Positions 1-43,208 of a stretch of DNA of 43,208 bases are shown here, in pieces; the first letter of the stretch is position 1, and each line of letters opens with the position of its first letter. The stretch comes from Clostridiales bacterium (GTDB taxonomy: Bacteria; Bacillota; Clostridia; Christensenellales; Pumilibacteraceae), in the NCBI GenBank assembly GCA_029070965.1, contig JAIEBI010000035.1, forward strand, positions 1 through 43,208. Reading direction: 5' to 3'. The notes under the pieces are model-generated. The model worked only from the letters and a program-made list of their open reading frames with translations. It did not search any database and was not told where the DNA came from. Made by a program: the position numbers and the translations under genes.

Positions 1-189
1 TTCCGCACGACCGACGTTACCGGCTTGGTCGAGCTTCCGAAGGGCGTAGAAATGGTTACCCCCGGCGACAACGTAACTATGACCGTTACGCTTATCCACC
101 CGATCGCTGCCGAGAAAGGCTTGCGCTTCGCTATCCGCGAAGGCGGCAGAACGGTTGGCTCGGGCGTTATCACCGAGATAATCAAATAA
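1..189 (+). CDS. tuf: Elongation factor Tu, C-terminal end (partial)
   Basis: The first 62 codons in frame 1 end at TAA 187-189 and read as the C-terminal beta-barrel (domain III) of EF-Tu, closing with [18 protein letters not shown] and two or three further residues, a very conserved bacterial ending. EF-Tu is the GTPase that delivers aminoacyl-tRNA to the ribosome in the cytoplasm. The start and the GTPase domain lie left of the window, so the gene is partial only because of the window edge. A terminator follows within 40 bases, so tuf ends its transcription unit here. The identification is firm; whether it is tufA or tufB cannot be told. Confidence 0.96.
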
Positions 190-221
190 TTTCGATTAAC
201 ATAATTATAGCTAAACAAAAA

Positions 222-251
222 GAACGGTGTTCATACGAACGCCGTTTTTTT
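222..251 (+). terminator. Intrinsic terminator after tuf
   Basis: AACGGTGTTC and GAACGCCGTT form a 10-bp stem with one G.U pair around a four-base loop, followed by seven T. It ends the tuf transcription unit; the convergent XRE gene ends 40 bases further on. Confidence 0.88.
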
Positions 252-291
252 GTGCAGTAAAACTTTTATTCAAATCTTTCATTTATAAAAC

Positions 292-591
292 CTATGAACG
301 TGAAAAATATCTCTTAATATTTTCTATCCTTTTTTCTATTTGTTCGAGCTCTAAAATGACCTCCTTAGGTGTAGATAGGTTAGTATCAGTTACGCCCAAA
401 AGATAATCGCATGTTACCCCGAAAAAATCGGCAAGTTTGATAATGGCATAGCTGTCGGGGTTAGTCTTGCCGTTTTCATAATTTGACAATGACCTTTGAT
501 CAATTCCTGTTGCTTGCGCAACATCTATTTGTCGCAAATCGCGGTCTTCGCGTAAGCTCTTTATTCTATTTGTAGAAATATTTTTCTCCAT
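292..591 (-). CDS. XRE-family (Cro/CI-type) transcriptional repressor
   Basis: A 99-residue protein with an HTH_3 domain at about residues 9-65: the segments RQIDVAQATGIDQRSLSNYE (recognition region) and FFGVTCDYLLG (end of the fold) are typical. The tail, about residues 75-97, is Glu/Lys/Ile rich and may form a short coiled coil for dimerisation. It is divergent from the membrane protein at 698, and the shared 106-bp gap holds palindromes that overlap the membrane-protein promoter, so autoregulation and control of that gene are likely (inference). No good ribosome binding site precedes the start. The target genes and the inducing signal are unknown. Confidence 0.85.
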   Translation of the reverse strand: MEKNISTNRIKSLREDRDLRQIDVAQATGIDQRSLSNYENGKTNPDSYAIIKLADFFGVTCDYLLGVTDTNLSTPKEVILELEQIEKRIENIKRYFSRS

Positions 592-625
592 ACAGAAAGT
601 TTACCACATTTTTTCTTAAAAATGC

Positions 626-654
626 TTTACATACTAAGTATTATCATATATAAT
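626..654 (+). promoter_or_regulatory. Sigma-A promoter of the 698 membrane protein
   Basis: TTTACA (626-631), 17-bp spacer, TATAAT (649-654). The spacer contains the palindromic sequence TACTAAGTA at 632-640, so a repressor bound there would block RNA polymerase. Confidence 0.8.
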
Positions 655-677
655 ATATCTATACTAATTTCTTAGTA
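632..677. promoter_or_regulatory. Candidate XRE operators (two sites)
   Basis: Site 1 is TACTAAGTA (632-640), inside the promoter spacer. Site 2 is TACTAA-TTTC-TTAGTA (662-677), a perfect inverted repeat downstream of the -10. Both contain TACTAA and lie between the divergent XRE gene and the membrane-protein gene. That arrangement is typical of autoregulated XRE repressors, so binding by the 292-591 product is the likely reading. Confidence 0.6.
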
Positions 678-697
678 AAATGAAGCAAAGGTGACAC

Positions 698-1711
698 ATG
701 GAAGATAATCCTACGATTTCGCAAAGGGTCGAGCAAAAAGTGTTTGAATATAGTTTGCCTAAAATGAAGTGGTATTATTTTACCATATACTTTTATTTAT
801 TTTTATGTTCGCTGTTGCTTTTGATAATGGGGATCGTTATGTTATCGACCGATAATACGCAGGTGACAGCGTTGCTTGTATTTTACAAGATTTTTGGCGC
901 GTTAACGATATGTTTCTCAATTTTTGGAATTGTTGTGCGCCAAATGCTTGCTCGTTTTAGGTGTCATGCGACCGTTTGCTTGCGGATTTTTTATTTGTAT
1001 TACACATCGATAATGCTATTGACGTTGATTTTGGATATAAGCATGGGGGATATTAACGCCATTACATTGCTTTTAAGTTTGCACGCAATATGTTTCAATG
1101 TGTTTGCCATAGTATTTGGCTATTTTTATTTCAAAAAAAGGAAGTTTTTGTTCACCGGCTCGCCTCAAACATATACTATGTTGGAGATAGAAACCGAGGA
1201 AAAATATCGTCAAAAGCACCCGTATGTTTATGGAAAATATATAGGCAGTGACGGATGGTTTGCGTTTTTAATTTATTTTTGGTTGTTTGCTATCGCCGGA
1301 ACATTATTTATATTAGCCCTTGTAATGCTGCTCATTGTATTTTTGAGTGGCGTGCGAAACTCTATTGGCGCAGGCATAAGCGAATATTTTGCGCTGTTCG
1401 CGGTTGGGAATATAGATTACGAATTTGCTCTAACATTCGCTACGGTGCTATTGTTGCTTTCGGCATTTTTTATTGCTGTGCGTTTTTTGCTTTCATCATT
1501 CAAAAAAGCAGGTGTTATTTGCTTACATTGTTCTTTTTGTGCCATTGCCGTATTATCAACATTGCAGCTGACTGTGTTGATAATAACGGCAGCCGGCGGC
1601 GTGCAAGTGGGCGGCACTATCTTTTGGACGATTATTGAATGGCTATACTGCGTATTGTCTACTGTCGGCAGCTTCATATATTTCAAAAGAAGAAAAGACT
1701 TTTTCGATTGA
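698..1711 (+). CDS. Polytopic membrane protein of unknown function, partner of the XRE gene
   Basis: A 337-residue protein with about eight hydrophobic segments (near residues 26-48, 58-82, 90-113, 120-146, 187-218, 240-262, 272-295 and 303-325) and a polar stretch near 147-186. It ends in a Lys/Arg/Asp tail (FKRRKDFFD), so the C terminus is probably cytoplasmic. I recognise no family, catalytic motif or transporter signature. The start at 698 follows an AAAGGTG ribosome binding site at 686-692. It is transcribed from the promoter at 626-654 and terminated at 1728-1764, so it is a single-gene unit. The same architecture (XRE gene, two palindromes, about 8-TM protein) recurs at 6062-7577, which suggests a shared type of membrane module under dedicated repressors. 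Confidence 0.75.
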   Translation: MEDNPTISQRVEQKVFEYSLPKMKWYYFTIYFYLFLCSLLLLIMGIVMLSTDNTQVTALLVFYKIFGALTICFSIFGIVVRQMLARFRCHATVCLRIFYLYYTSIMLLTLILDISMGDINAITLLLSLHAICFNVFAIVFGYFYFKKRKFLFTGSPQTYTMLEIETEEKYRQKHPYVYGKYIGSDGWFAFLIYFWLFAIAGTLFILALVMLLIVFLSGVRNSIGAGISEYFALFAVGNIDYEFALTFATVLLLLSAFFIAVRFLLSSFKKAGVICLHCSFCAIAVLSTLQLTVLIITAAGGVQVGGTIFWTIIEWLYCVLSTVGSFIYFKRRKDFFD

Positions 1712-1727
1712 AAACAAACAAGAGCAA

Positions 1728-1764
1728 AGCGGTGCTGCTTACAAAATTACAGCGCCGTTTTTTT
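1728..1764 (+). terminator. Intrinsic terminator
   Basis: CGGTGCTG (1730-1737) pairs with CAGCGCCG (1750-1757), with one G.U pair, followed by seven T. It ends the membrane-protein gene. Confidence 0.85.
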
Positions 1765-1854
1765 GTTGTGTTATGTACCTATAATTAGTATGTTATTTAC
1801 CTATAATCTAAAACTTGCGGTTTAGTCATGTGTTGATAGTAAATAATAATTATA

Positions 1855-1870
1855 ATTCAATATATTGTGT
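1855..1870. promoter_or_regulatory. NrdR box 1
   Basis: ATTCAATATATTGTGT matches the NrdR box consensus ACACwATATATwGTGT at most positions. NrdR is the ATP-cone repressor of ribonucleotide reductase genes. It lies 42 bp (about four helical turns) centre to centre from box 2. Confidence 0.85.
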
Positions 1871-1896
1871 ATCTTGTGCCAAAAAAAATTTAAAAA

Positions 1897-1912
1897 CCAC
1901 AATATATTGTGG
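1897..1912. promoter_or_regulatory. NrdR box 2
   Basis: CCACAATATATTGTGG is a perfect 16-bp palindrome of the NrdR type. It ends eight bases before the -35 element of the nrdD promoter, a position where a bound repressor tetramer would hinder polymerase. Confidence 0.9.
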
Positions 1913-1920
1913 TAAAACTA

Positions 1921-1950
1921 TTGACAAAGATTATAACATGGTGATATAAT
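1921..1950 (+). promoter_or_regulatory. nrdD promoter
   Basis: TTGACA (1921-1926), 18-bp spacer, TATAAT (1945-1950). The predicted leader is about 130 nt. It contains a 16-codon reading frame at 1973-2023 without a ribosome binding site, and a weak AACCG/CGGTT hairpin near 2023-2040; neither can be assigned a role. Confidence 0.85.
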
Positions 1951-2089
1951 GAACAAGTTCTCGCGCTTTAATATGCCGTGTTGCAAAAGGCGTAAGCGGC
2001 GCATAGGGGCTATGGTGTTTTAAACCGCGCATAACGGTTATAATCATTAACTAATGATAATTTTTTGACATACACATTGGAGGTAAAAA

Positions 2090-4456
2090 ATGTACAAAGT
2101 AGTCAAGAGGGACGGAAAGCTTTCGGGGTTTGACATCTCTAAAATCAGCCAAGCCATACGCAAGGCGTTCGAGGCGGTAGGCAAGGAGTATAACGACGAC
2201 GTTATCGATCTTATCGCGTTGCGTGTTACGGCGGATTTTGCGGGCAAGGTCAAGAACGGAAAAGTTGCCGTCGAGGACATTCAGGACAGCGTCGAGCAGG
2301 TGCTTATTCAAGCGGGGTATGCCGACGTTGCCAAGTCGTACATTCTTTACCGCAAACAGCGCGAAAAGATTCGCAATATGAAATCCACCATTCTCGACTA
2401 CAAGGATCTTGTAAACAGCTACGTCAAATCGACCGACTGGCGCGTCAAGGAGAACTCCACCGTTACCTATTCGGTGGGCGGACTTATTCTTTCCAACTCG
2501 GGCGCGATAACCGCCAACTACTGGCTGTCGGAAATATACGACGAGGAAATAGCTAATGCGCACCGCAGCGCGGACATACACATTCACGATATGTCCATGC
2601 TTACCGGCTACTGCGCGGGCTGGTCGCTGCGTCAGCTCATACAAGAGGGCTTGGGCGGACTCCCCGGCAAAATCAGCTCGTCGCCCGCAAGCCACTTGGC
2701 AACGCTGTGCAACCAAATGGTAAACTTTCTCGGCATTATGCAAAATGAATGGGCGGGCGCGCAAGCGTTCTCGTCCTTCGATACCTACCTTGCGCCGTTC
2801 GTCAAGGTGGACAACCTCACTTACGGCGAGGTTAAAAAGTGCATCGAGTCGTTCATTTTCGGCGTGAACACGCCGTCGCGCTGGGGCACGCAGGCGCCGT
2901 TCAGCAATATTACGCTGGACTGGACATGCCCGCCCGACCTTGCCGAACAGCAAGCGATTGTCGGCGGCAAGCCCATGGACTTTAAGTACAAGGATTGCAA
3001 GCGCGAAATGGATATGGTGAACAAGGCGTTTATCGAAATCATGATCGAGGGCGACGCCAACGGCCGCGGCTTCCAGTACCCCATACCCACGTATTCCATT
3101 ACCCGCGACTTTGACTGGTCGGAGACCGAAAACAATAAATTGTTGTTCGAGATGGCCGCCAAGTACGGCACGCCGTATTTCTCCAACTATATCAACTCGG
3201 ACATGGAGCCGTCCGACATCCGCAGTATGTGCTGCCGCCTGCGTCTTGACCTGCGCGAGCTGCGCAAAAAGTCGGGCGGGTTCTTCGGCAGCGGCGAAAG
3301 CACCGGCTCGGTCGGTGTTGTCACCATCAATATGCCGCGCATTGCCTACCTTGCGGAAGACGAAGCGGATTTTTACGCACGGCTGGACAAGCTTATGGAC
3401 ATATCGGCGCGCTCGCTCAAAATCAAGCGCGATATCATAACCAAGCTTATGGACGAAGGCTTGTATCCGTACACCCGTCGTTACCTCGGCTCGTTCAACA
3501 ACCACTTCTCCACAATCGGACTTGTAGGTATGAACGAGGCGGGACTCAACGCCAAATGGTTAAGAGCCAACCTTACCGACCCGCGCGTACAGGAGTTTGC
3601 CAAGGACGTGCTTAACCATATGCGCGACCGATTGGTCATTTACCAAGAACAGTACGGTGACCTTTACAATCTTGAAGCGACGCCTGCGGAGTCCACGACG
3701 TACCGTCTTGCCAAGCATGACAAGGCGCGTTATCCTGAAATCATCACCGCCAACGAAAACGGCACGCCGTACTATACCAACAGCTCGCACTTGCCGGTTG
3801 GATACACCGAGGACGTGTTCAGTGCGCTCGACGTTCAGGACGAGCTGCAAACTCTGTATACCTCGGGTACCGTTTTCCACACCTTCCTCGGCGAAAAGCT
3901 TCCCGACTGGAAGGCGGCGGCAAAGCTGGTGCGCACTATTGCGTCAAACTACAAGCTTCCGTATTTCACACTTTCGCCCACGTACTCGGTATGCCGCGAC
4001 CACGGCTATATCGCGGGCGAGGTGTACACTTGCCCCAAGTGCGGTGCAAAGACCGAGGTCAACAGCCGCATAACCGGTTACTACCGTCCCGTGCAAAACT
4101 GGAACGACGGCAAGGCGCAGGAGTTTAAGGACCGCAAAACTTACAACACAATGAAATACGACACCCCGCACACCGGACATTGCGTTGCCAAGAAAGAGGT
4201 TGCCGCGCAGTCCGAAATAACGGGCAATGTGCATTATGAGCTGTTTACCACGCCTACATGCCCCAACTGCAAGGTTGCTATACCCATGCTTAAAGACGCG
4301 GGGATAGCGGTGGATATAGTGGACGCGACGGCTCAGCCCGACAGCGCCAAAAAGTACGGCATTAAGCAGGCGCCTACCTTGGTAGTCACCAATGGTACCG
4401 AAACCGCCAAGTATTCGGGCGTTGCGGAAATTCGTAAATTCTTAAACAAGAATTAA
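2090..4456 (+). CDS. nrdD: Anaerobic (class III) ribonucleoside-triphosphate reductase with fused glutaredoxin-like domain
   Basis: 788 residues. NrdD reduces ribonucleoside triphosphates to deoxy forms with a glycyl radical and works only without oxygen. Domain order: ATP-cone at about 1-95; the ten-stranded barrel with active-site Cys175 (GYCAGWSL); a zinc site with CPKC at 648-651; the glycyl radical loop RITGYYRPV with Gly663; then an extra domain at about 714-788 starting VHYELFTTPTCPNC. Its CPNC (724-727) and later APTLVV motif are those of a glutaredoxin/NrdH-type redoxin. Family members usually end soon after the glycyl loop, so the redoxin is a fusion. TrxB follows 29 bp on. The activating enzyme nrdG, often adjacent, is not in the window. 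GGAGG at 2079-2083 fixes the start. Expression is probably repressed by NrdR. Confidence 0.96.
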   Translation: MYKVVKRDGKLSGFDISKISQAIRKAFEAVGKEYNDDVIDLIALRVTADFAGKVKNGKVAVEDIQDSVEQVLIQAGYADVAKSYILYRKQREKIRNMKSTILDYKDLVNSYVKSTDWRVKENSTVTYSVGGLILSNSGAITANYWLSEIYDEEIANAHRSADIHIHDMSMLTGYCAGWSLRQLIQEGLGGLPGKISSSPASHLATLCNQMVNFLGIMQNEWAGAQAFSSFDTYLAPFVKVDNLTYGEVKKCIESFIFGVNTPSRWGTQAPFSNITLDWTCPPDLAEQQAIVGGKPMDFKYKDCKREMDMVNKAFIEIMIEGDANGRGFQYPIPTYSITRDFDWSETENNKLLFEMAAKYGTPYFSNYINSDMEPSDIRSMCCRLRLDLRELRKKSGGFFGSGESTGSVGVVTINMPRIAYLAEDEADFYARLDKLMDISARSLKIKRDIITKLMDEGLYPYTRRYLGSFNNHFSTIGLVGMNEAGLNAKWLRANLTDPRVQEFAKDVLNHMRDRLVIYQEQYGDLYNLEATPAESTTYRLAKHDKARYPEIITANENGTPYYTNSSHLPVGYTEDVFSALDVQDELQTLYTSGTVFHTFLGEKLPDWKAAAKLVRTIASNYKLPYFTLSPTYSVCRDHGYIAGEVYTCPKCGAKTEVNSRITGYYRPVQNWNDGKAQEFKDRKTYNTMKYDTPHTGHCVAKKEVAAQSEITGNVHYELFTTPTCPNCKVAIPMLKDAGIAVDIVDATAQPDSAKKYGIKQAPTLVVTNGTETAKYSGVAEIRKFLNKN

Positions 4457-4485
4457 TTCGATATTATTAATAAGGATTAAAACCA

Positions 4486-5379
4486 ATGTACGATTTTATT
4501 ATAATCGGCGGCGGAACGGCGGGCTTAAGCTCCGCCGTTTATGCTTGCAGGGCGAACAAATCAACGCTCGTAATCGAGCGCGGCGCGTTCGGCGGTCAGA
4601 TTGTAGACGCGCCTATGGTGGAAAACTACCCCGGGATTGTCAGCATATCGGGCGCGCAGTTCGCTTCCGATCTGTTCGACCAAGCGGAAAAAGCGGGCGC
4701 AACGTTTAAGTGCGAGGACGTACTGCAAATCGTCCCCGCAGAAGGCTCCACAACAGTTGTTACCGACTGTGGCAAGTATCAAGCCAAAGCGGTCATCATT
4801 GCCGCGGGCTGTGAACATAAGCGGCTGGGCGTGCAGGGCGAGGACAGACTTATCGGCAGCGGCGTCAGTTATTGCGCGCTGTGCGACGGCGCGTTCTTTA
4901 AGGACAGGACTGTCGCGGTAGTAGGCGGCGGCAATGCCGCGTTCAGCGCGGCTATGTATCTTGCGGGTGTGGCGTCGCTTGTGTATATAATTCACCGCCG
5001 CGACGAGTTCAGAGCCGAGCAGGCTATTGTGGAGCGTGCCAAAGCGTTAAACAACGTGCGGTTTGTCACAAAAGCCAAAGTGACCGAGCTTGTGGGCGAC
5101 GACGAACTTACCGCGCTCAAACTGGATGTAAACGGCGCACCTCAAACGCTGGACGTGGACGGATTGTTCGTGTCGATAGGGCAGCAGCCCGACAACGCTA
5201 TATTCGCGCCCGTCGCGCTTGACGACGGCGGATATATAATAGCGGACGAAAAATGTCGCACCAATATAAAAGGCATTTACGCCGCGGGCGACTGCCGCTT
5301 TAAGACCGTGCGCCAGCTAACCACCGCCGCTGCCGACGGCGCGATAGCAGTACAAACGGCGCTTAGTGAATTATTTTAG
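4486..5379 (+). CDS. trxB: Thioredoxin-disulfide reductase
   Basis: 297 residues, slightly shorter than the usual 305-320. The N-terminal FAD site is GGGTAGLSSAVYACRA, the redox-active pair is C130-A-L-C133 in the NADPH domain, the NADPH site is VVGGGNAAFSAA, and the FAD-closing motif is IYAAGDC. The enzyme is a cytoplasmic flavoprotein that transfers electrons from NADPH to a thioredoxin or glutaredoxin-like partner. AAGGA (4472-4476) precedes the ATG by nine bases. It lies 29 bp after nrdD with no terminator between, so both are probably co-transcribed, and the redoxin domain fused to NrdD is the obvious candidate partner (inference). Confidence 0.93.
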   Translation: MYDFIIIGGGTAGLSSAVYACRANKSTLVIERGAFGGQIVDAPMVENYPGIVSISGAQFASDLFDQAEKAGATFKCEDVLQIVPAEGSTTVVTDCGKYQAKAVIIAAGCEHKRLGVQGEDRLIGSGVSYCALCDGAFFKDRTVAVVGGGNAAFSAAMYLAGVASLVYIIHRRDEFRAEQAIVERAKALNNVRFVTKAKVTELVGDDELTALKLDVNGAPQTLDVDGLFVSIGQQPDNAIFAPVALDDGGYIIADEKCRTNIKGIYAAGDCRFKTVRQLTTAAADGAIAVQTALSELF

Positions 5380-5400
5380 GTATATGCAATAGGAGCAATC

Positions 5401-5910
5401 ATGAAAGATAACCATTTAAACAGTGCAAAAGAAGTTATAATGGATTGGTTTAGAGATCGCAAAGCACGAATCGAACACGCCATGGATGATAATGACATAA
5501 TTCGCCTTCATATCAAACAGTCGAATCCAAAGGTCGCTGATTGTTTCGTCGATGCGCTTAAAGAACTACTTGCCGATGGACTGATTGAGTTTAAAAAAGG
5601 CATAATGGGCGATGTTTATGCTTTGACGCAAGCTGGGTACGATTTCATATACGACGGAGCTGACAGCGACTACTTAGAGCAGGCAAAAGAAGTTATAATG
5701 GATTTGTTTCGAGATAGAAAAAGTCGCGTCGGCGACGTAATAACGAGTCATGAAATCATAAGGTTGCAAAACAGCCATGAACCGAAAGTCATTGACAATT
5801 TACCAAAAGCTTTTGACAGCTTAGTGGACAGCGGCTTGATTGAACTATCAAATTGCCTTATGGGGGAGTGTTATCGTTTAACACAAGATGGCTTTGACTT
5901 TATATACTAA
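5401..5910 (+). CDS. Tandemly duplicated winged-helix-like protein, function unknown
   Basis: 169 residues made of two similar halves, about 7-86 and 93-169. Each begins AKEVIMD-FRDRK and ends LTQ-G-DFIY, with the shared order helix / NDIIRL or HEIIRL / KVxD / L-D-GLIE / MGDVY or MGECY. The helix-helix-strand-strand pattern suggests two winged-helix domains in one chain. A 22-bp identical stretch opens both halves (5425-5446 and 5683-5704), so the duplication is detectable at DNA level. AGGAG lies at 5390-5394, 21 bp after trxB, so it may be the last gene of the nrdD unit, though its base composition is more AT-rich. I do not recognise the family. A terminator follows at 6037. Confidence 0.65.
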   Translation: MKDNHLNSAKEVIMDWFRDRKARIEHAMDDNDIIRLHIKQSNPKVADCFVDALKELLADGLIEFKKGIMGDVYALTQAGYDFIYDGADSDYLEQAKEVIMDLFRDRKSRVGDVITSHEIIRLQNSHEPKVIDNLPKAFDSLVDSGLIELSNCLMGECYRLTQDGFDFIY

Positions 5911-5987
5911 ACTCAAACGGCGCTCGTATCGGCTCATAGGCAAAAAGTAGCCAAAAAACCTTTACGTGAATGTGTTGCCGCAGCTGC

Positions 5988-6025
5988 TTTTTGTTATCCT
6001 GAGCAACGCGAAGGATCTCAACCTT
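5988..6025 (+). repeat. Interspersed repeat, TATCCTGAGC...GAAGGATCTCAACC type
   Basis: A 38-bp segment contains the signature of a widely dispersed bacterial intergenic repeat (consensus remembered as TCATCCTGAGCGAAG...GAAGGATCTCA). A related pair in opposite orientations occurs at 15421-15496. It lies between the end of the 5401 gene and the bidirectional terminator. Confidence 0.6.
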
Positions 6026-6036
6026 ATAAAAAATAA

Positions 6037-6063
6037 AACCCTTTGCAGTAGTTGCAAAGGGTT
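6037..6063. terminator. Bidirectional intrinsic terminator
   Basis: AACCCTTTGCA and TGCAAAGGGTT form a perfect 11-bp stem with a 5-base loop. On the minus strand it is followed by a T-rich run, so it ends the XRE gene at 6062. On the plus strand the T-run is weaker, but it can also serve the 5401 gene. Confidence 0.82.
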
Positions 6064-6268
6064 ATTTGTTTAACTTGGGATTGTTTGTGCGTTCAAGTAG
6101 GTAGTCGATTGATACGTTAAAATAATCGGCAAACGCAATCAGCGTTGCGTAGTCCGCTTCATGCTCGCCGGTTTCGTACCTGCTAATGCTGTTTTGATTT
6201 AGGTTCAAATCCATGGCGAGCTTGACTTGCGTGATATTATGTTGTTTGCGTAGTTCTTTAAGGCGCAT
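6062..6268 (-). CDS. Small XRE-family repressor
   Basis: A 68-residue protein that is little more than one HTH_3 domain: MRLKELRKQHNITQVKLAMD, then LNQNSISRYETGEHEAD and FNVSIDYLLERTN, all conserved in Cro/CI-like regulators. It is divergent from the membrane protein starting at 6366. The intergenic region holds a perfect palindrome that covers the -10 element of the membrane-protein promoter. Autoregulation plus repression of the neighbour is the likely role (inference). No strong ribosome binding site is visible before its start. Confidence 0.86.
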   Translation of the reverse strand: MRLKELRKQHNITQVKLAMDLNLNQNSISRYETGEHEADYATLIAFADYFNVSIDYLLERTNNPKLNK

Positions 6269-6295
6269 AATTTTACAAAAAATAGTGGTTGTTAC

Positions 6296-6324
6296 TTGAC
6301 ATTATTATACCATTTCGGTATAAT
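6296..6324 (+). promoter_or_regulatory. Promoter of the 6366 membrane protein
   Basis: TTGACA (6296-6301), 17-bp spacer, TATAAT (6319-6324), both consensus. The -10 is the right arm of the operator palindrome ATTATACC-N5-GGTATAAT (6304-6324); the left arm offers a TATAAT on the minus strand, possibly for the XRE gene. Confidence 0.88.
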
Positions 6325-6347
6325 TTAAATATCCCATTTTAGGATAT
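6304..6347. promoter_or_regulatory. Two candidate XRE operators
   Basis: Operator 1: ATTATACC-N5-GGTATAAT (6304-6324), a perfect inverted repeat over the -10. Operator 2: ATATCC-N7-GGATAT (6329-6347), also perfect, in the transcript leader. Centres are 24 bp apart. The arrangement parallels the two palindromes at 632-677. Confidence 0.65.
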
Positions 6348-6365
6348 TATATGGAGGGTAAAAAT

Positions 6366-7577
6366 ATGATTACATTTGTTGTGATGGGGATTGCTGTTAT
6401 CTTGCTTGTATTTTTTGCTGCATTATTTGCTAGGGATAAGAGCAAAAAATATGTGTCTTTTATTTTTACGGGAATTGGATATGTAACAATCGTTTTGTTG
6501 CTCATGTATGAAGGACTGTATTTCTTTCTTATTGGTATTCCCGTAATGGCGATATTGCTTGCATTAATGTTGCTCAATGGTAATAGAGCAGTGGGCTTTA
6601 TAGCTTGGGCTATGACCGGCTTGTGTTTGGCTGGTTTTATTATAAGTATTACGTCATTCGATCTTTTTAATATTATCAGATATGAGCTATATAGCAATAT
6701 AGAGGGCTATCGTCAAAACATAGTGGAATTTGCGTATGTTGCTAGTACCGAGCCGCTTCGTATAATATTTGTTTTTGCATTATTCGTTGTATATTTGCCC
6801 TTGATGATATCTGCATCAGTTATACGATATAAGCGGAGGTGGCGTGGCGATTATCATAAATCGTCTTCTTCATTAAAGACATCAAGTAGCAATACATATA
6901 TTGTTAAGCGAGTAGATAAAAGTTGTAGCGCTCTATTTGGCAACGTACTGGCTATAATGTCGTATGTGACAATAATAATAGCGTTAAGATATTTAATTAC
7001 TACATTAAGCCCGATAAACATTTGGTGTTATGATAATACCTCTAAAACAATTCAATTTAATTATTCCACGCAAGTAATAGTTTGTTTTGTAATAGGAATT
7101 ATATGCGGGGGCGTGAGCTGGTTGTTGTTACGGTACTCGCGCAGTTACGGATATGAGAGCAACGCACTTGGAAAAGCTGCATACATTTGGTCATGGATTC
7201 CTGCAATAATTATTATCGCATTGATTATTGTTACTATGTTGATAATATGTGCGGCTACTAATGTCGAATTTTCTACTGTTGCGAATAAAAAGGTGTATAA
7301 AGTTGTTGATGAGAACGGTGAAGTTCGTACTCTTGATTATAACGGAAAGGATATTTATGCGAAATGCAAGGACGATAAAGGCGAGTGGTGGGAAACTGCG
7401 GACGGTGGTAGTACGTTTAGAAAGTGCGATTTATACAAAATCAAGGACGATGACGGCAATAATAAATATATTCGTGACGTTGGCGGCGGCGGCGGAAAAC
7501 GTATTTTTACGGACGGTCAAGGCGGTACATATGAGTCGGATGACGGTGGCATGACCGTGACCGAGCAAAAGGATTAG
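6366..7577 (+). CDS. Polytopic membrane protein with Asp/Gly-rich C-terminal tail, unknown function
   Basis: About 403 residues from the ATG at 6366, chosen because GGAGGG at 6353-6358 sits seven bases before it; an in-frame ATG at 6351 overlaps that site and has none of its own. About eight hydrophobic segments occupy the first 300 residues, with a Lys/Arg/Ser-rich cytoplasmic-looking loop near residues 150-185. The last 95 residues are hydrophilic and contain repeated DxxG patterns (YKVVDENGEV, YKIKDDDGNN, FTDGQGG, ESDDGG), which could bind divalent cations or fold as small beta repeats. No family is recognised. It has its own promoter and faces an XRE repressor, as at 292-1711. Confidence 0.72.
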   Translation: MITFVVMGIAVILLVFFAALFARDKSKKYVSFIFTGIGYVTIVLLLMYEGLYFFLIGIPVMAILLALMLLNGNRAVGFIAWAMTGLCLAGFIISITSFDLFNIIRYELYSNIEGYRQNIVEFAYVASTEPLRIIFVFALFVVYLPLMISASVIRYKRRWRGDYHKSSSSLKTSSSNTYIVKRVDKSCSALFGNVLAIMSYVTIIIALRYLITTLSPINIWCYDNTSKTIQFNYSTQVIVCFVIGIICGGVSWLLLRYSRSYGYESNALGKAAYIWSWIPAIIIIALIIVTMLIICAATNVEFSTVANKKVYKVVDENGEVRTLDYNGKDIYAKCKDDKGEWWETADGGSTFRKCDLYKIKDDDGNNKYIRDVGGGGGKRIFTDGQGGTYESDDGGMTVTEQKD

Positions 7578-7607
7578 AGTATTTAGGTTTACCATTTTTA
7601 CAAAGCC

Positions 7608-7636
7608 TTGATTTTGTAACAAAAAAATGTTAAAAT
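7608..7636 (+). promoter_or_regulatory. gluQ promoter, predicted leaderless transcript
   Basis: TTGATT (7608-7613), 17-bp spacer, TAAAAT (7631-7636). A transcript starting seven bases after the -10 would begin at or next to the ATG at 7643, and no ribosome binding site precedes that ATG. Confidence 0.6.
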
Positions 7637-7642
7637 ATCGTT

Positions 7643-8575
7643 ATGAATAATAGCGAGGTTATAGGAAGATTTGCGCCGACGCCGAGCGGGTTTATGCACG
7701 CGGGCAATCTTTTGTGTGCTATGCTCGCGTATCTGTCTGCCAAGAGCAAGGGCGGCAAGTTTATTATTCGCATAGAGGATTTGGACGCGCTGCGCTGTCC
7801 GCGCTCCGCCGCGCTCGATATTATCGATACGCTGCAAGCGGTGGGCATAACGAGCGACGAGCCTATGCTTTGGCAAAGCGAACGTACGGCGGCATACAAA
7901 GCCGCCGAGCAAAAGCTTGCGGCGAAAACGCAAATTTATCCGTGCTACTGCTCGCGCGCCGAGCTGCATGCGCCCGAAATTACGCGCTTGCCCGACGGGG
8001 GTATACTGTATCCAAAAACGTGCAAAAACCTTTCGACCGAACAAAAAGCCGACCGCGAAAAGCGGGTCAAGCCGTCGCTCAGGATATCCGTACCCGACGA
8101 GGTTGTTACGTTCACCGACGGCATTTGCGGCAAGCAAAGCCAAAACCTTGCAACAGAGTGTGGCGATTTTATAATTAGGCGCAGCGACGGCGTGTATGCG
8201 TACCAGCTTGCCGTGGTGGTAGACGACGGCGAAAGCGGCGTAACAGAGGTGGTACGCGGCGCCGATTTATTATACGACACGCCGCGGCAAATATATTTGC
8301 AAAGATTACTTGGGTTGCCTACGCCGCAGTATTATCATATTCCGCTTGTGTGCGACGCCGACGGGAGGAAGCTTAGTAAGAGCGAAGGCGACAGCGCACA
8401 ACGGTTGTTAAAGACATACAGTCCACAACAAATAATAGGCGAGTTGGCGTTTGCGGCTAATATCTTAGACGAGCCTCGCCCGATTGATATAGACGATTTA
8501 ATTCCGTTATATTCGGCGGATAAGGTGCCTAAGAATAAGATTTATTTGAATTCGGAATTCGGAATTCGGAATTAG
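7643..8575 (+). CDS. gluQ: Glutamyl-Q tRNA(Asp) synthetase
   Basis: 310 residues, the length of GluQ-RS rather than of full GluRS (about 470-490), because the anticodon-binding domain is absent. It glutamylates the queuosine base of tRNA(Asp) rather than charging tRNA(Glu). Visible elements: the class I HIGH-like H19-A-G-N22 in GRFAPTPSGFMHAGN, the KLSKS loop at about 243-247, and a zinc site C101-x-C103...Y123-x3-C127 as in E. coli YadB. The last eight residues (NSEFGIRN) and the TAG stop are encoded by a GAATTCG heptamer array (8548-8580), so the natural C terminus has been overwritten. A truncated GluRS is less likely because the zinc site and length fit GluQ. Confidence 0.92.
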   Translation: MNNSEVIGRFAPTPSGFMHAGNLLCAMLAYLSAKSKGGKFIIRIEDLDALRCPRSAALDIIDTLQAVGITSDEPMLWQSERTAAYKAAEQKLAAKTQIYPCYCSRAELHAPEITRLPDGGILYPKTCKNLSTEQKADREKRVKPSLRISVPDEVVTFTDGICGKQSQNLATECGDFIIRRSDGVYAYQLAVVVDDGESGVTEVVRGADLLYDTPRQIYLQRLLGLPTPQYYHIPLVCDADGRKLSKSEGDSAQRLLKTYSPQQIIGELAFAANILDEPRPIDIDDLIPLYSADKVPKNKIYLNSEFGIRN

Positions 8576-8580
8576 GAATT
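8548..8580 (+). repeat. Heptamer repeat array (GAATTCG)n, copy 1
   Basis: Three GAATTCG units, one GAATTAG and a partial GAATT in exact 7-bp phase. It encodes the end of GluQ and supplies its TAG stop. The same array type occurs at 10587, 15397, 16275, 18193 and 21181. Confidence 0.9.
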
Positions 8581-8625
8581 GTAAACAGTGTATAAAGTGC
8601 GGTTGTATGGGCAACAATCGTACAT

Positions 8626-9192
8626 ATGGTTACATTTTGTTTAGGCTCGGCGCGGGCAAAACGCGCGTATATCAAGACTATCGAGGGGGCGGTGCTGCTC
8701 GACAATGTAGAGGTATTGTTTTGCGCAAGCGAGAACGGGCGCAACTACTTTGCTTACGCGCCCGTGCCGTTTGGTTCGTTTCGGGTTTGCGACTACCTGC
8801 GGTATAGGCGGGCGCTGTGCGGCGACAAGCTACTTCCGGCCGATATAGAAAAGTTCGGCATAAATCCAAATAAGAAGATGCGCAAGTTATCGGCGACGGA
8901 GCGGCGCACCGTACAGTTTTTGGAAAAAACATGCGGCAAAACCGACAAGACCGTGATAGTCAACCTTGACGGAATAAGATACACAAGGCGGTGTATGGCG
9001 GCGCTAAAACGGCTTTTGTCGTCCTTGCCTAAAGCATATGTTTTTGTTACGGACAAGCGGTTTGCCTCGCGGTTTCGTGGTGAGTGTGCAACTCAAACAT
9101 TCGGGGCGCAGTCCGCTTTTACCTCGTACCGATTTTATGCGGCAAAGGAGCTTGCGCAAAGGTTAGGCGCCGACAAGTTGTCCGTTATGTAG
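8626..9192 (+). CDS. Degenerate ABC-ATPase-like protein lacking Walker A (tentative)
   Basis: 188 residues, basic, no signal peptide. The order of motifs resembles the second half of an ABC ATPase: SFRVCDYL (Q-loop-to-helical region), KLSATERRTV (where LSGGE/Q signature would be), KTVIVNLDG (Walker B-like but without the DE pair), and AYVFVTDKRF (where the H-loop, usually VTHD, would be). No GxxGxGKS Walker A is present, and the essential Glu and His are missing, so ATP hydrolysis is unlikely. It could be a decayed paralogue or a fold reused for another purpose. The start at 8626 is the only in-frame ATG nearby and lacks a ribosome binding site. It lies 50 bp after gluQ. Family assignment is inference. 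Confidence 0.5.
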   Translation: MVTFCLGSARAKRAYIKTIEGAVLLDNVEVLFCASENGRNYFAYAPVPFGSFRVCDYLRYRRALCGDKLLPADIEKFGINPNKKMRKLSATERRTVQFLEKTCGKTDKTVIVNLDGIRYTRRCMAALKRLLSSLPKAYVFVTDKRFASRFRGECATQTFGAQSAFTSYRFYAAKELAQRLGADKLSVM

Positions 9193-9246
9193 CCGTTGCG
9201 GCATAGCAGTCATGGAATGTTTTTAAAGTATATTTTTCGATTACTA

Positions 9247-9275
9247 TTGACATTCCGAATAAACTTGTATATAAT
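9247..9275 (+). promoter_or_regulatory. Promoter of the 9342 membrane protein
   Basis: TTGACA (9247-9252), 17-bp spacer, TATAAT (9270-9275), followed by a leader of about 60 nt. Confidence 0.85.
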
Positions 9276-9341
9276 ATTACGGTGAGGTAGCATAATGTGC
9301 GGGGCGCCCGCATAAATTTTCCTCGCAAAGGAGAAAAATGT

Positions 9342-9797
9342 ATGGCAAAGACTAAATCGATAGCAGGTGGTATACTCGGCATTATCGGCGCGGTTATGTC
9401 GTTTTTCGGAACCCTTCAGCTATCCATTTGCGCTATTGTAGAGGACGCAAAGGATGCGGAGATAAAAGGTAGCGCATTTGATTTATACACGTCGGGCTTC
9501 TATTCTACGATTGTTTGGGTTTTGGGAATAACTGCGTTTGTTTGCGCTCTCGTCGGTGCGATTTTGTGCTTTAAGAACAGCATGGTCGGCGGCATTCTTT
9601 TAGCCGTTGCGACAGCTGCTATTGTAATACCTTACGTTGTTATAGGTACTAAAATGGGCTACTGGCAATCATGGACGTCTATTATGGCGATTGTCTTGCT
9701 CGGCGTCGGCACAATTCTTGCTTTCACTGTTAAAACACCTGTCGGCGGTCAGACTCCGCCCCCTTCGGTGGACAATAACAATACACCCAACGCGTAA
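9342..9797 (+). CDS. Small four-helix membrane protein, unknown function
   Basis: 151 residues from the ATG at 9342, preceded by AAAGGAG (9327-9333). An in-frame ATG at 9297 lies upstream of that site and is unlikely to be used. Hydrophobic segments lie near residues 8-28, 47-70, 77-98 and 106-128. The first resembles a glycine-rich TM helix (GGILGIIGAVMSFFG) seen in DUF4064-like proteins of Firmicutes, which is only a resemblance. The tail is Pro/Asn-rich (GGQTPPPSVDNNNTPNA) and probably disordered. It has its own promoter and lies 51 bp before lgt; the two could be co-transcribed, since no terminator separates them. Confidence 0.7.
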   Translation: MAKTKSIAGGILGIIGAVMSFFGTLQLSICAIVEDAKDAEIKGSAFDLYTSGFYSTIVWVLGITAFVCALVGAILCFKNSMVGGILLAVATAAIVIPYVVIGTKMGYWQSWTSIMAIVLLGVGTILAFTVKTPVGGQTPPPSVDNNNTPNA

Positions 9798-9848
9798 CTT
9801 TGTCGGTAATTTATCGGCAGGATAGCGTTCAACGACCTATACGGAATT

Positions 9849-10616
9849 ATGTATCCTAACATACCCCTTGGGTCCCAAAGCTTTTCTTCGTTCTCTTTGT
9901 GCGCTATGATAGGCGTGCTTGTGTTTATACTGTCGGTTATCTTTAAGCTGCGCAAGGACACGCGTTTTTCGGAGGAATTGTTTTACATAATCCCAAAGCT
10001 GGTTATAGCTTTGGGATTAGGCTTTTTAGGGACGATATTTTTTGACTCGCTGTTCAAGATCCCACAAAATGGGGGAATGAAGCTGGCGGGTATGATGTTT
10101 TACGGCGGAGTGGTAACAGGCATTGCGGCGCTTATTCCTATGCTTGTATTTTTTCGCAAAAACACAAGGTATACTGCCAAGCAGTGGCTGGATATGATAA
10201 CCGTGCCGTTTATTCTTATGCACGCGATAGGCAGAATAGGTTGCTTTATGGCGGGGTGCTGCTACGGAATGGAAACAACAGGCCCGTTCGGAATTTTATT
10301 CCCCGATGTGCCGAAGGCGGGCATTTATCACCACGGACACAAGGTGCTGCCCACGCAGCTGTTTGAATCGGCGGGACTTTTTGTACTTGCGCTTGTGCTG
10401 CACTTTGTTAAGCACCGCAAGTTCGCTATATATTCGGTTGCATACCCGATATTTAGGTTTTGTCTCGAATTTTTGCGCGGGGACAACCGCGGCGACTATT
10501 TGGGATATTTGTCGCCGTCGCAGCTGATATCGATAATTATTCTCGTCGCCGTTGCGGTTTGGTTCACAATATGGATTGTAAAACGTAATTCGGAATTCAG
10601 AATTATAAAGGATTAA
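9849..10616 (+). CDS. lgt: Prolipoprotein diacylglyceryl transferase
   Basis: 255 residues, integral membrane enzyme with about six or seven helices. It transfers diacylglycerol from phosphatidylglycerol to the lipobox cysteine of prolipoproteins, the first step of lipoprotein maturation. The signature HAIGRIGCFMAGCCYG (from about residue 125) is the variant of the GRIGNFxNxExxG loop found in many Firmicutes; PTQLFE and FRFCLEFLRGD match later conserved loops. The start codon has no clear ribosome binding site, so the exact N terminus is less sure. The C-terminal residues NSEFRIIKD come from a GAATTCG-type repeat (10587-10605). The lipoprotein at 37742 is a potential substrate. A strong terminator follows. 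Confidence 0.9.
   Translation: MYPNIPLGSQSFSSFSLCAMIGVLVFILSVIFKLRKDTRFSEELFYIIPKLVIALGLGFLGTIFFDSLFKIPQNGGMKLAGMMFYGGVVTGIAALIPMLVFFRKNTRYTAKQWLDMITVPFILMHAIGRIGCFMAGCCYGMETTGPFGILFPDVPKAGIYHHGHKVLPTQLFESAGLFVLALVLHFVKHRKFAIYSVAYPIFRFCLEFLRGDNRGDYLGYLSPSQLISIIILVAVAVWFTIWIVKRNSEFRIIKD
10587..10605 (+). repeat. Heptamer repeat array, copy 2
   Basis: AATTCG-GAATTCA-GAATTA in 7-bp phase, lying inside the last codons of lgt. Confidence 0.8.
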
Positions 10617-10645
10617 AAACACGCGCTATTGCGGCGCGTGTTTTT
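10615..10645 (+). terminator. Intrinsic terminator after lgt
   Basis: AAAAACACGCGC (10615-10626) and GCGCGTGTTTTT (10634-10645) form a perfect 12-bp stem with a 7-base loop and terminal T-run. It overlaps the lgt stop codon. Confidence 0.93.
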
Positions 10646-10723
10646 GTTTGCGTAAAGTGCAAAATTTTAATTGTGTGCTCGAAAATTGCAATATGCAAAA
10701 GTGTTCGATTTGTATGCGGCGTG

Positions 10724-10757
10724 GCATTTAGGCGCATTTGTGGGCATTTGACGGCAT
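10724..10757. repeat. Four GCAT(TT) motifs at exact 10-bp spacing upstream of gyrB
   Basis: GCAT begins at 10724, 10734, 10744 and 10754, each preceded by G or GG-rich sequence; three continue as GCATTT. The phase equals about one helical turn, 50-85 bp upstream of the gyrB -35, with A-tracts in between. It may be a curved or protein-bound region; no known motif is recognised. Confidence 0.5.
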
Positions 10758-10807
10758 ATACCAAAAAATAAAATCTAATAATTCGCCTAAATTTATGCTA
10801 AAACGCT

Positions 10808-10835
10808 TTGAAAACAGCGTATTTTATGGTATAAT
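10808..10835 (+). promoter_or_regulatory. gyrB promoter
   Basis: TTGAAA (10808-10813), 16-bp spacer, TATAAT (10830-10835). The leader is about 80 nt and ends in a ribosome binding site in ATAGGAGATTTGT. Confidence 0.8.
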
Positions 10836-10906
10836 GTAATCGTGGGTAAAATCCGCGCTTTCGCAACGGTTTTCGCCCGCGAAAATACACTGAAATTTAT
10901 GCTTGA

Positions 10907-12835
<1,929 letters not shown>

Positions 12836-12850
12836 CGGAGGTGAGTGAAA

Positions 12851-15385
12851 ATGGCTAAATTACCTAAAAGAAGCGCGCCGTCCGGCAGCAGCAACAAGGA
12901 TTACGTAGACAATACCAAAATTATAGAAACGCACGTAGTTGACGAAATGAAAAAGTGCTTTATTGCGTATGCAATGGCGGTCAACGTTTCGCGTGCAATA
13001 CCCGACGTGCGCGACGGTCTTAAACCCGTCCACCGCCGCATTCTTTACGCAATGGGCGAGCTTTCGCTTTGGTCGGACAAGCCGTACCGCAAGTGCGCGC
13101 GTGTCGTCGGCGACGTTTTGGGTAAGTATCACCCGCACGGCGATAGCTCGGTGTACGACGCGTTGGTGCGGTTTGCACAGGACTTTTCCATGCGCTATCC
13201 GCTTGTGGACGGGCACGGCAACTTCGGTTCGGTGGACGGAGACCCGCCCGCGGCTATGCGTTATACCGAAGCCCGTCTTGCTAAAATCGCGTCCGAAATG
13301 CTGCGCGATATAGACAAGGAAACCGTCGATTGGACTAACAACTTTGACGATTCGTTGCAAGAGCCTACGGTGTTGCCGTCACGCTTCCCCAACCTTTTGG
13401 TCAACGGCTCGGACGGTATAGCCGTCGGTATGGCGACAGCCATTCCGCCGCACAACCTCGGCGAGGTCATTTCCGCAATCGACGCGTTGATTGAAAATCC
13501 CGAAATCACCATTGACGAGCTGTGCAAGTACGTGCCGGCGCCAGACTACCCGACGGGCGGCTTGATCATGGGCAGGGCAAACATAAAGCGCGCGTACAAA
13601 ACGGGCAAGGGCGGCGTTGTTATGCGCGCCAAAACCGAGATAGAGGAATACCCCGTGCGCGAGGGGAGCGACCTTATGCGCCAGCGCATTGTCGTTACCG
13701 AATTGCCGTATCAAGTAAATAAAGAAAAGCTTATTGTTCAGATAGCCGATTTGGTAAAGGATAAGCGCATCGACGGCATTTCTGACATAAAAGAGGAATC
13801 CGACCGCAGCGGTATGCGTATCGTTATCGAGGTCAAGCGCGACGCGCAGGCGCAGGTTGTGCTTAACACGTTGTTCAAGCACACCAACCTTCAAGTTTCG
13901 CAGGGCATAACCTTCCTCGCGCTCGCCGACGGCGAACCCAAAATCCTCAACCTCAAAGAGATGCTCGAATACTATTTGAAGCACCAAGAGGATATAATCG
14001 TCCGCCGCACCAAGCACGACCTTCAAGCGGCGCAGGAACGCGAGCATATAGTGGAGGGTCTTGTCAAGGCGCAGGCCAATATCGACAAGGTCATCAAGAT
14101 AATCAAGCAAAGCCGCGACAACGTGGAAGCCGCCGAACGCTTGATGGCGGAATTCTACCTGTCCGACAAGCAAGCCAACGCCATACTCGAAATGAAGCTG
14201 CGCCGTCTTACCAGTCTGGAAATCGACGCGCTCCAAGCCGAGCTCGCGGCGTTGCAGGAAAAGATTGCCGACTACAAGAGCATTCTTGCCAGTCCCAAGC
14301 GCGTTACCGACATTATCCGCGACGAGCTGCAACAAATCAAGGAAGCGTACGACAATCCCCGTCGCAGCGAGCTTGTTATAGACTACGACGAAATCGATAT
14401 CGGCGACCTTATCGACAAGGAAGATGTGGTCATTTCCATGACGCACTACGGTTACATTAAGCGCCTTCCCACAACCGAATACAAGGCGCAGCACCGCGGC
14501 GGCAAGGGCGTTACGGCGCACCGTCCCAAGGAAGAGGACTTTGTCGAAAAAATGTTCGTCACCAATACGCACGACACGCTGTTGTACTTTACCAATTTCG
14601 GTAGGGTGTATGCGGACAAGGCGTATGCCGTTCCCGAAGCGGAGCGCACCGCGCGCGGTAGGGCGATAGTCAATCTTTTGCAGCTAAACGACGGCGAAAA
14701 GGTCAGCGCGGTCATTCCCATTGCCGACGATATGTACAAGGGCAACCTCGTCATGGCGACAAAGCGCGGTATGATAAAGAAGACGGCGCTCACCGAGTTC
14801 AAGCAAATCCGCAAGGTCGGCAAGGTAGCTATCAAGCTGATGGAAGGCGACGAGCTCATTTCCGTACAGCAGTCGGGCGGCATTGACGAGATACTCATTG
14901 CGTCGCAAAGCGGTAAGTGCATACGTTTCTCGGAAGAAAACGTAAGGCTTATGGGCAGGGACACGCAGGGCGTTCGCGCTATGCGACTGGACGAGGACGA
15001 CAACGTGGTCGATATGACCGTCGTTCTGCCCGATTGCGACGTGCTAACCGTTAGCGAAAACGGCTTTGGCAAGCGCACCGATATCGACGAATTCAGGCTC
15101 CAATCGCGCGCAGGCAAGGGCATTAAGGCGGGCACGTTCAACGAAAAGACCGGACGGCTTGTCAACCTCAAACTCGTCAACCCCGACGACGACGTAATGG
15201 TCATTTCCGACAACGGCACGATTATAAGAATGCTCGTTAAGGAAATAAGCAAGATCGGAAGGGGCAGCCAAGGCGTAAGAATGATGCGCGTCAAAAACCA
15301 AGGCACCGTCGTGTGCGTAGCCACCGCGCCCCACCAAGAGGTAATCGAGGAAGGCGAAGGCGGCGGCGAAGGCGCTGCGGAATAA
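12851..15385 (+). CDS. gyrA: DNA gyrase subunit A
   Basis: 844 residues. GyrA carries the DNA-cleaving tyrosine and wraps DNA. The ATG at 12851 is chosen because GGAGGTGA (12837-12844) lies six bases before it; an in-frame GTG at 12845 directly abuts that site. Catalytic Tyr138 lies in AMRYTEARL. The quinolone-resistance region [12 protein letters not shown] keeps Ser99 and Asp103 (E. coli Ser83 and Asp87), so no classic resistance change is present. The GyrA-box QHRGGKG (about 547-553) and the following six-bladed C-terminal wheel distinguish it from ParC. The last residues are Glu/Gly-rich ([15 protein letters not shown]), an acidic tail as in other gyrases. Heptamer repeat copy 3 lies 12 bp after the stop. 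Confidence 0.96.
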
Positions 15386-15396
15386 TTAAGAATAAA

Positions 15397-15417
15397 GAAT
15401 GCAGAATTCAGAATTAA
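15397..15417 (+). repeat. Heptamer repeat array, copy 3
   Basis: GAATGCA-GAATTCA-GAATTAA, three units in 7-bp phase just after gyrA. Confidence 0.75.
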
Positions 15418-15420
15418 AAT

Positions 15421-15496
15421 AAGGTTGAGATTCCTCGTGCCTCGGATTGACAAATAAATTATTTTTGTCATACTGAGTCCGAAGTATCTCAACCTT
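15421..15496. repeat. Palindromic repeat element (two inverted TCATCCTGAG-type units)
   Basis: AAGGTTGAGAT (15421-15431) and ATCTCAACCTT (15486-15496) are perfect 11-bp inverted ends. Inner parts are also near-complementary (TGACAAA...TTTGTCA). The right half is the same repeat type as 5988-6025, and the left half is its inverse. It would fold as a long hairpin and resembles a miniature inverted-repeat element. It may also end gyrA transcription. Confidence 0.7.
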
Positions 15497-15517
15497 TTAA
15501 CTATACGAGGTATATAA

Positions 15518-16276
15518 GTGGAAAACAATACCGAAAACACACAACCCATAGCCGAGGAGTCCGCAAAGGAGCGGTTTACGCGTACGCTGAAAGAGTATGC
15601 GCAAAGGATAAAAAGCGTACGCAACGACGTTTACACCACCAAGTGGTGGCAGTTTGTAATCAACTTTATTTTGGGCGGCGGCGCGCTTGCGTTGCTTGTG
15701 GCTTCAATGTTCACCAAGGGAACTACCATGGCGATTTGCGCGATAAGCGGCATTGTGCTGGCAATCGGGCTTATAGTGTTCAACTACGTTTTGCGCTCGA
15801 TTACGCCGACCAGCTTTTTGCAGTACACGTATTTGGACGGCGGCAGGGATAAGACTTTCAGGTTTATGGTGCTGTCAAAAAAACGCGCGGCGTTCTACGA
15901 CGGCACGCATACGATAGAGAGCAACCGCGACGATGCGGCGATGATGGACGAGCCGTTGTATACTCAGTATAGGTTTGACTTTTTTGCGGACATGGAACCG
16001 ACCGAGCGCATAACGGACGGGACCAAGGAAGAATTTAGGGGTGTGCTTACCGAGGGCGGAAAGCAGTATAAATGTAGGATAGTGTTTTCGAGCGGTGTTC
16101 CGCTTTACGGTTCGGTAGGCGGCGCGCGCATTAAGTACTTTGACGTAAACAATACCAAGGAAAAGTTTGTCGTGCCCGTAGCGTTAAAGAGCGCGGCAAA
16201 GGCGCTTAAAGTGGAGTTCCCCAAAATCCCGGGACTGTATATTAAAGACGATATTAAGGATTATACAAAGCAGTAA
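15518..16276 (+). CDS. Two-helix membrane protein with soluble C-terminal domain, unknown function
   Basis: 252 residues starting at GTG 15518, supported by GAGGT at 15507-15511. An N-terminal polar region of about 40 residues is followed by two hydrophobic helices (about 46-67 and 71-92) and a C-terminal domain of about 155 residues rich in beta-strand-like segments (KTFRFMVLSKKRAAFYDG, CRIVFSSGVPLYG). The topology, a short hairpin anchor with both ends in the cytoplasm, is a guess. No family is recognised. The stop codon TAA overlaps the first base pairs of heptamer repeat copy 4. A terminator follows at 16363. Confidence 0.7.
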   Translation: MENNTENTQPIAEESAKERFTRTLKEYAQRIKSVRNDVYTTKWWQFVINFILGGGALALLVASMFTKGTTMAICAISGIVLAIGLIVFNYVLRSITPTSFLQYTYLDGGRDKTFRFMVLSKKRAAFYDGTHTIESNRDDAAMMDEPLYTQYRFDFFADMEPTERITDGTKEEFRGVLTEGGKQYKCRIVFSSGVPLYGSVGGARIKYFDVNNTKEKFVVPVALKSAAKALKVEFPKIPGLYIKDDIKDYTKQ

Positions 16277-16309
16277 ATTCGGAATTCGGAAAGCGGAATT
16301 CGGAATTGA
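16275..16309 (+). repeat. Heptamer repeat array, copy 4
   Basis: Five units in exact phase: AAATTCG, GAATTCG, GAAAGCG, GAATTCG, GAATTGA. It begins within the stop codon of the preceding gene. Confidence 0.9.
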
Positions 16310-16362
16310 TATGATTTGGACTGTAACAATGATAAACAATAATTTAGCGGAAAATAAAATTG

Positions 16363-16394
16363 AAAACGGCTTTCTAATTATGAAAGCCGCTTTT
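16363..16394 (+). terminator. Intrinsic terminator
   Basis: CGGCTTTC (16367-16374) pairs with GAAAGCCG (16382-16389), flanked by AAAA and CTTTT. It separates the 15518 gene from the sigma-factor operon. Confidence 0.75.
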
Positions 16395-16469
16395 CTCTCT
16401 TATCAATATAGTTGCAATATGATTGAAAACTATAATAAAAACGATGATTTGAAAAAAATTTCTAAAAAT

Positions 16470-16498
16470 GAAACTTTTTACACGTTAAAATTGTCTTA
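16470..16498 (+). promoter_or_regulatory. Possible ECF-type autoregulatory promoter
   Basis: GAAAC at 16470-16474 followed after 18 bp by GTCTTATA (16493-16500) resembles ECF promoters (GAAC-type -35, GTC-type -10). Transcription would begin near 16503-16506, after the first in-frame ATG, which fits use of the second ATG at 16520. Tentative. Confidence 0.35.
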
Positions 16499-16519
16499 TA
16501 TATGAGGAAAAACAAAAGT

Positions 16520-17059
16520 ATGACAGATGAAAAAAGACTGTTCCGAGCAATTCAATCGAAAAGAAAAGAAGAACCCGAGATAACATTTCAATATCTATAT
16601 ACAAAGTATAAACCATTAGTTCGCTTTGTAGTGGCTCAATATATCAAAAATGGATTTGATATTGAAGATATAACGCAAGAAACATTTGTAAATTTTTTCA
16701 ACCATGCCGAAAGGATCAATTCCTCAATAAAAACATATCTAACGGTGAGCGCAAAAAATATTTCATTTAATTTCTTAAAGAAAAATCAGAAACTGAGTTA
16801 TGTAGATACCGATGCAATACCTAACTTGAACGATGTTTCCCCTCCGAGCGATTATCTTTCAAACGAAAGATTTGACGAACTGGTATGCGATATGAAAAAA
16901 GTGTTATCAGAGGAAGATGTCAATATAATTTTGCTCCATTTAGTTGATGACGTAAAGTTTGAAGATATTGCGTTACAGTTTAATCAAAATGTTAAAACGG
17001 TTAAATCAAAATACTATCGAGCATTAAAAAAATACAAAAAGATAAAAGGAGCTATGTAA
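16520..17059 (+). CDS. ECF-type RNA polymerase sigma factor
   Basis: 179 residues from ATG 16520. GAGGAAA at 16504-16510 sits about nine bases before it, whereas an in-frame ATG at 16502 has no ribosome binding site. Region 2 is about residues 20-90, with the core DIEDITQETFVNFF and the -10-reading segment KTYLTVSAKNISFNFLKK. Region 4 is about 125-175 with the helix-turn-helix VKFEDIALQFNQNVKTVKSK. Regions 1 and 3 are absent, as in ECF (group IV) sigmas, which usually answer to envelope signals through an anti-sigma. The next gene starts one base after its stop and is a single-pass membrane protein, the standard sigma/anti-sigma pairing. Base composition is AT-rich compared with gyrA, which may indicate transfer. 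Confidence 0.88.
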   Translation: MTDEKRLFRAIQSKRKEEPEITFQYLYTKYKPLVRFVVAQYIKNGFDIEDITQETFVNFFNHAERINSSIKTYLTVSAKNISFNFLKKNQKLSYVDTDAIPNLNDVSPPSDYLSNERFDELVCDMKKVLSEEDVNIILLHLVDDVKFEDIALQFNQNVKTVKSKYYRALKKYKKIKGAM

Positions 17060-17060
17060 G

Positions 17061-17951
17061 ATGAAAAAAATCGAGGAAGAATTTGTAAAAGAGTTTAATA
17101 TGTCGCTTGGCAATCAAAAATCCTTTGAGGATATCAAGGATAAAATTAACATTGGAAGATTTCAAAATAAAAAGATGAGTTCTAATAAAGTTCTGTATAG
17201 AATTTCGGGAATAGTCGTTGCTTTTATGCTTTTGACGGCAATTACAATCCCAACAGCAATTTATTTTTCATCAATGAGCGGCACTCCCTCAATCAGCGAA
17301 AATAGTTTCGATGATGATAACATTACAATAGAGTTTTTGCGAGAAAAAGATTGCCTGTTTTATGATAATTTGGTTTTTGCCAAAGACAATCATAATCACG
17401 TATTCGTCACGAATGATGATAAAATCATTGAACATTATAAGTACGCCGTAGTGGAGTTCAATGAAAGTAGTTATGATAATATTTACAACAAAAATATCAT
17501 TGACGCCGTTGAATATATCGGGATTCCCTCTTATGCAGGAATATCAAGTGAGCTATCGTTAGACTACTCTTACAATGACGGATATATTAGGCGGCTAAAA
17601 CTTACAAAAAATGATGACGGGCTTTTTATAAACGGCGTGGAAGTTTTGGATAAAGAAAATCCTCAGACTTGGTTTGATCCTGAAAAAACAGACTTGCCCA
17701 GTATAGAACAATGTGGGCAGATCTCTATTGGCATGAGTCTTGATGAAGTAGTAAGAAAGATAGGAAAGCCTCAAAGGGATATTGGATATGGAGCAAGACT
17801 CTTTCAATTTGATATAGATAACGGTTTAACACTCAAAATTTGGTTTGATTTGGATGTTGAAAAGGAAAACGAGTATGTTCATAACAATCCGAATGCGTCT
17901 GTTTATGGTACACATGCTCTGTACGTTGGAGAGTTTGAAATCGGTGAATAA
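17061..17951 (+). CDS. Probable membrane anti-sigma factor with BamE/SmpA-like sensor domain
   Basis: 296 residues. An N-terminal cytoplasmic part of about 45 residues is followed by one TM helix (about 46-68, ISGIVVAFMLLTAITIPTA) and an extracytoplasmic part. The last 80 residues contain ISIGMSLDEVVRKIGKP and later GLTLKIWFD, the pattern of BamE/SmpA-like small domains (GMs-xEV-xxxGxP). AAAGGAG at 17045-17051 lies inside the sigma-factor end, and the stop-start gap is one base, so translation is coupled. Role as anti-sigma is inferred from context, size and topology; the cytoplasmic part is not recognisably a ZAS domain. The same frame stays open for 49 codons after the stop (17952-18101). 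Confidence 0.65.
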   Translation: MKKIEEEFVKEFNMSLGNQKSFEDIKDKINIGRFQNKKMSSNKVLYRISGIVVAFMLLTAITIPTAIYFSSMSGTPSISENSFDDDNITIEFLREKDCLFYDNLVFAKDNHNHVFVTNDDKIIEHYKYAVVEFNESSYDNIYNKNIIDAVEYIGIPSYAGISSELSLDYSYNDGYIRRLKLTKNDDGLFINGVEVLDKENPQTWFDPEKTDLPSIEQCGQISIGMSLDEVVRKIGKPQRDIGYGARLFQFDIDNGLTLKIWFDLDVEKENEYVHNNPNASVYGTHALYVGEFEIGE

Positions 17952-18101
17952 ACGCTTTCCTCTTTTTACAAATATGAAAAACTTTTCAATATAAAGGTAA
18001 CTATTATAAATGGGAAGTTCTACTCTTTTACTACAAACAATCTGAAAGATAAAATTACGGAGCTTGCTACGGCAGCAGGAGCTTTTGAGAGCTTGGAATA
18101 G
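17952..18101 (+). pseudogene. In-frame coding-like extension after the anti-sigma stop
   Basis: After TAA 17949-17951 the same frame reads on for 49 codons to TAG 18099-18101, with plausible protein content (IKVTIINGKFYSFTTNN and ELATAAGAFESLE). It has no start or ribosome binding site of its own. It may be the lost C terminus of the anti-sigma gene after a nonsense mutation, or the remnant of another gene. Confidence 0.4.
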
Positions 18102-18103
18102 AA

Positions 18104-18123
18104 CGATAAATTTCAATTTATCG
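18104..18123. repeat. Palindrome CGATAAATT-TC-AATTTATCG, copy 1
   Basis: A perfect 9-bp inverted repeat with a 2-base centre. A 19-bp identical copy lies at 37126-37144, each shortly after a gene 3' end. It may be a weak terminator or a dispersed repeat. A second hairpin, ATAGCGCAC/GTGTGCTAT (18141-18178), follows. Confidence 0.6.
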
Positions 18124-18192
18124 TACTATCTTAACAAATAATAGCGCACCATGATTTGTACTTTCATTAGTGTGCTATATGTTTGCAAGAAA

Positions 18193-18218
18193 TAATTCCG
18201 AATTTTTAATTCCTAATT
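18193..18218 (-). repeat. Heptamer repeat array, copy 5
   Basis: On the minus strand AATTAG-GAATTAA-AAATTCG-GAATTA in 7-bp phase. Its GAATTAG-type unit supplies the TAG stop codon of the gene at 18213-18980, as it does for gluQ. Confidence 0.8.
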
Positions 18219-18980
18219 AAAATGAAATGTTTCGGTGTATTCGGCGGTGCAGTTTGTGCCGCCGAATTTGTCTACGCGGAATTTTTCGGTGGAGGTCACT
18301 TTGACGGGGCGGTCGCCGTCGGTTGTGAGCGTAAATTCGATACGACTGTATTTGGGGTAGGACTTGCCGCCCAGCGTGGTTTTAACCTCGTTGCGCGAGT
18401 AGATTGTAGACTGCGCGGGGTCGAGCACGAATTTGTAAACATTGTCGCCGACTACTGTTGCCGATATTATCGCGTTATCCAGCTTGTACTTGACGATGCC
18501 CGTAAACGGCTGACCGTACCGCGCCATGTAATTTTTTTCGGACATCGGCTTTTCGCTATTGTAGCGGAACGCCTTGTTTTTGTAATCGCCGCGCGAAACG
18601 TAATATTTGCCGTCTCGCCGCTCGCGCTTGAGCGCTGCTTTTACAAGCGCGGACGTGCTTTCCGCAACGTCGGTAAATGTGCCGTCGCGGCCGACCGTGC
18701 GCCCGCCATGTATCTTTTGCGAGTACGGCACTCCGACTACCTTTGCCTTTACCGTGCCCGTCATAGTCGTAGTAAAGCCGTTTGCCGCCGCGTATGCGTT
18801 GCAGCAGCCGAGTACGCGCATCGCTTCCCCGTCCACCTCGTAGCTTACCGTAGCCGCTCGGGTCATTTCTCGCCTTGCAAATACCGTCGGCAAAAACGCC
18901 ACGCCTGTAAGTATAACAAGCGCTACCGATAGAGCCAATATCGCCCAAAATCCTTTCTCGATTTTTCTTGTGTTACTCAT
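18213..18980 (-). CDS. Membrane-anchored extracytoplasmic protein, unknown function
   Basis: 255 residues from the ATG at 18980; a longer frame would begin at a TTG inside the upstream terminator hairpin and is unlikely. A short basic N terminus (MSNTRKIEKG) precedes a hydrophobic helix (about 11-33, FWAILALSVALVILTGVAF), giving a signal anchor or uncleaved signal. The rest is outside: about 220 residues, Thr/Lys/Tyr-rich, with alternating beta-like segments (AIISATVVGDNVYKFVLD, YSRIEFTLTTDGDRPVKVTS). Two adjacent Cys occur near residue 60 (LGCCNAY). No family is recognised; lipoprotein-like or LolA-like beta folds are possible. No good ribosome binding site is visible. The stop codon comes from heptamer repeat copy 5. 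Confidence 0.65.
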   Translation of the reverse strand: MSNTRKIEKGFWAILALSVALVILTGVAFLPTVFARREMTRAATVSYEVDGEAMRVLGCCNAYAAANGFTTTMTGTVKAKVVGVPYSQKIHGGRTVGRDGTFTDVAESTSALVKAALKRERRDGKYYVSRGDYKNKAFRYNSEKPMSEKNYMARYGQPFTGIVKYKLDNAIISATVVGDNVYKFVLDPAQSTIYSRNEVKTTLGGKSYPKYSRIEFTLTTDGDRPVKVTSTEKFRVDKFGGTNCTAEYTETFHFN

Positions 18981-19018
18981 ATCGATAGTATGGTCGTTTG
19001 GCAAAAATTTACGCACAC

Positions 19019-19047
19019 AAAAACGCCGCAATAATGGCGGCGCTTTT
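19019..19047 (-). terminator. Intrinsic terminator after the collagen-like gene
   Basis: AAAACGCCGC...GCGGCGCTTTT: a GC-rich 6-bp core stem (GCCGC/GCGGC) with A/T flanks in both orientations. On the minus strand it follows the stop of the collagen-like gene by about 20 bases. Confidence 0.8.
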
Positions 19048-19067
19048 GTGGTATGGTCGTTTTGTTA

Positions 19068-19994
19068 TTAGGTTGCCAAGAATCCTGCTGCGCGCAGAGA
19101 GGCGAGTAGCGCGTTAAGCGTTTCGCCGACCTCGTCGGGAGTGGGCGTATTTTCAACATCGGGTACCGCAGCCGCGGGAGTTATCGTTCCTTCGGGACCC
19201 GTTGCACCGGTCGCACCTGTGGCGCCGGTAGCGCCCGTAGCTCCTGTTGCTCCGGTGACGCCTTGAATACCCTGCGGGCCCGTAGCGCCCGTAGGACCTG
19301 TCGGACCCGTGGGACCGGCAATACCTTGTACGCCTTGCGGACCGGTAGCACCTGTGGCGCCCGTCGCGCCTTGAATACCTTGCACACCCTGAATACCTTG
19401 GGGACCTGTGGCACCCGTAGGACCTGTCGCACCTGTTACTCCCGTCGCGCCTGTTATTCCGTTAGCGCCGGTTGCGCCCGTTGCACCCGTGGGACCTGTT
19501 ACACCTTGTATACCTTGTGCACCGGTGGGGCCCGTAGCGCCGGTTGCGCCTTGAACACCCTGCATGCCCTGAATGCCTTGCGGGCCTGTGGGTCCGGTAG
19601 GTCCGGTAACGCCGTCAGTTCCGTCCGCGCCGTCCGCACCCGTCGGACCGGTGGGGCCTGTCGCGCCCTGCGCGCCCTGAACGCCTTGCAGACCTTGAAC
19701 GCCTTGCGCACCGGTAGGGCCCGTGGGACCCTGCGCGCCCTGAACGCCTTGCAGACCTTGCACGCCCTGCGGACCGGTTGCACCCGTTGCGCCCGTTGCG
19801 CCGTTAATGCCCGGGAAGCCGCGCGGACCTATCGGACCGGGGGCGCCCGTCGGTCCCGTAGGACCTACACAGCATTGAGTGGGGCGGGGCGGCTGGGGAC
19901 ACGGTCTGTCGCAGCATTCGCATTGGTCGACTTGGTCGTAGTCGACTTCGTCGTTGTCGCAGCAACACGGTCTGTTAAAAAAGTTGAAAAACAT
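19068..19994 (-). CDS. Collagen-like Gly-X-Thr repeat surface protein
   Basis: 308 residues. The N terminus (1-43) has ten Cys (CCC, CECC, CCV clusters) and no classic signal peptide. About 75 Gly-X-Y triplets run from residue 44 to about 269, dominated by GPT, GAT, GVQ and GIQ. A C-terminal domain of about 39 residues ([11 protein letters not shown] then [15 protein letters not shown]) is typical of clostridial/bacillar collagen-like proteins, where it may drive trimerisation. Such proteins form triple helices on cell or spore surfaces. AAGGAGG lies just before the ATG. It follows a glycosyltransferase gene in the same direction (35 bp), and the many Thr in position Y are potential glycosylation sites, as in BclA-type proteins (inference). 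Confidence 0.9.
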
Positions 19995-20029
19995 AGTCTA
20001 AATACCTCCTTCTATTGTATGTCTATTGT

Positions 20030-21112
20030 TTAAAGGTTGCTAAAACCTTTTGCGGAAAAGTAGGCGTCGTTGGCTATTATGCTTTTGTCGGTCGGGCGAA
20101 GCTTTTTTGCGCGGCGGTGATAGCCGTACGCCTTTTTGGTTTCGCCCAGCCTGTCGTAGCACACGGTCAGCCACACGAGCGGAATTATGCCGTAATAGTC
20201 CGCTTGCACAAACGCGCCGCTTGTCATATCGGGCTTACAGTGTAGCGCAACGTCGTACCACTTAGCGGCGGACTTGTAGTCGCCGCGCTCAAAAAACAGC
20301 GCGCCCAACTTACAGCACCCTTCGCCGTCGGGCGGGGTAAAGGCAAAGCGGTACAGCGCGGCTTGCATTGCGGCTTGTTTGTCGTTAAGCACACAAAAAC
20401 AATCGCAAAGCATCAGGCAGGCGTCCGCCTTATTTGCGGCAAACCCGCCGTCGCCCTCGATAAACTGGCTTAGCTCCCGCGCCGCGTCCGCTGTGCGCCC
20501 GTTATAGAACAGCTCCCGCGCGTAGTAGTACCGTTCGCGCGGGGACAGCGCCCGCCCGCTCGCAATCAGTCCCTCGTAAATATCCAAGTTGCGCGTGCCG
20601 TTAATTCGGTCGGTCGGCTTGGCGTGAACAATCGACTTGTTAAGAGTGATTACGTTGCCGATGAGCTCGACCGCCTCATGCACCGCGCCTTGCCAAAAAT
20701 AACGCGGAGTATTGCGTATTATGCGCTCGCGGTAGTAGGAAAAGGTCGGCTTGCCATTGTCGTCCACAGCCGCAACGTACGGAAGCATAACGATATCGGC
20801 GGTCAAGGCTTTTTTGTTCATCAGTCGCTTAATTGCGACAGCGGTGTTTTGGGGGATAACGTCGTCGGCGTCCAGCCAAATCCAGTAGTCGGTTGTCAGC
20901 TTGGAGAGTGCAAAGTTGCGAGCCGCCGAAAAGTCGTTTATCCAATCGAAGGAATAGACCTTGTCGGTATATCGGCGTGCGATTTCCACGGTGTTGTCGG
21001 TCGAGCCCGTGTCCACAATAACAATCTCGTCCACGACGTCCTTTATGCCGTCGAGTACGCGGGACAGCACCTCGCTTTCGTTTTTAACAATCATGGACAA
21101 ACCGAGCGTCAT
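20030..21112 (-). CDS. Family 2 glycosyltransferase with C-terminal TPR-like repeats
   Basis: About 360 residues from the ATG at 21112, which has GGAG six bases before it; an in-frame TTG at 21124 abuts the upstream AGGAG and is less likely. The GT-A domain (1-220) shows LSMIVKNESEVLSRVLDG, VDEIVIVDTGSTDNT, the DxD-type DYWIWLDADDV and GAVHEAVE. The C-terminal 140 residues are helical repeats of TPR type (ARELSQFIEGD, KLGALFFERGDYKSAAKWYD). This architecture is found in protein or peptide glycosyltransferases such as the SunS group. It is directly upstream of the collagen-like gene in one operon, so that protein is the likely acceptor. The sugar donor is unknown. Confidence 0.87.
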   Translation of the reverse strand: MTLGLSMIVKNESEVLSRVLDGIKDVVDEIVIVDTGSTDNTVEIARRYTDKVYSFDWINDFSAARNFALSKLTTDYWIWLDADDVIPQNTAVAIKRLMNKKALTADIVMLPYVAAVDDNGKPTFSYYRERIIRNTPRYFWQGAVHEAVELIGNVITLNKSIVHAKPTDRINGTRNLDIYEGLIASGRALSPRERYYYARELFYNGRTADAARELSQFIEGDGGFAANKADACLMLCDCFCVLNDKQAAMQAALYRFAFTPPDGEGCCKLGALFFERGDYKSAAKWYDVALHCKPDMTSGAFVQADYYGIIPLVWLTVCYDRLGETKKAYGYHRRAKKLRPTDKSIIANDAYFSAKGFSNL

Positions 21113-21180
21113 AGCATTCTCCAAGCTCCTAATCCAAGATATGAATAATGGCTTTGATTAGTGCAAAGAGAATGTAAAAT

Positions 21181-21215
21181 GAATTCGGAATTCGGAATTA
21201 TGAATTCGGAATTAA
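21181..21215 (+). repeat. Heptamer repeat array, copy 6
   Basis: GAATTCG, GAATTCG, GAATTAT, GAATTCG, GAATTAA: five units in exact phase in the spacer between two divergent genes. Confidence 0.9.
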
Positions 21216-21244
21216 AAAGAAGTAAGGGAATTACGCCAGCGTAC

Positions 21245-21273
21245 TTGACAAAGCATGGCTAATAATATATAAT
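21245..21273 (+). promoter_or_regulatory. Promoter of the glycosyltransferase-glf operon
   Basis: TTGACA (21245-21250), 17-bp spacer, TATAAT (21268-21273), consensus at both elements. The leader is about 67 nt. Confidence 0.87.
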
Positions 21274-21346
21274 GAATTAACGTAGCGGTGCAAAAGTCGG
21301 CGTTTGCCGATTACTTATTAACGGCACGGCTGCGTTTGGTGCATTT

Positions 21347-22720
21347 ATGGAACTGTGGGACAAGATAAACGAAATACTCATGATTATAAACGATCAGGTA
21401 TTGATGACGCTTATAGGCGTGGTATTCGGCATACAAATATTGTATATTTTGCTGTTCTTCTTTAAGGCCAAGGTTTATCCCAAAGCCAAGGTGCAGCACA
21501 AGTTCGGCATAGTAATTCCCGCACGAAACGAAAAGGACGTAATTGCCGACACCATAAAATGTTTGCTTAAAAGCGATTACCCGCGCGATAAGTTCGATAT
21601 TTACGTTGTAGCGGACAACTGCACGGACAACACCGCCGAGCTTGCGCGCAACGCGGGCGCGATAGTGTACGAGCGTTTCGATCCCGACCCCAAGCATCAC
21701 AAGGCGGGGTATGCGCTTAAATATTTGTTTGAAAAAATCATGGAGGAGCATAAGGGCGAGTACGAAGCGTTTATCAAGTTCGACGCGGACAACCTTATGG
21801 AGCCCGATTATATCTCGCGCATGAACGACGCGTTCGACTACGGCGTAAAGTGCGCGCGCGGCTACTCCAACTCCAAAAATATCGACCAAAACATTGTTGC
21901 GGGCATATCCGGCTTGTGGTATATTCGCGACTGTCGGTTTGCCAGCCATTTCCGCTCGGTCATAGGTCAAGGCACCATGCTCGGCGGCGCGGGAATGATG
22001 TTCGCGGCGGAAATAATCGAAAAGCACGGCTGGGATTGTTTGAGCTCGTCCGACGACTCGGAGTTCACTATGCGTCGGCTCAATCAGGACAAGATTAAAA
22101 CAATGTACGTCAAGGACGCCATTGTGTACGAGGATCAGCCTGCCACAATCAAGGACACGGCAGCCAAATATATGCGTATGGCGCGAGCCATTCACAATTT
22201 GTTCTGGACGCAGGGTATTAAGTCGTTCTTCCTGTTCTTTGTCAGGTGGAAGTGGACGTACCTCGATATGTTCATGACGCTTATGTTCATTCCCATTTGC
22301 GTTATGATGTGCATATGGCTGCCTATATACTATATATACATAGTGCTATTCTACGGCATTATGCTGTTCAAAAACGGCGTGCACTATTACGACGTGGGCT
22401 CCGGTCAAGAGATGTTTTGGAAATATATATCCACCATAGGATATGCGCTTGCTTTCGCGTTCGTAACGGCGTTTATTCTCCAAGCGCTGCTTGCTGTAGT
22501 TTTGGAACGCAAACGCATCAAGGCACCTATCAAAAAGCTGATACCGACAGTGTTGCTGTTCCCGCTGTTCATGATAATCTACGCCGCGGCGATAACCATA
22601 GGCGTGTTCAAAAAACCCAAGTGGAAGCAAGTCAAGCGCAACGCTTCCAAAGTGAGCGTTGCGACTGCTACCGACACCGGCGACGCGCCGTCGGCGACGG
22701 AAGAAATATCAAACGAGTAG
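21347..22720 (+). CDS. Membrane family 2 glycosyltransferase (polysaccharide synthase type)
   Basis: 457 residues. One N-terminal TM helix (about 17-40) is followed by a cytoplasmic GT-A domain with FGIVIPARNEKDVIADTIKC, YVVADNCTDNTAE, the metal-binding FDADN, and SSDDSEFTMR and EDQPATIKD in the places of the catalytic TED and QxxRW-type motifs (KYMRMARA). Three or more C-terminal TM helices lie between 312 and 428. This is the BcsA/HasA/N-glycosyltransferase layout of enzymes that polymerise and export sugars. The tail is Ala/Thr/Ser-rich and probably disordered. Glf follows 15 bp downstream, which suggests a surface glycan containing galactofuranose (inference). No strong ribosome binding site precedes the ATG. 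Confidence 0.87.
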   Translation: MELWDKINEILMIINDQVLMTLIGVVFGIQILYILLFFFKAKVYPKAKVQHKFGIVIPARNEKDVIADTIKCLLKSDYPRDKFDIYVVADNCTDNTAELARNAGAIVYERFDPDPKHHKAGYALKYLFEKIMEEHKGEYEAFIKFDADNLMEPDYISRMNDAFDYGVKCARGYSNSKNIDQNIVAGISGLWYIRDCRFASHFRSVIGQGTMLGGAGMMFAAEIIEKHGWDCLSSSDDSEFTMRRLNQDKIKTMYVKDAIVYEDQPATIKDTAAKYMRMARAIHNLFWTQGIKSFFLFFVRWKWTYLDMFMTLMFIPICVMMCIWLPIYYIYIVLFYGIMLFKNGVHYYDVGSGQEMFWKYISTIGYALAFAFVTAFILQALLAVVLERKRIKAPIKKLIPTVLLFPLFMIIYAAAITIGVFKKPKWKQVKRNASKVSVATATDTGDAPSATEEISNE

Positions 22721-22735
22721 CGCGTTGAGGTAAGA

Positions 22736-23842
22736 ATGAAAAATAAGTATGATTACTTGATTGTCGGCGCCGGCTTGTTCGGCGCCGCTTTTGCTCAAAT
22801 AATGACCGAGCGCGGCAAAAAGTGCTTGGTCGTTGAAAAGCGCGAGGCTGTGGGCGGCAACGTCGCCACCGAACAGGTCGAGGGCATTACCGTGCATAAA
22901 TTCGGCGCGCATATTTTCCACACCGACGATAAACGCGTGTGGAGCTACGTCAATCGGTTTGCCGAGTTTAACAACTTTGTCAACAGCCCGATAGCCAACT
23001 ACAAGGGCAAGCTGTATAATCTGCCTTTCAATATGCACACGTTCTATCAGCTTTGGGGTTGCAAAACTCCTGCCGAAGCGCACGCCATTATCGACGCGCA
23101 ACGCGCCGTCGCGGCAGTCGAGGGCGAGCCGAAAAACTTAGAGGAAAAGGCGCTGATGTCGGCGGGCGAGGACGTTTACAAAACGCTTATCAAGGGCTAT
23201 ACCGAAAAACAATGGGGGCGGGATTGCAAGTATTTGCCCGCGTTTATAATAGGCAGGGTGCCGCTGCGGTTTGTGTACGACAACAACTACTTTAACGACA
23301 GATACCAAGGCATACCGCTCGGCGGGTATTCGCAAATGGTAAAGAAAATGTTGGACGGCGTGGACGTCATGCTCGGCGTCGATTACTTTTCGGATAGGGA
23401 AAAATTTGACGGAATGGCAAAGACCACGCTGTACACAGGTCCTATCGACAAGTTTTTCGACTACGAGTACGGCGAACTGGAATATAGGTCGTTGCGGTTC
23501 GAAACCGAGGTTGTGGACATGGAAGACTACCAAGGTAACGCCGTGTTCAACTACACCGATTACGAAACGCCGTACACACGGATTATCGAGCACAAGCATT
23601 TTGACAGAACGCAAAAGTCGAGCAAAACGGTTATAACGCGCGAGTACCCCGCAGGCTACCAAAAGGGCGGCGAACCGTACTATCCGATTAACGACGAAAA
23701 AAATTCCGCGCTGTACAAAAAGTACGCGGAAAAGGCGGCAAAAACCGAAAACACGCTTTTCGGCGGACGGCTTGCGGGCTATAAATATTACGACATGGAC
23801 GACACCATCGCCGCCGTTTTCGAGCTGACGGATAAGCTGTAA
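22736..23842 (+). CDS. glf: UDP-galactopyranose mutase
   Basis: 368 residues, the normal family length. The flavoenzyme interconverts UDP-galactopyranose and UDP-galactofuranose in the cytoplasm. The FAD-binding N terminus is YDYLIVGAGLFGAAFAQ with EKREAVGGNVATE; HKFGAHIFHTDDKRVW and later NFVNSPIANYKGKLYNLPF are the substrate-pocket signatures; YTGPIDKFFDYEYGELEYRS and TREYPAGYQKGGEPYYP follow. GAGGT lies at 22727-22731. It shares an operon with the upstream membrane glycosyltransferase. Galactofuranose is used in bacterial cell-surface polysaccharides. A terminator follows at 23882. Confidence 0.95.
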   Translation: MKNKYDYLIVGAGLFGAAFAQIMTERGKKCLVVEKREAVGGNVATEQVEGITVHKFGAHIFHTDDKRVWSYVNRFAEFNNFVNSPIANYKGKLYNLPFNMHTFYQLWGCKTPAEAHAIIDAQRAVAAVEGEPKNLEEKALMSAGEDVYKTLIKGYTEKQWGRDCKYLPAFIIGRVPLRFVYDNNYFNDRYQGIPLGGYSQMVKKMLDGVDVMLGVDYFSDREKFDGMAKTTLYTGPIDKFFDYEYGELEYRSLRFETEVVDMEDYQGNAVFNYTDYETPYTRIIEHKHFDRTQKSSKTVITREYPAGYQKGGEPYYPINDEKNSALYKKYAEKAAKTENTLFGGRLAGYKYYDMDDTIAAVFELTDKL

Positions 23843-23881
23843 TACAAATATGTAGAATATACAAATGCTTTATGCGGAAAT

Positions 23882-23926
23882 AAATGCGCCACAAGATATA
23901 ATAAAATTTGTCGGCGCATTTTTTAT
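23882..23926. terminator. Bidirectional terminator between glf and the radical SAM gene
   Basis: AAATGCGCC (23882-23890) pairs with GGCGCATTT (23913-23921), with a further ACAA/TTTGT pairing in the loop, followed by TTTT. It overlaps the stop codon of the minus-strand radical SAM gene. Confidence 0.78.
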
Positions 23927-24804
23927 AAATGCTTTAAATTCTTTCGGTAATGTTTAAGTTCGCCTTCGCCAAGGCACAATACTTGGTCGATTATTGATAT
24001 GAGCTTTGCTCTTTCAAATGGTAGATTGCCGTGCAGTTGAACGGCGTTAGACGCGCCCAATGCGGCAAAGTGCGTATTTATCGTCAGGCTGTTTATAAGT
24101 ATTTTAAGTTCGTTGTATTTTTCGGTTTCGCTTTCTTCAATCCAATTCCCGTGTTGTATTTCGGTATATAATTCGGAAGTAGGGTAAACGGTAAGCATGG
24201 ACGCTCCGACAATTTTCGGGCTTAGTTGATTAAAAATTTTTGCCGTATTTTGTGCGCCTTGCTCTCCCTTGTCTTTACCGCAAATACCCGTAAGATAGAA
24301 AAAGTTATATTCGATTCCCGCTTCGTCTAGCTTGCGGCATTGCTCCAAAATATCATTAGCAGTATAGCCTTTGTGCATAAACGCCAAAGCTTCGTCGTCG
24401 CCCGTTTCCACACCGATAATAATTCCGTTATATCCGCAGCTTCGCAGCTGTTTCAGCTCGTCTATGCTTTTGGGCGATATGTCGGTTATGCGTGCGAAGC
24501 AGCCGATGGTTTTCAGTCGATTTAAATACTGTTTTGCCAAATAAGCTATTTGCCGTAATTTCTCGGGCGAAAGCACGAAAGGGTTTGCGCCGACTAAAAA
24601 CACTCTCGTTACGTCGGGAGTGTATGTGTACAACTCTTTTAAATCGGCTTCGATTTCTTCCAAGGGAGACATGCGGAATTTAAACGGAATATCCTCGTAT
24701 AAAGTGCAGAATTTGCACTTGTGGTGCGTGCAGCCCGCTGTAACCTGTAATAGCGCCGACCACGCCTCATATGGCGGGCGCCAAACCGTGCCTGTGTAGT
24801 GCAT
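23923..24804 (-). CDS. Radical SAM protein, function not assigned
   Basis: 293 residues. The cluster motif is C25-THHK-C30-KF-C33, a CX4CX2C variant of the usual CX3CX2C, in VTAGCTHHKCKFCTLYED. Later SAM-barrel elements are visible: VFLVGANPF (GGE-like region), GIIIGVETGDDEAL and FFYLTGICG. It resembles the HemN/YgiQ-like branch that cleaves SAM and has diverse substrates, but I cannot name the reaction. The CX4CX2C spacing is less common. It is divergent from an HxlR regulator, and two palindromes lie between them, one overlapping its own promoter, so it is probably under that regulator. Confidence 0.8.
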   Translation of the reverse strand: MHYTGTVWRPPYEAWSALLQVTAGCTHHKCKFCTLYEDIPFKFRMSPLEEIEADLKELYTYTPDVTRVFLVGANPFVLSPEKLRQIAYLAKQYLNRLKTIGCFARITDISPKSIDELKQLRSCGYNGIIIGVETGDDEALAFMHKGYTANDILEQCRKLDEAGIEYNFFYLTGICGKDKGEQGAQNTAKIFNQLSPKIVGASMLTVYPTSELYTEIQHGNWIEESETEKYNELKILINSLTINTHFAALGASNAVQLHGNLPFERAKLISIIDQVLCLGEGELKHYRKNLKHL

Positions 24805-24830
24805 AATAACACCGTCCTTTGTTTTCTCTA

Positions 24831-24860
24831 ATTATAAATCCGTACAGTATTGTATTTCAA
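24831..24860 (-). promoter_or_regulatory. Promoter of the radical SAM gene
   Basis: On the minus strand TTGAAA (24860-24855), 18-bp spacer, TATAAT (24836-24831). The palindrome ACAGTA-N12-TACTGT (24844-24867) spans the -35 and spacer. Confidence 0.72.
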
Positions 24861-24898
24861 GTACTGTCTTTATTTGGTAGTAGTATCAAAAATGATAC
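24844..24898. promoter_or_regulatory. Two candidate HxlR operators
   Basis: ACAGTA-N12-TACTGT (24844-24867) and GTATCA-AAAA-TGATAC (24883-24898), both perfect inverted repeats. The second ends just before the hxlR -35. They fit a MarR/HxlR-type dimer controlling both divergent genes. Confidence 0.6.
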
Positions 24899-24905
24899 CA
24901 TAGTA

Positions 24906-24934
24906 TTGACTTGTGCACGTTTATTCGTTACAAT
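24906..24934 (+). promoter_or_regulatory. Promoter of the hxlR-type gene
   Basis: TTGACT (24906-24911), 17-bp spacer, TACAAT (24929-24934). Confidence 0.75.
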
Positions 24935-24951
24935 ATTTAAAAGGAGCTAAA

Positions 24952-25347
24952 ATGACTGACAACAAATTCAGAAAAAGAGAGGTTATGGCGCGGTGCGTGC
25001 CTATGAGCACGCTTCAATCGGTTTTGAGCGGTAAGTGGAAATTCCTTATTCTTTGGTATATTGCAGTGAGCAAGATGCAACGTTTTGGCGAACTGTTGCG
25101 AAGGATTGACGGCATCACCCAATCGACATTGACAAAACAACTGCGAGAATTAGAGGATGACGGTTTTATACACCGTGAGATTTACAAAGAAGTGCCGCCC
25201 CATGTGGAATATACTTTGACTGAGCTTGGCAAAAGCTTTGTTCCCGTCTTAACGCAAATGATGATGTGGAGTCAAGCGCGTCTATGCGCGCCCGATTACG
25301 TAAGCCCGTATACCGAAGAACAAATCAAAGAGCTATTAAAGCAATAA
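24952..25347 (+). CDS. HxlR-family winged-helix regulator
   Basis: 131 residues from ATG 24952, which has AAAGGAG at 24940-24946; an earlier in-frame start at 24913 lies inside the promoter. HxlR signature: CVPMSTLQSVLSGKWKFLIL, then the HTH MQRFGELLRRIDGITQSTLT, KQLRELEDDGFIHREIYKEV and the wing PHVEYTLTELGKSF. The single Cys at residue 13 is in the place of the redox- or electrophile-sensing Cys of HypR/YodB-type members, so thiol sensing is possible. It is divergent from the radical SAM gene and probably represses both units. The tiny frame at 25359 and the DUF5131 gene follow in the same direction. Confidence 0.92.
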   Translation: MTDNKFRKREVMARCVPMSTLQSVLSGKWKFLILWYIAVSKMQRFGELLRRIDGITQSTLTKQLRELEDDGFIHREIYKEVPPHVEYTLTELGKSFVPVLTQMMMWSQARLCAPDYVSPYTEEQIKELLKQ

Positions 25348-25358
25348 AGGAGTAAACA

Positions 25359-25430
25359 ATGCCTTATATAAAAATAGGAAACGGCAAACAAGTATACGAA
25401 CAATGTAAGTTTGAAAATTACAAGGAGTGA
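25359..25430 (+). CDS. 23-codon reading frame with ribosome binding site (small protein or gene remnant)
   Basis: ATG 25359 to TGA 25428-25430 encodes MPYIKIGNGKQVYEQCKFEN followed by YKE. AAGGAG lies nine bases before the ATG, right after the hxlR stop. The start MPYI-I-NGKQVYE resembles the N terminus of alpha/beta hydrolases of the chloroperoxidase type (MPYI..-DG-QIYY), which are frequent HxlR neighbours. It may therefore be what remains after the rest was replaced by the next gene. A genuine small protein cannot be excluded. Confidence 0.45.
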   Translation: MPYIKIGNGKQVYEQCKFENYKE

Positions 25431-25436
25431 ACGTAT

Positions 25437-26153
25437 ATGGCAAGGTGGGATCCGTGGAGAGGGTGCAAAAAATGCAGTGACGGCTGTTTGCATTGCTATA
25501 TTCACAAAGGCGATTTAAAAAGGAATATCAATACCAACGAAATCGTAAGAACAAAAGACTTTGAAAAGCCGATAGAAAAATTAAAAAACGGCGATTATAA
25601 AATGAAGTCGGGACTTGTCTATTTATGCTTTTCTACCGATTTTCTTATTGAGGAAGCGGATGGGTGGCGAAGTGAATGCTGGCAAATGATTAAGCAAAGA
25701 CAGGACTGCACTTTTATGTTCTTGACCAAAAGAATAGACAGGTTTATGAACTGCGTTCCAAACGACTGGGACGACGGATACGACAACGTGGTCGTTTGTT
25801 GCACTGTCGAAAATCAAAAGAACGCCGATTATAAGTTATCGATATTTAAAGACCTGCCGATAAAACACAAATGCATAACCGCACAGCCGTTATTAGAGAA
25901 AATTGACATTGAAAAATATCTCGACGGTATCGACTTGGTTGTGGTAGGCGGCGAATCGGACGTAAACGCAAGGGTGTTTAATTACGACTGGGCTTTGGAT
26001 ATCCGAGAACAGTGTATAAGAAAAAACGTCAGCTTCGAGTTTAGACAATGCGGAACGTATACGATAAAAGACGGAAGACAATTTAAAATCCAAACAAAAG
26101 ACTTGTGCAAGCAAGCGCGGATGGCAAATATAAATTATAAAGGACAGGCTTAA
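25437..26153 (+). CDS. DUF5131 (phage Gp37/Gp68-like) radical-SAM-related protein
   Basis: 238 residues. The N terminus RWDPWRGCKKCSDGCLHCYI (C10, C13, C17, C20) is the hallmark of the DUF5131 family; later blocks are VYLCFSTDFLIEEADGW, FMFLTKRIDRF, VVVCCTVENQKNAD, ITAQPLLEKIDI and VVVGGESDVNARV. The family is found in phages and bacteria, is related to the spore photoproduct lyase/radical SAM fold, and has no settled function. AAGGAG (25422-25427) overlaps the end of the tiny frame upstream, six bases separate them, and the HD gene begins two bases after its stop, so it is part of an operon. Confidence 0.85.
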   Translation: MARWDPWRGCKKCSDGCLHCYIHKGDLKRNINTNEIVRTKDFEKPIEKLKNGDYKMKSGLVYLCFSTDFLIEEADGWRSECWQMIKQRQDCTFMFLTKRIDRFMNCVPNDWDDGYDNVVVCCTVENQKNADYKLSIFKDLPIKHKCITAQPLLEKIDIEKYLDGIDLVVVGGESDVNARVFNYDWALDIREQCIRKNVSFEFRQCGTYTIKDGRQFKIQTKDLCKQARMANINYKGQA

Positions 26154-26155
26154 AC

Positions 26156-26833
26156 ATGAATAAGCAAACGTATATCTTGATAGAAAACTATATGCTCCAA
26201 TGCATGCGCGACGCCGCGCACGACAAGGAGCATATTTACAGGGTATTGTACAATGCGCTTAACATTGCGCAAGCGGAAAGCAACGTAGATTACGACGTGC
26301 TTATCACCGCGTGCCTGCTCCACGATATCGGACGGGACGAGCAGTTCAAAAATCCCAAGCTCGACCACGCCGAGGTGGGCGGGGATAAGGCGTACAAGTT
26401 TTTGACGGACAACGGATTTTCGGCTGAGTTTGCCGAGCGTGTCAAAAGCTGTATCGTTGCGCATCGGTTTAGAAAAAGCCGCCCGCCCCAAAGCATAGAA
26501 GCTAAAATATTGTTCGACGCGGACAAGCTGGACGTGACGGGCGCAATGGGCGTTGCGCGCACCCTTATGTACAAGAGCGGCGTGGGTGAACCGCTGTATT
26601 CGCTGGGCATGGACGGAATGCCGTCAAACGGCGAGTGCGACGAGCAGCCGTCGTTTTTTCAGGAATATAATTTCAAACTGAAAAATCTTTACGACAAGTT
26701 TTTCACCGAAAGAGGCCGACTGCTTGCGGCGGAACGCAAAAATGCCGCAAAAGCGTTTTACGATAGCCTGTACGCCGAAGTGGAAAACGCATATAAAAAC
26801 GGCAAAAAATTACTGAAAGATTTTGTTGATTGA
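26156..26833 (+). CDS. HD-domain phosphohydrolase (YpgQ/YedJ-like)
   Basis: 225 residues. Metal-binding HD motifs are visible: H in DKEHIYRVL (about residue 26), the HD pair in CLLHDIGRDE (about 55-56), VAHRFRK and the distal Asp in FDADKLDVTGAMGVART. These match the YpgQ/YedJ group, which hydrolyses (deoxy)nucleotides or inorganic phosphates; the substrate here is unknown. Length and motif spacing are normal. The start is two bases after the DUF5131 stop with AAAGGAC upstream, so the pair is translationally close. Confidence 0.87.
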   Translation: MNKQTYILIENYMLQCMRDAAHDKEHIYRVLYNALNIAQAESNVDYDVLITACLLHDIGRDEQFKNPKLDHAEVGGDKAYKFLTDNGFSAEFAERVKSCIVAHRFRKSRPPQSIEAKILFDADKLDVTGAMGVARTLMYKSGVGEPLYSLGMDGMPSNGECDEQPSFFQEYNFKLKNLYDKFFTERGRLLAAERKNAAKAFYDSLYAEVENAYKNGKKLLKDFVD

Positions 26834-26861
26834 AAAGAATAGGGCATTAGGGGAAATTATA

Positions 26862-27422
26862 ATGAGCGAAATTATGACGTTTGCCGATAGGCAACAGTTT
26901 CGGGATTGGCTTGGCGAGCATTGCATGTCCGAGGACGGTGTTTGGCTTTTGTTCGGAAAGGGCGACGGACCAAAGACTTTGAAGGCGGAGGAGGCGTTGG
27001 AGGAAGCACTTTGCTTCGGTTGGATTGACGGGCAAATGCAAAGCATAGACGCCAAAACTTATAAAAAGTATTTTTGTAGGCGGCGGGACAACAGCAAGTG
27101 GTCGGAAAAGAATAAGGTGTTGGTAAAAAGCCTTGAAGAGCGCGGACTAATGACCGACTTCGGCAGGCAAAAAATCCAAGAAGCCAAACAAAACGGACAG
27201 TGGGATGCGCAAAAGCCGTCGGCGATTACCGACGAACAGATTGCAAATTTATCCGAGTTGTTAAAAGCGTATGAGCCGGCATATAGCAATTTTCAAGCCA
27301 TGTCGCCGTCGGTGAGGAAAACGTATACGCGCGCATACTTGGACGCCAAAACCGACGCGGGGCGCGAAAAGCGCATTGCATGGGTGGTGGACAGGTTAAA
27401 TAAAAATCTTAAACCCATGTAA
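26862..27422 (+). CDS. YdeI/OmpD-associated family protein
   Basis: 186 residues from ATG 26862 with AGGGGA (26849-26854); an earlier in-frame start at 26823 overlaps the HD gene. It has the family blocks FADRQQFRDWLGEHC, VWLLFGKGDGPKTL, EEALEEALCFGWIDGQ, YKKYFCRRRDNSKWSEKN, MSPSVRKTYTRAYLDAKT and REKRIAWVVDRL. These proteins (also called bacteriocin-protection or OmdA-like) are widespread; the biochemical role is unclear. It lies 28 bp after the HD gene and probably closes the operon. Confidence 0.87.
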   Translation: MSEIMTFADRQQFRDWLGEHCMSEDGVWLLFGKGDGPKTLKAEEALEEALCFGWIDGQMQSIDAKTYKKYFCRRRDNSKWSEKNKVLVKSLEERGLMTDFGRQKIQEAKQNGQWDAQKPSAITDEQIANLSELLKAYEPAYSNFQAMSPSVRKTYTRAYLDAKTDAGREKRIAWVVDRLNKNLKPM

Positions 27423-27526
27423 TTCGGTTTTGTATTGGATTTTATCATATATAAGAATAAATTTTGTCTACTAATTAAAGGTGTGTAATCCATACAAATT
27501 AATCTTTTAAATAATATGAGTTTATA

Positions 27527-28294
27527 ATGAGAAACAAGATTGATATTAATTATAATTTTACACAAGATACTCCGCATTATTGGGAGGGCTTTTGGGATAA
27601 TGATAGTATATTGGGTGGCTCTGGACATGATCCTGATATTGAAAGTAAAACGTTACAAGAGTATCAAAGGTTATTATGGTCTAAACCATTACCTAATGGC
27701 GAAAATATGTTACTTACAAAGGGTTATGGGGCATATTACTTAACTTGGAATAATTATCGGTTTGGTAGTGATAGTATAGTTACAAGTTTTCGCTATCGTA
27801 AATATCGGTATATGCTTGAAAAAGTTGCCCAATCTGTTTCTGATTGGCATAAGTATTTAGAATGTTACATGAAAGATAGTTATACTATAGGTGGGGAAAT
27901 TATTTTTCCGAAAATGATGGGCGGAATTAATCAATCAAGAGGGTGTAATCCGTTTATTAGAGATAGGTGGGATTTAACTATTGAATGTATTAGAAAATAT
28001 TATCTTGGAGAACAAAACCCACTTTCTAATGTTTTAGATAAGAATAAAGATTTTTTCAATCTTTTTGTAGACTTTAAAGGATATATCGATTTCTTTTATT
28101 TGCAAGATTGTGTATCATCTAATTATGGCTCGACTAATTTTTGGTTAGGCAATGGCAATTTTAGTGAAAATCCTTTACCTAAAAGTATTGTCGAATATAA
28201 ACAGTGGATAGCAAACGAATTAGCATTTGTGAGAAGTAGAAACCAAAGAATAAGCGAAGCCTTAAATAGTGGGTTATATAATTACAAACACTAA
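27527..28294 (+). CDS. Uncharacterised cytoplasmic protein (DUF6994-like)
   Basis: 255 residues, rich in Trp and Tyr, no membrane segment. The N-terminal blocks NFTQDTPHYWEGFWDND, GHDPDIESKTLQEYQRLLWS and KPLPNGE match, from memory, an uncharacterised bacterial family annotated as DUF6994, usually found as a single gene in variable regions. Codon use is strongly AT-rich compared with the preceding operon, suggesting recent acquisition. No good ribosome binding site is visible. The function is unknown. Confidence 0.7.
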   Translation: MRNKIDINYNFTQDTPHYWEGFWDNDSILGGSGHDPDIESKTLQEYQRLLWSKPLPNGENMLLTKGYGAYYLTWNNYRFGSDSIVTSFRYRKYRYMLEKVAQSVSDWHKYLECYMKDSYTIGGEIIFPKMMGGINQSRGCNPFIRDRWDLTIECIRKYYLGEQNPLSNVLDKNKDFFNLFVDFKGYIDFFYLQDCVSSNYGSTNFWLGNGNFSENPLPKSIVEYKQWIANELAFVRSRNQRISEALNSGLYNYKH

Positions 28295-28318
28295 ATTTAA
28301 AAATAAAGCAAAAAGGGT

Positions 28319-28347
28319 TTGACAAAGCGAATAAATAATGGTATAAT
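28319..28347 (+). promoter_or_regulatory. Promoter of the tRNA cluster
   Basis: TTGACA (28319-28324), 17-bp spacer, TATAAT (28342-28347), consensus, ending 16 bp before tRNA-Gly. Confidence 0.87.
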
Positions 28348-28363
28348 CACAGTCGAAAAGGAT

Positions 28364-28438
28364 GCGGAAATGGCTCAATGGTAGAGCAGTAGCTTCCCAA
28401 GCTGAAGGTTGCGGGTTCGATTCCCGTTTTCCGCTCCA
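28364..28438 (+). tRNA. tRNA-Gly(CCC)
   Basis: 75 nt including an encoded CCA. Acceptor GCGGAAA/TTTCCGC, D-arm GCTCAATGGTAGAGC, anticodon loop TTCCCAA (anticodon CCC at 28396-28398), T-arm GCGGGTTCGATTCCCGT. It reads GGG codons. The outermost anticodon-stem pair is mismatched (G-A), the rest is regular. Confidence 0.95.
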
Positions 28439-28473
28439 ACGGAAACGGCTCTGAACCTGCCGTCATCCGTTGT

Positions 28474-28549
28474 CGAGGTGTAGCGCAGTTGGTAGCGCGC
28501 ATGGTTAGGGACCATGAGGCCGCGAGTTCGAGTCTCGCCACTTCGACCA
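28474..28549 (+). tRNA. tRNA-Pro(AGG)
   Basis: 76 nt including CCA. Acceptor CGAGGTG/CACTTCG, D-arm GCGCAGTTGGTAGCGC, anticodon arm CATGG-TTAGGGA-CCATG (anticodon AGG at 28507-28509), T-arm CGCGAGTTCGAGTCTCG. The body is a standard bacterial tRNA-Pro. The first anticodon base A is unusual in bacteria, where TGG and GGG are common; it would be expected to be deaminated to inosine by TadA. Confidence 0.93.
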
Positions 28550-28559
28550 TATTAATACC

Positions 28560-28586
28560 AAACGACAAGCTCCGCGCTTGTCGTTT
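28560..28586 (+). other. Perfect hairpin between tRNA-Pro and tRNA-Ser
   Basis: AAACGACAAGC and GCTTGTCGTTT form an 11-bp perfect stem with loop TCCGC. No T-run follows, so it is more likely a processing or spacer structure in the tRNA precursor than a terminator. Confidence 0.7.
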
Positions 28587-28593
28587 GAACTGT

Positions 28594-28682
28594 GGAGCGG
28601 TATCGAAGTGGTCATAACGGGCCTGACTCGAAATCAGGTAGCCGGCAACGGCTCGTGGGTTCGAATCCCACCCGCTCCGCCA
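28594..28682 (+). tRNA. tRNA-Ser(CGA)
   Basis: 89 nt including CCA. Acceptor GGAGCGG/CCGCTCC, discriminator G, anticodon arm CCTGA-CTCGAAA-TCAGG (anticodon CGA at 28629-28631), long variable arm around AGCCGGCAACGGCT, T-arm GTGGGTTCGAATCCCAC. It reads UCG codons. Confidence 0.95.
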
Positions 28683-28683
28683 A

Positions 28684-28821
28684 TCGTCGTCGTATTTGCT
28701 CCCGTCAATAATCTCAATAGACTTTATTGACGGGGATGCGATAATAACAGTTCGAATAGACGAAAAACCGCCGGCGTATCTAACGCAAAAGCGTGACGAG
28801 CACGGCAATTATACCAAATAG
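28684..28821 (+). pseudogene. Coding remnant directly downstream of tRNA-Ser
   Basis: An open frame of 45 codons runs from the 3' end of tRNA-Ser(CGA) to TAG 28819-28821, with natural-looking protein sequence (ISIDFIDGDAIITVRIDEK, later KRDEHGNYTK) and GC-rich codons, but no start or ribosome binding site. It looks like the C terminus of a lost gene, a common sight next to tRNA integration sites. The family is not recognised. Confidence 0.4.
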
Positions 28822-28825
28822 CATA

Positions 28826-28858
28826 AAAGGCACTTGCGAACAATCTCGAAGTGCCTTT
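28826..28858 (+). terminator. Terminator of the tRNA cluster
   Basis: AAAGGCACTT (28826-28835) and AAGTGCCTTT (28849-28858), perfect 10-bp stem, followed by ATTCTTT. Confidence 0.82.
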
Positions 28859-28867
28859 ATTCTTTAC

Positions 28868-28896
28868 TTGAAAAAACTTATATACTATGTTATAAT
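28868..28896 (+). promoter_or_regulatory. Promoter of a candidate small RNA
   Basis: TTGAAA (28868-28873), 17-bp spacer, TATAAT (28891-28896); predicted start near 28903. Confidence 0.72.
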
Positions 28897-28902
28897 ATTT
28901 CT

Positions 28903-28983
28903 ACGATAAACAATAATTTAACGTAGAACAACTATGAAAATAGAGGAACTGAAAGCCGTTACATGATGTAGCGGCTTTTTTAT
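28903..28983 (+). ncRNA. Candidate ~80-nt small RNA
   Basis: A self-contained unit: promoter at 28868-28896 and a strong terminator AAAGCCG...CGGCTTT with inner TACAT/ATGTA (28952-28978) and six T. A 5' hairpin CTACG/CGTAG (28901-28926) precedes it. A 10-codon frame (MKIEELKAVT, 28934-28966) runs into the terminator but lacks a ribosome binding site. No known family is recognised. Confidence 0.55.
28952..28983 (+). terminator. Terminator of the candidate small RNA
   Basis: AAAGCCG-T-TACAT-G-ATGTA-G-CGGCTTT followed by a T-run; 12 base pairs in two helices. Confidence 0.88.
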
Positions 28984-29001
28984 TTCTAGCGTTGATAATT
29001 C

Positions 29002-29030
29002 TTGATATTCTTGATAAAAAGTGCTATAAT
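29002..29030 (+). promoter_or_regulatory. Promoter of the structured RNA
   Basis: TTGATA (29002-29007), 17-bp spacer, TATAAT (29025-29030). The expected start, seven bases on, is G29037, exactly the first base of the basal helix of the RNA. Confidence 0.72.
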
Positions 29031-29036
29031 AATTAT

Positions 29037-29352
29037 GCGAATCCATAATGACACCCTTTAACCCCCTTAACAACAAGGGGTAGGATTGTATTATTTTTTG
29101 GAAAGTAGTTCAAAATCGGTAGTAATACTGTTCAAAACTACTTTCTACGGAAAAAGGGTTTATGGATTCGCACTCTGGAACGGTATTCTACTTTACGGGT
29201 GAGCCGACAAAAGAGAACAAATAAAGAAAAGCCGCTTTAGCGGTAGGTTTGAGAAAGTAATGCGGTTGGCTGACTTTTCGACGAGCCTATAGGCTCAGCA
29301 GGTAATATGCCCTAAGGGGCAAGTGCAAACCACCGGCTAAGCCGGTGGTTTT
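29037..29352 (+). ncRNA. Candidate structured non-coding RNA (~316 nt), family unknown
   Basis: No protein frame fits this stretch, but helices are abundant. Basal helix: GCGAATCCATAA (29037-29048) with TTATGGATTCGC (29160-29171), 12 bp perfect, continued inward by ACCCTTT (29053-29059) with AAAGGGT (29153-29159). Enclosed hairpins: CCCCTT-AACAAC-AAGGGG (29063-29080) and GAAAGTAGTT (29101-29110) with AACTACTTTC (29136-29145). The 3' domain has CCGC/GCGG (29232-29243), GAGCCT-AT-AGGCTC (29283-29296), GCCC/GGGC (29309-29320) and the terminator stem. The unit has its own promoter. It does not match what I know of RNase P, tmRNA, SRP or 6S RNA. The terminal hairpin resembles ends of IS200/IS605-type elements and their omega-RNAs, a possible alternative; no transposase or nuclease gene is adjacent. 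Confidence 0.6.
29327..29352 (+). terminator. Terminator of the structured RNA
   Basis: AAACCACCGGC (29327-29337), loop TAA, GCCGGTGGTTT (29341-29351), perfect 11-bp stem with a short T-run. Confidence 0.82.
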
Positions 29353-29406
29353 AAATGTAAATAAAGACGGGATTTAAACCCTGATAAACAAAACAACTTA
29401 AATGCG

Positions 29407-29435
29407 TAGACATGCGGCAAAAAATTTGTTATAAT
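29407..29435 (+). promoter_or_regulatory. Promoter of the LysR gene
   Basis: TAGACA (29407-29412), 17-bp spacer, TATAAT (29430-29435). Confidence 0.7.
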
Positions 29436-29453
29436 TGCAACGGAGGAATCTGA

Positions 29454-30377
29454 ATGAATATCTTGCACATGAAATACGCCGTAGAGGTTGCGAAATTCGG
29501 GTCTATAAACAGGGCGGCGGATGCGTTGTACGTGGCGCAGCCCAGCTTAAGCCGTTCTATCAAAGAACTCGAGACCGAATTGGGAATAGTCATTTTCGAC
29601 CGCTCGGCAAAGGGAATGAACTTAACTCCCGAGGGCGAGGAGTTTATAGGCTACGCAACTAACGTGCTCAGCCAAATACACGATATCGAAAGAATGTATC
29701 AAGGAAAATTGCCGCGCAAAAAGAGGTTTTCTATATCGGTGCCGCGAGCAAGCTACATATCCGACGCGTTTACAAGGTTTTGTTCTAAGCTGGGCGACGA
29801 GCCTATGGAGATTTTTTATAAAGAGACCAACGCGTACCGAGCGATACAAAACATAATAAACTCCGATTACAAGCTGGGAATTATTCGCTACGCCGCCCAC
29901 TTCGATCAATACTTTAAAGCGTCGCTTGAAGAAAAAGAGCTTTTACACGAGCTTATTTCGGAGTTCGTTTACGTTCTTGTAATGCACAAAGAAAGCCCGC
30001 TTGCTTCTAAACGAGAAATACATTTTAACGACCTGACCGACTTAATAGAAATTGCGCACGGTGATCCGTTTGTTCCGTCGCTGTCTACGGCGCGCGTGCG
30101 TAAAGAAGAGCTGCCCGACAACATCAGCCGCCGAATATTCGTGTTCGAGCGGGGGAGTCAGTTCGACTTATTATCCAGCAATAAAAACACGTTTATGTGG
30201 GTGTCGCCGCTACCTACGTATTTACTCGAGCGGTACGGGCTTATACAGGCGCCTTGCGCAGACAACAACAAGGTTTACAAAGACGTGCTCATACGTAAAA
30301 AGAATTACGTTTTATCCGAGTTCGACAAGCGGTTCATAGACGAGATAGCCGTATCTAAGAAAGATAGCCGTATCTAA
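29454..30377 (+). CDS. LysR-family transcriptional regulator
   Basis: 307 residues. The N-terminal winged HTH (1-62) shows MKYAVEVAKFGSINRAADAL, YVAQPSLSRSIKELETELGI and FDRSAKGMNLTPEGEEF; the periplasmic-binding-protein-like effector domain runs from about 90 to 295. GGAGG at 29442-29446 fixes the start. It is co-oriented with the redox cluster and probably activates it through the palindrome at 30435-30452. A 19-bp tandem duplication at the very end (30344-30381) shifts the frame, so the last residues are DSRI instead of a predicted MYLQYGRQ ending. The effector ligand is unknown. Confidence 0.93.
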   Translation: MNILHMKYAVEVAKFGSINRAADALYVAQPSLSRSIKELETELGIVIFDRSAKGMNLTPEGEEFIGYATNVLSQIHDIERMYQGKLPRKKRFSISVPRASYISDAFTRFCSKLGDEPMEIFYKETNAYRAIQNIINSDYKLGIIRYAAHFDQYFKASLEEKELLHELISEFVYVLVMHKESPLASKREIHFNDLTDLIEIAHGDPFVPSLSTARVRKEELPDNISRRIFVFERGSQFDLLSSNKNTFMWVSPLPTYLLERYGLIQAPCADNNKVYKDVLIRKKNYVLSEFDKRFIDEIAVSKKDSRI

Positions 30378-30381
30378 GAAA
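30344..30381 (+). repeat. 19-bp tandem duplication at the lysR 3' end
   Basis: GATAGCCGTATCTAAGAAA at 30344-30362 is repeated exactly at 30363-30381. Nineteen is not a multiple of three, so the second copy is read in another frame and creates the present stop codon. Confidence 0.95.
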
Positions 30382-30434
30382 ATGTATTTACAGTACGGTA
30401 GGCAATAGGGCGGGACAACGGTTTTATATAAGGC

Positions 30435-30501
30435 TATATCACAATTGATATACGGGTATGCAATTTTGGTAATTCCGTTTTTTATACCGATATGCTATAA
30501 T
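30435..30501 (+). promoter_or_regulatory. Candidate LysR operator and extended -10 promoter of the redox cluster
   Basis: TATATC-ACAATT-GATATA (30435-30452) is a perfect inverted repeat of the T-N11-A kind. An extended -10, TGC-TATAAT (30493-30501), lies downstream without a good -35, as expected for an activator-dependent promoter. The palindrome centre is near -64 from the predicted start, the classic LysR recognition position. Confidence 0.65.
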
Positions 30502-30534
30502 AAGATACAAAATAAATAAAGGAGACTTTATATT

Positions 30535-31758
30535 ATGGCACGTTTTACACTTCCCCGTGATATATATCACGGCAAAGGCGCACTCGAGGCGCTTAAAACC
30601 TTTAAGGGCAAAAAGGCAATGATCTGCGTTGGCGGCGGATCGATGAAGAAGTTCGGCTTCCTCGACAAAGCGGTAGCTTATTTGAAAGAAGCGGGAATGG
30701 CAGTGGAGATTTTCGACGGCATCGAGCCTGATCCTTCGGTAGAGACCGTTATGCGCGGTGCGGACGCAATGCTCAAATTCAAGCCCGATTGGATCGTAGC
30801 AATCGGCGGCGGATCTCCCATAGACGCGGCAAAAGCAATGTGGATCAAATACGAGTATCCCCAATGCACTTTTGAAGATATGTGCAAAATATTCGGTATT
30901 CCCGAGCTACGCAAGAAGGCTAAGTTCTGTGCTGTATCGTCCACCTCGGGTACGGCAACCGAAGTTACCGCGTTTTCTATAATAACCGATTACAGCAAGG
31001 GTATCAAATACCCGATTGCCGACTTCGAGATTACGCCCGACGTTGCCATCGTAGATCCCGAACTTGCGGAAACCATGCCGCAAAAACTCGTTGCCCACAC
31101 CGGTATGGACGCTATGACCCATGCAGTGGAAGCATACGTTTCGACGGCGAACTGTGATTACACCGATCCTCTTGCTATCCATGCAATCGAGATGATCATG
31201 AACACGCTTGTTAAATCGTACAACGGCGATATGGCGGCAAGAGACGCTATGCACAACGCGCAGTGCCTTGCCGGTATGGCTTTCTCCAACGCATTGTTGG
31301 GTATCGTTCACTCCATGGCGCATAAGACGGGCGCGGCGTTCGCCGATTACGGTGCACACATTATTCACGGCGCCGCAAACGCCATGTACTTGCCCAAGGT
31401 TATCGCGTTCAACGCAAAAGACCCTACGGCGAAAAAGCGCTACGGCGTAATCGTCGACTACATGGGCATTGCCGATAAGAAGGCAAGCGACGACGAGAAG
31501 GTAAAGGCGCTCATTGCGTACTTGCGCAAGATGAACGACGACCTCAAGATTCCGCACTGCATCAAAAACTACGGCGCGGACAGCTATCCGACCGACAACG
31601 GATTCGTACCCGAGAACGTGTTCTTAGAGAGATTGCACGACATTGCGGTCAACGCTATCGCCGACGCATGCACGGGCTCCAATCCTCGTCAACCGTCCGT
31701 AGAGGAAATGGAAAAACTGCTCAAGTGCTGCTACTACGATACCGAAGTTGATTTCTAA
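30535..31758 (+). CDS. Iron-containing alcohol dehydrogenase (aldehyde/ketone reductase, NADPH-type)
   Basis: 407 residues, slightly longer than the usual 380-390. Group III alcohol dehydrogenase: the cofactor loop VGGGSMKKFGFLD resembles that of NADPH-dependent YqhD (GGGSVKK), with GIEPDPSVETV next; IVAIGGGSPIDAAKAMW and AVSSTSGTATEVTAFSII follow. Metal ligands by position are Asp192, His196 (GMDAMTHAVEAY), His263 (SMAHKTGAAF) and His278 (HIIHGAANAMY). Such enzymes interconvert alcohols and aldehydes or ketones in the cytoplasm. AAAGGAG (30518-30524) precedes the ATG. It is first in the LysR-linked cluster. A hairpin at 31816-31852 separates it from the SDR genes. The physiological substrate is unknown. 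Confidence 0.92.
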   Translation: MARFTLPRDIYHGKGALEALKTFKGKKAMICVGGGSMKKFGFLDKAVAYLKEAGMAVEIFDGIEPDPSVETVMRGADAMLKFKPDWIVAIGGGSPIDAAKAMWIKYEYPQCTFEDMCKIFGIPELRKKAKFCAVSSTSGTATEVTAFSIITDYSKGIKYPIADFEITPDVAIVDPELAETMPQKLVAHTGMDAMTHAVEAYVSTANCDYTDPLAIHAIEMIMNTLVKSYNGDMAARDAMHNAQCLAGMAFSNALLGIVHSMAHKTGAAFADYGAHIIHGAANAMYLPKVIAFNAKDPTAKKRYGVIVDYMGIADKKASDDEKVKALIAYLRKMNDDLKIPHCIKNYGADSYPTDNGFVPENVFLERLHDIAVNAIADACTGSNPRQPSVEEMEKLLKCCYYDTEVDF

Positions 31759-31815
31759 TTCTACATACACTTTATAGATAGCTTTTGGTAGACTTAATTT
31801 TTATATTCGTTTGCT

Positions 31816-31852
31816 AATAAAGAATTAGTCACGGCGTGGCTGATTCTTTATT
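31816..31852 (+). other. 17-bp hairpin between the alcohol dehydrogenase and SDR genes
   Basis: AATAAAGAATTAGTCAC (31816-31832), loop GGC, GTGGCTGATTCTTTATT (31836-31852): 17 pairs, two of them G.U. No T-run follows, and it ends seven bases before the next ribosome binding site. It may act as an attenuator, a partial terminator or an mRNA processing/stability element that sets different levels for the genes on either side. Confidence 0.75.
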
Positions 31853-31871
31853 GGTTTATAAGGAGATAAAT

Positions 31872-32618
31872 ATGGATTTACAAAATAAAGTAGCCATTGT
31901 TACGGGCGGAAGTCGCGGCATAGGGCTTGCCGTGGTGGAAGCGTTTTTGAAGGAAGGCGCTACCGTGGTATTGTGCGGCAGCCGACAAGAGACCGCCGAG
32001 CAGGCAGTAGAGGGGATCAAGAAATCCGATCCCAAAGCCAAGGTGTCGTGCATTTGGCCGAATTTGTCCGACTACGAAAGCGTAAAGACGTCTTTTGACG
32101 GCGTCCTTAAAACGTACGGACGTATTGATATTTTGGTCAATAATGCCGGTATTTCCGAGAATACGCCATTCCTTAATTATACCGAGGAGGTATTCGATCG
32201 CGTGATGGATTTGAACGTAAAAGGCGTATACAACTGTTCAAAAGCAGTTGCTGATTGGATGGTTAAACAAAAGGACGGTGTTATATTGAATGTGTCCTCG
32301 ATGGTCAGCCGTTACGGTCAGCCTGCGGGCATTGCGTATCCCACCTCTAAATTCGCGGTCAACGGCTTTACGCTGTCGCTTGCCCGTGAGCTTGCCCCCA
32401 AGGGCGTGCGCGTAAATGCGGTTGCCCCGGGGATCACCGAAACGGATATGGTCAAGGCATTGCCCAAGCAGGTGATCGAGCCGATAATCAACACCATTCC
32501 TTTGCGTCGTATCGGCAAGCCGGAAGACATTGCAAACGCTTTGGTGTTCTTGGCTTCGGACAAAGCGAACTACATTACGGGCGTGGTACTCAGCGTAGAC
32601 GGACTTGCCCGCACTTAA
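31872..32618 (+). CDS. Short-chain dehydrogenase/reductase (classical SDR) 1
   Basis: 248 residues from ATG 31872, with AAGGAGA just upstream; an earlier in-frame start at 31836 lies inside the hairpin. Cofactor motif TGGSRGIG (11-18), NNAG in ILVNNAGIS, catalytic Ser143, Tyr156 and Lys160 (YPTSK). After the second strand the sequence is VVLCGSRQE, with Arg instead of an acidic residue, favouring NADP(H). It resembles 3-oxoacyl-ACP reductases and hydroxysteroid dehydrogenases such as BaiA, but the substrate cannot be read from sequence. The second SDR follows after 21 bp, so they are co-transcribed. Confidence 0.9.
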   Translation: MDLQNKVAIVTGGSRGIGLAVVEAFLKEGATVVLCGSRQETAEQAVEGIKKSDPKAKVSCIWPNLSDYESVKTSFDGVLKTYGRIDILVNNAGISENTPFLNYTEEVFDRVMDLNVKGVYNCSKAVADWMVKQKDGVILNVSSMVSRYGQPAGIAYPTSKFAVNGFTLSLARELAPKGVRVNAVAPGITETDMVKALPKQVIEPIINTIPLRRIGKPEDIANALVFLASDKANYITGVVLSVDGLART

Positions 32619-32639
32619 TAGAATTTCAGGAGGATTTGT

Positions 32640-33443
32640 ATGGGACATTTGACAGGTAAAACCGCCATCATTACGGGAGGCGGCAAAGCCAAAGCGTTAA
32701 AAGACGGTTCGGCGGGTTCTATCGGCTATGGCATTGCTATTGCTTACGCCAAGGAAGGCGCCAATCTCGTTCTTACCGGCAGAAACGAGCAAAAGCTGAC
32801 AGAGGCAAAAGAAGAGCTGGAGAAGCAGTACGGCATCAAGGTTTTGACGGTGGCTGCCGATATCAATGCGGGTGCGGACAACGAAGCCGTTGTGCAAGGC
32901 GTAGTAGATAAGACAATAAAGGCGTTCGGAAGAATCGACGTGCTTATCAACAACGCGCAAGCGTCGGCGTCGGGCGTTACGCTGGCCGATCACACCACCG
33001 ACCAATTCAACCTTGCGTTATATTCGGGACTGTACTCGGCATTCTATTACATGAAGGCGTGCTATCCCTATTTGAAGAAAACCAAGGGGTCGGTCATCAA
33101 TTTCGCCAGCGGCGCGGGGTTGTTCGGCAATTACGGGCAGTGCGCGTACGCCGCCGCAAAAGAGGGAATCCGCGGTTTGAGCCGCGTTGCCGCTACCGAA
33201 TGGGGCAAAGACGGAATCAACGTAAACGTGATTTGCCCGCTTGCGTGGACTTCTCAACTTGAACAATTTCAAGAGAATTATCCCGATGCGTTTAAGGCGA
33301 ATGTGCATATGCCGCCCATGGGACACTACGGAAATTCCGAGCTTGAAATCGGCAGAGTTTGCGTGCAGCTCGCTTCTCCCGACTTTAAGTACATGTCTGG
33401 AGAAACGCTTACGCTCGAAGGCGGAATGGGGCAGCGCCCGTAA
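32640..33443 (+). CDS. Short-chain dehydrogenase/reductase 2 (atypical cofactor loop)
   Basis: 267 residues. The glycine-rich loop is enlarged: TGGGKAKALKDGSAGSIGYG instead of TGGxxGIG, an insertion of about ten residues. Strand 2 ends NLVLTGRNEQKL, with TGRN typical of NADP(H) use. The NNAG motif is NNAQ. Catalytic residues are Ser157, Tyr170 and Lys174 (YAAAK). The C terminus keeps the LTLEGGMGQRP ending. AGGAGG precedes the ATG. The enlarged loop and NNAQ mark a divergent SDR subgroup; with SDR 1 it could form a two-enzyme or heteromeric reductase (inference). Confidence 0.88.
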   Translation: MGHLTGKTAIITGGGKAKALKDGSAGSIGYGIAIAYAKEGANLVLTGRNEQKLTEAKEELEKQYGIKVLTVAADINAGADNEAVVQGVVDKTIKAFGRIDVLINNAQASASGVTLADHTTDQFNLALYSGLYSAFYYMKACYPYLKKTKGSVINFASGAGLFGNYGQCAYAAAKEGIRGLSRVAATEWGKDGINVNVICPLAWTSQLEQFQENYPDAFKANVHMPPMGHYGNSELEIGRVCVQLASPDFKYMSGETLTLEGGMGQRP

Positions 33444-33463
33444 AAGAAAGAGAGAGGAATCAT

Positions 33464-34312
33464 ATGTATAAAATTATCAGAAAAAAAGTGTTAAATCCTA
33501 CCGTTACGCAGATGGAGATAGATGCGCCGCTCGTTGCGAAAAAGGCAAAGCCCGGACAGTTTATTATTCTGCGCGTCGATGAAGAGGGCGAGCGCATTCC
33601 GCTTACGATTGCGGGGAGCAACCCCGTCGAGGGCACGGTAAAGATTATTTTTCAGGTTGTAGGCGCGACGACCGAGCGTTTGAACCACAAGAAAGCGGGC
33701 GAGTATATTCAGGACTTTGCGGGGCCTTTGGGTGTTGCAACGCATACCGACGGCATCAAAAAAGTTTGTATCGTCGGCGGCGGCGTGGGTTGTGCCATCG
33801 CCATGCCCGTGGCGCAGGAATTCCACCGTCTCGGCTCCGAGGTGACGAGCATTATCGGGTTCAGAAATAAGGACTTGTTGATTCTCGAAGACGAGTTCAA
33901 GGCGTGTTCGGATAAACTCGTCGTTATGACGGACGACGGCTCTTATGCAAGGCAGGGCAACGTCACCGTACCCTTAAAAGAGATGTTGGAGGCGGGCGAG
34001 AAGTTCGATATGATCATCACCATCGGACCGCTCGTCATGATGAAATTCGTGACCTTGACGGCGAAGCCCTACGGAATCCCCGTGACGGCTTCCATGAACC
34101 CGATCATGATCGACGGCACGGGTATGTGCGGCGGCTGCCGTATAACGCTTATTCAGGACGGCAAACGCGTCACCAAGTTTGCCTGCGTCGACGGGCCCGA
34201 TTTCAACGGATACGAGATTGACTTCGACGAGGCAATGTCGCGTGGCAGAACGTATTTCGACTTCGAGCGGCATGCGCACGAAGCGGTATGTAATCTATTT
34301 AAGAAGGCGTAA
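33464..34312 (+). CDS. nfnA: NfnA-like ferredoxin:NADP+ oxidoreductase subunit (FAD, [2Fe-2S])
   Basis: 282 residues. It belongs to the dihydroorotate dehydrogenase electron-transfer/NfnA family: FAD-binding barrel (AKPGQFIILRVD, ERIPLTIAG), NAD-binding domain (VCIVGGGVGCAIAMPVA) and a C-terminal [2Fe-2S] site GTGMCGGCRITL with Cys222, Cys225 and Cys241 (FACVDGPDF), plus an upstream Asp. In NfnAB this subunit binds NAD(H) and bifurcates electrons. The next gene, 11 bp on, is NfnB. Together they couple NADH and reduced ferredoxin oxidation to NADP+ reduction, or the reverse. AGAGG precedes the ATG. Confidence 0.92.
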   Translation: MYKIIRKKVLNPTVTQMEIDAPLVAKKAKPGQFIILRVDEEGERIPLTIAGSNPVEGTVKIIFQVVGATTERLNHKKAGEYIQDFAGPLGVATHTDGIKKVCIVGGGVGCAIAMPVAQEFHRLGSEVTSIIGFRNKDLLILEDEFKACSDKLVVMTDDGSYARQGNVTVPLKEMLEAGEKFDMIITIGPLVMMKFVTLTAKPYGIPVTASMNPIMIDGTGMCGGCRITLIQDGKRVTKFACVDGPDFNGYEIDFDEAMSRGRTYFDFERHAHEAVCNLFKKA

Positions 34313-34323
34313 GGAGGGGAAAT

Positions 34324-35733
34324 ATGGCGATTGATCCGAAAAAGCACGAAATGCCTACGCAGGCTCCCGAGGTGCGTGCACACAATTTTAACGAGGTAGC
34401 GCTTGGCTATACGGCTGAGATTGCCGTAAAAGAGGCACAGCGCTGTTTGAACTGTAAAAACAGACCTTGCGTTTCGGGCTGCCCCGTAAACGTAAACATT
34501 CCCGATTTTATCACGAAGATGAAGGGCGGCGATTTCGAGGGCGCGTATTCGATTATCAACGAAAGCTCGTCCCTTCCCGCCGTCTGCGGACGCGTCTGCC
34601 CGCAGGAAACGCAGTGCGAATCCAAATGTACGCTCGGTGTGAAATTCGAGCCGGTCGGAATCGGTCGGTTGGAGCGCTTTGCGGCAGATTGGCACAACGA
34701 GCACACCAAAGAAAAGACGCAAATTCCCGCGGCGAACGGACACCGCGTTGCAATCGTAGGCTCGGGTCCGTCGGGACTTACCTGCGCGGGCGACCTTGCC
34801 AAGAAAGGGTATAAGGTCACCGTCTATGAGGCGTTACATACCGCGGGCGGCGTACTTGTGTACGGTATCCCCGAATTCCGTCTGCCCAAAGCAATTGTTG
34901 CGAAAGAGGTGGAAACGCTCAAAGAGCTCGGCGTGGATATCGAGCCCAACGTCATCATCGGGAAAACGCTGACGATTGACGAACTGTTTGAAATGGGCTA
35001 CGAGGCGGTATTCGTCGGCTCGGGCGCAGGCTTGCCGAACTTTATGAATATCCCCGGAGAAGCGTACAAGGGCGTGTATTCCGCGAACGAATTTTTAACG
35101 CGCAGCAACCTGATGAAGGCGTATCTCGACGAGCCGCAGACGCCCATTATGAAGGGTGGCAAAGTGGCGGTCGTGGGCGGCGGAAACGTTGCAATGGACG
35201 CGGCAAGAACGGCTTTGCGCTTGGGTGCGGAAAAGGTGTATATCGTTTACCGCCGTTCGATGGAAGAGCTCCCCGCCCGCCGCGAAGAAGTTGAGCACGC
35301 AGAGGAAGAGGGAATTGATTTCCGCCTCTTGTGCAACCCCGTAGAGATTCTCGGCTACAATAACCCCAACGACGCACGCGATCCTAAGAACGGTTTCGTA
35401 AAGGGGATTCGGTGCATTAAAATGGAGCTCGGCGAGCCCGATGCAAGCGGCAGACGCAGACCCGTTGCCGTCGAGGGCAGCGAGTTTGAGCTTGATGTCA
35501 ATGTAGTCATTATGTCTATCGGTACAAGCCCTAACCCGCTGATTAAGTCCACCACGAAGGGACTTGAAGTCAACCGTTGGGGCGGGATTATCGTCAATGA
35601 GGACGGCTTGACTTCGCGCGAGGGCGTTTATGCCGGCGGTGACGCCGTAACGGGCGCCGCTACCGTTATCTCGGCGATGGGCGCAGGAAAAATTGCGGCG
35701 AAAGCAATTGACGAGTATTTGTCAAAAAAATAA
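34324..35733 (+). CDS. nfnB: NfnB-like NADPH-binding subunit (glutamate synthase small-subunit type)
   Basis: 469 residues. N-terminal [4Fe-4S] motifs: CLNCKNRPCVSGCPVNVN and CGRVCPQETQCESKC. The FAD site is VAIVGSGPSGLTCAGDLA and the NADPH site VAVVGGGNVAMDAARTALRL, followed by YRRSMEELPARREEV and YAGGDAVTGAATVISAMG. This is the GltD/NfnB/GltA flavoprotein family. Adjacency to NfnA makes NfnB far more likely than a glutamate synthase subunit, as no gltB large subunit is present. AAGGAGGGG lies before the ATG, 11 bp after nfnA. Cytoplasmic, partner of NfnA. Confidence 0.93.
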   Translation: MAIDPKKHEMPTQAPEVRAHNFNEVALGYTAEIAVKEAQRCLNCKNRPCVSGCPVNVNIPDFITKMKGGDFEGAYSIINESSSLPAVCGRVCPQETQCESKCTLGVKFEPVGIGRLERFAADWHNEHTKEKTQIPAANGHRVAIVGSGPSGLTCAGDLAKKGYKVTVYEALHTAGGVLVYGIPEFRLPKAIVAKEVETLKELGVDIEPNVIIGKTLTIDELFEMGYEAVFVGSGAGLPNFMNIPGEAYKGVYSANEFLTRSNLMKAYLDEPQTPIMKGGKVAVVGGGNVAMDAARTALRLGAEKVYIVYRRSMEELPARREEVEHAEEEGIDFRLLCNPVEILGYNNPNDARDPKNGFVKGIRCIKMELGEPDASGRRRPVAVEGSEFELDVNVVIMSIGTSPNPLIKSTTKGLEVNRWGGIIVNEDGLTSREGVYAGGDAVTGAATVISAMGAGKIAAKAIDEYLSKK

Positions 35734-35747
35734 TCCACAGGTGATAT

Positions 35748-36542
35748 ATGAAGCTTTTCTTATGCCCGAACGGATTTACGGACGAGCAGACAGCGCAAGC
35801 GATAAGCTGCCTTGCGGCGCTTAAAAAAATCGGGCACGAGTGTGCTTTATCCGTTGAGGACGGTGCGCGGCTGACAGGCGGCAATGCCCGGGCTGAATTT
35901 TCCGCTTCTGAAAGCGATTTAATCGTTTCGTTGGGCGGGGACGGCTCGGTATTGCGCGCCGCACAGTTAGCGATTGAATGCGGAAAACCGCTTATCGGGA
36001 TCAACAGCGGCCGACTTGGCTATCTTTGCGCGATCCATCGCGACGAGATAGCACAGTTTAACGATATTCTATCGCAGTGTATCTGTTCGCAGAGGACGTT
36101 GCTGGAACTGAAATACGATGCCCAAGTGCATTATTTATTGAATGACGTCGTGATCGCGAAACCGAATTTCGGCGAAACGGTAGATTTGTCGGTGTATATC
36201 GAGAATAGCGATTTGATCAAGGTGCGCGGAGACGGTTTAATTATTGCAACGCCAACCGGTTCAACGGCGTATTCGCTTTCTGCGGGCGGGCCGATTATCG
36301 ACCCCGAATCTCCGTCGATTGTGCTCACGCCGGTATGCTCGCACAAGTCAACGCACCCCGTGGTTTTGAGCGACAAATACGTCGTTTCGGTGGAGGAGCG
36401 GAACAAGCGTGCACACATCTATGCGGACGGAAATTATATCGGAGTATTGAACTCTAAACTGTCCGTTTGTAAGTCGCGAAAAACGCTTACTCTCTATTCC
36501 CGCCGTAATATAGTAGAAAACATTAAAAAATCCGAGGGATAA
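35748..36542 (+). CDS. nadK: NAD kinase
   Basis: 264 residues. It phosphorylates NAD to NADP+. Motifs: GGDGS (63-67) with catalytic Asp65, GINSGRLGYL, LNDVVI (NE/D-type motif) and TPTGSTAYSLSAGGPI. The length is normal for bacterial NadK. AGGTGAT lies before the ATG, 14 bp after nfnB. An NAD kinase as the last gene of a cluster with NfnAB and three dehydrogenases suggests that the operon raises the NADP(H) pool for its own enzymes. It might also be the only copy in the genome. A strong terminator overlaps its stop codon. Confidence 0.95.
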   Translation: MKLFLCPNGFTDEQTAQAISCLAALKKIGHECALSVEDGARLTGGNARAEFSASESDLIVSLGGDGSVLRAAQLAIECGKPLIGINSGRLGYLCAIHRDEIAQFNDILSQCICSQRTLLELKYDAQVHYLLNDVVIAKPNFGETVDLSVYIENSDLIKVRGDGLIIATPTGSTAYSLSAGGPIIDPESPSIVLTPVCSHKSTHPVVLSDKYVVSVEERNKRAHIYADGNYIGVLNSKLSVCKSRKTLTLYSRRNIVENIKKSEG

Positions 36543-36559
36543 CATCCTTCGGATTTTTT
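36525..36559 (+). terminator. Terminator of the redox cluster
   Basis: AAAAAATCCGAGGGA (36525-36539) pairs with TCCTTCGGATTTTTT (36545-36559), 15 bp with one G.U, loop TAACA. It includes the nadK stop codon. Confidence 0.93.
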
Positions 36560-36614
36560 GGCGCAGAGAGAGGGATTCGAACCCCCGGATAGTTGCCTAT
36601 CAACGGTTTTCAAG
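36559..36614 (-). pseudogene. 3' half of tRNA-Ser(TGA), att-site-like remnant
   Basis: On the minus strand the sequence begins exactly at the anticodon loop (CTTGAAA, anticodon TGA), continues with the stem ACCG, the variable arm GATAG-GCAA-CTATC, the T-arm GGGGG-TTCGAAT-CCCTC, acceptor TCTCTGC, G and CCA. The D-arm and 5' acceptor strand are missing. It starts immediately at the T-run of the nadK terminator. Truncation at the anticodon loop is what tyrosine-integrase integration or excision leaves behind. Confidence 0.85.
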
Positions 36615-36733
36615 AATATATCGAAACGGGCGACCATTATCTTTATATTTGTAACGTAGAGCAAGTATATTCCGACGAGAAAAAGAAAGCGGTTTTCGCT
36701 TGGAACGGATATTCGGAAATTAAATCAGTATAA
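36611..36733 (+). pseudogene. C-terminal remnant of a flavin reductase-like gene
   Basis: Forty codons in frame (36611-36730) and TAA 36731-36733 read QEYIETGDHYLYICNVEQVY and then AVFAWNGYSEIKSV. The DHYLYIC-V and later WNGY pattern is the end of flavin reductase-like (FMN-binding split-barrel) proteins, where the family has DHxxxIGEV. The 5' portion is gone and is replaced by the tRNA-Ser fragment, so the junction marks a recombination event. Confidence 0.65.
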
Positions 36734-36750
36734 TGTTAAGGAGATAAAAA

Positions 36751-37098
36751 ATGAAAAATACCTATTTGAAAGATTACGAAGAGATAGTTAAAGTTGCACA
36801 AGCGTATCTTGACGGTTGCAATGGTGGCGACAGCAAAATTATGAAATCGTCTTTTCATAAAAACGCTACAATAAACGGCAACCCCATTCAAGCATTGTTC
36901 GACGGTGTTGACCAAGCAGGAAAAGCAACGGCAGCAGGCAGAATTGACGTTTTGGACGTTGAAAACGATATTGCCGTAATTAAGGTTACAATGGAAAACT
37001 ATTTCGGGGAAAACTTTGTTGATTTGCACCTTTTGCATAAAGAAGCTGATGGGTGGAAAATTGTTGCCAAAGTTTTCACGAGTTTTGAGAATAAATAA
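36751..37098 (+). CDS. NTF2/SnoaL-like small protein (putative lumazine-binding family)
   Basis: 115 residues. The cone-shaped NTF2-like fold is suggested by YEEIVKVAQAYLDGCNGGD, KSSFHKNATINGN, GRIDVLDVENDIAVIKVTME, FVDLHLLHKEADGWKIVAKV. The spacing and the ending match the PF12893 group, enzymes or small-ligand binders of mostly unknown role. AAGGAG precedes the ATG; it follows the flavin-reductase remnant by 17 bp, so it was probably the second gene of that former operon. A palindrome and a terminator follow. Confidence 0.8.
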   Translation: MKNTYLKDYEEIVKVAQAYLDGCNGGDSKIMKSSFHKNATINGNPIQALFDGVDQAGKATAAGRIDVLDVENDIAVIKVTMENYFGENFVDLHLLHKEADGWKIVAKVFTSFENK

Positions 37099-37125
37099 TA
37101 AGATATTTTTAAGTCAAATTCGAAT

Positions 37126-37144
37126 GATAAATTTCAATTTATCG
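37126..37144. repeat. Palindrome GATAAATT-TC-AATTTATC, copy 2
   Basis: GATAAATTTCAATTTATCG is identical to 18105-18123. Both copies lie just after a gene end in otherwise unrelated regions. Confidence 0.75.
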
Positions 37145-37164
37145 CACAATAACAAGACATTTAA

Positions 37165-37190
37165 GGCAGTCCTATATGGGCTGTCTTTTT
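37165..37190 (+). terminator. Intrinsic terminator
   Basis: GGCAGTCC (37165-37172), loop TATAT, GGGCTGTC (37178-37185), with G.U pairs, followed by five T. Confidence 0.78.
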
Positions 37191-37316
37191 GTATTTGTAG
37201 GTTTTTCTTTGTAGGGATAGAGCGGAAAGTATTTACGGGATAGTACGGGTTCGTGCTGTTCCGTTTTTTATTGCCGTTTCCGCAGTGTCGGTATAGCACA
37301 GTCCTTGCGGTTGTCA

Positions 37317-37588
37317 ATGATTAATAGCAACAATAATCCACGAAAGCAAATTGTCACTGAAACCGTAAATGTAGACAAAAGAATAACGCAACAATTTGTT
37401 TCGCAGTGAAACTATTCAGATCATTGACAGCCGCAGCGATAAACGGATTTTCTCTTGCAACGACCGGAAGCGAAATAGAGCGTCTAAAAGAGCTTGTGGA
37501 AATAAACGACAAGGAAAAACCGCCTATTATACCTAATAATACTAACGGAGCGGAGCAAATTCGACAACCGTTGCTCCGCCATTTGTGA
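37317..37588 (+). pseudogene. Degraded coding remnants, frameshifted
   Basis: A frame from ATG 37317 reads MINSNNNPRKQIVTETVNVD and on to FVSQ, stop at 37407-37409. A second, overlapping frame from GTG 37406 reads on for 60 codons (LATTGSEIERLKELVEIND, PPIIPNNTNGAEQ). Neither has a ribosome binding site. Together they look like one decayed gene with a frameshift near 37400. The 37191-37316 stretch before it has no feature I can support. Confidence 0.35.
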
Positions 37589-37634
37589 ACAGTACGACTT
37601 TTCATGATGAAAGAATTGTACTGTTCATTTTTTA
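37587..37634 (+). terminator. Intrinsic terminator
   Basis: GAACAGTAC (37587-37595) pairs with GTACTGTTC (37618-37626), with an inner CTTT-CAT/ATG-AAAG helix, then ATTTTTTA. Confidence 0.8.
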
Positions 37635-37657
37635 TTTATCGGTTTTATCATCATATA

Positions 37658-37686
37658 TTGACAAAAAACTATCTTAAAGGTATAAT
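37658..37686 (+). promoter_or_regulatory. Promoter of the lipoprotein gene
   Basis: TTGACA (37658-37663), 17-bp spacer, TATAAT (37681-37686), consensus. Confidence 0.88.
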
Positions 37687-37741
37687 TTAACTATGGATAT
37701 ACTTCACGATAAAATAGAATGAAGTTTTCGAGGGCGGTATT

Positions 37742-39082
37742 ATGAGAAGAGCGATATGCATCTTAATGGCTATTTGTATGAGTGTTGTTATATGCACACT
37801 TAGTCTTATCGGATGCGGAGAGAAAGAATTTGTCGATACTTCGAATGCTGTATCACGCAATAGTTTTGACAATCCCGATTTTGCGAAGGAACAAGAAGCT
37901 AATGATGACGCGGCAGGACGAGAGCATATTTCAATTCCCGACGACGCCGAAACGATAACAATCGACGGCGAGCAATATATTCCAATAGATAATATGGATG
38001 ATATAAGCTATGTTGATTACGATAAGAATTTCATATTAAAGCACGATATAGATATTAGGGGTAAAGGCTGCGTCGCACCTGCAAAAGTATTATCACCGTC
38101 CTCAACATCTCACGATATACCATTTACCGGAAAGTTTAACGGTAATAACTATAAAGTTTACGGTGAAAGAGGTTGGGTTCTATTCGGATATATAAAAGAC
38201 GCGGAAATATCAAATCTCATATTCTCATCTGAAATGATTAGTAGCCTATCAAAGACCGCAGCAACCGGAATGGTACTTTGTGGTATTGCGGAAAACAGCA
38301 CCATAAAAAACATAACCAACTACTCTACATTAGGGCGCAAAGATCAAGCCACTTCGTTAGGGTTGATACTATACTTATATAAAAGCACGCTCGAAAACGT
38401 AATCAACTATGGCGACGTGGTCGAGGGTAGCGCATGTATCGTAAAATACATGTTTGACAGCACCGTTAAGAATTGTAAAAATTACGGGAGCATATCGTAT
38501 AAATACCAATATCCTATTGGTGGGATAGTGAGTGAAATTTTGGCACACCATATACCTGTTTTAGCAAGCAATGGCGAAGCAACAGCAACGGTAGGAAGCG
38601 TTGTCGAAAATTGTGAGAATTACGGCAATATTATCGGTACAAGCTATGTAGGCGGCATTGTAGGACGAGTAGCAATGTATCAAGACGCTCATACGATAGG
38701 TTTAACATACGGCCAAATTTTCTATGATTATTTTACCGATATAAGTAAAGTTAAACTGTTATCAAATCCTTCGGTAATAAAGAATTGCACTAATTACGGA
38801 AACCTTTATAGGGATAAAGACTACGAACACTCTACGCCGAATCTCACGGTTATGTGCTGTGTCGGTGGAATAACCGGATTGGGATATCAAATAGAAAACT
38901 GTAAGAATAACGGAAACATATACGGATTTGAAGTCGTTAATCCCGAATATACCGTTGATTATATAGGCGGAATAACCGGCGCGGCAGTCAATTTAAGCGA
39001 ATGTACAAGTTCAACAAAATTAGTTGCTGCAAGTTCTATAAACCACACGAATGATATTTGTGGTTATACTATTGAAAGATAA
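37742..39082 (+). CDS. Lipoprotein with beta-helix-type NYG/GGI repeats
   Basis: 446 residues. Signal peptide with basic start (MRRAICILMAICMSVVICTL) and lipobox LIGC (Cys at about 24), so it is exported and lipid-anchored after processing by Lgt (9849 encodes one). A polar linker of about 60 residues follows. From about 130 on, repeats of the type IKNITNYS, VKNCKNYGSI, VENCENYGNIIG-SYVGGIVG and IENCKNNGNIYG-GGITG recur, as in GLUG-like or right-handed beta-helix surface proteins, which usually bind glycans or other surface partners. GAGGG at 37730-37734 precedes the ATG. The specific role is unknown. Confidence 0.8.
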   Translation: MRRAICILMAICMSVVICTLSLIGCGEKEFVDTSNAVSRNSFDNPDFAKEQEANDDAAGREHISIPDDAETITIDGEQYIPIDNMDDISYVDYDKNFILKHDIDIRGKGCVAPAKVLSPSSTSHDIPFTGKFNGNNYKVYGERGWVLFGYIKDAEISNLIFSSEMISSLSKTAATGMVLCGIAENSTIKNITNYSTLGRKDQATSLGLILYLYKSTLENVINYGDVVEGSACIVKYMFDSTVKNCKNYGSISYKYQYPIGGIVSEILAHHIPVLASNGEATATVGSVVENCENYGNIIGTSYVGGIVGRVAMYQDAHTIGLTYGQIFYDYFTDISKVKLLSNPSVIKNCTNYGNLYRDKDYEHSTPNLTVMCCVGGITGLGYQIENCKNNGNIYGFEVVNPEYTVDYIGGITGAAVNLSECTSSTKLVAASSINHTNDICGYTIER

Positions 39083-39140
39083 AACAGTCATTTTCTCTTG
39101 ATTTGGGTTCGTATAAAGAGGAAAACTCTCCGCCAGTAAG

Positions 39141-39183
39141 AACCTAAAACGAATTCACGCGAAAGCAACGTTTTAGGTTTTTT
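39141..39183 (+). terminator. Intrinsic terminator (contains the AATTCGTTTTAGGTT island repeat)
   Basis: AACCTAAAACG (39141-39151) and CGTTTTAGGTT (39169-39179), perfect 11-bp stem with T-run. The left arm plus four bases (39141-39155) is the inverted copy of the 15-bp motif at 40396-40410. Confidence 0.85.
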
Positions 39184-39215
39184 GTTTGCAAAAAATAAGA
39201 GTGGCTATCAAACAC

Positions 39216-39232
39216 CCGCCATAGTGCCATTT
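39216..39232 (+). repeat. 17-bp direct repeat CCGCCATAGTGCCATTT, copy 1
   Basis: An exact copy lies at 42229-42245, same orientation, 3 kb away. Both lie 40-85 bp upstream of a gene start. Confidence 0.85.
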
Positions 39233-39256
39233 TGAGTTTTTGCCTATGATATATGG

Positions 39257-39285
39257 TTGAAATTCTGTACTTGTTATGGTATACT
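39257..39285 (+). promoter_or_regulatory. Promoter of the zinc-ribbon nuclease gene
   Basis: TTGAAA (39257-39262), 17-bp spacer, TATACT (39280-39285). Confidence 0.75.
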
Positions 39286-39315
39286 ATTTCTTGAATAATG
39301 GAGTGAGGTTTTACT

Positions 39316-40389
39316 ATGGCTGAAAAATGTCCTATTTGCGGTGATACCACGAGTTCTTGGATGGGAAATTATCGAAAAGATAAATTGTGCAAAAAACACG
39401 CATCTGATTTGTCACATGGAAAGATTGAAGTATTAGACCCAGCAGTATATCTAGATGGCGTTGATGATAATGATGTTATAAATTATAATTTACTTGATTA
39501 TTGTGTTTACATTGATAGTAAAACACGCAAAATATTAAATGAAAAATACATTCCTACAAAATTGTTTAAAATAGTATCGGCCGCTTTAAATTCTAAAATA
39601 AAAATTAATGAAAATGCAAACACGGGCGGTGCAACCCGAACAACATGTGTTGTATGCGGTAATCCTACCAGTAAAAATGGGCATTTGCAGTGTCGAGATT
39701 GTTATTACGAAACAATGGATTATATGGACGGATTAAATAAGAATAGTAGAATGAATGAATTTAGGGAGTATTATTTTAATCTTAAAGACGTTATTTTTCG
39801 TATGAAAAATTTTGATTCTGTGCAAAGCAATTGTAATAAGTTAATTGCGATTGCATTACAAAATCAGCAAACGAATTCTGATACATCTTTAGTAGATAGG
39901 GTAGAAAGAGATGTAGAAAAGTTAATTGAAACTAAAAGACCGAATGAGCATTCGCCAGAAGTCCCTGTTGCGGTAACAGAAAAAGATGAAAGCAAATCTA
40001 ATATTTATCCTACTATTGATGGACATATGGTGAAAAGCTCAATGGAGCAGGTTATTGACGACATTTTATGGAGTGCTAATATACTTCACGCATACGAACA
40101 GCCTATAAATGAGTTTGTCAATGAAAGAAAAAAATGCGACTGGTTTATTCCCATCACTGGCACAAATATCAATCAAGGGATTTACATAGAATATTGGGGA
40201 ATGAAAACTCAAAAATATTTAGACGATAGAAAAGAAAAAGAATTATTATATAAGAAGTATGACGTTCCATATATTGGCATAGAAAAAGATGACCCCAAAG
40301 ACACACATAGTTTTAGAAATCATCTAATTCAAGAACTACAACGTTTGTCTGTTAATGTTTATGGTTTCATGCCAAAATGGAAAAAATGA
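39316..40389 (+). CDS. Zinc-ribbon protein with C-terminal PD-(D/E)XK-like nuclease domain
   Basis: 357 residues. Two zinc-binding pairs: CPICGDTT with LCKKH (residues 5-28) and CVVCGNPT with CRDC (about 112-130). The C-terminal 130 residues (from VKSSMEQVIDDILWSANI) follow the pattern of PD-(D/E)XK nucleases in restriction or repair proteins: helix with Glu, then CDWFIPI with Asp275, then IYIEYWGM with Glu292, then a helix with YKKYDVPYIGIE. The Lys of ExK is not evident (EYW), as in several divergent members. It is probably a DNA-binding endonuclease of a defence or mobile module (inference). AT-rich codons mark it as accessory DNA. Confidence 0.65.
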   Translation: MAEKCPICGDTTSSWMGNYRKDKLCKKHASDLSHGKIEVLDPAVYLDGVDDNDVINYNLLDYCVYIDSKTRKILNEKYIPTKLFKIVSAALNSKIKINENANTGGATRTTCVVCGNPTSKNGHLQCRDCYYETMDYMDGLNKNSRMNEFREYYFNLKDVIFRMKNFDSVQSNCNKLIAIALQNQQTNSDTSLVDRVERDVEKLIETKRPNEHSPEVPVAVTEKDESKSNIYPTIDGHMVKSSMEQVIDDILWSANILHAYEQPINEFVNERKKCDWFIPITGTNINQGIYIEYWGMKTQKYLDDRKEKELLYKKYDVPYIGIEKDDPKDTHSFRNHLIQELQRLSVNVYGFMPKWKK

Positions 40390-40395
40390 AACACT

Positions 40396-40410
40396 AATTC
40401 GTTTTAGGTT
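40396..40410 (+). repeat. Island repeat AATTCGTTTTAGGTT, plus copy
   Basis: Exact 15-bp match to the inverted copy at 39141-39155; a 12-bp partial copy lies at 41461-41472. All follow gene ends in the island. Confidence 0.75.
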
Positions 40411-40412
40411 AT

Positions 40413-40464
40413 GCTCCGCCAACGCAATGCGCGCTCTAACGAGCGCGTTTTGCGTTGGCGGAGC
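40413..40464. other. 52-nt GC-rich hairpin after the nuclease gene
   Basis: Outer arms GCTCCGCCAACGCAA (40413-40427) and TTGCGTTGGCGGAGC (40450-40464) are perfectly complementary over 15 bp; inner arms CGCGCTC (40430-40436) and GAGCGCG (40441-40447) add seven, with loop TAAC. It is much more GC-rich than its surroundings and lacks a T-run. It may be a REP-like element or a transcript end. Confidence 0.8.
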
Positions 40465-40620
40465 GGGTGAATAGAGTAAAGGAAAATGCCACCCGTGGGA
40501 GGGGGCTTAATTAGTAGATGCACCAAAAAGAATGCGTTAATTTTGTATAGATTATTTTAGCGCGTGATATTTTTAGTTATTATAGTTGCAAATATAAATA
40601 GGATTTGATAATATTATTAT

Positions 40621-41448
40621 ATGGATAATATGAACGAAAATAAAAGTTTTTTTGTTAATGTGGATAATACGCGTAGCTCCAAAGAATTAGTAGAAGAGCT
40701 TGATTGGGGTCCGATAAAAGTTATTAAAGGCAAGCATAAAGGACGAATCGGACTATATGACGATGATGAAGGAGCCTATGGATATGTTTACTGGGGCGAT
40801 ATGGTAAGTACTTTAGATGCTTATGATAGGATCCCGAAGCGTTACTTATCTAATCAAATCACGACTTATGATTTAGTATCGAGAAGGGAAGTACTACATA
40901 ATACAATAGCGCGTATGCGTGCAAGTGTAGATGAGTATTATGATGAAAATTATCGCGCAATAACTGAGCTTTACGGCGAATTTATGTTCGTTACGGAATT
41001 GCTAACGAAGGTTTACGAGGAAACATTTTATTATCAATCAACTGGCGAAAAGAAAATATTTATTTCACATTCTTCTAAAGACAAGGATATATCGTTGTGG
41101 ATTGCATCTGACTTAAAATTGAGCAATTATAATGTATGGCTTGATAGGTGGGAATTGTTTGCGGGAAGAAGTATCTCTAAAGAAATTTCAGCAGGCTTAG
41201 AACAAGCTGACGCGTTAGTTATGATTATTTCTAATTCATATATGAAATCCGCGTTTTGCAATGATGAATGGGAATCATATTATATGAAATATAATTGCCA
41301 AAAACCTAATGCTATAATACCAATTATTGTTGATGATTGTGGCCCTCCTGCATTACTTGCAGCAAAGAAATATTTAAGACTAAAAGATTTAGGCTATAAC
41401 GAAATGATAAGTGAATTAAGGCGAGCATTAAGTCATTTGTTGAGTTAA
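40621..41448 (+). CDS. TIR-domain protein with N-terminal SH3-like region
   Basis: 275 residues. The C-terminal TIR domain begins KKIFISHSSKDKDISLWIAS (about residue 144), continues NVWLDRWELFAGRSISKEIS and VMIISNSYMKSAFCNDEWES, with the conserved Glu216 three residues after Cys213 in the place of the NAD-cleaving glutamate. The N terminus (about 28-65, IKVIKGKHKGRIGLYDDD) resembles an SH3/KOW-type barrel, followed by a helical linker. Bacterial TIR proteins of this kind deplete NAD or make signalling nucleotides in antiphage defence; that role here is inferred from domain and context. The start lacks a good ribosome binding site; a second Met lies three codons on. Confidence 0.82.
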   Translation: MDNMNENKSFFVNVDNTRSSKELVEELDWGPIKVIKGKHKGRIGLYDDDEGAYGYVYWGDMVSTLDAYDRIPKRYLSNQITTYDLVSRREVLHNTIARMRASVDEYYDENYRAITELYGEFMFVTELLTKVYEETFYYQSTGEKKIFISHSSKDKDISLWIASDLKLSNYNVWLDRWELFAGRSISKEISAGLEQADALVMIISNSYMKSAFCNDEWESYYMKYNCQKPNAIIPIIVDDCGPPALLAAKKYLRLKDLGYNEMISELRRALSHLLS

Positions 41449-41460
41449 TAAGCTTGGCAT

Positions 41461-41472
41461 AATTCGTTTTAG
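41461..41472 (+). repeat. Island repeat AATTCGTTTTAG, partial copy
   Basis: The first 12 bases of the 15-bp island motif, 13 bp after the TIR gene. Confidence 0.6.
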
Positions 41473-41595
41473 CGTACAACTACTTTCGTTACAATCCACT
41501 ATAAGAAAGAGCTATGTCGGCAGCGCATTCGGTCGGCTTGTTGATTTTGCATAATATGTATATATTATCTTTTGATTTACACATTTGGAGGAAAA

Positions 41596-42102
41596 ATGTA
41601 CAATAGTGATAACGGTAGGCGTAGTATTGCTAAGAGCATAGCGCATTACGCATACAGGAACACGAAGCTCGAAGATTATCATGCTGCTTGCGTTAGAATG
41701 GATAAGAATTTTTACCGCGTAATGTGCGGCATTGTATCGAAAAAGTTAAATATTGTTCGCATTTTTCAAAGATATTTAGATGAATTTCCTAAAGATTTTA
41801 TAAGCGAAAAAACGGCATTTGATGAATTGATAAAAACTGTTCCGGAAGATTTGCAATTGCGGTTTATTCGATATTGTCAGAATATAGTGTATGGTTTTGC
41901 ATTTGGATCAAATTGGGATACTGCGCAGCGGATTGATGGAATCAAAGAAAAGCAAAGCTATGCCAATTATGTGCTCGGCGGTAAGTTTTTAGAGTATTGC
42001 AATGCAGGGTATGTGCTTGATGACAAAGCCATGTGCATTATCAACAAAGATGTGTATAATAGAATATACACGCTATTAGTGGACGAAACCTTTAATAGGT
42101 AA
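41596..42102 (+). CDS. Uncharacterised helical protein in the accessory island
   Basis: 168 residues from the ATG at 41596, which GGAGG at 41587-41591 supports; an in-frame start at 41572 has no such site. It appears mostly alpha-helical and basic in its N-terminal half (GRRSIAKSIAHYAYRN, YRVMCGIVSKKLN), with no TM segment or recognised motif. It lies about 150 bp after the TIR gene and before the 42229 repeat, within the segment bounded by the 17-bp direct repeats. A weak promoter TTGATT-N16-TATTAT lies at 41541-41568. The function is unknown; a role with the TIR or nuclease genes is only suggested by proximity. Confidence 0.55.
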   Translation: MYNSDNGRRSIAKSIAHYAYRNTKLEDYHAACVRMDKNFYRVMCGIVSKKLNIVRIFQRYLDEFPKDFISEKTAFDELIKTVPEDLQLRFIRYCQNIVYGFAFGSNWDTAQRIDGIKEKQSYANYVLGGKFLEYCNAGYVLDDKAMCIINKDVYNRIYTLLVDETFNR

Positions 42103-42228
42103 ATATAAGAAAAATATAAAATGTTGACAAGTAATAACACAGACGATGTATGTGGTTGGTTGGTGGTGTTTTTGTTTACTCGTCGTTTTGTTTTATTCGT
42201 TGCGGCGTATTTATTATATATCAAGCCT

Positions 42229-42245
42229 CCGCCATAGTGCCATTT
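42229..42245 (+). repeat. 17-bp direct repeat CCGCCATAGTGCCATTT, copy 2
   Basis: Exact match to 39216-39232. The rest of the 42103-42300 spacer is AT-rich and holds only the downstream promoter. Confidence 0.85.
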
Positions 42246-42265
42246 GTGAATATAGAATAAAATCA

Positions 42266-42294
42266 TTGCTTTAATAAATACAGTTTGCTATAAT
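42266..42294 (+). promoter_or_regulatory. Promoter of the 42316 gene
   Basis: TTGCTT (42266-42271), 17-bp spacer, TATAAT (42289-42294). Transcription would start near 42301, so the ATG at 42316, with GGAG at 42303-42306, is the likely start. Confidence 0.7.
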
Positions 42295-42315
42295 TTTTAT
42301 ATGGAGTTTTTTGCT

Positions 42316-42855
42316 ATGGACTATAATGAAATTTTAAATAAGTATGATTATGCTTCTCCTGATAGCATTATAGATAGAATACAACATTGTGATTTTGACA
42401 ATGAGATGGAAGCTGGTGATATTATAAACTCAATTGTGCTTTGGAAAATCAATCGTCAAGTTAAACTTGATATAAACTTAATAACTAAAATAAAAAATTT
42501 GCCATGTGATAACGTAGAAATAGTATATAAATACAAGATTGAAATATGTGACATTCTTTTATCGCTCTTAAAGACAAATGGCGTAAAAATTGCTATGGCA
42601 AGTACTATATTAAAAATGTTTAAGCCGCTTGCATTTCCAATTATTGATCAACGAGCCTATCGAGTTATTTACGGCAAAGATTTTCCGAGATATTATGGGG
42701 AGAGTAGTTTTAGCAAATATATTGATTTATATATGCAATACATAAATGATTGTCTTGACTATCAGCAAACCAAGTGCCCTAATATTCCATTCAACAAAAT
42801 TGACGAATTGCTTTATCAAATTGATATCGAAAACGGAAATAAAATAAGATATTAA
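42316..42855 (+). CDS. Uncharacterised protein with HhH-like motif, accessory island
   Basis: 179 residues from ATG 42316; an in-frame ATG at 42301 coincides with the predicted transcription start. The central block VKIAMASTILKMFKPLAFPI followed by IDQRAYRVIYG resembles a motif (G-x-A-S-x-IL-x-x-x-x-P-x-x-FP-x-x-D-x-RA) found in helix-hairpin-helix-like proteins associated with mobile or defence genes; I cannot name the family. No TM segment. The final gene of the window starts 29 bp after it, with a ribosome binding site, so the two are probably co-transcribed. Confidence 0.62.
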   Translation: MDYNEILNKYDYASPDSIIDRIQHCDFDNEMEAGDIINSIVLWKINRQVKLDINLITKIKNLPCDNVEIVYKYKIEICDILLSLLKTNGVKIAMASTILKMFKPLAFPIIDQRAYRVIYGKDFPRYYGESSFSKYIDLYMQYINDCLDYQQTKCPNIPFNKIDELLYQIDIENGNKIRY

Positions 42856-42884
42856 AATGGTAAAAACTAAACAAGGAGTAAAAA

Positions 42885-43208
42885 ATGGAAGATAAATATT
42901 GTTGGCATTATAACGATGAAGATTTTATAAGTTTTGCAGAAGAATATGTGGAAAATCTAAAGAATAGCTTTAATTATAAAAGTTATATCACTCCACATGA
43001 TGAAATGCGAGAACTGCTTGGTAGAGTTATTGAGGAGTTTCAATATCTTGAAGCGAGCATAAAGAGTTTGATTGAAATCGCGGTTGAAAAAGGAATTTAT
43101 AAAGGTAAAATTAAATTTAATTTCGATAATTACATTGCGGTTAGTAAAATTATTAATCAATTGAAAAACGTTTTAATAAGCGAGCCTATTGCAAAGCAAC
43201 TATTAGAG
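42885..43208 (+). CDS. Uncharacterised protein, N-terminal part (runs off the window)
   Basis: ATG 42885 with AAGGAG at 42873-42878 opens a frame of 108 codons without a stop before the window edge. The sequence (MEDKYCWHYNDEDFISFAEE, then VIEEFQYLEASIKSLIEIAV and KIINQLKNVLI) is acidic and mainly helical, with no signal peptide or TM helix. AT-rich codon use matches its neighbours. No family is recognised. It is 29 bp after the 42316 gene. Confidence 0.65.
   Translation, partial: MEDKYCWHYNDEDFISFAEEYVENLKNSFNYKSYITPHDEMRELLGRVIEEFQYLEASIKSLIEIAVEKGIYKGKIKFNFDNYIAVSKIINQLKNVLISEPIAKQLLE

Follow-up and report, generated by a model that had tools for sequence, protein, structure and literature searches.

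Leader RNAs before SLOG genes in a clostridial order, probably riboswitches, and an orphaned copy fused to an IS200 end

The unit between the tRNA cluster and lysR

The window, meaning the whole stretch of DNA that was analysed, comprises 43,208 nucleotides of contig JAIEBI010000035.1 (assembly GCA_029070965.1) from a Clostridiales bacterium of the GTDB order Christensenellales, family Pumilibacteraceae. Between a cluster of tRNA genes and lysR it carries 316 nt, 29037-29352, that the original prediction took to be a large autonomous structured RNA gene of unrecognized family. After the tRNA-Ser gene there is a hairpin, AAGGCACTT...AAGTGCCTTT at 28827-28857, that is perhaps the terminator of the tRNA operon. 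The features of the unit and its flank, with the names used below, are:

28951..28979, + strand: upstream terminator-like hairpin, from the terminator scan
29002..29030, + strand: leader promoter, TTGATA-17-TATAAT with extended TG; a similar TTGATATT...TATAAT precedes most printed copies of the leader, by reading
29037..29191, + strand: part A, truncated copy of the SLOG leader, with an aptamer-like domain and a loop-pairing tail (relatives L017, L018, L020, L025 and others); matched by covariance model R1 at 106.3 bits, in part by construction since the window is among the 19 seed rows
29037..29048, + strand: P1, 5′ strand, pairing with 29160-29171
29053..29059, + strand: P2, 5′ strand, pairing with 29153-29159 in the MFE fold
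29063..29080, + strand: P3 hairpin in the MFE fold, with a hairpin at the equivalent place in most single-sequence folds, by reading
29099..29147, + strand: P4-P5 hairpin carrying P6 (29117-29130, CGGTA-GTAA-TACTG), from single-sequence folds
29119..29129, + strand: P6 loop strand GUAG(U)AAUACU, complementary to 29182-29191
29160..29171, + strand: P1, 3′ strand; the window has A-U at pair 5 (2/47 copies; C-G in 40/47) and U-A at pair 6 (10/47)
29177..29183, + strand: antiterminator 5′ arm GGAACGG, identified from relatives, whose partner CCGUUCC is missing in the window
29182..29191, + strand: tail GGUAUUCUAC, which can pair with the P6 loop; its end is the last base of part A, where homology to L017 ends
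29192..29224, + strand: IS200-type tnpA remnant, ten final codons encoding FTGEPTKENK plus the stop (L016, L094 and L096 have a homologous place)
29225..29358, + strand: right-end region of IS200-family type, with a subterminal hairpin ACCACCGGC-TAA-GCCGGTGGT at about 29328-29350

A good part of the original prediction stands. The perfect 12-bp helix with which the unit was said to begin is found in the MFE fold together with the two hairpins that it encloses, and the promoter is where it was placed, giving a predicted start near 29037. Seven promoter-like sites were found in 771 bases compared with 2.2 ± 1.5 in shuffles, three of them scoring 11/12. Folding of the 316 nt gives −115 kcal/mol; 100 dinucleotide shuffles average −80.2 ± 5.1 (z −6.85), and none of them is as stable. 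In the window only three tRNAs attain an Rfam gathering score, and the best sub-threshold match in 28690-29460 is sroD in the 3′ part (28 versus 50 bits, E 0.0031). A 6S-like RNA, considered on account of the long hairpin, was rejected in view of the lack of an Rfam match.

The single unit does not survive comparison with relatives. A search of 61 related genomes split it, with 5′ pieces (the promoter, or P6 loop to tail) matching in G001, G005 and G013 and 3′ pieces matching in G025, G026 and a separate place in G005. Homology of the 5′ RNA to L017 stops at CTAC, 29191, and homology to the IS200 right end of L016, L094 and L096 starts at 29192, and because of this junction one 316-nt RNA is rejected. 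As judged from these alignments the unit is a chimera, joined at 29191/29192, of a damaged SLOG-leader copy and an IS200 3′ end.

By homology, part B, which begins at 29192 and extends to about 29352, is the 3′ remnant of an IS200-family element, made up of the last 10 tnpA codons and the right end. This assignment follows from the tnpA C-terminus and right-end homology in L016, L094 and L096, and from the Y1_Tnp (PF01797) matches of the open tnpA pieces of L016 (E 1.8e-14) and L082 (E 3.3e-21). The view that no protein frame explains the unit is accordingly not quite right, as 29192-29224 encodes FTGEPTKENK, with which an IS200 TnpA ends, and a stop; its equivalent in L016, where tnpA is spread over two frames, is YIDPFTGEEVKGSK-stop. 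What had been read as a perfect terminator consists of the hairpin of the IS end with TTTTAAA after it and is absent from the terminator-scan output, while the remark that the last hairpin resembles IS200/IS605 ends was apt, since it belongs to an IS200-type end. Part B has the TnpA C-terminus and right-end hairpin of IS200 insertion sequences, and the relatives have an HUH Y1 transposase followed by such a hairpin, whereas the window keeps the 3′ end only. Something similar to 29188-29365, in part the hairpin only, is present in 9 of 74 genomes of the family, the window's own included. In L016 an STnc490-like stretch lies 5′ of tnpA (48.6 bits versus a gathering score of 56, E 1.8e-7); STnc490 belongs to IS200. 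Another leader, too, has pieces of IS200 tnpA on its upstream side, no more than about 1.5 kb away (L082, 146-695, minus strand).

The leader family and its conserved domain

Part A belongs to a family. Positions 28951-29040 are 80% identical to L020, and the shared block begins before the promoter and includes the 28951-28979 hairpin. A pattern drawn from the first relatives occurs in 10 of the order's 396 genomes, one of them the window's own, and its reversed form, used as a control, matched nothing among the rows shown. A slightly stricter pattern found 15 stretches in a collection of 84,980 species, all titled Clostridia or Clostridiales MAGs. R1, the covariance model, gave 37 matches in 23 of the 396 genomes of the order, including the window genome and many seed genomes. 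Its matches in the class sample were in four of 391 genomes (the window genome, G098 of the same order, L091 from outside the order and L092, judged false) and in the phylum sample in two of 398 (the window genome and L102, at 32.6 bits, judged false on reading its sequence). The R1 genome searches used stricter filters, with weak matches lost; within the searches made, the leader family appears nearly confined to the window's order.

Subtraction of six low-scoring opposite-strand hits and of L043, cut by a contig end, from 57 R1 matches left 50, and omission of L092 (28 bits, unlike the family by eye) left 49; as the L082_1556 leader is the same as L081_2902, 48 are distinct. Counts for P1 use 47 copies, L086 with its mis-set 5′ end also being left out, those for SLOG genes use 49, and those for covariation of the antiterminator and terminator use 47, which are the 48 without the window. 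The seeds were found with the P6-loop and tail motifs, so that the conservation of those parts is partly circular. Differences in length between copies spoiled the first two alignments, A1 and A2, and on alignment A3 RNAalifold gave P1, P6 and two small hairpins, of which the latter two were not used.

The scans of the window and ten relatives (Rfam 15) gave no match to the leader among 4227 families. For the ten relatives no match to the element was above gathering score, the sole match above it being an L10 leader elsewhere in L037, and in L025 there was one sub-threshold antisense overlap, with sbrA (22.2 versus 45 bits). Compared by blastn with 50,697 phage and 72,556 plasmid records, the leader at L083:2900-3180 has no match, and a stricter exact pattern has none in IMG/VR, and on these grounds a known phage or plasmid home was rejected. 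The leader family, with 48 distinct copies and no Rfam 15 match, is the main discovery and apparently undescribed. Of the suggestion that the window might hold an undescribed class of non-coding RNA, the structured family with compensatory changes stands, and the autonomous 316-nt gene does not. The check proposed with it, homologues in related genomes and covariation, yielded homologues of the 5′ part and a P1 with compensatory changes.

In the 19 seed rows six of the 12 P1 pairs have changes on both sides and 97.4% of cells are paired, compared with at most 50% in slid versions of the whole counted structure. Across 47 copies pair 3 is G-C in 28, A-U in 13, U-A in three and C-G in one, and pair 6 is G-C in 20, A-U in 16 and U-A in 10, with the 3′ strand set by best complementarity, which leans towards pairing. 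The first nine positions are all paired in 41 of the 47; L091, from outside the order, has GUCACA...UGUGAC, and L083_2462 has a broken P1 with 7/9 pairs. A conserved structured domain with compensatory changes is accordingly indicated, on P1. MFE folds of 43 of the 48 copies have two to three branches with GGUAG in the last (exactly two branches in 30/48), the exceptions being L020, L026, L070, L072 and L086. The energy of the domain has a mean z of −7.7 with 20 shuffles each, and 46/48 are below −3. The covariation counts cover P1, the loop-tail pairing, the antiterminator and the terminator, and P2-P5 are taken from single-sequence folds.

The apical loop of P6 is GUAG(n)AAUACC in the family and is complementary to the downstream tail. 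All lettered seed cells of this pairing are paired, and seven of its ten pairs never vary. By reading, it is kept by matching changes in L070 (GUAGCAAUACAC with GUGUAUGCUAU), L073 (AAUGCAC with GUGCAUU) and L088 (ACACC with GGUGU). Its duplex score averages 21.4 as against 10.7 for shuffled tails, with 47% of shuffled tails reaching the lowest observed score. In 14 of 16 copies, chosen by the analyst as divergent, the own tail beats other tails; the comparison fails for L061 and L062, and for L018, where the script picked the wrong loop, it stands at 12 versus 11.9. Scores are weak, 11-17, in L085, both L089 copies and L087_2371; three of these score 11, little above the average for shuffled tails. 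Attenuation by a leader peptide was rejected, as in the one frame examined, from NTG at the start, the ORF runs from 2 to over 90 codons with no conserved length.

Alternative hairpins and the genes behind them

After the tail, relatives have CCGUUCC, which can pair back with GGAACGG as an antiterminator, with the tail inside the hairpin loop, or forward with GGGGCGG as a terminator followed by a T-rich run. For the terminator, 98.9% of cells are paired in the 47 copies and 36 cells are changed on both sides compared with 10.7 in shuffles, one of five measures being not clearly above shuffles (50 of 500 as high). For the antiterminator 85.0% are paired, with 30 both-side changes compared with 14.1 in shuffles and at most 13 in slid versions, and two of five measures are not clearly above shuffles (222 and 379 of 500 as high). 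An antiterminator run of at least 8 bp is present in 42/48 copies and in 18% of shuffled downstream stretches; L028 has one mismatch. An in-register swap of GGAACGG/CCGUUCC to GCGAGA(G)/(C)UCUCGC occurs in L020 and L070-L073, and by reading L091, shifted in the alignment, has the same swap. The terminators of both L048 copies were missed by the script, their loops being longer than its limit. In the alignments P1 and the terminator covary strongly, and the antiterminator and the loop-tail pairing less so. A mutually exclusive antiterminator and terminator are predicted in 47 members, the terminator clearly and the antiterminator on three of five measures; the window, the only copy with neither helix, lacks the exclusive pair. 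A run resembling a Shine-Dalgarno (SD) sequence, AAGGAG or AAGGGG-like, is inside the terminator hairpin in most SLOG-adjacent copies, with that of L061 lying further down.

A SLOG motif, from a list made by the analyst from the first members, is present within 110 nt in 27 of 49 copies and further away in 11. In those 27 a SLOG-type ORF starts 28-51 nt past the tail, mostly just behind the T run. Judged by position and strand, the leader is 5′ of a consistent gene set. Against the link are the remaining 11 copies, among them that of the window, which lack a SLOG motif within 1200 nt, and SLOG-family genes without a leader: two genomes of the window's genus, G018 and G017, show YpsA-family matches and no leader match. 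The window genome (94.5% complete) has one leader match, no YpsA-family match at E 0.01 and none to the L020 protein at 1e-10.

Of three SLOG-type proteins, two match YpsA (PF06908) above cut-off, those of L028 (E 8.8e-10) and L034 (E 3.2e-28), and the CSCFGH-type protein of L030 matches at E 0.0037 with 17.7 bits versus a cut-off of 27.7. For the L020 protein, also of CSCFGH type, neither Pfam nor NCBIfam gives a match at E 0.01. The AlphaFold model of this protein, built on seven aligned proteins that represent all three types, has a pLDDT of 83.9, and comparison of the model with the PDB gives YpsA 2NX2 first (E 9.4e-5, TM 0.65) and then ShosA, DprA and the SLOG domain of ThsA, with rmsd of 4.7-8.5. 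The model thus predicts a SLOG fold for L020-type downstream proteins; a sequence search of the PDB with one SLOG protein gave YpsA 2NX2 at E 0.86 only. Membership of a PADLOC defence family was rejected for three SLOG proteins, since only ShosA was found, at E 0.041, for one of them.

Non-SLOG genes behind the leader comprise a type of about 250 aa (L017, L088), a 44-aa type (L026, L048), and those of L033 and L047. The two versions of the about 250-aa protein are alike by eye (..NRYVKDFT..) and have no Pfam match. In L046 a 421-aa ORF starting MASKQLLILGNGFD follows the SLOG gene about 690 nt past the leader end; it has what we take to be an AbiH-like look, with a possible defence context.

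Leaders also occur in tandem, with four units 254-261 nt apart in G175:C27, three in G138:C25, and two at each of six loci (L048, L050, L084, L087, L088, L089). By reading, each tandem unit has its own promoter and terminator, and several upstream units keep a start codon followed by an early stop. The leaders of L081 (G175:C27:8000-11450) are at 2389, 2643, 2902 and 3163, of which only the last adjoins a SLOG start, at which the contig breaks. In L083 (G138:C25), 1984-3685, a SLOG frame is behind each of three leaders; two of the frames, in near-identical repeats, have a SLOG start cut short at 83 aa with an unrelated tail attached.

A probable riboswitch, its alternatives and its meaning

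Comparison of sequences establishes the family, P1, the two exclusive helices, the gene association and the IS fusion, and we consider it likely that the part A family consists of 5′ leader RNAs acting as riboswitch-like transcription attenuators, mostly before SLOG (YpsA-like) genes, with the tail of the window leader fused to an IS200 end. The members are probably riboswitches, of a candidate class. Transcription of an intact leader would begin near the first base of P1, and the RNA would adopt the helices P1, P2, P3 and P4-P6. With the antiterminator formed, RNA polymerase would read on and the SD-like run would be free; with CCGUUCC paired to GGGGCGG, an intrinsic terminator would form and the SD-like run would be hidden too. 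A signal on the P1-P6 domain, most simply a small and perhaps nucleotide-like ligand, would pick the hairpin, whether to turn the gene on or off, and the contact of P6 loop and tail may couple the domain to that choice, with the SD-like run controlled alongside. Tandem promoters, one per copy, and a compensated P1 in ORF-less copies are not needed by a plain cis-riboswitch and count against one.

They are also what favors the best of the alternatives, a small RNA acting in trans, such as a partner or inhibitor of the SLOG protein in the layout of a type III toxin-antitoxin system, with terminator readthrough supplying the protein. The tandem units with their own promoters and terminators suit it. 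So do the ORF-less upstream units of L081, in which P1 is kept by compensation (GCUACG/CGUAGC, GCAACG/CGUUGC). Yet the alternative antiterminator with its paired changes and the SD-like run in the terminator hairpin point to control in cis, the leader is common to different genes, and several upstream units look, by reading, like duplications without a gene body (ATG, then early stop). A purely trans-acting RNA is on this balance unlikely; the upstream units are perhaps duplicates that have decayed, or the RNA could have a trans role as well.

The likeness to ToxIN-like type III toxin-antitoxin loci, which consist of a promoter, a structured RNA (sometimes in tandem), an attenuating terminator and an ORF, extends to the order of these parts in the leader loci. 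In contrast, the ORF behind the leader is usually a SLOG gene and not a ToxN-type nuclease, the RNA has one fold of about 125-170 nt instead of short repeats, and there is an antiterminator. T-box leaders switch between terminator and antiterminator as the SLOG leader would, but for the latter no T-box is among the Rfam matches listed, reading revealed no T-box sequence, and none of the genes seen behind it is an amino-acid gene. Riboswitches with intrinsic-terminator platforms share with the leader the 5′ position, the conserved multi-helix domain, the exclusive hairpins and often one kind of gene downstream; the leader differs in an apical loop that can pair with a tail in the antiterminator loop, in a promoter for each tandem unit and in having no Rfam match.

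There are two further alternatives. One intact autonomous 316-nt non-coding RNA gene would account for the strong fold over the full length, the intact promoter and the IS hairpin at the end, but is barely credible with homology changing partners at the junction, a tnpA C-terminus in part B and part A joined to part B in none of the other copies read. A guide RNA of the omega or HEARO-like kind, from an IS605-type element, to which the IS200-family end with its hairpin lent some color, is rejected as hardly tenable, as no HEARO or omega family is among the matches listed in the Rfam scans of the window, L016, L019 and L021, the adjacent remnant is of tnpA, not of iscB or tnpB, and part A recurs before SLOG genes.

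In the window, the tail of the leader is fused to the last ten tnpA codons and the IS200 right end, presumably by deletion. Promoter and domain are intact. Part B stands where relatives have the terminator, the 3′ arm of the antiterminator and the gene, which makes the window copy an orphan, and with these missing its transcript would run on into the IS end. Control of lysR by the relic is not needed, since lysR has its own promoter-like site at 29407-29435. The copy carries a lesson, in that an orphaned leader fused to an IS end can mimic a large new RNA gene.

A 2019 paper describes YpsA as a SLOG protein with effects on cell division and oxidative stress resistance, the SLOG superfamily as binders of nucleotides or ligands, and the precise function of YpsA as open (PMC6459960). 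Titles and the beginnings of abstracts of open-licence PMC papers yielded no description of a leader RNA for SLOG, YpsA or DUF1273, and none of these three terms is in the main texts of PMC11109978 and PMC8632094. A more ambitious proposal, and one that we rate as decidedly improbable, is a new riboswitch class in which a nucleotide-type signal, for instance an NAD- or ADP-ribose-derived messenger of the kind that SLOG domains bind, turns on SLOG conflict or cell-division genes in tandem arrays with a promoter per aptamer, so that the RNA would be a sensor for an alarm molecule. At the level of the family, what has come to light is a well-supported orphan regulatory RNA before genes of SLOG proteins, and its ligand, once found, would also point to the signal of the SLOG protein.
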